Source: Candidatus Kapaibacterium sp.
Lineage (GTDB): Bacteria; Bacteroidota; Ignavibacteria; Kapaibacteriales; UBA961
Direction of reading: 5' to 3'
NCBI GenBank assembly: GCA_023259575.1
Contig: JALRHN010000003.1
Location: 1-33,001 of the forward strand
Length of the DNA stretch: 33,001 bases
The notes under the pieces were generated by a model that was not told the DNA's origin, searched no databases, and saw nothing but the letters and a program-made list of their open reading frames with translations. The position numbers and the translations under genes were made by a program. Positions 1-33,001 of this stretch are shown one piece after another. Every line of letters begins with the position of its first letter. The stretch's first letter is position 1.

Positions 1-315
1 AAAGTCTGTTATACCTAATTCAGTAAGTTTTTCAATCATATACTCCATTCTTTCTTTATTGTGCAATATTCCTATTGCAATTGCAAATCTACCAGGTAAT
101 TCATGAATGTTTTTTCTGATTTCATGAATAGAAAATACAGCTTCTTGATGATTGATAGATTGTACAGTACATAAAGCAATCAAACCCTTACCAGAGCTTA
201 ATAACACTCTTTCACCTATCTTTAGTCTAAGTGCTTTAGCATGTTTTACTTCATCTTGATCTATATTGATATATAAAGAATCTTCACGAAGTTTGGGAGC
301 ATATAAGCAATCCAT
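1..315 (-). CDS. rsmE: 16S rRNA (uracil-1498-N3)-methyltransferase RsmE, 3'-truncated by window edge
   Basis: This gene is absent from the ORF track because it runs off the window. Reading the minus strand from an ATG at 315 gives 105 codons, open to base 1 (MDCLYAPKLREDSLYINIDQ...). The N-terminal part matches the RsmE PUA-like domain pattern, with an early H-x-x-x-x-L-R-L segment (KHAKALRLKIGERV). It then enters the SPOUT methyltransferase domain with NKERMEYMIEKLTELGI, the typical RsmE helix before the SAM-binding knot. RsmE methylates N3 of U1498 in 16S rRNA in the 30S subunit. Only about 105 of the usual ~240 residues are visible; the knot and SAM site lie outside. It starts 13 nt after rluE, so it is probably the last visible gene of the ABC-SPFH-addB-rluE-rsmE operon and pairs with rluE as an rRNA modification enzyme. 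Confidence 0.85.
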   Translation of the reverse strand, partial: MDCLYAPKLREDSLYINIDQDEVKHAKALRLKIGERVLLSSGKGLIALCTVQSINHQEAVFSIHEIRKNIHELPGRFAIAIGILHNKERMEYMIEKLTELGITDF

Positions 316-328
316 AGTGTCTCAAAAA

Positions 329-892
329 TTAAGCAAAAATTGAATCAAATTCTTTGGAAGTTATTTCTCGCCATGTACCAATATTAATATCTTTAGGCAT
401 AAAATTTCCAATAGCTACTCGTATTAATCGTAAAGTTGGATATCCAATTGCAGCTGTCATTCTTCTTACTTGACGATTTTTTCCTTCTATCAAAGTAAGA
501 CTTATCCATGAATCAGGAATATATTTTCTGACTCTTATTGGTGGATTTCTGGGTTCTATGTCTGGATTATTGACTATTTCAGCATTCCCTGGTAAAAGCT
601 TTCTACCTTGAATGCTTAAAGTTCCTTTACGTATAGGTAATAAGTCTGAATCTTGAATAGCACCTTCTACTTGCACCCAATATGTTCTTTTATGGGCATT
701 ATCAGGATGTAATAAGACATTATTTATATGCTTTTCATCGCTTAATAATAATAATCCTTCAGAATCAGCATCTAATCTTCCAAGTGGATATACTCCTTTT
801 GGAAAATTAAAATCAGATAATGTTCTATATGAGCTGGAATCAGATGTAAACTGAGAGAGAACACCAAATGGTTTGTTAAAAGCTATAATCAT
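329..892 (-). CDS. rluE: 23S rRNA pseudouridine synthase, RluE-like
   Basis: This is a 187-residue pseudouridine synthase of the RsuA/RluB/RluE/RluF family. The catalytic motif GRLDADSEGLLLLSD is at about residues 38-52, with the family's nucleophilic Asp in GRLD. The second conserved block, LIEGKNRQVRRMTAAIGYPT, is near residues 134-153. There is no N-terminal S4 domain, since the protein begins directly with IIAFNKPFGVLSQF. This fits RluE (U2457 of 23S rRNA in E. coli) better than RluB or RsuA. It is a little shorter than E. coli RluE. The ATG overlaps the stop of the upstream AddB-like gene in an ATGA arrangement, which indicates translational coupling. The exact uridine target is inferred from family architecture. 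Confidence 0.88.
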   Translation of the reverse strand: MIIAFNKPFGVLSQFTSDSSSYRTLSDFNFPKGVYPLGRLDADSEGLLLLSDEKHINNVLLHPDNAHKRTYWVQVEGAIQDSDLLPIRKGTLSIQGRKLLPGNAEIVNNPDIEPRNPPIRVRKYIPDSWISLTLIEGKNRQVRRMTAAIGYPTLRLIRVAIGNFMPKDINIGTWREITSKEFDSIFA

Positions 893-3800
893 AAAATAGA
901 ATCTATCTCTTCAGAAAATTGTTCAGAAAGCGAAGGTATTTGGGTGTGTATTCTACAAATAGATGAATAATTGCAATATGTACATGAAGATGTATTTAGT
1001 GGCTGTACAGGAAAATATCCTTCTTTCATTCTGAGAATTTCTTGATCTGTTTTTTCCAAAATTGACTGAATCTTTTCTTCTATATCACTATTTTTATTAA
1101 ATGCAGTCTTGGACTTAAAGTCTTGCAGTGAATAATATGTTGGATTTGCTGCTTTCGGATCTATACTATTGTAATGATGTTCCAAGATATATTGAGCTGC
1201 CTTAATATACAGTGGCATCTGCAATTTATTTCCGCTTTCTACATCTTTTTGGCTAATTGATAATTTTCCTGTTTTATAATCTATTATCTTAAAAGCTGAA
1301 TTATCTAAGGAAATATCAATTCTATCTATTTTACCTTGTAAAAGTATGTGATTTGTAATGGGAATTGGTGGAATAAGATTGCTTCTTTTATATTTATCAC
1401 CAAAACTTGTTTCGAATAAAGCAGGGAATAATCCATCTTTTTGGGAATCGATTTCACCATCTAGCCATCTACTTAAAGTACCTTTGATACCTTGTGAGAT
1501 ATCACCAAACATAGACCTTTTTTCAAGTTCCATGAAGGGATGGTCATAATACATATATGATAATTCTTCTGCAGCAATGCGATGCAATAAATCTTCATAT
1601 TCAAGACGCTTAGCTGGAATTAACTGTACTTTAGGTAAAATTGAATCAGTATATTCTTGTTGAATTTGTGTATAAAAACGATAAAAAATTGAATGATATA
1701 AATTTCCCCTTTCTAAAGAAGAGAACCAATTCGATTCTGTTTCGGTAGAAGGTAACTTGAGTATTCTGTCTGCAAAATATTTATATCCACAATCTATATA
1801 TTCATCTAATTCTGTGACTGAATATACTTTGTTATCTGATATGGTTTTAATAGAGCTATCTTGAAGCGGGTTGGCTAATCGTTGAGTAATTCCTTTTGGA
1901 GACCAATAATCAGCTGCATAAGACATAATAGATTGTAAATCTGATTGATTATCATCTGCATCACTTTCATTCTGTAATCTATAATTAACATGTTCGGCAT
2001 GTGAAGTATATGCTTGTAAAAAGTCTGATTTACCTTCAATTTTTTTAGTATCAGAAATTGTGCAAAGAGACTGATTTTCGACTGTGACTTTCAGGATAGC
2101 ATCTACAAATTGAGAACGAATTAAGTGCTCTCCATTTTTACTATTAGTTGGGTAGCTAAATAAATAAGATCGTGGAAAATCAATAGGGGAATGATGAATC
2201 AATGCCAAATAGAATTGCATTCTTTCTCTTCTTATATGCCTTTCTTCTGATTCTTTTAATTCTTTACCCATAAATGTGTCTGCGGTATAATGCAATGGAA
2301 AATGTCCATCAACCATACCACACATAATGATGAGCTTAAAATCTAATTCTCGAATTTGTTCTAATGAAGTAATTGTAATTCCTGTCCCATGTTTTTCTTT
2401 TACTTGAAATTTTGCCCCGCGAATTGTTGTCTGTAAACGTTTACAATACTCTTGATATGTTAGATAGGTATGTATTTGCGAATGTTCCAGAATGAAAGTT
2501 AACTCTTGAACTGTTTCGATAAATGTTTTTAATGCTCTGACATCTCTTTCAATTTCTTCTTTCATTGAAATCGAGATAAATGCATTTGAGAATGCTTCTT
2601 GTTGTAAGGGTAATTCTTCAATTGATTGTAGAATGCCAAAATTCTGCAAGGTTGCCTGTATAAATCCAAGAAAATCTGATGTTGAACATGAAGTTTTTGA
2701 AGGTGGTAAAAGAGATTGAATCGTTTCTATAGCTGAATAGATTCGTTTTGCCGAAGCCAATAATTCTTCATATTCTTTTACTTTTATCATGTCATTTTGG
2801 ACACGAAATACATCAACATTATGCGTGTATTTAGCAATGATATGGTGTAATTGATTAAGCCAATATGTTTCTGAATTATAATGAGAAAATTCACTTTTTA
2901 ATCGTTCTTTTCTGGTAATTAATTCAAAATCTATAGAAAGTCTATACATATCTGCAGCTGAAGTATGAGGTAAACGGATATAAGCGCTACTAAATACTTT
3001 TTGTATGTCCTTTTTTTGATATTGATAAATCAAGAGATTTAGAATCGAAAAGATTGCTGTAATCAAAGGAGACTGAGTTAGTTTGGGCCTATCCGTTATA
3101 TTAACTGGAATCCCGTGCAATGGTAAGATTTCTCGGAAAATGCCAGAATAATCCTCTGGATTTCTTGTAGCAATTACCATTTCATGCAATGGAATATTTT
3201 CTTTTTCATGCTTCCATTTAATGAATTTTGCAATTGAATCAACTTCATTATGAATTGTTGTGCTTTCTAGTACTGTAATATGATCTTCACTACCAATGTA
3301 TGATTTGGTTTGTTTGGTATTAAAAAGCCATTCTCTTAAATGAGAGAATAATGAAGATTGTGGTGTTCTAAATGCGTCTTGGATTGTATTAGAATGAAAA
3401 CCTGCTTGTTGAAGTAATGCAAATGTTTCATCTAAATTCCCAAACATAGGCTGATTATCAGATGAATACTCTAAATAACAAGCACATGGAGTATTAGAAT
3501 GTGCAAAAGCTGATAAAAATGTTAATTCTGGTATTCTGAATTCCGAAAATCCATCCAAGAGTATATTGCCAAATTGCTGACATAAAGATGGATCTTGCTG
3601 AAGTTTTTTTATAACTAATTGTAATACTGCTGGATAATCTAAGATAGTCTTGCCAATATAGGATTCATATATCTTTAGAATTGATGCTAAATCTTTTAGA
3701 CGACTAGGATCATTAATAGAATGAGAAGTACTATTTTCTGGGTCTTCGATGGCTTGCTGAATATCCGCAAATAATGATTGTGAGTCAATTCCATCCATTC

Positions 3801-4209
3801 TTAGACCATATAGCAATTCTGCACATTTTTCTATCGTATGAATCGATAAATTCTCATTTTTTCCAGAAAAAAAAGAAAGTGAACTTGCTAAGGCAGCCTT
3901 CTCAAATAATAATAATCTATATGCATCAGAGATAATAGCATATTGATCTTTTGGGTAAAGTGTATTGAAAATATGAAGGACAAAACTTTCTAGAGTATAG
4001 CAAGAAAGTTGTTGGGTGGGTTTGGAATGTACTTTATAAAAATCACGAATAAGGGCCCTTTCAAGAGCCCTTTTACGTCTTCCAGTTGGAACAATTAAAC
4101 AATAGATACCAAGTTCATCTTGCTGGATAATATCACCTAGAACTTCTCTGAATCTCTTTTTCTTATTGTCTAGATTATTGAATGCAGTATTTGTAAGAAT
4201 ATATGACAT
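889..4209 (-). CDS. AddB/RexB-like PD-(D/E)XK nuclease with Fe-S staple
   Basis: This 1106-residue protein resembles the AddB subunit of AddAB-type helicase-nucleases, which process DNA double-strand breaks for RecA-dependent repair. The N-terminus has a UvrD-like fold with an altered nucleotide-binding loop (IVPTGRRKRALER, about residues 39-51). The C-terminal nuclease shows GKIDRID (Asp about 962) and IIDYKTGK (Asp977, Lys979), the PD-(D/E)XK metal-binding core. Four cysteines fit the AddB 4Fe-4S staple: Cys807 in DCGYKYF, then Cys1076, Cys1079 and Cys1085 in a C-X2-C-X5-C arrangement. No AddA-type helicase gene lies in the window, so the partner must be elsewhere or absent. It sits 2 nt after the SPFH gene and overlaps rluE by 4 nt. 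Family assignment is firm; the in vivo complex is inferred. Confidence 0.85.
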   Translation of the reverse strand: MSYILTNTAFNNLDNKKKRFREVLGDIIQQDELGIYCLIVPTGRRKRALERALIRDFYKVHSKPTQQLSCYTLESFVLHIFNTLYPKDQYAIISDAYRLLLFEKAALASSLSFFSGKNENLSIHTIEKCAELLYGLRMDGIDSQSLFADIQQAIEDPENSTSHSINDPSRLKDLASILKIYESYIGKTILDYPAVLQLVIKKLQQDPSLCQQFGNILLDGFSEFRIPELTFLSAFAHSNTPCACYLEYSSDNQPMFGNLDETFALLQQAGFHSNTIQDAFRTPQSSLFSHLREWLFNTKQTKSYIGSEDHITVLESTTIHNEVDSIAKFIKWKHEKENIPLHEMVIATRNPEDYSGIFREILPLHGIPVNITDRPKLTQSPLITAIFSILNLLIYQYQKKDIQKVFSSAYIRLPHTSAADMYRLSIDFELITRKERLKSEFSHYNSETYWLNQLHHIIAKYTHNVDVFRVQNDMIKVKEYEELLASAKRIYSAIETIQSLLPPSKTSCSTSDFLGFIQATLQNFGILQSIEELPLQQEAFSNAFISISMKEEIERDVRALKTFIETVQELTFILEHSQIHTYLTYQEYCKRLQTTIRGAKFQVKEKHGTGITITSLEQIRELDFKLIIMCGMVDGHFPLHYTADTFMGKELKESEERHIRRERMQFYLALIHHSPIDFPRSYLFSYPTNSKNGEHLIRSQFVDAILKVTVENQSLCTISDTKKIEGKSDFLQAYTSHAEHVNYRLQNESDADDNQSDLQSIMSYAADYWSPKGITQRLANPLQDSSIKTISDNKVYSVTELDEYIDCGYKYFADRILKLPSTETESNWFSSLERGNLYHSIFYRFYTQIQQEYTDSILPKVQLIPAKRLEYEDLLHRIAAEELSYMYYDHPFMELEKRSMFGDISQGIKGTLSRWLDGEIDSQKDGLFPALFETSFGDKYKRSNLIPPIPITNHILLQGKIDRIDISLDNSAFKIIDYKTGKLSISQKDVESGNKLQMPLYIKAAQYILEHHYNSIDPKAANPTYYSLQDFKSKTAFNKNSDIEEKIQSILEKTDQEILRMKEGYFPVQPLNTSSCTYCNYSSICRIHTQIPSLSEQFSEEIDSIL

Positions 4210-4211
4210 AA

Positions 4212-5153
4212 TTAGCCATGTTTTCTAGCTTCTTTCATAATATCACCCTGAGATACTGCTATCAATTCTTTTAATGTTTTATTCATTCCTTCGGTTGATC
4301 CATCGATGAATATAACATTTCCTTTGCCATGCTCTGCTACATGTCTTAAAGTTTCATTCCACATAGAAAATAAAATAACTGAAGCATCTGCATTTGCAGT
4401 ATCCATTTCTTTAATCGCTTCGCTCATTCCTTTGGCAACTTCTTGACGGAATAGAGAGATCCCTTGTCCACGCATTTGAGCAGCATCTTTTTCTGCAGTT
4501 GCACTAATTTTTATAGCATTACCTTCTGCTTCTGCTTGCTTGGTTTTGGTAATTAATAAAGCCTGGCCTTCATTCTCTGCAGCAGCTTTTAAATTATTTG
4601 AAGCTACTACTTTTGCCATAGAATCCATGATTGCTTGGTCGAATGTAATGTCATTCATCTGTAAATCGATTAAATGATATCCCCATGTTTCTAATGTAGA
4701 GTCTAATTGATCTTTTACATGCTCAATTAATTCTCTTCTAAGCAATAAAATTTCAGATTGTTTCTTGGTGGCCACATAGCTTCTCACAGCGCCTTCAACA
4801 GTTCTTACCAAGGCTTGCATAAAATTACGTTCATCAACAAATTTAAAAGCAACATTTACTATTGTTTCCTCAAGCTGATTTAATACCGAATACAATAACA
4901 TGGCTTTGAATTGAACAGTTGCTTGGTCTACAGTAATTGCTTGAAACTCAAGCTCTGCTGATCGATTTTGCACAGAAATTCTTTTATGAATTGTTTCAAT
5001 AATTGGAAGTTTAAGATTAAGCCCTGGGGACATGATTCTTCGATATTTCCCAAAAGTAGTAATAACTGCAACAGTTCCTTGTGAAACTGTTCTTAATGAT
5101 CCCAATACGACAATTAAGCCGATAATCAGTAAAAATATTAAAAATTCAGACAT
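4212..5153 (-). CDS. SPFH/Band 7 (stomatin-like, QmcA-type) membrane protein
   Basis: The protein has 313 residues. A single N-terminal transmembrane segment (about residues 4-20, FLIFLLIIGLIVVLGSL) is followed by an SPFH domain beginning SQGTVAVITTFGKYRRIMSPGLNLKLP. After about residue 190 comes an Ala/Glu-rich helical part (LKAAAENEGQALL..., KTKQAEAEGNAIKISATAEKDA), typical of stomatin/prohibitin oligomerisation coiled coils. Such proteins form ring-like membrane scaffolds, often with a membrane protease of the NfeD type. No nfeD or protease gene is adjacent. The ATG is preceded by AAAGGG seven nt upstream, a good ribosome-binding site. It lies 70 nt after the ABC exporter gene and 2 nt before addB, so it belongs to that operon. 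Its specific role is unknown. Confidence 0.88.
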   Translation of the reverse strand: MSEFLIFLLIIGLIVVLGSLRTVSQGTVAVITTFGKYRRIMSPGLNLKLPIIETIHKRISVQNRSAELEFQAITVDQATVQFKAMLLYSVLNQLEETIVNVAFKFVDERNFMQALVRTVEGAVRSYVATKKQSEILLLRRELIEHVKDQLDSTLETWGYHLIDLQMNDITFDQAIMDSMAKVVASNNLKAAAENEGQALLITKTKQAEAEGNAIKISATAEKDAAQMRGQGISLFRQEVAKGMSEAIKEMDTANADASVILFSMWNETLRHVAEHGKGNVIFIDGSTEGMNKTLKELIAVSQGDIMKEARKHG

Positions 5154-5223
5154 AGTAAAACCCTTTAAAAAATGAAATAATTATAACATAATAATTTTGT
5201 TTGAGTGTGAAAAGCTAAAAAGA

Positions 5224-6996
5224 TCAATGAATATTATTATCTACATATTGTAGACGATAAAGTCTTGCATATAAACCATTTAAGGCAAGTAATTCTTGAT
5301 GATTTCCACTTTCTTTTAATTCTCCTTGATGCAAGACTAATATTTTATCGGCTCTTTGAATTGTAGACAATCTATGAGCAATAACGATAGATGTTCTATT
5401 ATGTAATAATGTGTCCAAAGAAGCATTGATCAATTGCTCTGTTTCTGTGTCTATACTAGATGTTGCTTCATCTAAAATCAGTAGATCTGGATTAAATGCT
5501 AAAGCTCTACAGAAAGAAATGAGCTGCTTTTGTCCTACTGATAAAGTTCCTGCTCTTTCTATCATTACGGTATCAAAACCTTGTGGTAAAGATTGAATAA
5601 AATCATATGCTCCAAGTGCTTTTGCTGCTTGAATGATGTGATCTCTGGTGATATGAGGATTGCCTAATGATATATTATCAGCAACTGATCGAGAAAAAAG
5701 GAATACATCTTGCAGCACTAATGCAATATGTGATCGTAATGATTGTTGCTGTAAGGTGCGAATATCAATTCCATCAATTGTTATTGTTCCTTGATCTATA
5801 TCATAAAATCTACAGAGCAGATTAATCAATGAACTTTTGCCTGAACCGGTAGCACCTACAATTGCAATCATTTCTCCTTTTTTTACAGTAAAGGAAATAT
5901 TATGTAATACTTGTTTATTGGGTACATAACCAAAACTTACATTATTAAAAGATATTTCATGTTGAATGCTATCCATTTTAGCAGCATTAACGATATCTTT
6001 AGTTGGGATTGGCGTATCAAGTATATCAAAAATTCTCTCTGCAGCTGCTATAGCACTTTGAAGGGTATTATATTTTTCGGTTAAATCTCTTATAGGCCTA
6101 AAGAACATTTCTGCATATTGGGTAAATGCTATCAAAATGCCTAAGGTCATGATACCATTAAAAATATTTGTAGAAGTATACCATAAAATTAGTGCTAAAG
6201 CTAATGCACTTGTAAATTCTACAACAGGAAAAAAGAGGGCATAATAAAAGATGGTCTTTAATTGAACATCTCTATGTTCTGAATTGATATCATCAAAATC
6301 ATTAAAACGTGCTTTCTCTTGAGAATATAATTGAATAGTTGTAATTCCGGTGATATATTCATTTAGGAAAGCATTTAATTTTCCAATAAGCCTTCTTGAT
6401 TCACTGTAGACAACTCTCACTTTTTTTCTAAATATAACTGTAGCTGTAAATAAAACCGGCAAAACCCCAATCGTCACTAATGTTACTTCCCAACTTATCG
6501 CAAACATAAAGCTAACAATAAACAGAATCAGGAGTATATCTGAAAAAATAGTAACTACGCCAGAAGAGAATAATTCATTTAGTGCTTCAATATCATTTGT
6601 TACTCTTGTTACTAGTCTGCCTACAGGCATTGTATCATAGCTTCTTAATGACAAAGATTGTATATGAGTAAATACAGCCATTCTAATATCATATAGGATT
6701 TTTTGCCCTGTTCTTTGCAATAACAATGTAGTTATATAGTTCAAAAAGCTATGCAATAAAAGCACACAAAGCACCAAGGCCACAATCATCAATAATCCTG
6801 ATTCATCTTTATTGGTAATATATGTATCTATACCAATTTTAGATAAATAGGGACGTAATGGAGATAATCCTGAGGCAATCACTGTTAATAGGAATAAAAA
6901 GAAAAGGGTGAGCCTATAAGGTTTTACGAAATGGAGAAGTCTTTTGAGTAAAGTATAGTCAACAGAACTATACAATTTCTCGTCATTGTTTTGCAT
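5224..6996 (-). CDS. ABC exporter, fused transmembrane and ATPase domains (MsbA/MdlB class)
   Basis: This 590-residue half-transporter has one type IV exporter transmembrane domain (about residues 25-310, six predicted helices) followed by a nucleotide-binding domain. All ATPase motifs are present: Walker A GATGSGKS (381-388), Q-loop near VLQD (427-430), signature LSVGQ (485-489), Walker B LLILDE (505-510) and H-loop His541 in IAHRLSTI. LSVGQ rather than LSGGQ is common in MdlB/SmdB-like exporters, so it need not mean loss of activity. It should work as a homodimer or with another half-transporter. Substrate (lipid, peptide or drug) cannot be read from sequence. It is the first gene of the leftward operon, with a promoter-like TATTTTTG element about 41-48 nt upstream of the ATG. 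Confidence 0.9.
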   Translation of the reverse strand: MQNNDEKLYSSVDYTLLKRLLHFVKPYRLTLFFLFLLTVIASGLSPLRPYLSKIGIDTYITNKDESGLLMIVALVLCVLLLHSFLNYITTLLLQRTGQKILYDIRMAVFTHIQSLSLRSYDTMPVGRLVTRVTNDIEALNELFSSGVVTIFSDILLILFIVSFMFAISWEVTLVTIGVLPVLFTATVIFRKKVRVVYSESRRLIGKLNAFLNEYITGITTIQLYSQEKARFNDFDDINSEHRDVQLKTIFYYALFFPVVEFTSALALALILWYTSTNIFNGIMTLGILIAFTQYAEMFFRPIRDLTEKYNTLQSAIAAAERIFDILDTPIPTKDIVNAAKMDSIQHEISFNNVSFGYVPNKQVLHNISFTVKKGEMIAIVGATGSGKSSLINLLCRFYDIDQGTITIDGIDIRTLQQQSLRSHIALVLQDVFLFSRSVADNISLGNPHITRDHIIQAAKALGAYDFIQSLPQGFDTVMIERAGTLSVGQKQLISFCRALAFNPDLLILDEATSSIDTETEQLINASLDTLLHNRTSIVIAHRLSTIQRADKILVLHQGELKESGNHQELLALNGLYARLYRLQYVDNNIH

Positions 6997-7036
6997 GTAT
7001 AGAATAAATTTGGGTTATAATTCAGATAGTTCAATA

Positions 7037-7044
7037 CAAAAATA
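7037..7044 (-). promoter_or_regulatory. Candidate Bacteroidota-type -7 element upstream of the ABC exporter operon
   Basis: The minus strand reads TATTTTTG, an exact match to the Bacteroidota -7 consensus TAnnTTTG, located 41-48 nt before the exporter ATG. I do not see a clean TTTG -33 element at the usual spacing, so support rests on the -7 box and the intergenic location alone. Confidence 0.4.
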
Positions 7045-7111
7045 CGAATAGCAAGTGTGATGGTGTAATAGGAAAAATAAAAAACTGTTTATAAGATAAT
7101 ATGAGATTACT

Positions 7112-8299
7112 TTAATTATACTTTTCTGTTTCTGGATGAAATGTTTTCCATGAATGCCAAAATTCTTGATAACCCTGAATATGATATAATTGTTTTCCTT
7201 GATAAGTTCCTTCTATACAATTCCCTTTGGCATCCCATTTTGAATTTGTTTCAGAATCAATTAAAAACCCATCGGCAGATTTAATAAAATGCAATTGCTG
7301 CTTGTCTATAAGTGTTGAAAATACTAGAAAAGTAGAATTATCAGATAAAACAGAAAGAATAATTGTAGTAGACCCTATTGTATCTATGATAATACGGTTT
7401 TTAAGTAGATCACTCCAATCATAAGCTTTAGAAAGATTATTCAATGTAATCCCTATAATCCAGGATTTATTTTGCCATTTATTTGGGTTCTTTCCAATCA
7501 ATGTGCTTTGCAATGTACCTTGTGCATATCCTTTTAAATGTTGATATTCTTTTTGAAAGGACACATCAGGTAACATAATTTTTGATTGAGGAAATTTATC
7601 TTTCCATGCTGAAAATGACATTTGATATATTGGGAATTCAGATAATTTTGTTCCTTTCATCGAACCAGCAACTGCCTCTCCATTAACTTGTCTCCACCAA
7701 GACCCAGTACTTTTATCTTCAAACATAGCATTGAATTGATCCATTCCTACTAATCTGAATTCTTCTAATGCACCATTTACAATTGGACTCCAAATTCTCC
7801 CTGTTCTGCATACTGTACAATATGTTATCATCACAGGAACACCTCCTATAACATCTCTAATTTGATGATGATAACCTACATATTCTAAAGGATATGCTTT
7901 AGACTCACCATTTATAGTAGTTCCTAATACTATATCATTGGATTCTAAAAGAGAATTGCTGATATCGGTAAATGCTATCGTATTGGGTTGTAAAAACATT
8001 TTGTCGGCAGACATGGAATTATGAATTATAAATGTAAAACATATATATATGATACATAATAATCCAATGATGACCTTATGTATCATACCATGAGAGCCAG
8101 TAAATAAGATATAAAGGCCAAAAATTAAAATCAGTATTCCTGCTATTCTTAATAAATAGATATGAGAATGAATAAAATATGAAAGGGATATAGAGTTTAT
8201 ATGCTGGCTTCCTGGGAATGGCATGATAAAATAAATGCTTAATATTTCTACAAGCAATAAAAATATAATGCCCAAATAGGGTAGTGCAATTAATAGCAT
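7112..8299 (-). CDS. DUF3179 domain-containing membrane protein
   Basis: The track ORF begins with TTG at 8341. I prefer the ATG at 8299 (395 aa), because the extra 14 residues need a TTG start with no ribosome-binding site; the ATG site is also weak, so the start is uncertain. The N-terminal ~100 residues hold about three hydrophobic segments (LIALPYLGIIFLLLVEILSI; LLRIAGILILIFGLYILF; KVIIGLLCIIYICFTFII). The rest is a DUF3179 domain with its hallmark MITYCTVCRTGRIW and GSWWRQVNGEAVAG blocks. The biochemical function of DUF3179 is not established. The two cysteines of CTVC look like a possible redox or metal site, which is inference. It lies just downstream of pnp but is separated from it by a strong terminator, so it probably has its own promoter. 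Confidence 0.8.
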   Translation of the reverse strand: MLLIALPYLGIIFLLLVEILSIYFIMPFPGSQHINSISLSYFIHSHIYLLRIAGILILIFGLYILFTGSHGMIHKVIIGLLCIIYICFTFIIHNSMSADKMFLQPNTIAFTDISNSLLESNDIVLGTTINGESKAYPLEYVGYHHQIRDVIGGVPVMITYCTVCRTGRIWSPIVNGALEEFRLVGMDQFNAMFEDKSTGSWWRQVNGEAVAGSMKGTKLSEFPIYQMSFSAWKDKFPQSKIMLPDVSFQKEYQHLKGYAQGTLQSTLIGKNPNKWQNKSWIIGITLNNLSKAYDWSDLLKNRIIIDTIGSTTIILSVLSDNSTFLVFSTLIDKQQLHFIKSADGFLIDSETNSKWDAKGNCIEGTYQGKQLYHIQGYQEFWHSWKTFHPETEKYN

Positions 8300-8362
8300 A
8301 TCAAATTCTATAAGTAGTTTAATAACTTTTTTAAATAACAATGTTAAAACTAACCATTATTG

Positions 8363-8394
8363 CATAAAAAAAAGCCCGAAAAATATCGGGCTTT
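8363..8394 (-). terminator. Intrinsic terminator after pnp
   Basis: A 9-bp perfect stem (AAAGCCCGA / TCGGGCTTT, plus 8371-8379 and 8386-8394) with a 6-nt AT loop is followed on the minus strand by a run of eight T. It lies 27-58 nt after the pnp stop codon. The plus-strand side has no good T-tract, so I call it for leftward transcription only. Confidence 0.9.
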
Positions 8395-8420
8395 GTAAAA
8401 ATAACTGATCTTGTTTTTGA

Positions 8421-10739
8421 TTAAGCTTGAGGGTTTTCATTGCGATGCCTATCATCACCACGATGCCTGTCATCACCACGATGTTCCTCTCTAGGACGAT
8501 CTTCTCTAGGACGGTCTTCATATCTTCTGTCACCGCCACCTCGTCTATCGCCGCCTCTTCTATCATCAAATCGTCTATCATCTCTGCGTGGAGGTCTTTC
8601 GCTACGTTGTGGCTCTACATAACCTTCTGGAGGTGTTAATAGAACTTTGTGGCTTAGCCTAAATTTACCATCAGATTGAATTTCTAATAGTTTAACATCA
8701 ATTTGCTGTCCTGGTTTTAGAACATCACTAACATTCTGGAAATAATCATAGCTAATTTGAGAAATATGCAATAAACCTTTGGTTTTAGGCATAAATTCTA
8801 CAATCGCGCCAAGGCCTTCGCGGACATCTTTAACGGTAGCTGTGTATACTTTACCAATTTCTGGAGGACTTGTTATTGCACGTATTCTATCGATAGTTAA
8901 TTGAGCAGCTTCTTTATTTGTTGCAGCAATAATACAAGAGCCATCATCTTCAATTGTAATTTCAACGCCAAATTCTCTTTGCATTCCACGAATTGTATCA
9001 CCACCTGGCCCGATAACTGTTCCAATCATATCATTTGGAATCATGATTGTAGTTAATCGTGGTGCATATTCAGATAAATCTTCCCTTGGGGCAGACAATG
9101 CTTCATTCATAATATTAAGAATATGGAGTCTTCCAGCTCTGGCTTGTTCAAGTGCTTGACGCATTAAATGCGTAGAAAGGCCCGCAATTTTAATATCCAT
9201 TTGGCAAGCAGTAATACCATCCAAAGTTCCTGCAACTTTAAAGTCCATATCACCAAGAAAATCCTCATCGCCAAGGATATCACTTAATATTGCAGCATCA
9301 TCATCTTCTTTAATAAGTCCCATTGCAATACCAGCTACTGGTTTCTTTAATGGTACCCCAGCATCCATTAATGCAAGACTTCCAGCACATACAGTTGCCA
9401 TAGAAGAGGAGCCATTAGACTCTAATATATCAGAAACGATTCTAACTACATAAGGGAAATCTTCATTATTAGGCATCATGATATGAATAGCTCTTTCTGC
9501 AAGTTTTCCATGTCCAATTTCACGTCTGCTTGTGCCAGTCATACGGCCAGCTTCGCCAGTACTGAATGGTGGAAAATTATAATGAAGCATAAAACGACGA
9601 TATTCAGTAGGGAATAGGCCATCTATTAATTGTTCATCACTTTTAGTACCAAGTGTAACAGTAGTTAAACTTTGTGTTTCACCACGAGTAAATAATGCAG
9701 ATCCATGTGTTCTTGGAAGAACGGTTGTATCACAATTAATAGATCTAATATCTGTTGTTGTTCGTCCATCTAAACGAACTTTATCTTCTATAATCATGCG
9801 TCGCATTTCGTGCTTTTCAATCTTATAGATATATCCTTTTGTTTTTTTAGCTCTTGCATCAATTTCAGCTGTTTCCACTAATGGTAACATTTCTTGCAAT
9901 GATGAAAGAACAGTTTCTCTTAGCTGTTTTGCGAACTCTATTCTTTGCTCTTTAGATGAACTCTTACGAATTTGTTCACGAATTAAAGGAGCAGCGATAG
10001 ATGTAATAGCCTCTAATAACTCAGTATCTTCTTCAACAGTTACAATTTCTTGCTTTGCTTTACCAGCTAATTCTTTGAGTTGAAGTTGAAGAGCATTAAG
10101 TTTTTTGATATAAGAGTGCGCATATTCTAAGGCATTAATAAAATCATCTTCAGAAATTTCTTTTGAACTTCCTTCCACCATCATAATTGCATCATCGGTT
10201 CCAGCAACTGTGATTTCTATATCGGATTCTAATAATTGGCTTATAGTTGGATTAACGATAAATTCGCCATTTATTCTTCCTACTAAAACTTCGGAATATG
10301 GTCCATCAAATGGAATATCAGAAATAACTAAAGCAGCAGATGCACCAACCGCAGCTAGTGTATCGGCATCAATTTCAGGTTCTGATGAATACACAGAAGC
10401 AACTATTTGAGTTTCTTTTTGCCAACCTTTTGGGAAAAGGGGTCTAGCAGGACGATCAATCAATCGGGCAGAAAGTACTTCTTTTTCACTTGGTTTACCT
10501 TCTCTTTTAAAGAATCCACCTGGTATTTTGCCAGCAGCAGCAGTTTTTTCACGATACTCTACAGTTAAAGGTAGGAAGTCTATATCAGACCTTGGGTCTT
10601 GAGCAGCACAAACTGTTACAAGAACCATTGTATCTCCATAACGAACCATCACCGAACCATTAGCCAATTTTGCAAAGCGGCCAGTCTCTATCGAATATTC
10701 CCTGCCATTTAATTCCAGGGAAACGGAATGATGTGCCAT
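8421..10739 (-). CDS. pnp: Polyribonucleotide nucleotidyltransferase (PNPase)
   Basis: The start is placed at ATG 10739 (MAHHSVSLELNGREY, 772 aa), not the track's 10844. AAAGGAAAATT precedes this ATG, conserved PNPase sequence begins here, and the 35 extra residues do not resemble the family. PNPase degrades RNA 3' to 5' by phosphorolysis. Domains in order: first RNase PH core (about 10-140), helical linker (about 210-300), second catalytic RNase PH core (about 318-530) with TRGETQS (351-357) and DEDFLGDMDFKVAGT (491-505), KH domain with GPGG loop (577-580), and S1 domain (about 628-698). The last ~60 residues are an unusual Arg/Asp/Gly-rich tail with short repeats (HRGDDRHRGDDRHR, EDRPREDRPRE). 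The gene follows rpsO, as in many bacteria, but a terminator and a long leader hairpin separate them. Confidence 0.97.
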   Translation of the reverse strand: MAHHSVSLELNGREYSIETGRFAKLANGSVMVRYGDTMVLVTVCAAQDPRSDIDFLPLTVEYREKTAAAGKIPGGFFKREGKPSEKEVLSARLIDRPARPLFPKGWQKETQIVASVYSSEPEIDADTLAAVGASAALVISDIPFDGPYSEVLVGRINGEFIVNPTISQLLESDIEITVAGTDDAIMMVEGSSKEISEDDFINALEYAHSYIKKLNALQLQLKELAGKAKQEIVTVEEDTELLEAITSIAAPLIREQIRKSSSKEQRIEFAKQLRETVLSSLQEMLPLVETAEIDARAKKTKGYIYKIEKHEMRRMIIEDKVRLDGRTTTDIRSINCDTTVLPRTHGSALFTRGETQSLTTVTLGTKSDEQLIDGLFPTEYRRFMLHYNFPPFSTGEAGRMTGTSRREIGHGKLAERAIHIMMPNNEDFPYVVRIVSDILESNGSSSMATVCAGSLALMDAGVPLKKPVAGIAMGLIKEDDDAAILSDILGDEDFLGDMDFKVAGTLDGITACQMDIKIAGLSTHLMRQALEQARAGRLHILNIMNEALSAPREDLSEYAPRLTTIMIPNDMIGTVIGPGGDTIRGMQREFGVEITIEDDGSCIIAATNKEAAQLTIDRIRAITSPPEIGKVYTATVKDVREGLGAIVEFMPKTKGLLHISQISYDYFQNVSDVLKPGQQIDVKLLEIQSDGKFRLSHKVLLTPPEGYVEPQRSERPPRRDDRRFDDRRGGDRRGGGDRRYEDRPREDRPREEHRGDDRHRGDDRHRNENPQA

Positions 10740-10802
10740 AATTTTCCTTTTGAATAGCACTAATAAATCATTCTTAGTATCATTCTTTTGTTTAGCTGCA
10801 TA

Positions 10803-10848
10803 CTGAGCGGAGGAGAACACCATCATAAAGATGCTCTCCTGCACTCAG
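10803..10848 (-). promoter_or_regulatory. Long stem-loop in the pnp 5' leader, possible RNase III/PNPase autoregulatory site
   Basis: On the minus strand, CTGAGTGCAGGAGA pairs with TCTCCTCCGCTCAG, giving about 13 pairs including one G-U around a single C-C mismatch. A further CATC/GATG extends the stem towards a TTTAT loop, leaving a small asymmetric bulge. The hairpin ends 63 nt before the pnp ATG and lacks a T-tract, so it is not a terminator. In E. coli the pnp leader holds a comparable long stem cut by RNase III, after which PNPase represses its own mRNA. The same role here is inferred from position and shape. Confidence 0.6.
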
Positions 10849-10905
10849 ATCAGCCCGAAACTTCTACTTCCTTAACAAAGAATATATCAAGAATGTGTAA
10901 TTATG

Positions 10906-10920
10906 TTGGCAAATTGCCAA
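10906..10920. repeat. Perfect 7-bp inverted repeat TTGGCAA-A-TTGCCAA between rpsO and pnp
   Basis: TTGGCAA and TTGCCAA are exact reverse complements around one central base. The repeat lies immediately beyond the rpsO terminator T-tract and upstream of the pnp leader hairpin. It could be an operator or part of the terminator/leader structure. It is too short to assign a binding protein. Confidence 0.4.
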
Positions 10921-10948
10921 AAATAAAAAAGGGCGCTATAAGCGCCCT
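10919..10948 (-). terminator. Intrinsic terminator after rpsO
   Basis: On the minus strand AGGGCGCT-TAT-AGCGCCCT forms an 8-bp GC-rich hairpin followed by TTTTTTATTTTT. It starts about 14 nt after the rpsO stop codon. This separates the rpsT-tRNA-rpsO unit from pnp, although readthrough is possible. Confidence 0.9.
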
Positions 10949-10961
10949 GAAATGAGTCAGA

Positions 10962-11228
10962 TTACTTTCGTATTGATAATGCACTTATAATTGTGCGATA
11001 TCTACGAATATCATTTTTCATGAGATAATTAAGTAGTTTCTTTCTTTTACTTACCAATTGCATTAGGCCACGTCTAGAATGGAAATCCTTTTTATGAGTA
11101 TCCAAATGACCTGCCAACTGTGTAATATGTTCTGTAAGTAACGCAATCTGTACTTCTGGTAATCCAGTATTGGCTTCACTACCGCCATATTGCTTTACGA
11201 TTTCTGCTTTACGAGCTTGATTAAGCAT
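10962..11228 (-). CDS. rpsO: 30S ribosomal protein S15
   Basis: The protein has 88 residues, the usual S15 length, and is recognisable throughout: [32 protein letters not shown], then [22 protein letters not shown], then the C-terminal [15 protein letters not shown]15 is a primary binding protein of the 16S rRNA central domain and needed for platform assembly. The conserved His-Ser-Arg-Arg and Lys-Arg-Lys contacts to the three-way junction are intact. No strong Shine-Dalgarno sequence is visible; upstream is only AGAAACATT. It lies 47 nt after the tRNA-Arg gene, appears co-transcribed with rpsT and the tRNA, and is followed by a strong terminator. In E. coli S15 represses its own translation; no similar leader structure was evident here. 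Confidence 0.97.
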
Positions 11229-11275
11229 AATGTTTCTATCAAATGATAAGATATATTGAGTATAATTCTATTGTG

Positions 11276-11349
11276 TGCACCCGTAGGGATTCGAACCCCA
11301 AACCTTTTGATCCGTAGTCAAATGCTCTATCCAGTTGAGCTACGGGTGC
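11276..11349 (-). tRNA. tRNA-Arg (anticodon ACG)
   Basis: The minus strand folds as a complete cloverleaf: 7-bp acceptor stem GCACCCG/CGGGTGC, D arm GCTC...GAGC, anticodon stem TTTGA/TCAAA around loop CTACGGA, and T arm with GGTTCGAATCC-type loop. The anticodon is ACG (plus 11313-11315), expected to be deaminated to ICG and to read CGU/CGC/CGA. The discriminator is A and CCA is not encoded (ACACAA follows), so CCA must be added after transcription. It sits only 10 nt after the rpsT stop and 47 nt before rpsO, inside a ribosomal protein transcript. Confidence 0.97.
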
Positions 11350-11359
11350 TTACGGAATC

Positions 11360-11626
11360 TTAGGCTTGAGCTGCCTTCATTTTATTAATATGAAGTGCAA
11401 GTTTAGATTTCTTATTAGCTACATTGTTCTTGTGTAATATTCCACGAGATGCTACTCTGTCTAGAATACTTGTAGCAGTAACAAATAATGTTTCTGCCTC
11501 TTGAACTGATTTAGCTAAACGAACAGCTTTAATCGCTTCACGATAAAGCTTGCGATTTGCTCGATTATAAATTGCGCGCTTTTTATTTTGACGCGTACGT
11601 TTAATTGCTGACTTATGATGTGCCAT
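11360..11626 (-). CDS. rpsT: 30S ribosomal protein S20
   Basis: The start is moved from the track's TTG at 11635 to the ATG at 11626, because S20 proteins begin MA(H/N)HKSA-K(R) and this ATG gives MAHHKSAIKRTRQNKKR (88 aa, usual length). The Lys/Arg-rich helical sequence continues with RANRKLYREAIKAVRLA and ends HKNNVANKKSKLALHINKM, the conserved S20 C-terminal block. S20 binds the 5' domain and helix 44 of 16S rRNA in early 30S assembly. A well-formed Bacteroidota-type promoter lies 44-75 nt upstream. The tRNA-Arg gene begins 10 nt after the stop codon, so the mRNA end is probably set by tRNA processing. Confidence 0.95.
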   Translation of the reverse strand: MAHHKSAIKRTRQNKKRAIYNRANRKLYREAIKAVRLAKSVQEAETLFVTATSILDRVASRGILHKNNVANKKSKLALHINKMKAAQA

Positions 11627-11669
11627 AACTACCAAATAATGCGATTAATTGCTTCTATATAAGAGATTG

Positions 11670-11701
11670 CAAAAATAAAGAGATTCGGCGTACTATGCAA
11701 A
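11670..11701 (-). promoter_or_regulatory. Bacteroidota-type promoter for rpsT-tRNA-rpsO
   Basis: The minus strand carries TTTG (11701-11698), a 20-nt spacer and TATTTTTG (11677-11670). This fits the Bacteroidota housekeeping sigma consensus TTTG-N19/20-TAnnTTTG at every defined position. It ends 43 nt before the rpsT ATG, inside the holA-rpsT gap, as expected for a highly expressed ribosomal protein gene. Confidence 0.7.
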
Positions 11702-11738
11702 CTTTTTTATGATTGAAATTTTTGTTGTCCTGAATCAA

Positions 11739-12815
11739 CTAAGCTAACATAGAAATTATCAGAGATTGAAGAACCGAAACAGCAGGTTTAGAGCTTGATT
11801 TTAAGGTAAGATCGGCATTTCTCAACAGAAATAAAGCGTTTTCTAATCTTGTATATGTAAATATTTTTAAGGCTGATTGATATTCGGGTATGAAATAAGA
11901 ACTAATTCCAGTTAATTTTGATAATTCATAAGGATTATGAGTTGTTTTTATGGAATCATATAATTTAAAGAGAGAAACAATATATCGAGTTATCATTGTG
12001 ATGATTAATATTTCTTGTTTATCATCTTTCATCATAAAATGAATGATTTCGATTGCTTTTGCAGAATCTCCTTTGCCGACACATTTTTGCAATTCAAATA
12101 CATTATAGACTTTAGAGCTTCCTACAACACCTAATACTTCTTGTATTGTATACGTATGTATCGAAGGTGCAAAAAGGATTAATTTATCTATTTCATTTAC
12201 TATATCTCTTAAAGATTGTCCTGCATTGGCAATGATATATTCTGCTGCTTCTGGTTGAATATCTTTATTTTCTATTTTTAATCTTTGAGAAATCCACGTA
12301 GATAATTCTCTTTCTGTTACTTTTTTAGCTTCAAAGCAAGGAATTGCATCAATTAATTGATCTAGGGGAAATTTTATAGTGGAAAGTATTTTTTTTGCTT
12401 TTTCTTGTTGTCTAGAATTTTTTTTTGCCGCAGTAATTCCCCACAAAGATTGAAAATTTCCTAATAATACTAAATATGTTGATGGTTGTGGGTTCTTTAC
12501 ATAGGAAAGAATAGCTGATTTTTTATCGCTTTTTGATGATTTAGATGTAAAAAGTTTATCTGCATTTTTGACAATAACAATTCTTTTATCTGATATAAAT
12601 GGGAAAGAGCAAGCTATATCAATAATTGCATGTTCTTTTACTTGGTCAGCATCTACAATATCAATATCGGGCTTTGAATTGCATGAATCTTCTAAGTGTT
12701 TTAAAACAAAATGATAAGCTTCTTCCTTTAAGAATTCTTCTTCTCCAAATAATAATAATGTATTTGGTAGTTCTGTAGGATTATCAAAAATCTCTTGTAA
12801 TGAATCAACTATCAT
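11739..12815 (-). CDS. holA: DNA polymerase III subunit delta
   Basis: The protein has 358 residues, close to the usual ~340 for HolA. The N-terminus TLLLFGEEEFLKEEAYHF (about 19-36) is the family's degenerate ATPase start (normally Y-L-x-G-x-E-x-F/Y-L). It continues through RIVIVKNADKLF, then the central VTERELSTWISQRLK and the lid helix AAEYIIANAGQSLRDIVNEIDKLILF. The C-terminal collar domain follows (KGDSAKAIEIIHFMMKDDKQEILIITMI). Delta is the wrench subunit of the clamp loader that opens the beta sliding clamp. The start lies 8 nt after oppC, so the two may be co-transcribed even though their functions are unrelated. The next gene, rpsT, has its own promoter. Confidence 0.92.
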   Translation of the reverse strand: MIVDSLQEIFDNPTELPNTLLLFGEEEFLKEEAYHFVLKHLEDSCNSKPDIDIVDADQVKEHAIIDIACSFPFISDKRIVIVKNADKLFTSKSSKSDKKSAILSYVKNPQPSTYLVLLGNFQSLWGITAAKKNSRQQEKAKKILSTIKFPLDQLIDAIPCFEAKKVTERELSTWISQRLKIENKDIQPEAAEYIIANAGQSLRDIVNEIDKLILFAPSIHTYTIQEVLGVVGSSKVYNVFELQKCVGKGDSAKAIEIIHFMMKDDKQEILIITMITRYIVSLFKLYDSIKTTHNPYELSKLTGISSYFIPEYQSALKIFTYTRLENALFLLRNADLTLKSSSKPAVSVLQSLIISMLA

Positions 12816-12823
12816 ACTTGGAA

Positions 12824-13927
12824 CTATCTTTGAATTGCTTTAGGATCGAATGCATCTCGTAGGCCATCTCCTAATAAATTAAATCCATAGACGGCTGCAG
12901 CTATTGCAATACTAGGATATACAGTTAAGCCCCAATATTTACCTGCAAAAATATATCCATAATGATCTGAAATAAATATTCCCCACGATGGTTCTGGCCT
13001 TTGAATACCTAGTCCTAGAAAACTGAGTCCTGCTTCTGCAATTATCGAAGATGCAATACCAGCAGTAGATAATACAATGATAGGTCCTATGGCATTTGGC
13101 AGAATATGTCTGAAAATCGTTCTCATAGAACCATATCCAAGAGCTCTTGTTGCCTCAACATATTCCATTTCTCTTAATGAAAAGAATTGTCCACGAACAA
13201 TTCTTGCAATTTCAACCCAACTTGAAATTCCGATTGCTATGAATGTTTGCCAAAAAGGATTTAATGAAAAACCCATAATATTATTGGTAAACTTTAATAA
13301 TGAAGAGAGGAGTATAGCTAATAGAATTGTGGGATATGACCAAATAACATTTGTAAACCACATGATAATATTATCTACCCAACCTCTAAAAAATCCTGCT
13401 AATGCACCAAGCACGATACCAATAATAAGAGCAATTAATTGTGAAACAACGCCTACTAATAAACTTATACGTGCACCAAATACTAATCTGCTAAAAACAT
13501 CTCTGCCTAATCTATCGGTCCCTAAATAGTATGTAGGGGTAGTATGCCATTCAGATTCATTATTTCCTTGTAATTGCTGAATAGGAATTGTTCCAATGAG
13601 TCCTGTAAAATCTATGTATTCAACGCTATCTTTACGTGTTTTATAGGATTGAATAGGTAAAACATTTGGCTGGGATTCATCTGATGGATTTTTTAATAAT
13701 AGCACATTACCTACAAATCCAGATGGTTTTTCTGCATATTCTAGTACAGCCAAAGTAGGAGAAAATGGACTAATTATATCAGCCATAGCTGCAATTAACA
13801 CCAATAATCCTATAATAATCATACCGGCAATTCCAGCTGGATGCTTTTTTAGTTTTTTCCATGCTAAAGCTCCAAGACTTTCTGATCTCTTTATATGTAC
13901 AGAGGATGTATCCACATTTTTTGACAT
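12824..13927 (-). CDS. Peptide/nickel-type ABC transporter permease, OppC/DppC family
   Basis: The protein has 367 residues, longer than the ~300 usual for OppC/DppC. A cytoplasmic N-terminus (LAWKKLKKHPAGIAG) precedes TM1 (about 32-52), then a long periplasmic segment (about 53-134) leading to the family motif YYLGTDRLGRDVFSRL. Further transmembrane helices follow, with the EAA loop VEATRALGYGSMRTIFRHILPNA that docks on the ATPase. The segment after TM1 is about 40-50 residues longer than in typical homologues. The gene starts 21 nt after oppB ends and the pair should form the heterodimeric channel of an importer. No substrate-binding protein or ATPase gene is nearby, so they must be encoded elsewhere. 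The substrate (oligopeptide, dipeptide, nickel) is undetermined. Confidence 0.9.
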   Translation of the reverse strand: MSKNVDTSSVHIKRSESLGALAWKKLKKHPAGIAGMIIIGLLVLIAAMADIISPFSPTLAVLEYAEKPSGFVGNVLLLKNPSDESQPNVLPIQSYKTRKDSVEYIDFTGLIGTIPIQQLQGNNESEWHTTPTYYLGTDRLGRDVFSRLVFGARISLLVGVVSQLIALIIGIVLGALAGFFRGWVDNIIMWFTNVIWSYPTILLAILLSSLLKFTNNIMGFSLNPFWQTFIAIGISSWVEIARIVRGQFFSLREMEYVEATRALGYGSMRTIFRHILPNAIGPIIVLSTAGIASSIIAEAGLSFLGLGIQRPEPSWGIFISDHYGYIFAGKYWGLTVYPSIAIAAAVYGFNLLGDGLRDAFDPKAIQR

Positions 13928-13948
13928 AATATCTTTACTATAAATGAA

Positions 13949-14875
13949 TTAGCTTAATTTAACTTTAGGGTCTAAGAATACATAAACGATATCTACTATT
14001 GCATTCACTACCACAAAAATGATAGCTGTTAATAAAACAGTACCTTGAATAATAGGATAATCTAATTTTTCGATGGCACTAATTGCAAGTGTTCCAATTC
14101 CAGGCCAATTAAAGATATATTCAACAAAAAAAGTACCAGCTAATAAACCAGAAAACCAAGCACTTACGGTTGTAACAACCGGATTTAAAGCATTTCTTAA
14201 GGCATGGCGTAAGATGACAGATGATTCTGATAAGCCTTTCGCCCTAGCAGTTCTTACATAATCTTGGTTCAATACATCTAACATACTACTTCGTGTAACC
14301 CTGGCAATAATTGATAAGGGCCTAAAAGCTAATGTTAACATTGGTAAAAATAAATGGCTTATGCCTTTGTCTATATATCCTGATGATGGCAATATTTTCC
14401 ATATTTCGCCAAAGAGCAAGAGCAATAATAATCCAAAAACAAAAGAGGGTAAAGAAATTCCTAATAATGCAAAACCCATAGTTGTAGCATCAATCCATGT
14501 ATTTGCTTTTATTGCGGCAATAATTCCAAGGATGATTCCCAATAATGTTGAAAAAAACATGGCTGTTATAGCTAATAATGCAGTTGCTGGAAATTTATCA
14601 ACTATTGTTTCTAAAACATCTCTATTGGTAGAATATGATACTCCTAAATCTCCCTGAATTAATCTTCCAATGTATTTTGTATACTGTTCATACATAGGTT
14701 TATCTAGGCCTAATTGAACTCTTAATGCTTGTATTGATTGTTCATCTGCCCTTTGACCCAACATTAAACGGGCTGGGTCTCCAGGCAAAACAAAATTGAT
14801 AAGGAATGCTGTTGTTACCACTCCAAACAATACTGCTAAAGCATATCCACATTTGCGAATTATATAAGAAATCAT
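13949..14875 (-). CDS. Peptide/nickel-type ABC transporter permease, OppB/DppB family
   Basis: The protein has 308 residues, the usual length. It starts with MISYIIRKCGYALAVLFGVVTTAFLINFVLPGDPA (TM1 then the family LPGDPA motif), followed by LGLDKPMYEQYTKYIGRLIQGDLGVSY, the standard OppB periplasmic segment. About five further helices follow, and the EAA loop is YVRTARAKGLSESSVILRHALRNAL near residues 198-222. The C-terminus ends VDIVYVFLDPKVKLS, typical of OppB. It pairs with the downstream OppC-like permease (21-nt gap). A 111-nt spacer separates it from murI, where TAATTTTA on the minus strand is a one-mismatch match to the -7 consensus; this is weak evidence for a promoter. Confidence 0.92.
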   Translation of the reverse strand: MISYIIRKCGYALAVLFGVVTTAFLINFVLPGDPARLMLGQRADEQSIQALRVQLGLDKPMYEQYTKYIGRLIQGDLGVSYSTNRDVLETIVDKFPATALLAITAMFFSTLLGIILGIIAAIKANTWIDATTMGFALLGISLPSFVFGLLLLLLFGEIWKILPSSGYIDKGISHLFLPMLTLAFRPLSIIARVTRSSMLDVLNQDYVRTARAKGLSESSVILRHALRNALNPVVTTVSAWFSGLLAGTFFVEYIFNWPGIGTLAISAIEKLDYPIIQGTVLLTAIIFVVVNAIVDIVYVFLDPKVKLS

Positions 14876-14986
14876 TGAAATTAATGAATTATAAAAGGTG
14901 TAACATGTAGTTAAAATTATCGAGCTGCAAATGGCAAATTAACAAAGTTTGTTTCTTGATACATAGATTATTATTGTCCTAGACTA

Positions 14987-15859
14987 TCAATATTTTACAG
15001 ATGCACTTTGTTTCGCATATTCTGAAGGATGATGCTCTAAAACTTCTGTTGTAATATTGATAGGATCTTGTAATGTAAATCCAAGACATCGCTCCGCAAT
15101 CACATTAAATGAATGAACTGTATCAGTAGTAAACAACTGTATTCTTTTAGATATTGATGAACTATCTTGATTTGAATGTATTCCTAACATTTTTGTCATA
15201 ATCTTAGAAGCTGTATAACCACAGTCAATAAGAGTTATATCGGGTAATATATTTGTAATTAATTCTTTTAATAAAGGATAATGTGTACATCCTAGCACTA
15301 GAGTATCAATTTTCTTTGATATGAGAGGTGATAAATATTCCTTTGCTATCAAAAGCGCAGCTGGATGATTCACCCAATCTTCTTCTACTATTGGAACAAA
15401 GAGGGGACATGCTATACTAGTAATATGTGCTTCTTTATGTATTGTATCAGCATATGTTTGTATTGCTTTTTCATATGCTTGTGAATGTATTGTAGCCCTA
15501 GTACCTATTATTCCTATATTCCCCGAAAGCGATGATTCAATCGCATAATGAGCTGCTGGTTCAATCATACCAATTATAGGAATGGGAGAATGTTTCTGTG
15601 CAATTTCTAATGCTAAAGCAGATGCTGTATTGCATGCTATAACAATTGCTTTAACATTAAATCCTAATAGAAAATCAATACATTGTATAGTATAATGTTC
15701 TATTGTTTGCTTAGACTTATTACCATATGGAACTCTGGCAGTATCCCCTAAATACACAAATTGTTCATCAGGCATTTCTTGTATTAGGTGTTTTAAGACG
15801 GTTAAGCCGCCCACACCAGAATCAAAAACACCTATTGGTTGATTAGCATCTGTTTTCAT
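14987..15859 (-). CDS. murI: Glutamate racemase
   Basis: The protein has 290 residues, within the normal 260-290 range. It interconverts L- and D-glutamate for peptidoglycan synthesis. The motifs are all present: IGVFDSGVGGLTVLKHL at the N-terminus (about 9-25), YLGDTARVPYGNKS (36-49), the first catalytic Cys76 in IACNTASAL, and the second catalytic Cys191 in LGCTHYPLL. Both catalytic cysteines and the substrate-binding DSG, PYG, NTA and THY segments are intact, so the enzyme should be active. It stands alone, with more than 110 nt of spacer on each side. The C-terminal ~25 residues (LEHHPSEYAKQSASVKY) are less conserved. Confidence 0.97.
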   Translation of the reverse strand: MKTDANQPIGVFDSGVGGLTVLKHLIQEMPDEQFVYLGDTARVPYGNKSKQTIEHYTIQCIDFLLGFNVKAIVIACNTASALALEIAQKHSPIPIIGMIEPAAHYAIESSLSGNIGIIGTRATIHSQAYEKAIQTYADTIHKEAHITSIACPLFVPIVEEDWVNHPAALLIAKEYLSPLISKKIDTLVLGCTHYPLLKELITNILPDITLIDCGYTASKIMTKMLGIHSNQDSSSISKRIQLFTTDTVHSFNVIAERCLGFTLQDPINITTEVLEHHPSEYAKQSASVKY

Positions 15860-15972
15860 GAAACTAAAAAAAGTAAACTATAGAAGAGCTATATCGCAAA
15901 ATATCATCGATACATAAAGCATATATATATCAAAGGGATACTACGTATAATTCACGATCAAACCAATGAATT

Positions 15973-16398
15973 CTAATTAACTTTAGAGAGAGAATCTAAC
16001 TTATTATCTAATTTTTTAATTGATTCTTCTAAATTTTTGGTTAAATCTTGATACTGGGTTTTAAGATTGGCATCGTTTTCTTTTGCTTGTTTTTCTAGTT
16101 GTCCTGATAATTCAGATAAACTAGTTTCTACTCCAGATAACTCTTGCTTTAATTGTTGGATTTGTTTTTTATATCCATCAATAATCTGCTTCGTTTGCCC
16201 TTCATATTGTCCTTTAAACTTCATTGTTTGATTATGAAAACTTTGAGCCAAATTCAAAATTTGGGTTTTCATGATAGTAAGCACTTGCTTTGCTGCTGTT
16301 ATATCTGGATTGGATTTAGAATTTTGTTGAGCAAATGTTAAAGTGGAAGTGATGATCGTTACAAATAAGATCAGGATAATTCTACTAATGTTTTTCAT
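15973..16398 (-). CDS. Small exported coiled-coil protein of unknown function
   Basis: I do not recognise a family. The 141-residue protein has a clear signal peptide (KNISRIILILFVTIITSTLTFAQQ, cleavage probably after Ala23). The remainder is Lys/Gln/Glu-rich with leucine/isoleucine spacing typical of a long coiled coil, for example IDGYKKQIQQLKQELSGVET, LSELSGQLEKQAKENDA and LEESIKKLDNKLDSLSK. There are no cysteines, no obvious enzymatic motifs and no lipobox. A periplasmic scaffold or Skp/OmpH-like holdase role is possible, but nothing in the sequence proves it. The ATG overlaps the stop of the PTS IIA gene as ATGA, so the two are translationally coupled. Confidence 0.7.
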   Translation of the reverse strand: MKNISRIILILFVTIITSTLTFAQQNSKSNPDITAAKQVLTIMKTQILNLAQSFHNQTMKFKGQYEGQTKQIIDGYKKQIQQLKQELSGVETSLSELSGQLEKQAKENDANLKTQYQDLTKNLEESIKKLDNKLDSLSKVN

Positions 16399-16856
16399 AA
16401 ATCTTCTTCTTCTTTAGTAAAAAATTCAATTATTTGTTCTGGTGTATCTGCTTGTAAAATATTTTCTCTAAAGCTATCACTATTCATTAATCGTGAAATT
16501 CTGCTTAATAATCGTAAATGTGTCCCTACAGTATTTTCCCTACCAATTAACATAAAAACAATCGATACAGGTTCTTGATCTAAAGAGTTGAAATCTATGG
16601 GATGTTTAAGCGTAAGAAAAGCACCAACTGTCTCATTTATATGATTAGTTTTTCCATGAGGAAGAGCAAATCCTTTGCCTATGCCTGTTGACATAATTTT
16701 TTCTCTTTCCATCACAGCTTTACGCGCTTCATCAGGTTTTGCTAATAATCCTGCTTTTTCCAAACAATTAAGCATTGTATCTAGTACTTGCTCTTTGCTT
16801 GTAATTTCTTGTTTTAATAGTATTGCTGATGGTTTAAGAATTTCAGTTATTTTCAT
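16395..16856 (-). CDS. PTS IIA domain protein, fructose/nitrogen-regulatory (PtsN-like)
   Basis: This stand-alone 153-residue EIIA domain of the fructose/mannitol/IIA-Ntr family starts at MKITEILKPSAILL. The phosphorylated histidine is His67 in STGIGKGFALPHGKT, the family's G-I-G-x-G-x-A-x-P-H-G motif. The C-terminal blocks VSIVFMLIGRENTVGTHLRLLSRISRLM and FRENILQADTPEQIIEFF are also typical. With no EIIB or EIIC domain nearby, a regulatory (IIA-Ntr-like) role is more likely than sugar uptake. HPr and EI-type phosphodonors are not in the window. It is coupled by a 4-nt overlap to the exported coiled-coil gene, an unusual partner; classical ptsN neighbours (rpoN, hpf, rapZ) are missing here. 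Confidence 0.88.
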   Translation of the reverse strand: MKITEILKPSAILLKQEITSKEQVLDTMLNCLEKAGLLAKPDEARKAVMEREKIMSTGIGKGFALPHGKTNHINETVGAFLTLKHPIDFNSLDQEPVSIVFMLIGRENTVGTHLRLLSRISRLMNSDSFRENILQADTPEQIIEFFTKEEEDL

Positions 16857-16973
16857 GGCATTATTGGTATTTAAACGTTCTAACTAGCAACAATATCAAT
16901 TATTTAGCCAACATTATATGGGGATATTTATGAAGGCATATGTGAATTTGAATGAAAATATAGGGAATTGATG

Positions 16974-19256
16974 TTAATGAACTACTTTTAATAGACATGA
17001 AGCCGAAGAAATTGGGTTATGGAATCGTACGATATACATACCATTTTCTAAACATGATATGCTATCATTAACTATTGTCATTTCACCTGAATCTGCAAAT
17101 CCATTATAGATTTCTTTTACAAATGCTCCAGTTATGGAATACAATTCAATGGAAATCTTGCCACTCAATGGATTCTTTATAGAAATATGAACAATGTCTG
17201 AAGCAGGAATTGGCAATATATTGATTGAAGCTTGATCTTTAATTATCGTATGATCTGTATTCATTGTTTGTTCAGGTATCATTTTAAACAAGAATACTCC
17301 ATGATCTGGAACGTGAGCAGAAAATGATCCTGAAAAAGTACCTACATTTTTACCTCGCCATACATCTCTAATGATATATCGTTTATTGGGATCAGAAATA
17401 TGCAATTGCTCCCAATTAATTGTTATCGTTTGATGGATGATATCATCTCTATTGAACATCCCAATTGCCAGGACATTACTATCTAATGTTTTTGCCCATA
17501 CTTCTTGCCAAATATCTTTAAAAACTCTATTTCCTTGTTTTCCTAATTTATCTTGATTTATTGATAAAACTTCTTCGTTTTTTAATAGGTTAAGAGAAAA
17601 TGAATCTAATTCATCTACATAACATGATAAAACTAATGGAGAATTTAATAAAGCCCATAAGGATACATGACTATACTGTTCTTGAGGAGATAATTGAGTG
17701 GGCCTTTTATGAATACCTGGAAGAGAATTACCTATTCTTAAAAAATCCATATCGTTCCATCCATTAAATCCAGAGTAGGCTTCTAATCCATTCTGAGTAA
17801 AACCTATTGTATTTGATACACTCCACCAATTATCTTGAATATCAGTTGTAGTTCTCCATGAATTTCCTCCGGCAGATCTAGCCCATTTCCACACATCATT
17901 ATTACCATATTGACAAATATTAAAAAAAATATCACGTGAAGAACATTGCTGTAAATAGTTTGATAATAGTTCAAATGGTCTTTTTGATTCTTTGATAATT
18001 GATGCATTATTTTGTTTCATCAATGTATCATAGATTTGTTGATAATAGCACCAATCATATTTAACAAGATCTGCACCTACAGTGCAAAAAAGTTCTGCAT
18101 CTTGCATTTCATGTCCATAAGATCCTGGCAATCGAACACACGTTAAAGGCCCAGGAGAAGAATATAATCCATATTTAAATCCTAAATTATGTAGAGAATC
18201 TCCAAGCCCTTTTAGATCGGGGAATGTAGGTGATGCTTTAAGACCAGATTTACTCTCTTGAATACTTGTATCTTGCCATCCATCGTCTACCATTATATAA
18301 TTGAATCCATAATCGGCTAAACCAGTGTTTTTAAGAGCTAAAGCTTGACTTAGTATATCTTTTTGATTGAGATATTCCCAATATGTATACCAACTAGACC
18401 AACCTAAAATTGGTGTATAACTAATGATGTCTCCAATAATTATATCAAGTTTCTTTGTTTGCGTTCCATATTGATTTGTTGCTGTAATGAGCAAAGGATA
18501 TATACCAGGTATGGATAATTGACCTGATATTATATTTGATATTGGATCATAAGTAAGCCCTTTAGGTATTGAACTTACACGTATATCAATAGGCTTTACT
18601 CCACTAACAGGAATATAATATAGGATCTGTTTTTGAGGTTTTGCACCATAACTATGAACGCTGTGAATCCTTGGGGAAAGAGGTTCAGGAGGAGTGAGAA
18701 TAATCGCCGAGTCAATGGTCCTTTTATATGGTTTTGGTATTGTGTTTTTATTCATGACAAAATAGGCATCTGCCCAATTTGCATGGTCAGAATAAATATT
18801 ATCATCTCCATTAAACACTAATAGTTCACAGAATTGCATTGAATCTAATAAGATATTGCATTCTTTTGCAGGCATACCTCTTTTCATGATGCCAGAACGC
18901 CACAATACTTTCCCATTTCCTAAAACAATAAATTCTACTGATCCTAAATCAGGAAAAATATAATCATCAATTCCTACATATGCATGAAATCTATGTGCAT
19001 TGTTGTCAATTTGTAATGTGAGTTTACTTCCAGAATGAGTTCCTAATCCTTTGCTATATGTTTTACCTGCAATGCTGATTGTATTTCCGGTTACAGAACA
19101 ATTTTTACATGGAATGCCAAAATCTTGCTTCATATCAGAGATATCAATACGAGTAATGTCTACTGTATCAAATTCTTGTGAACATAGGGAGGTATGAAGA
19201 TATAGTATAGAGAATATGATTGATAAAAATGATTTGATTAATCTTTTGATTCCCAT
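16974..19256 (-). CDS. Secreted GH27 alpha-galactosidase-like enzyme with NPCBM, Ig-like and T9SS-type sorting domains
   Basis: The protein has 760 residues. A signal peptide (about 1-26, IKSFLSIIFSILYLHTSLCS) is followed by an NPCBM carbohydrate-binding domain (about 30-170, GKTYSKGLGTHSGSKLTLQI). A short putative Ig-like module follows (about 210-275, PKGLTYDPISNIISGQL). The GH27 barrel begins LGWSSWYTYWEYL (284). The likely nucleophile is Asp401 in LVKYDWCYY and the likely acid/base Asp472 in SWRTTTDIQDNW; FNGWNDMDFLRIGN (497-510) is the GH27 barrel-end motif. A C-terminal beta domain (about 677-760, NILPIPASDIVHI ... ENGMYIVRF) resembles T9SS type A sorting signals, which fits the SprA gene in this window. 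The start overlaps the upstream fusion gene by 19 nt. GH27 also contains other specificities, so the alpha-galactosidase assignment is by family. Confidence 0.85.
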   Translation of the reverse strand: MGIKRLIKSFLSIIFSILYLHTSLCSQEFDTVDITRIDISDMKQDFGIPCKNCSVTGNTISIAGKTYSKGLGTHSGSKLTLQIDNNAHRFHAYVGIDDYIFPDLGSVEFIVLGNGKVLWRSGIMKRGMPAKECNILLDSMQFCELLVFNGDDNIYSDHANWADAYFVMNKNTIPKPYKRTIDSAIILTPPEPLSPRIHSVHSYGAKPQKQILYYIPVSGVKPIDIRVSSIPKGLTYDPISNIISGQLSIPGIYPLLITATNQYGTQTKKLDIIIGDIISYTPILGWSSWYTYWEYLNQKDILSQALALKNTGLADYGFNYIMVDDGWQDTSIQESKSGLKASPTFPDLKGLGDSLHNLGFKYGLYSSPGPLTCVRLPGSYGHEMQDAELFCTVGADLVKYDWCYYQQIYDTLMKQNNASIIKESKRPFELLSNYLQQCSSRDIFFNICQYGNNDVWKWARSAGGNSWRTTTDIQDNWWSVSNTIGFTQNGLEAYSGFNGWNDMDFLRIGNSLPGIHKRPTQLSPQEQYSHVSLWALLNSPLVLSCYVDELDSFSLNLLKNEEVLSINQDKLGKQGNRVFKDIWQEVWAKTLDSNVLAIGMFNRDDIIHQTITINWEQLHISDPNKRYIIRDVWRGKNVGTFSGSFSAHVPDHGVFLFKMIPEQTMNTDHTIIKDQASINILPIPASDIVHISIKNPLSGKISIELYSITGAFVKEIYNGFADSGEMTIVNDSISCLENGMYIVRFHNPISSASCLLKVVH

Positions 19257-21748
19257 TCACTCCATTCCTTGACATAATTGGAAAATTCTTCAGCTTTGCT
19301 ATTGGTAACATTTTCATCCATAGACTCCACATAAATCATAAATGCTGGTCTTTCTCTATCAGGCAATAACACAATCGTGCAATCTTTTTCTAATATCTTT
19401 ACTCCATCTATCAATGTTCTTTGAAGTCCTTCGCTAAATTCCATAGCTTTTCGCATAACAGTGCCTTTCATATCCCATTTGCAAGGAATTGAAATCTGTT
19501 TTTGTGCATATTTGGGTAATTCTTCATGAAGGGCAGAAAATGTATAACCTGTTAAAGCAAGCATTTCAAGTACTTTGGCCAGACTAAACATTCCGTCTGA
19601 TGCAAATAAATATTCAGGAAAAATAAATCTTCCTCTTGTATCGCCTACAAATAATACATCTTTTTGCAGGGTTGCATCCATCATTGCAGAGTGATTATTT
19701 TTAATTCTTATTACGTGAACATTATATTCTTTTGCAATAGACTCTATTTCAGAGCTTGCCAAAACAGGTACGGCAATTGAATATGGTTCATGATTTTTAT
19801 TCGACTCTAATACTAATTTAGTTACTAATGTTAATAATCGATTAGGCGGATACCAATGTCCATGAGCATCTACAACAGCAATTTTTTCTGCAGAAGCATC
19901 TATTTTTAATCCGAATTCATAATTCAATGCTTTTACTATATCACCAGTTTCTGCAGCTTCTAAATCTGTTCTTATATCAGAAAATCCCTTGATTGTATCC
20001 ATATAGCTATTAAGCGCAACTACATTTGCAGCTAATTTGCCAAGAAGGGTAGGGAATGTTACTGATGCTAAACCATTAGAATAATCCACTAATAATTTAA
20101 AATGATGTTCTTTTATTGCATCTACATTCAAAGCATCAGTAAATCTAGCTGCATAAGCCTCAGAACTTCTTTCAGGAAAAATTATGCTACCAACTTTATC
20201 ATAAGAAACTCTTTTTATATCTTCTCCAAAAAAGAAACGCTCTATTGATTTGGCCTTAGATACAGGCAAATCCCTGCCATCTCCATTAAAAAGAATTATA
20301 TCTGTTGTTTCTGGGTGACGGATAGATCTTCTGACATGGAATCCAGCAACTGCTTTACCATTTCTTAATTCTTGTCTAGCCAATGGAATTGGAGTGATTT
20401 GTAAATCATTTACTGTTATTCCAGTGCTCATTAAGCCTGCTAATAATGCTCTTTGTGTCATTCTTGATACTGCATCTGCATCTCTACTAGCAACTACAGT
20501 AACACCAGCACCTAAAGCATTGCCTATAGATGCTCCTAATTTGGCTGCAAATTCTGGATTGATTTCAAGATTAGATAATCCTGTTATTCGAGAACCTGTA
20601 AATAGTTCTCTTAACCATTTTTCTTCCTGTACAAGAGACCGTGACAATATAGCGCCTTTTTCTACATGCTTTCTTGGCCATAATTTGATATTTGGTAATA
20701 AATTGGCATCATCTCCAATTGAGCAATCTTCTGCAATAAATACATTTTCGCTTATTGTAGCATTGTTACCAATAGTAGTGCCATCACAAATAACAGCATC
20801 AGTTAATGAAGCTCCGTCTCCGATTCTTATATTATTCCATAATACACAGCCAGACATCTCTACATTATTTCCAATTTTTACATTATCTCCGATAGAGCAA
20901 TATTGTATTTTTGAGTAAGCGCCAATGCTAGTATGCTCTCCAATTACAACACTACCTTGAAGTGAAGATGTCGAATCAATATGTGAACCTTGTCCTGTAT
21001 AGGTATTCTGATTAATTGTCCCCTTAATACTTACTTTTGCTTTTCCATGCAAAATATCTTCACATGCAATTTGATATTCATTTAAATTTCCAATATCTCT
21101 CCAATATCCATTAGCAATATAGCCATATAATGGTAGGCCAAGCTTGAGCATCAAAGGGAATAAATCTTTACTAAAATCGAATTCTCTTTGAAACGGAATG
21201 AGATCTACTACATCGGGTTCTAGAATATAAATACCAGTATTTATAGTATCTGAAAATACTTCTCCCCAAGAAGGTTTTTCTAAGAATCGTGTTATTCGAG
21301 ACGATTCATCTGTCATTACAATACCATATTGCAAAGGATTTGCAACGCGAGTAAGTAATATTGTTGCTTTGGCATTCTGTTTTTTATGAAATGCTATTGC
21401 AGCTGTTAAATCAAAATCCGTTAAAACATCACCGCTTATAATAATAAAGGGTTCTTTTAACATCTCCGAAGCATTTCTTACACTGCCTGCAGTTCCATAA
21501 TCAGCGGCAGCTTGTACATAATTCATTGATATGCCAAATTCGCTGCCATCACCAAAATGAGATATAATATATTCCGGATGATAATAGAGTAAGGAAACAA
21601 TATCTGTAATAAGATGATTCTTTAATAAGTGAACTATATGTTCCATCATTGGTACATTCATTAACGGTACCATAGGTTTTGGAATGCTCATAGTTAGTGG
21701 ACGCAACCTTGTTCCAAATCCACCAGCCATTATTACTGCTTTTTTCAT
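19238..21748 (-). CDS. Sugar-1-phosphate nucleotidyltransferase (ManC/GMP-type) fused to a degenerate phosphohexomutase domain
   Basis: The protein has 836 residues. Domain 1 (1-235) is a nucleotidyltransferase with GGFGTRLRPLT (9-19), KPMVPL and the metal-site IISGDVLTD (Asp107). Domain 2 (about 240-365) is a left-handed beta-helix of hexapeptide repeats (VVIGEHTSIGAYS, CSIGDNVKIGNN). Domain 3 (about 380-836) has an alpha-phosphohexomutase fold. Its catalytic phosphoserine loop, normally TASHNP, is replaced by GFHVRRSIRHPETTD (469-483). The DGDxDR metal loop reads VVDAHGHWYPPNRL (625-638). Both active-site elements are therefore missing. Annotated relatives are called mannose-1-phosphate guanylyltransferase; the true sugar nucleotide is not determined here. 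AAAAAAGGG precedes the ATG. Downstream lies the overlapping GH27 gene. Confidence 0.87.
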   Translation of the reverse strand: MKKAVIMAGGFGTRLRPLTMSIPKPMVPLMNVPMMEHIVHLLKNHLITDIVSLLYYHPEYIISHFGDGSEFGISMNYVQAAADYGTAGSVRNASEMLKEPFIIISGDVLTDFDLTAAIAFHKKQNAKATILLTRVANPLQYGIVMTDESSRITRFLEKPSWGEVFSDTINTGIYILEPDVVDLIPFQREFDFSKDLFPLMLKLGLPLYGYIANGYWRDIGNLNEYQIACEDILHGKAKVSIKGTINQNTYTGQGSHIDSTSSLQGSVVIGEHTSIGAYSKIQYCSIGDNVKIGNNVEMSGCVLWNNIRIGDGASLTDAVICDGTTIGNNATISENVFIAEDCSIGDDANLLPNIKLWPRKHVEKGAILSRSLVQEEKWLRELFTGSRITGLSNLEINPEFAAKLGASIGNALGAGVTVVASRDADAVSRMTQRALLAGLMSTGITVNDLQITPIPLARQELRNGKAVAGFHVRRSIRHPETTDIILFNGDGRDLPVSKAKSIERFFFGEDIKRVSYDKVGSIIFPERSSEAYAARFTDALNVDAIKEHHFKLLVDYSNGLASVTFPTLLGKLAANVVALNSYMDTIKGFSDIRTDLEAAETGDIVKALNYEFGLKIDASAEKIAVVDAHGHWYPPNRLLTLVTKLVLESNKNHEPYSIAVPVLASSEIESIAKEYNVHVIRIKNNHSAMMDATLQKDVLFVGDTRGRFIFPEYLFASDGMFSLAKVLEMLALTGYTFSALHEELPKYAQKQISIPCKWDMKGTVMRKAMEFSEGLQRTLIDGVKILEKDCTIVLLPDRERPAFMIYVESMDENVTNSKAEEFSNYVKEWSEWESKD

Positions 21749-21805
21749 ACCCTTTTTTCTCCAAACACTTCAATCAATTGGTTTGTCTTGTTTAATTCTT
21801 TTAGT

Positions 21806-21834
21806 AAAATATAGATTATTTCTTGTTCTTTCAA
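21806..21834 (-). promoter_or_regulatory. Candidate promoter for the nucleotidyltransferase fusion gene
   Basis: On the minus strand TTG (21834-21832), an 18-nt spacer and TATATTTT (21813-21806) resemble TTG-N17/23-TAnnTTTG with one mismatch in the last base. It lies 58-86 nt upstream of the ATG in the divergent spacer shared with accC. Confidence 0.4.
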
Positions 21835-21894
21835 GGAAGTAGACATGTATATAAATAATTTCACATTGATAATAAGCAACAGGCCTTACTTTCT

Positions 21895-21902
21895 TATTTT
21901 TG
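21895..21902 (+). promoter_or_regulatory. Candidate -7 element upstream of accC
   Basis: The plus strand has TATTTTTG, an exact TAnnTTTG match, 52-59 nt before the accC ATG. The nearest TTG upstream (21866-21868) is 26 nt away, longer than the usual spacing, so the -33 part is doubtful. Confidence 0.45.
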
Positions 21903-21953
21903 TGAGATAAAACCGAGATATAAAAATTGATACCAAGCAAGGAATTGAATACG

Positions 21954-23393
21954 ATGTTTTCTAAGATATTAATAGCTAATCGTGGTGAAATTGCTTTAAG
22001 AATTATTGCAACATGTAAAAAGATGAATATTGCAACTGTTGCGGTGTATTCTGTTCCAGATGCCAATGCTTTGCATGTTAAACAAGCCGATGAAGCCATT
22101 GCTATCGGGGGTTTTACTCCTAGAGAAAGTTATTTAGTTATAGATAAAATTATTCAGGCAGCACTTGATACTGGTGCAGATGCTATTCATCCCGGCTATG
22201 GTTTTTTATCTGAAAATGCTGTTTTTGCTCAAGCTGTTGCAGATGCTGGTATCGTTTTTATTGGCCCTTCTCCTAAAGCTATCCATGCCTTAGGAGATAA
22301 AACAGCAGCAAGGGCATTGGCAATTCAATCCAATGTACCGATATCTCCTGGCTCTGATGGCGCTATATCAAATCCAGATGAAGTGATTTCTATTGCCTCA
22401 TCCATTGGATATCCGGTTATTTTGAAATCTGCTGCAGGTGGTGGTGGTAAAGGTATGAGAATGGTAGAAAAAGAGGAAGACTTATTGTCTGCTTTGCATG
22501 GAGCTCAAAGTGAAGCTTTACATTCATTTGGAGATGATAGGGTATTCATAGAAAAATTTATTGTTTCACCTAGGCATATAGAAATTCAAATCTTAGCAGA
22601 TAATCATGGTAAGATTTTATATTTTCCAGAGAGGGAATGTTCTATTCAAAGAAGACATCAAAAAGTTATTGAAGAATCTCCATCTACTGCAATTACTCCT
22701 GAAATTAGGTCAAAAATGGGAGAAGCTGCCGCACGATTAGTAGCTGAATCTGGTTATACTAATGCTGGAACATTAGAATTCTTATTAGATGCTGATGGTA
22801 ATTTCTATTTTATGGAAGTTAATACCCGTTTGCAAGTAGAACATCCTATTACAGAAATGGTTACTCATACAGATTTAGTAGAACATCAAATTAAAATTGC
22901 TGCAGGACTTCCATTAACTTTAGCTCAAGAGGATATTAATCCTATTGGGCATGCCATAGAATGCAGAATTTGTGCTGAGGATGTGTATAATGATTTTTTA
23001 CCAGAAACAGGCATAGCAGATGCCATTATTTTGCCAGAAGGGGAAGGTATTAGGAATGATACTGCTTTATTTGAGGGATTTGAGGTTTCAGTAAATTATG
23101 ATTCTATGATTGCAAAATTAATTTGTTATGGTTCAACCAGAGAAGAAGCAATTGAGAAATCATTGAAAGCACTTGATATATATCAAGTAGCTGGATTAAA
23201 AACCACAATACCTTTCTGTAGATTTACGATAGATAGTGAAGCTTTTAGGACGGGTAAATATTCTACAAAATTTGTGGAATTATTTTGGACTGGAGATATT
23301 CCTCAAGCAATTCATCCTATTTTATTTGCTGCTGCTGCTTTTGCTAAACATCATCATGACAAAAGAAGAACACCCGTTTTTAAGAATGATTAA
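21954..23393 (+). CDS. accC: Biotin carboxylase subunit of an acyl-CoA carboxylase (AccC-like)
   Basis: I place the start at ATG 21954 (MFSKILIANRGEIALRI, 479 aa), preceded by AAGGAATTGAATACG, rather than at the track's ATT-type start at 21927. The enzyme carboxylates biotin using ATP and bicarbonate. Motifs: biotin carboxylase N-domain (1-115, HPGYGFLSENAVFA), ATP-grasp glycine loop KSAAGGGGKGMRM (158-170), ERECSIQRRHQKVIEE (227-242), the catalytic core EVNTRLQVEHPITE (288-301), and C-domain YDSMIAKLICYGSTREEAI. The C-terminus is about 30 residues longer than E. coli AccC (ending HHHDKRRTPVFKND). No accB or carboxyltransferase gene is adjacent, so acetyl-CoA versus propionyl-CoA or pyruvate carboxylase cannot be decided. 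It is the only plus-strand gene in the window. Confidence 0.9.
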   Translation: MFSKILIANRGEIALRIIATCKKMNIATVAVYSVPDANALHVKQADEAIAIGGFTPRESYLVIDKIIQAALDTGADAIHPGYGFLSENAVFAQAVADAGIVFIGPSPKAIHALGDKTAARALAIQSNVPISPGSDGAISNPDEVISIASSIGYPVILKSAAGGGGKGMRMVEKEEDLLSALHGAQSEALHSFGDDRVFIEKFIVSPRHIEIQILADNHGKILYFPERECSIQRRHQKVIEESPSTAITPEIRSKMGEAAARLVAESGYTNAGTLEFLLDADGNFYFMEVNTRLQVEHPITEMVTHTDLVEHQIKIAAGLPLTLAQEDINPIGHAIECRICAEDVYNDFLPETGIADAIILPEGEGIRNDTALFEGFEVSVNYDSMIAKLICYGSTREEAIEKSLKALDIYQVAGLKTTIPFCRFTIDSEAFRTGKYSTKFVELFWTGDIPQAIHPILFAAAAFAKHHHDKRRTPVFKND

Positions 23394-24514
23394 ACGTAAT
23401 TATCTGATGTTTGCCATTCAACTTTAGGATATATATTACAAAAAGCAGTAAAGATTTGATCTGCTGTTAATGAATTAACAGAATTATCTTCAGTATATGC
23501 TATTTCATGGAGGGTTTTATAAGGCGTCCAAAGGGCAGTATGCGAATTATCATTTAAAAATAAGCCTAAGGTAGGGGTTTTCCATGCAGCAGCAAGATGA
23601 ATAGCTGATGTATCAGGAGAAATAATCATCGAAGCGGATTTTAATCTTGCTGCATATTGATGAAAAGATTGACTAAATGGGGCGATTATAATAGTACAAG
23701 CTTGCTTGATTTCTTGCAAGATTGTAGCATGTTTTTGCTCTCCAAAAACAATAATTTTTATATTCTTATCTTTGATATGATCTTGTATTTTTTTTATCAT
23801 GGGAATAGCTAATTCAGGCATAATTGTTCTTGCTTGAACACTTCCAGCTATGTTTATTGCTATGATTGATGCACCATCAGTTAATGAATACATCTCTATT
23901 TTTGCTTCTATAATGTCTTTATCACTATGAGTATATTCTAAGTCCAGATTACATGTGCTTGGATTAATCTTTAAGGAAAGAAGAATTTGTGCGGTTCTTT
24001 CTACGATATGAACAGTATTTCTATCTTTAGCAATTACGCAATGAGAATATATATGAGCATTTTGCTTATAAATACCAATTGAATGCTTTGCCTTTGCCAG
24101 CTTAACTAAATATCCAGAGGTTGTACTAGGATTATCCAAAGGATCTATAACAAGATCATAGGATTGTTTGGGGAGTTCAATAAGTAGAGAAAGTATAGAC
24201 TTTAATGATTTGTCATAAACATAAACAGAATTTACATATCGTTGAAATTGAGTCAAGATAGAAAGATTTGCTTTTCCAACAACAATATCTATGATTGCAT
24301 TAGGGTAAGTATTTCTAATAACTCTTAAACTTGGAAGAGTTATAAGCATATCACCAATTCGATCTGGCCTAATGATAAGGATGCGAGGGTTTAGAGGTAA
24401 AATAGGTGCATCAATAATATCATTAATCATTATGCCAGAAAAATGTTCTTTTGGCTTAATAAGTAGTTTGCGAATATATAATTCTACTGATTTCAAAGCA
24501 CCTGAACTTGCCAT
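23390..24514 (-). CDS. Glycosyltransferase family 9 (heptosyltransferase-like)
   Basis: The protein has 374 residues with the GT9 two-Rossmann-fold signature. The N-terminal block ILIIRPDRIGDMLITLPSLRVI (about 45-66) carries the conserved R-x-D-R-I-G-D, and the C-terminal block SMIISPDTSAIHLAAAWKTPTLGLF carries the D-T-S/G-x-x-H nucleotide-sugar site. Such enzymes usually add heptose or related sugars to lipopolysaccharide core on the inner membrane face; donor and acceptor are inferred only at family level. About 40 extra residues precede the first conserved strand. It starts 23 nt after sprA ends, with GGAATTCTGAAA before the ATG, so it is probably co-transcribed with sprA. Its TAA overlaps the accC TAA tail to tail. 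Confidence 0.87.
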   Translation of the reverse strand: MASSGALKSVELYIRKLLIKPKEHFSGIMINDIIDAPILPLNPRILIIRPDRIGDMLITLPSLRVIRNTYPNAIIDIVVGKANLSILTQFQRYVNSVYVYDKSLKSILSLLIELPKQSYDLVIDPLDNPSTTSGYLVKLAKAKHSIGIYKQNAHIYSHCVIAKDRNTVHIVERTAQILLSLKINPSTCNLDLEYTHSDKDIIEAKIEMYSLTDGASIIAINIAGSVQARTIMPELAIPMIKKIQDHIKDKNIKIIVFGEQKHATILQEIKQACTIIIAPFSQSFHQYAARLKSASMIISPDTSAIHLAAAWKTPTLGLFLNDNSHTALWTPYKTLHEIAYTEDNSVNSLTADQIFTAFCNIYPKVEWQTSDNYV

Positions 24515-24537
24515 TTTCAGAATTCCAGAATAAACAA

Positions 24538-27500
24538 TTATCTACCGCCTGATACAGATACTTTGATATCCATACCAACCTGATATTTACTAAATCCAGG
24601 GGAAGCTGCACCCTGATTTATTGTTGTTTCATATCTCATAAAAAAGCGAGCAGTAACCCTATTACTGATGCCATATCGTGCAGAAGGTTCAATAATAATT
24701 TGAGTATTTCCATCTAATTTTTGGCCATCAGCAGATGTTAAATTTAATACATCATAAGTAGAACGTAATGTTCTTTTATATGAAGCATTTAAGGCAAATT
24801 CCATATCATTTTGCAAATCCAGACCCAATAACTTAAACTTAAATCCACGTCTATTATAATTAGCTTGAATAGTAGCATCAGTTACAGATTCACCTTGAAT
24901 TACGGATGATGTAGGTTGTAAGGTATAGTTTTGTTTGGTTGTAAATCTAAAAGATCCAGTTAATAAACCATTTAATTTAGATTCATCAAAAGTCATTTGA
25001 ATACCAAATAATGGTTCAAATCCCGATTGTATTTGCTGAGATCCAGGAATAGTACCATTATCTGTTCTAGTAGAACTTTCTTGATATGTAGATTTATAAG
25101 CATGTTCAAAAGTAACTCGTTTTGCTAATCCAGAGAATAAAGGCAGCTTTTCAACACCATCCCATCGTAAAGTCCAATTCATAGAAGGTAATACTCTTAA
25201 TATCTCTCTTGGTAAAAAACCCATAAAGTTAGTTCCAAGGCCATCTTCAAAAGAATTAGAAAGTGCGTCTCTTAAAGCTTGGTTTTGTCTTAATGTGTCA
25301 GTAGGATATAAAGCAGAAATAATTGGCTTTTGATTATTATATAATTCAATAACATGTTCTATGGAATTATTAAGTGGAGCAAAGATTAAAAATTTAGGTA
25401 AAGATAAATATGTGCGATTATAGGTTGTGCTCATTACGATATTTGTAAAACGAGAATTTCCCTCAGAATCTGTACTGTCTAACTGATTACGATTAAAACC
25501 AAATGATGATTTCCAGTTAATATCTATGGTGGCACCTGTCCACAAAGGACGATTTGTGCGGAATTCTAATTCAGATTTTTGAAAGAAATTATCTGGTAAT
25601 ATTGAGTTCTTAGGTCTGTTTCCATCATATGTTGTAAACCGTATAAAAGGAAAGCTAGAGGACGGCAATACAGAAAAACCACCATGAGGTTGTGATACCA
25701 ATCCTAATTGATATGCTGCACTTGGCCCCATAGAATTATCTTCATTCATTCCTATGATTGGACGCCAAAAATTGGTCATTCCAGTTTCGCCTAAAACTCC
25801 TTGATTGATCGAAGAATTTTCTTGTTTAAAATTCAAAGTAATTGTTTCATAATCAAAGAATATTGTCTTGAAAACTCTTCCAATAGATTGTAATAAAGTA
25901 CGATTGGAATCAATTGTTTTTGACCCAGCAGAAATACCCCACCATTTATCGGTTAATCCTTTTAGTCGGATATTACTTGTAAGCCGTATTGTATTTTGAA
26001 AAGAGGATTGTTTTACAGCATCAGATACTAAAGTGTCTCTTTGTAAAGGATTTCTCCATGTATACGTAGTAGAGAATGTACCAGTATTATCCATATAATT
26101 ATTAAGTCCGCCGATATCAGGTAATTTAGGCTTAATATTTAATGTAACTGTCTGAGAATGATTTGTGTTCTGTCCAAAATCAATTATCCTATCACCATTC
26201 ATTATAACTCTTCTTACTAAATCACTACCTTCTCTTTGTCTACCTGCATCATCTAACTCTAAAGGAACAAGAGTTCCACCTGTTGTGAATGAATAATCTA
26301 TTACAGGATTTAACAGTCCGTTTTCAGACATTCTCCATGTAAACTGAGCTTGCCTAATTGCTGCAAAATCTCTGATTACAGGGCTTGGGAAACTTAGATA
26401 TCTGCTTTTTTCTGTTACTCTAGATCTATTAAACTGAACTGATGTAGAAAAAGTAGTTGGTAAAAAGAAGATTTTCCAATCTTTATAAATACCTAAGATT
26501 GGTATATCACCAATCCATGTTAATGGCTTTACAGAAACTGAATTTGGTAATTGAACGCTATAATCAGCTTTCATTCGCCAATTCCATTTAAAGCGCTCCT
26601 CTACAACAGGAGATCGTTCATAGGTTTGCGAATAATCATAGCTAAGATTTATTTTATTGATTGTTTCTTTGATCAACCAATGATTCACCGGTATTCCAAA
26701 TTTAAAGCCGGATAATGCCCAACTATCTTGTACTCTAATAGTTTGAGATCTTCTTCTTACAGAATCGGCAACCCTTGCAGATTCAATTTCATCTCCATTG
26801 GTTCTTACTAATTCACTTTCATAAGCAGCTTTTGTAGCTGCATCAATTTTAACATCACTTTGTGCTGCAAATTGAGGATTTTCAACTAGTTCGCCATGAG
26901 TATAGGAAATTGGTATTTTCATTTCTTTTAGTTCTTTTGGTAATAATTTATCCAAAGAACCTTGCATTTGAACATTCCAATTTAATGTCTGATTTCTATT
27001 TCCAAAGCGTTCTTCTAATCTATGAAAATTAGGATTTGATTGATTATACGTGGCATTTACAGTACCTAAATCTGCTAATTTTAATTCTGCGGATCCAATT
27101 CCTGCCCAATCTGTTGAACTTTCTGGTTCAATAAGTCTTAATTCATCTACCCACATATTTGTAGAAAGATCTTCGGGGAAGCTTCCTGTTGTTGGATTTG
27201 CTATACCATATCCAACAAACTGTATTCTTGTTAAAATCGGATTCCCTTTAATGATATACTGAGTTTCTACAGGGATAGCAAATCCAGGATCAAAAACTGA
27301 TGATGTATCAATAAAGCGTTCGGATGGATCTACAGGAACTTTATTTTGGGCCGCAACTTGCGATCTTTTTTCTTTTACAGATGTTAATGTTGGTAAGTCA
27401 ATTTCTATGTCACGCCATCCTTCTAATAGGGGACGTCTTATTTCATAATAATTAGCAGAATCTAAACCAAAGCGCACAAATGCCTGTGCTTTTGGGCTTG

Positions 27501-30500
27501 CCCCATAGGGAATTAAATTTGGCATAGATCCATCGCCATGTAAAAAGAATTTTAATTTTTTATAATAAAACACATCCAAATTTCGCATAATTCGAACTGC
27601 CATCCTTTCTTGTCCGGCGGGTAGGTTTTTCACGCCTACAGATAAAGACTGTTCATTTAGGCGAACATCCTGCATTGGGTCTGGATTATTAATTTGTCTG
27701 GGGCGCTGTACTCCAGGCGGTAATGTATATTTATCCGGCAATCCACTATTTTCTTCAACACCTACATATTGAACACTTAAAATGCTATCATTGGCATTTA
27801 CATTTGGTTGATATCCATTATTTCTAATCCATTGTCCACCTGTAAATTTCCATTCTGCTACATTTAATACTATTGGTGCGCCCTTAAACCACACTCTTAC
27901 GTATTGAATATTGGAAAAGGTTGGATTTCCAACTGTTCTTGTAGGACGTCTTAAAGGAATCCTGAAAAAATACCAACCAGCCCCTTGTTTACCTTCACCA
28001 ACAATTTGGGGATTTCTTCTTGCATCTAAATCGAGATTAACTTTATAGCTAAAATAACTATTATCTAAAGCAATAGTTTGGCCATTATTATTATTCAGAA
28101 TTTCTCTATCTGGGAATTGTCCAGATTCAGCAAGAGTTGCATTATTTTCAAAATTATTATAAAACCTAAACATCGTGTCGGTTTGAAACTGCCTATCAAT
28201 CAAGAAGTTAAAGTAATAATTGTCTCTGGCAGGATCTTTTTCTTGATTAAGTGGATATGGATATGAAATGCCAGGTATAGAAGAATTCTTTTCATCTTGA
28301 TCACTGATTCCATCATATCCTACATCTTCACCTATATCTATGATATTATTTGGTATTGGACTTTCTTTGGTAATGCCATCTTCGGTATTTAAGGTTGAAT
28401 TTCCAATGACATCTTCGCTGATTTGTCCTAAATCTATCCACATTTCTGAATTAGAAAATAAGACATCGAATTTTACCACCATTTCTAGATAATCAATATT
28501 TTCTGTTTCAAAATTTGTGTTAAAAGTTGAAAATAAACGCTGAATACCACCCCAAGTTCTATACTGATTTCTTGATAAATAGTCTAAATACTTTGATGAA
28601 TCTTGTTCAAAAACCGGATTTAATCTATCTACGAAATTTGGATTTCTATTGTAAATTCCACGATATTCAGGAAAGAATCTAAGTTTTAAATCATTGATTG
28701 TTGTTAATCTGCCTCTGGTATCTCGATTTGGATATACATCTGTAATGGGAGTTTGACCCAAGAAATATTGATACCAATAGCTTTGACCTCTAAACCATGA
28801 TTCTGCTTTTGATAGTGGATCATCATATAAGGTGGAATCTTCTGGTATTGAAATATGAGACCATTGCTGAGGGGTTAATCCTAGTGAAATACTTCTTTGT
28901 GCTCCTTCAAAATCATCTACATAAGCAACTGCTGCACCATTATCAGAAGGTATATCAGAAATCCTTTTATTTGGCGTGGGTAGCATTGCTGCTACTTCCC
29001 CACGAAGCGTTAGTGTGGATTTTTCTTTCGTATCATAAAAAGGCATCGCATCTAATGCTTTTGTTAAAAAAGGTAAAGTAAGATTTAGATTACCATCAAT
29101 GCCAATCATCGTGTTTGATACTGGTTCTTCATTTACTCTAACTCTATCAAAAATCAAAGCTTGATTATAATGCATAAAAGTTAAACCAAGATTTCCGCTC
29201 CCTGATCTTCTTTTGAACACTTCCATATCTGCTCGTAAACCAAGCATTGTTCTTGTTGCAAGATTGAATAAGTCATTTTGTTCATATTCAATGCTCAGAT
29301 TAGCATTTGGTAATGATGCCCTTGGATTTGTTAATGTAACTTGTCCTGTAAAATACTCTACATAATAGTCTTGATTTTCTTTTAATGGTGAACCATCTAA
29401 TGTAACTTTTACGCTTCCTGGTGATAAATTGAATGCTCCTAAAGAGATTTTACCTCCACCAGTATTCATAGTTCCAGTCGCTTCTCCACTTATTAAAAAT
29501 CTATCTCTATCATTAGATCTTTTAGCAATTTCTACGATTTCATTATAAACTTGTGGATATCGATATCTATTGGCTATTTGTGGAGAACCTTGTGCAGCAA
29601 AATAACGAACTAATCCACTATCAAAAGGCATCCTTTCAGGGAATATTATTTCGCCTCTTACTGGATTAAAAAATGGTGATCCTTGTTGTTGATATTGAAC
29701 TGGCAATTGTGAATTTGGCGTTGTACCACCAGTACCTCCTGTATTGCCAGTATTCATTTGATTTTGTTGTTGCTGTTGTTGCGGACTCCCCAAATCGAAC
29801 ATTCCATCTGGTTTAGCTGTTCCATCTGAGTTATTTACTCTGTCAACACCAAGTATAGTAACAACTTTATCACTAGATCCTTCTAATACATCAGAAGAAT
29901 CATTATTTGCCCTCATATACCATATATTTAATTTCAAATCTGCCAGATTAACATTTGTTTGGCCGATACTAAATATATTTCTCATCTGGCGTTTCCATAT
30001 AGTAGAAAACCCAGGTTGCATATTTGGACGATATACCAATTTTAATAATAAAGTATCTTTAGGCTGTAAAGTATTAGAAATAGTTCCAAAATCAACATCA
30101 TCTGATGCATCGCTGGTAGGACCTTCTATTCTATATGCTACGCCATAGCTTCTATCTGTTTTAAGACCTGTAATTGTCAATCTTCCCAAATTCTCATCAT
30201 ATTGATAGAATTTAGGATCTAGTTTTAAATATTTTCCTCTTTCTGTAAATCCCGCTACAGGAGGAATGCTTTTTAATGAAGCTGGATAATAAGAGGGGAT
30301 TGCTCCTACACGATTAATTGCATTTAAGGTATCAATTAAAATTCCTTCTGCTGCCTGCGATGCTTGTTGAACATCTACTGTCGATTCATAAACTTCTAGT
30401 AATTTAATTCGATTATATCGAGCTTGAGGAGTATTTGGCAATAATGGTATCTGAGCCTTGTAATAAGTATCCCAGATTCCAAAATATGCAGTATCTAAAA

Positions 30501-31569
30501 AGAAATTCTTTTTATCATAATCATATGCATTTAGTCTGAATGGTTGTCTTAAAGTACCTCCGCCAGATACATTTACTCGTTTTGATTCGCCGCGTCTTTG
30601 TGATACAACTGTTTTGAGATATACAGGACCAAATTGGAAATCGGTTCTTATTCCAAATAAGCTTTGGCTTCCCCCAATAAGAGTAGATGGTGTTGGAAAT
30701 TGAATATTTCCTACTTCAACTCTTTTAAAAATATCATCATCATTACCAGAAAAACCAACATTAAATCTATTATTTAAATCAAATTGCTGCCTGGTATTCC
30801 AGTCTACTCCCAGCTTTAACTTATCACCAATCTTTCCTGTGACATTTAAATTTATATCTTGCGTAAAAAATGGTCCAGATTGCGTTTGCCCAAATGGAGA
30901 AGCTGTCCCCATTTTTTGAGAATCCCATTGCCATCCTGCCCGAACATTAACATCGCCTGCTACATTGATACTAATTTCCGGTTTACCAAATATGCTTGAA
31001 ATTGGATTGGGTGGAACTGGAATACTTAATCCAGTAGCTTGACTTAAAATACCAGCTATATCAGAAGAAGACATAGCTTTTTTTAAATCATATGATTTAA
31101 CCATTGAATCCCATATTCTGCCTCTCTCTTTTTCTTTTCTGAGTGCTAGATATGTATCTAATTGTATGCTGTTTCCTGCAGACATAGATATATCATTAAA
31201 GGATTCTGTCTTCCTTACATCGGTAAGAGTAGAATCGATTGTCACATTGATATCATAACCAGGCGGAATTTTTAATGAATTGAATCTGTCTTTGCCGAAA
31301 TTTCCTCTGAAATTATTTTTGGGGACAAAAATTCCAGATAATGGTAATGGTTGATTGGCTGATGAGTCTTCGGAAACTTGATATTCAAGATAAGAAAAGG
31401 AGGGCCTTAAAAAATAGCTATTGCTTATTAATAGTGCAGCTCTAATTGATGTAAGTACTAAATCACTGCTTTCTAATTCTGCACTATGCACTGCATAAGT
31501 GTTCATGCTCAATAGATATATTGAACCTAGAATTATAGAGAGAAAACATTGACCTATCGTTCGCTTCAT
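24538..31569 (-). CDS. sprA: SprA (SOV), outer-membrane translocon of the type IX secretion system
   Basis: I place the start at ATG 31569 (2343 aa) rather than the track's TTG at 31596, because the ATG gives a proper signal peptide (MKRTIGQCFLSIILGSIYLL) and is preceded by GAAAGA. SprA forms the very large outer-membrane beta barrel through which T9SS cargo crosses to the cell surface. Recognisable parts are an early DLKKAMSSSDIAGILSQATG segment, repeated beta-strand stretches such as NLNVTGKIGDKLKLGVDWNT, YFRIPLRRPTRTVGNPTFSNIQYVRVWF, and a C-terminal barrel ending in a short strand (YQVGMDIKVSVSGG). Length matches the family (about 2300-2400 aa). A Gln/Gly/Thr-rich stretch lies near residues 593-622. 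The gene follows the choice-of-anchor gene and precedes a GT9 gene. Two T9SS-like cargo proteins occur in this same window. Confidence 0.95.
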   Translation of the reverse strand: MKRTIGQCFLSIILGSIYLLSMNTYAVHSAELESSDLVLTSIRAALLISNSYFLRPSFSYLEYQVSEDSSANQPLPLSGIFVPKNNFRGNFGKDRFNSLKIPPGYDINVTIDSTLTDVRKTESFNDISMSAGNSIQLDTYLALRKEKERGRIWDSMVKSYDLKKAMSSSDIAGILSQATGLSIPVPPNPISSIFGKPEISINVAGDVNVRAGWQWDSQKMGTASPFGQTQSGPFFTQDINLNVTGKIGDKLKLGVDWNTRQQFDLNNRFNVGFSGNDDDIFKRVEVGNIQFPTPSTLIGGSQSLFGIRTDFQFGPVYLKTVVSQRRGESKRVNVSGGGTLRQPFRLNAYDYDKKNFFLDTAYFGIWDTYYKAQIPLLPNTPQARYNRIKLLEVYESTVDVQQASQAAEGILIDTLNAINRVGAIPSYYPASLKSIPPVAGFTERGKYLKLDPKFYQYDENLGRLTITGLKTDRSYGVAYRIEGPTSDASDDVDFGTISNTLQPKDTLLLKLVYRPNMQPGFSTIWKRQMRNIFSIGQTNVNLADLKLNIWYMRANNDSSDVLEGSSDKVVTILGVDRVNNSDGTAKPDGMFDLGSPQQQQQQNQMNTGNTGGTGGTTPNSQLPVQYQQQGSPFFNPVRGEIIFPERMPFDSGLVRYFAAQGSPQIANRYRYPQVYNEIVEIAKRSNDRDRFLISGEATGTMNTGGGKISLGAFNLSPGSVKVTLDGSPLKENQDYYVEYFTGQVTLTNPRASLPNANLSIEYEQNDLFNLATRTMLGLRADMEVFKRRSGSGNLGLTFMHYNQALIFDRVRVNEEPVSNTMIGIDGNLNLTLPFLTKALDAMPFYDTKEKSTLTLRGEVAAMLPTPNKRISDIPSDNGAAVAYVDDFEGAQRSISLGLTPQQWSHISIPEDSTLYDDPLSKAESWFRGQSYWYQYFLGQTPITDVYPNRDTRGRLTTINDLKLRFFPEYRGIYNRNPNFVDRLNPVFEQDSSKYLDYLSRNQYRTWGGIQRLFSTFNTNFETENIDYLEMVVKFDVLFSNSEMWIDLGQISEDVIGNSTLNTEDGITKESPIPNNIIDIGEDVGYDGISDQDEKNSSIPGISYPYPLNQEKDPARDNYYFNFLIDRQFQTDTMFRFYNNFENNATLAESGQFPDREILNNNNGQTIALDNSYFSYKVNLDLDARRNPQIVGEGKQGAGWYFFRIPLRRPTRTVGNPTFSNIQYVRVWFKGAPIVLNVAEWKFTGGQWIRNNGYQPNVNANDSILSVQYVGVEENSGLPDKYTLPPGVQRPRQINNPDPMQDVRLNEQSLSVGVKNLPAGQERMAVRIMRNLDVFYYKKLKFFLHGDGSMPNLIPYGASPKAQAFVRFGLDSANYYEIRRPLLEGWRDIEIDLPTLTSVKEKRSQVAAQNKVPVDPSERFIDTSSVFDPGFAIPVETQYIIKGNPILTRIQFVGYGIANPTTGSFPEDLSTNMWVDELRLIEPESSTDWAGIGSAELKLADLGTVNATYNQSNPNFHRLEERFGNRNQTLNWNVQMQGSLDKLLPKELKEMKIPISYTHGELVENPQFAAQSDVKIDAATKAAYESELVRTNGDEIESARVADSVRRRSQTIRVQDSWALSGFKFGIPVNHWLIKETINKINLSYDYSQTYERSPVVEERFKWNWRMKADYSVQLPNSVSVKPLTWIGDIPILGIYKDWKIFFLPTTFSTSVQFNRSRVTEKSRYLSFPSPVIRDFAAIRQAQFTWRMSENGLLNPVIDYSFTTGGTLVPLELDDAGRQREGSDLVRRVIMNGDRIIDFGQNTNHSQTVTLNIKPKLPDIGGLNNYMDNTGTFSTTYTWRNPLQRDTLVSDAVKQSSFQNTIRLTSNIRLKGLTDKWWGISAGSKTIDSNRTLLQSIGRVFKTIFFDYETITLNFKQENSSINQGVLGETGMTNFWRPIIGMNEDNSMGPSAAYQLGLVSQPHGGFSVLPSSSFPFIRFTTYDGNRPKNSILPDNFFQKSELEFRTNRPLWTGATIDINWKSSFGFNRNQLDSTDSEGNSRFTNIVMSTTYNRTYLSLPKFLIFAPLNNSIEHVIELYNNQKPIISALYPTDTLRQNQALRDALSNSFEDGLGTNFMGFLPREILRVLPSMNWTLRWDGVEKLPLFSGLAKRVTFEHAYKSTYQESSTRTDNGTIPGSQQIQSGFEPLFGIQMTFDESKLNGLLTGSFRFTTKQNYTLQPTSSVIQGESVTDATIQANYNRRGFKFKLLGLDLQNDMEFALNASYKRTLRSTYDVLNLTSADGQKLDGNTQIIIEPSARYGISNRVTARFFMRYETTINQGAASPGFSKYQVGMDIKVSVSGGR

Positions 31570-31618
31570 TCTTTCAACAATAAATAATGCAACCAAAACA
31601 GATTTGTACTGCTAGTTG

Positions 31619-31647
31619 AATTGAATAATTCGATAATCTATTCAATT
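31619..31647 (-). repeat. Inverted repeat AATTGAATA-N11-TATTCAATT in the sprA leader
   Basis: Two exact 9-bp arms are separated by 11 nt, 50-78 nt upstream of the chosen sprA ATG. It could be a leader hairpin or an operator. It is AT-rich, so chance occurrence is possible. The rest of the 236-nt gap between sprA and the choice-of-anchor gene shows no clear promoter or terminator. Confidence 0.35.
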
Positions 31648-31805
31648 GCTATTAACGTTATACAATTCAGAAACACAATAAAAAATTGTACCAATGGCGC
31701 AAATATTGACTCAATTTGTTGAAATAATGATATATGTTGAGTGCAAATTACTTTGTGAAAAGCAACTCAGCAAATATTTTACAAAAAAACAGAAATATTT
31801 TTTGC

Positions 31806-33001
31806 TTATCTATTAATTATTAATGGTTTACAGCTTGTATAAATTCCTGCCCTAAAGATGCAATAATAAATTCCTGGAGCTAAAAACTCTGTAGAAAATG
31901 GAATAGATTTATGTTCATTTGATTTCATATGTCCATTATATAGTTCTAATAACTCTCCGCCTTGTACCGAACAAATAATTATCTTTCCTGGAATATCATA
32001 TGGAGAAAAACATTGGATAAGCGCTTGTTCAGAATGATTCATTGCTTGATACACATCAAATGTAAACCCACCTAAAGCAATATGAATATCTTTATAGCCT
32101 TCTCCACAAACTGAATCTAGTGTAAAAGAGCCACTTATTGGTGGATTAATTTTGAAAAAATTAGGGCAATCTTCTCTTCCAAACTTTGATGAATCTTTCT
32201 TAATTGTTATAAAGTTTTTTTCATTTGGTGCTGCTATATATGTATCAAATACAAGATTAGCTAAAATTGGATTTTCAACAAAACCATCACTTTTAGTTTT
32301 TATAGCTAATTCTATCTGTGTACTTGTTCCTATTTGTTTTTCTGTTACATATACATTGCTATTTGCTGTTGCAGTACCTTCAGTAAATACTGTATCAAAA
32401 CGAAAGGCATAGGAATTATCATATAGTATAGATGTTTTGAAAGATGAAGCGTAGAGTAAAGACTTAGATCCAGAATCAATCTTAACTGGGATGAAAACTT
32501 TTTTACTTGGTGCACTTTTAACATTACCAATTGAAAGTGAAATAATTTCTGGTACTATACCATTTCCCCTAAGAAAAATAGTGTCTCTCTGTAGTGATTG
32601 AGTATTAGCATTCCTTACAGAATTTGATATCAAAATGAGGGTATCTTTGCTTATGCCAGAAGTTGAAGATTTTGGTGTAAAACTAATTGTATAAATTTGG
32701 CTTTTATTAGAATCAATTGTTAATTGACTTTTTGGTAAGATATCAAAATCTCCTTTACCTACAGTCGACAAAAACTCTGGTTTATATACAATCAAATTTA
32801 AATTTCCAGAATTGGTAATTTTAATTGTTCGAATTTTTGAAATACTATCACATACAGTATTCTCTTCTGACGGAACCACAATATCTTCGAATTCAATTGT
32901 ATCTTGATCTTTTACGAAAACAGGGGCTTGCCCTCTTCCTTTGATGTCGAAAGTAATTATACTATCGGTTGGACTATTCCTCACTCTTGATTTAATATCT
33001 G
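31806..33001 (-). CDS. Secreted choice-of-anchor-D-type protein with T9SS-like sorting domain, 5'-truncated by window edge
   Basis: The frame stays open upstream of the track's GTG at 32984 to the window edge (...DIKSRVRNSPTD), so the real N-terminus is outside; about 398 codons are visible. The first ~140 residues form an Ig-like/ASH (choice-of-anchor D) module with SKIRTIKITNSGNLNLIVYKP, FTPKSSTSGISKDTLIL and DTIFLRGNG. Next is a cohesin-like beta domain (GNVKSAPSKKVFIPVKIDSGSKSLL ... TQIELAIKTKSDGFVENPILANLVF). The C-terminus (KIIICSVQGGELLELYNGHM ... APGIYYCIFRAGIYTSCKPLIIN) resembles a T9SS sorting/Por secretion domain. An outer-surface or secreted structural role is likely. It lies directly upstream of sprA, the exporter it probably uses. 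Exact function is unknown. Confidence 0.8.
   Translation of the reverse strand, partial: DIKSRVRNSPTDSIITFDIKGRGQAPVFVKDQDTIEFEDIVVPSEENTVCDSISKIRTIKITNSGNLNLIVYKPEFLSTVGKGDFDILPKSQLTIDSNKSQIYTISFTPKSSTSGISKDTLILISNSVRNANTQSLQRDTIFLRGNGIVPEIISLSIGNVKSAPSKKVFIPVKIDSGSKSLLYASSFKTSILYDNSYAFRFDTVFTEGTATANSNVYVTEKQIGTSTQIELAIKTKSDGFVENPILANLVFDTYIAAPNEKNFITIKKDSSKFGREDCPNFFKINPPISGSFTLDSVCGEGYKDIHIALGGFTFDVYQAMNHSEQALIQCFSPYDIPGKIIICSVQGGELLELYNGHMKSNEHKSIPFSTEFLAPGIYYCIFRAGIYTSCKPLIINR

Follow-up and report, generated by a model that had tools for sequence, protein, structure and literature searches.

A conserved imperfect hairpin in the pnp leader of a Kapaibacteriales family as a probable RNase III/PNPase feedback site that appears to descend from a dispersed palindrome

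INTRODUCTION

The control of pnp through RNase III is a classic example of an enzyme that restrains its own mRNA, and has been described mostly in E. coli and Streptomyces. For E. coli, the work of Robert-Le Meur and Portier (1992) and Jarrige et al. (2001), as cited in PMC3839596 and PMC3997798, describes an RNase III-dependent PNPase autoregulation at rpsO-pnp, and RNase III was reported to cut the pnp leader, upon which the message decays faster (PMC5371410). In Streptomyces coelicolor, the rpsO-pnp intergenic region contains a hairpin that is a target of RNase III, which cuts it at an internal loop and reduces PNPase (PMC10126417). Among repeated palindromes, the Correia elements of Neisseria (CREE/NEMIS) are small mobile elements to which RNase III binds and which influence adjacent genes (PMC2649163), and the CGTC-tagged REPs were described from Chlorobi and Bacteroidetes among others, with no dedicated transposase reported (PMC3733652).

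The locus studied here lies in a window of 33,001 nt, the whole stretch of DNA analysed, from a Candidatus Kapaibacterium genome (G000). In line with the resemblance noted in the first-pass annotation, it has the same anatomy as the E. coli site, namely rpsO, a terminator, a long, imperfectly paired stem interrupted by an internal loop or mismatch, a short spacer (~60 nt), a ribosome site and pnp, and RNase III and PNPase are encoded in both organisms. The E. coli pnp leader is predicted to form a −46 kcal/mol hairpin, and the published RNase III site (coordinate from PMC5371410) falls in its 5′ arm, adjoining an internal loop. The two leaders differ, however, in that no sequence relation was found by the model R1, which was built from the pnp hairpins of family f1, the family of the window, only; in that the hairpin here appears repeat-derived; and in that cutting and feedback are known in E. 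coli, whereas here it is the anatomy that suggests them. Set side by side by description, the S. coelicolor leader likewise has a hairpin with an internal-loop feature in the same gap, but it belongs to another phylum, has a 4/4 internal loop versus the 1/1 mismatch here, and has four mapped promoters versus a candidate −10 box picked by eye. The first-pass annotation had placed the mechanism in enterobacteria, which was too narrow, since a leader with RNase III control is also found in Streptomyces (PMC10126417). The Correia elements offer the parallel of a repeated palindrome giving an RNA hairpin able to control a nearby gene via RNase III; they are a different element of other organisms, whereas here one vertically kept copy sits at a single gene, in genomes that lack dispersed copies. 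The CGTC-tagged REPs are dispersed palindromes from the same broad bacterial group, but have 8–9 bp stems and 4–5 bp loops versus ~20 or more bp in the palindromes here, and the core hairpin, with an 18-bp stem plus mismatch and an 8-nt loop, falls outside that class.

RESULTS

The pnp leader contains the most stable local fold of the window

The genes are ordered as rpsT (presumably, the name being assigned from the gene's sequence), tRNA-Arg, rpsO and pnp, and the rpsO-pnp order was kept in nearly all relatives. The features of the locus are as follows:

8421..10739, minus strand: pnp, polynucleotide phosphorylase, with two RNase PH domains, KH and S1
10745..10750, minus strand: likely pnp Shine-Dalgarno AAAGGA, read from the sequence
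10769..10895, minus strand: predicted whole leader structure, with outer strands (~10895-10874 with 10794-10769) around the core
10803..10848, minus strand: core hairpin, with a near-invariant base CTGAGYG/CGCTCAG, a kept M.C mismatch, a covarying upper stem and a variable loop
10900..10905, minus strand: candidate pnp promoter −10 box CATAAT, found by eye just upstream of the outer stem
10930..10948, minus strand: rpsO intrinsic terminator, AGGGCGCTTATAGCGCCCT plus a T tract, apart from the leader hairpin
10962..11228, minus strand: rpsO, ribosomal protein S15, the upstream neighbour of pnp

The core hairpin (minus strand 10848-10803, CTGAGTGCAGGAGAGCATCTTTATGATGGTGTTCTCCTCCGCTCAG) is located in the rpsO-pnp gap, downstream of the rpsO terminator and ~63 nt upstream of pnp, and folds into 7 bp, a C.C mismatch, 11 bp and an 8-nt loop. 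The folds thus bear out the earlier claim that the arms pair almost fully around one C-C mismatch; the CATC/GATG pairing claimed at the top is an alternative only, the minimum-energy fold pairing CATC with GGTG. Folding of the 191-nt leader (10739-10929), suggested in the first-pass annotation as a check, yielded −58.4 kcal/mol versus −38.1 ± 3.9 for shuffled sequences (z −5.2), and when 13,178 60-nt windows on both strands were ranked, the core hairpin was the most stable local fold of the 33-kb window (−31.7 versus −23.5 kcal/mol of the runner-up). No T-tract follows the core hairpin and the rpsO terminator at 10948-10930 is separate, which agrees with the initial description of an untranslated leader lacking a T-tract; an equivalent GC hairpin was found immediately 3′ of rpsO in the relatives. 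At the Rfam gathering thresholds, tRNA-Arg was the sole match and the hairpin was unmatched.

In the predicted fold, the outer strands extend the core hairpin to an ~125-nt imperfect stem, beyond the span first annotated. Shuffling the flanks with the core kept gave a z of −2.5 in G000; an outer stem of quite different sequence was predicted in most relatives, for which the same shuffling gave z values of −1.3 to −4.0. The predicted outer stem is therefore supported when the group is taken together, with weak values in certain members.

A sigma-70 scan of the rpsO-pnp gap called no good promoter; the candidate −10 box reads TATAAT in the relative G001. RNase III was encoded in 15 of the 15 genomes searched, and the PNPase of the window carries the KH and S1 domains. 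Two further sequence features were observed in the window: a perfect inverted repeat, TTGGCAATTTGCCAA, at 10906-10920 between the rpsO terminator and the leader, which is not intact in the nearest relative G001 and may be chance or operator-like; and, at 8421-8600, a low-complexity PNPase C-terminal tail beyond S1 that is rich in R, D and G (RRDDRRFDDRRGGDRRGGG...).

The hairpin is kept and covaries throughout family f1

The first-pass annotation had made its reading depend on conservation and covariation of the stem in related genomes, and both were found. The motif CTGAGYGNAG N{8,38} CTCCGCTCAG occurs in exactly one copy per genome in 14 of 14 family f1 genomes, representing four genera, and in 13 of them it sits in the rpsO-pnp leader, about 59–78 nt before the pnp start. 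In the remaining one (G013), the hairpin lies 53 nt from the end of contig C290 (L189) and pnp is on another contig, C590 (L009), where the DNA upstream of pnp is unlike that of genus mates, probably because the assembly is broken or misjoined there. In the 47 further genomes of the order, the single match was in G038, where a palindrome scored on both strands.

Across an alignment of 12 distinct family f1 sequences with 19 pairs, 93% of the pair cells were formed, and sliding the arms out of register lowered the pairing to 40–50%. Changes on both sides occurred in six pairs, amounting to 16 such cells versus 6.4 in shuffled alignments (0/500), and the covariation score was 0.231 versus 0.128 (0/500); the count of double-change pairs by itself is less striking, being reached by 25 of 500 shuffles. 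Ten pairs never vary, the 7-bp base is nearly invariant, one G.U pair is invariant, and the mismatch is kept as C.C or A.C. In the PNPase trees, family f1 forms a clade (support 96/99) with long internal branches, and the PNPase distances are large; thus the hairpin has been conserved over the long term.

The leader hairpin resembles a palindrome dispersed in relatives

The search of the order with R1 also found palindromes dispersed genome-wide, with 37 matches in G091, 22 in G012 of family f1 and several in many genomes of f3, in counts that take both strands of one place twice. The best E-values were 4e-10 in G091 and 9e-8 in G012, rough values from a short calibration yet cleaner support than the shuffle p-value given below. 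Typical G012 copies read GTCATTCTGAGTGCAACGAAGAATCT...AGATTCTTCACTCCGTTCAGAATGAC, and the G091 version is more perfect. Compared ungapped over both arms, the leader hairpins share 27–31 of 40 arm letters with the G012 palindrome versus ~14.5 expected, an identity reached by at most 3 of 200,000 shuffles keeping pairs and composition; this p-value is optimistic, as the match was noticed after the model search and the register was chosen. The position of the mismatch is common to both, and remnants of the palindrome ends (GTCAT/GAATGAC) are retained in part, GTCATTCTGAG at the left end in G008 and CTCAGAATGAC at the right end in G009 and G011. Thus the hairpin agrees with the dispersed GTCATTCTGAG palindrome in arm sequence, register and mismatch; the many copies of the latter are lacking in the G000 genus, which has the pnp copy only.

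A second arm test was used for f2, f4 and controls only, its register not fitting the f1 hairpins; it gave matches to the palindrome for the f2 (g20) and f4 (g16) leaders, at levels reached by about 0.03–0.5% of shuffles. In the arm test, no match was obtained for the pnp hairpins of f2 g5, f8, E. coli and Chloroflexota.

The dispersed half-sites number 46 in G012 and 0 in its genus mates G007 and G010, so the dispersed copies turn over fast while the pnp copy stays. The simplest reading of these sequence comparisons is that the leader hairpin appears to descend from the dispersed GTCATTCTGAG palindrome as a domesticated copy. The first-pass annotation had seen the hairpin itself and had missed its match to the palindromic repeat of the relatives.

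Several observations concern the repeats themselves. The palindrome GTCATTCTGARYGNARYGAAGAATC with its mirror occurs in G012 (L132: G012:C79:9700-10950), G091 (L142-L145), G015, G024 and G043, the copy number per genome reaching the tens and some copies forming 96-bp tandem arrays. Pattern matches also delineate a 13-copy cluster of TTCTGAACGAAGTGAAGAATC at G043:C15:44356-44923, many copies being exactly 32 bp apart. A RAYT-type transposase was considered as the repeat source and rejected, Y1_Tnp not being found in the repeat carriers G012, G009 and G013. A literature search on the palindrome letters returned no relevant paper.

Unrelated hairpins occupy the same gap in other lineages

The rpsO-pnp order is general across the lineages examined. 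Within the order, a long leader hairpin of another kind (GTTGCCAGAAACGC...), with its own compensatory changes in six pairs, occurs in family f8, family f2 has another with compensatory changes in 13 pairs, and one f4 genus has a third kind. Several genera of f2, f3, f4, f5 and f6 have short rpsO-pnp gaps with no such hairpin, and sister orders within the class mostly have gaps of 21–90 nt with no long hairpin, G241 being the one exception. Outside the phylum, the Chloroflexota leaders carry very strong hairpins of ~30–41 bp, with roughly −50 to −68 kcal/mol among those listed. As separate observations, several of the loci L066-L083 (mostly Thermomicrobiales, and other Chloroflexota) have hairpins with a similar TTGGAGC/TTGGGGC...GCTCCAGT/GCCCCAGT core in the rpsO-pnp gap, and the f8-type leader hairpin of G020 (L033) has a large loop insertion that itself folds into a long stem.

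When R1 was run on 81 other pnp loci, E. coli included, no leader matched outside family f1; over 148 genomes of the phylum, the strong matches were the family f1 pnp copies only, and the weaker matches elsewhere were not at pnp positions. As short gaps lacking a hairpin prevail in the sister orders, the leader hairpin trait looks recurrent, judged from these unrelated sequences, rather than one ancient feature. The earlier suggestion was that the feedback is either older or has evolved twice: the hairpin is not an old shared feature of the phylum, as the f1 motif is lacking in the pnp leaders examined from other families and from the sister orders, and recurrent gain is favoured. Since the PNPase tree gives no branching order between the families, the number of gains is not claimed.

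DISCUSSION

The combination of a long untranslated rpsO-pnp hairpin, compensatory changes, and encoded RNase III and PNPase (KH, S1) fits an autoregulatory leader, and the analysis as a whole makes a function as a PNPase autoregulatory leader likely. Our best explanation, which we consider probable, is that the hairpin is a cis-acting RNase III/PNPase feedback site descended from a palindrome copy. The pnp mRNA would start downstream of the rpsO terminator, its 5′ end forming a long imperfect cis-regulatory hairpin, the double-stranded stem of which RNase III would cut close to the fixed mismatch. PNPase might then remove the cut upstream strand, or bind there via KH/S1, by which the pnp mRNA would be exposed to decay and PNPase would repress its own synthesis, as in E. 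coli. The GTCATTCTGAG palindrome copy would have entered the leader in or before the common ancestor of family f1 and then been kept by selection. Counting against this explanation, several families of the order have no such leader hairpin at all, and the sigma-70 scan called no good promoter in the gap.

The same structure could instead act independently of RNase III, as a 5′ stem shielding the pnp mRNA or bound by PNPase or another RNA-binding protein, with binding via the invariant CTGAGYG/CGCTCAG base and the mismatch setting translation or decay. The stem base and mismatch are indeed kept in sequence beyond what a generic RNase III duplex needs, and the outer stem has the candidate transcript start at its foot; such invariance is, however, also explicable by RNase III positioning or by palindrome ancestry, and the similar shape with unrelated sequence in other families favours an enzyme that reads shape, so that we regard this alternative as rather unlikely, though the one on function to be taken most seriously. 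That the hairpin is a functionless, immobile copy of a palindromic repeat, left in the rpsO-pnp gap by chance, would fit its strong likeness to the repeat and the spread of such repeats in the relatives' genomes, but seems quite improbable for a copy held at one place in 14 of 14 genomes of four genera with compensatory changes, when, even within the genus of G012, the dispersed copy numbers are wholly different. We give hardly any credence to a coding region or a transcription terminator. The longest open frame over pnp does begin inside the hairpin, at GTG 10844, and runs through into pnp, but the in-frame upstream extension varies from 6 to 46 codons and is unrelated among the relatives (14 codons in G002 and G006); translation across the hairpin, as an N-terminal extension or a leader peptide, was accordingly rejected, its frame not being conserved. 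A terminator is contradicted by the missing T-tract and by the separate terminator upstream.

With respect to origin only, and compatibly with the RNase III/PNPase feedback mechanism, the leader hairpin and the palindromes could have converged, each carrying a stem motif for the same protein with no common descent. Both are long palindromes, shared base composition and pairing inflate their similarity, and one arm largely fixes the other; the identity nevertheless exceeds pair-shuffle nulls that preserve composition and pairing, the mismatch position itself is common to both, and the pnp hairpins of E. coli, f8 and Chloroflexota do not match the palindrome. Convergence is therefore improbable in our estimation. 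As for descent from the palindrome, the fuller scenario, in which the palindrome was captured in the pnp leader of f1, and perhaps separately in those of f2 and f4, to become a switch for feedback through RNase III and PNPase, is held tentatively, a little short of an even chance. The PNPase tree gives no branching order between the families and so does not separate one ancestral capture from repeated captures.

A hairpin that looks like a domesticated repeat provides a concrete and testable route to a new regulatory RNA. Several lineages carry conserved rpsO-pnp hairpins that are unrelated to one another, which suggests that the feedback evolves repeatedly. If the capture scenario is true, repeat DNA can serve to rebuild this recurring pnp autoregulation, and RNase III hairpins are gained repeatedly in pnp leaders.

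Follow-up and report, generated by a model that had tools for sequence, protein, structure and literature searches.

Why should a sugar-phosphate nucleotidyltransferase carry, on the same polypeptide, a phosphohexomutase-fold domain whose active-site loops are not those of a mutase? The question is raised by one gene in the window (the whole stretch of 33,001 nucleotides analysed here; Table 1). The annotation given to such fusions is sugar-phosphate or mannose-1-phosphate nucleotidyltransferase, usually with the label "bifunctional". That label is contradicted by the reading argued for here, in which the mutase half is very probably a pseudoenzyme that has been kept for a regulatory or structural role.

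Table 1. Features of the fusion gene and its neighbours, in window coordinates, with residue numbers of the fusion protein.
Feature	Position	Residues	Strand	Basis or remark
836-aa fusion: nucleotidyltransferase, left-handed beta-helix and phosphohexomutase-fold domain (very probably a pseudoenzyme)	19238..21748		-	ORF, Pfam, AlphaFold models
NTP_transferase domain, catalytic residues intact	21053..21742	3-232	-	PF00483
Left-handed beta-helix (hexapeptide) region	20702..21010	247-349	-	PF25084/PF00132
Phosphohexomutase-fold domain, all four active-site loops altered	19274..20602	383-825	-	PF02878/02879/02880, Foldseek
Former catalytic Ser loop FHVRRSIRHP	20312..20341	470-479	-	three alignments
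Former metal loop DASAEK	19883..19900	617-622	-	canonical: DGDADR/DPDADR
VDAHGHWYPP, VDExG turn downstream of the metal loop	19844..19873	626-635	-	alignments
Former sugar-binding loop GDTRGR	19628..19645	702-707	-	canonical: GE(E/G/M)SG(H/G)
Former phosphate-binding loop LPDRERP	19346..19366	795-801	-	canonical: RxSxTEP
Alpha-galactosidase-like secreted protein (NPCBM, melibiase, Por secretion tail)	16974..19256		-	Pfam
PtsN/fructose-type PTS EIIA (PTS_EIIA_2), 153 aa, active-site His67 in GFALPHG	16395..16856		-	PF00359, TIGR00848

Pfam places three PGM_PMM domains within residues 383-746 of the fusion, and this multi-domain fold is a constant of the family (PF02878/79/80 in 51-52 of 52 fused members). 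The beta-helix is the least conserved region of the protein, with a mean identity of 36% against 69% for the nucleotidyltransferase. The closest named relative comes from a Chlorobiota OPB56 genome and has a C-terminal domain 96% identical to that of the window. A sequencing or assembly artefact was ruled out, as loops of identical type recur in 99 distinct relatives.

The register of the loops was obtained with phmmer against solved mutases, with MAFFT together with 13 canonical mutases (mostly from the fusion's own order) and with profile-profile alignment in hhalign, and the three methods give one common register for all loops. The original prediction held that a TASHNP-type phosphoserine loop had been replaced by FHVRRSIRHP. 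The loop was rightly identified and its motif is indeed lost, but the serine is not, since all three alignments place Ser475 opposite the catalytic serine. The segment taken for the metal loop, VDAHGHWYPP, proved to be the wrong site; it aligns with a VDExG turn that also occurs in canonical mutases, and its DAHGH positions belong to that turn. The true metal loop is DASAEK, in which the first Asp is kept, the second has become Ser, the third Glu and the Arg Lys. As the motifs of the sugar loop (GEESGG, now GDTRGR) and of the phosphate loop have gone too, the departure from a canonical active site is greater than first claimed.

This departure is shared by the whole family. The comparison covered the 99 distinct fused relatives, from the Kapabacteria/Ignavibacteria phylum, and four fusions of other phyla, from Streptomyces, Nonomuraea and Sulfuricurvum; all four canonical motifs are absent from 99/99 and 4/4 of these, respectively, and present in 12-13 of the 13 canonical controls. 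T[AG]SHN occurs in none of the 99 but in 12 of 13 canonical mutases (the fusion has VRRSIRHP, with only Ser475 retained), and the same counts hold for SGTEP or SNTEP, the core of the R-x-S-x-T-E-P phosphate loop. In the sugar loop, the Glu and Ser of G-E-x-S-G are gone from every one of the 99. The second Asp of D-x-D-x-D-R is likewise gone from all 99 and the third is Glu in all 99, and the metal triad is reduced across the family to D/E/N/Q-x-G/S/A-x-E. I also considered whether another acidic triad might lie at some other place in the domain, and rejected this: D.D.D occurs in 2/99 fused relatives and 0/4 fusions of other phyla, versus 13/13 canonical mutases. At the position of Ser475, 95 of the 99 have Ser and four have Asn; the four fusions of other phyla have Thr, Thr, Val and Lys there. 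Since Ser475 is so widely kept, and D617 is kept in 64/99, some residual chemistry is possible on sequence grounds.

The altered loops have also acquired residues of their own. H471, R473 and E621 are invariant in all 99 relatives of the phylum, so that the suggestion that the "HVR" version might be a family feature is borne out by the alignment. Outside the phylum, R473 recurs in two of the four fusions; H471 is missing from the Actinomycete fusions and occurs only in that of Sulfuricurvum.

In a maximum-likelihood tree, the fused C-terminal domains, those of the Actinomycete fusions included, form one clade against the 13 canonical mutases on a branch with support of 100/100, although two of the canonical rows and the Sulfuricurvum row sit on long branches. 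Throughout this clade, nucleotidyltransferase, left-handed beta-helix and mutase-fold domain form a single polypeptide. The Actinomycete and Campylobacterota fusions (Streptomyces WP_327713799/WP_331730321, Nonomuraea, Sulfuricurvum WP_013449919) share the domain order and the loss of motifs but differ in that their C-terminal domains are only ~25-27% identical, their loops read, for example, LRTTP and DPVGER, and they lack the link to an EIIA gene described below. Because a single clade without the motifs spans three phyla, the loss would most simply predate the split of their fused proteins. Horizontal transfer of the fusion between phyla is a possible alternative to such an early loss.

Is the domain, then, simply decaying? 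Its dN/dS is 0.017-0.070 among close pairs (0.070 between the window fusion and a 95%-identical neighbour), similar to that of the nucleotidyltransferase domain and usually below that of the beta-helix. The serine, metal and sugar loops are conserved above the domain average, and the phosphate loop no more than that average. These ratios and loop conservation rule out passive decay or a relic domain. Furthermore, the fused family has 41 near-invariant positions that differ in canonical mutases. Under such strong purifying selection, and with invariant residues of its own, the domain evidently has some function.

The fold has been kept, as originally supposed. AlphaFold models built on 43 relatives have a mean pLDDT of 91.3 and a pTM of 0.89, and in Foldseek the model of the C-terminal domain matches 9du5, an archaeal phosphoglucomutase, at a TM of 0.89; archaeal phosphohexomutases as a group match at 0.87-0.90, and the full-length model behaves likewise. 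The closest solved folds, PhPMM (1wqa) and Thermococcus PGM (9du5), are 28-29% identical to the domain but differ in being unfused and in having canonical TASHNP, DGDADR, GEeSG and SGTEP loops.

With all four motifs replaced across the family, the claim that the domain no longer transfers phosphate is very likely correct, and I hold the loss of mutase chemistry with high confidence. With less confidence, though as the better bet, I suggest that the domain controls or scaffolds the nucleotidyltransferase. The pseudo-mutase domain would have been recruited as a module governing how its partner assembles or how active it is, and the former catalytic cleft would have been rebuilt around H471, R473 and E621, with an R473-E621 salt bridge possibly standing in place of the phosphoserine and Mg2+.

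A plainer version of this idea, that catalysis was lost and the domain now only holds the nucleotidyltransferase in its oligomeric architecture and receives no signal, is a rival that I consider unlikely. It fits the loss of every ligand-contacting loop of a canonical mutase, nucleotidyltransferases with beta-helices are commonly oligomeric, and the structural neighbours include VTC1 and GMPPA/GMPPB. However, an inert scaffold has no need of an old cleft whose serine, metal and sugar loops, with their three new invariants, are conserved beyond the rest of the domain, and it does not account for the conserved linkage to EIIA. In both GMPPA/GMPPB and VTC1/KONJAC, a nucleotidyltransferase is controlled by a catalytically dead partner. 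These pairs (7d72, 8yre) are analogous in how they work only, for their dead partner is a paralogue of the nucleotidyltransferase and not a mutase fold. The GlmM-CdaA complex (7olh, 9g69), in which a mutase fold binds a nucleotidyl cyclase, is an analogy of the same kind between different proteins.

Alternatively, the rebuilt cleft may have found a different reaction or metabolite, for example a nucleotide sugar bound as a feedback sensor. The new invariants in the old catalytic loops, the other invariant Arg and His residues and the strong purifying selection would all suit such a neofunctionalised domain, but it contains no recognisable catalytic or nucleotide-binding motif and the Actinomycete fusions lack H471. 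I regard this reading as improbable. It is very improbable that Ser475 and a rearranged metal site still support phosphate transfer, which would make the protein a true mutase and pyrophosphorylase, for although Ser475 is aligned with the catalytic serine and nearly always kept, and the similarly built SCO1388 of Streptomyces coelicolor has been read as apparently bifunctional (PMC5982138), the metal triad is reduced, the R, S and T of the phosphate loop and the E and S of the sugar loop are lost, other members have Asn, Thr, Val or Lys instead of the serine, and canonical mutases are encoded separately in this and other fusion-bearing genomes.

The comparison with SCO1388, which is likened to the fusion in architecture from its published description only, deserves a closer look. 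Its authors state that it "appears to be" bifunctional, with phosphomannomutase activity, but disrupting the gene produced no phage-resistance phenotype and had no further effect in double mutants, from which they concluded that its contribution to GMP activity is small (PMC5982138). Another screen linked SCO1388 to actinorhodin production (PMC6585502). In the literature open without subscription (subscription papers were outside the search), I found no direct paper on the fused family or on a phosphohexomutase pseudoenzyme, and none in which the mutase half is recognised as one. Here, then, is a widespread pseudoenzyme domain that, judged by its sequence, is dead in at least three phyla and that is under strong selection in the window's phylum, where selection was measured.

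The other half of the protein should be active, because its signature residues are invariant: G9, G10, T13, R14, K24, D107, E157, K158, N170 and D218 are unchanged in 95 full-length fused relatives and the four fusions of other phyla, and the same set retains GGxGTRLxPxTxxxPKP, the metal Asp, F(L)EKP and the second metal Asp. As to its substrate, the "ManC-type" label of the original prediction is provisional, and the closest solved relative of the N-terminal half is the cyanobacterial UDP-glucose pyrophosphorylase tlr0611 (8x7s; 35% identity). This CugP protein resembles the nucleotidyltransferase and beta-helix of the fusion, but its solved chain of ~400 residues stands alone, whereas the fusion has an added mutase-fold domain. 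That sll1558 might be a fused protein is unsupported, as a paper names sll1558 CugP and the structure of tlr0611 comprises a chain of only some 400 residues. CugP is itself annotated as a mannose-1-phosphate guanyltransferase although it has UDP-glucose pyrophosphorylase activity (PMC7401256). None of the NCBIfam models shown for the fusion exceeds its cut-off (NF052502 scores 293.6 bits against its own cut-off of 440), and a separate ManC-like gene of the same genome also falls below the cut-off of its best match (TIGR01479, 273.7 bits). This genome further encodes an RmlA_long-like enzyme and a GlmU-type transferase, and a complete sister genome additionally encodes RmlA. GalU was not recognised; the window's genome is 86% complete, and gene absences rest mainly on complete relatives.

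What might such a control module respond to? A PtsN-type EIIA gene is the neighbour most strongly conserved beside the fusion, occurring in 47 of the 78 loci that could be evaluated: in 41 it lies directly downstream on the same strand, and in six it lies one gene further, beyond an alpha-galactosidase gene, as it does in the window. That intervening gene, which in the window overlaps the fusion by 19 nt, stands between the two only in these six close relatives. The active-site His of EIIA is retained in all 47. In a sample of the class, 22 of 26 fusion-bearing genomes have EIIA within 200 bp of the fusion and 23 have it within 2.5 kb; it was near the fusion in none of six fusion-bearing genomes outside the class, and none adjoins the Streptomyces, Nonomuraea and Sulfuricurvum fusions. 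Mere co-occurrence across the phylum was discarded as uninformative, as EIIA_2 is present in 150/198 genomes and is widespread also where the fusion is absent; only positional linkage is informative.

The eight genomes checked, including that of the window, contain a single copy of EIIA_2 together with EI, HPr and HPr kinase; neither a PF02378 EIIC nor an EIIA-Man was found in them, the search being limited to those families. A set of EI, HPr and EIIA without a PF02378 permease looks like a regulatory relay, and its conserved place beside the fusion suggests control of the fusion. I therefore offer, tentatively and as the most speculative step of the mechanism, that in the Kapabacteria/Ignavibacteria line the single PtsN-type EIIA might bind the pseudo-mutase domain, whereby a PTS relay free of sugar permeases would control nucleotide-sugar synthesis and the supply of nucleotide sugars would follow PEP and carbon status through EI, HPr and EIIA. 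In Salmonella, EIIANtr binds and directly inhibits GlmS, depending on the phosphorylation state of EIIANtr (PMC5024086). Although the proteins differ from the fusion, EIIA there acts on a sugar-precursor enzyme, and with this precedent it is plausible that a sugar-nucleotide enzyme could be controlled directly. As EIIA is not adjacent in other classes and phyla, control by the PTS would be neither the ancestral role of the domain nor the original reason for the fusion, and could hold only in the lineage that has the linkage. If true, it would couple the supply of envelope precursors to PEP and carbon status; in any case, EIIA is a concrete first candidate for a partner.

In one relative (G192, C11:15709-16822), EIIA adjoins HPr kinase and not the fusion, whose contig ends ~100 bp downstream. 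Genes resembling hisS and PAS/histidine-kinase genes lie downstream of the fusion in about one quarter to one third of the loci (for example L083 7845-9278 and L071 7776-10124). The fusions in records L066, L098 and L108 are labelled as Desulfobulbaceae, Bradyrhizobiaceae and Armatimonadetes but are 49-54% identical to this family, and the labels look wrong. Finally, the window also encodes a DUF3179 protein (7112-8341) and, near the fusion, a SprA-like protein of 2352 aa (type IX secretion/gliding; 24538-31596).
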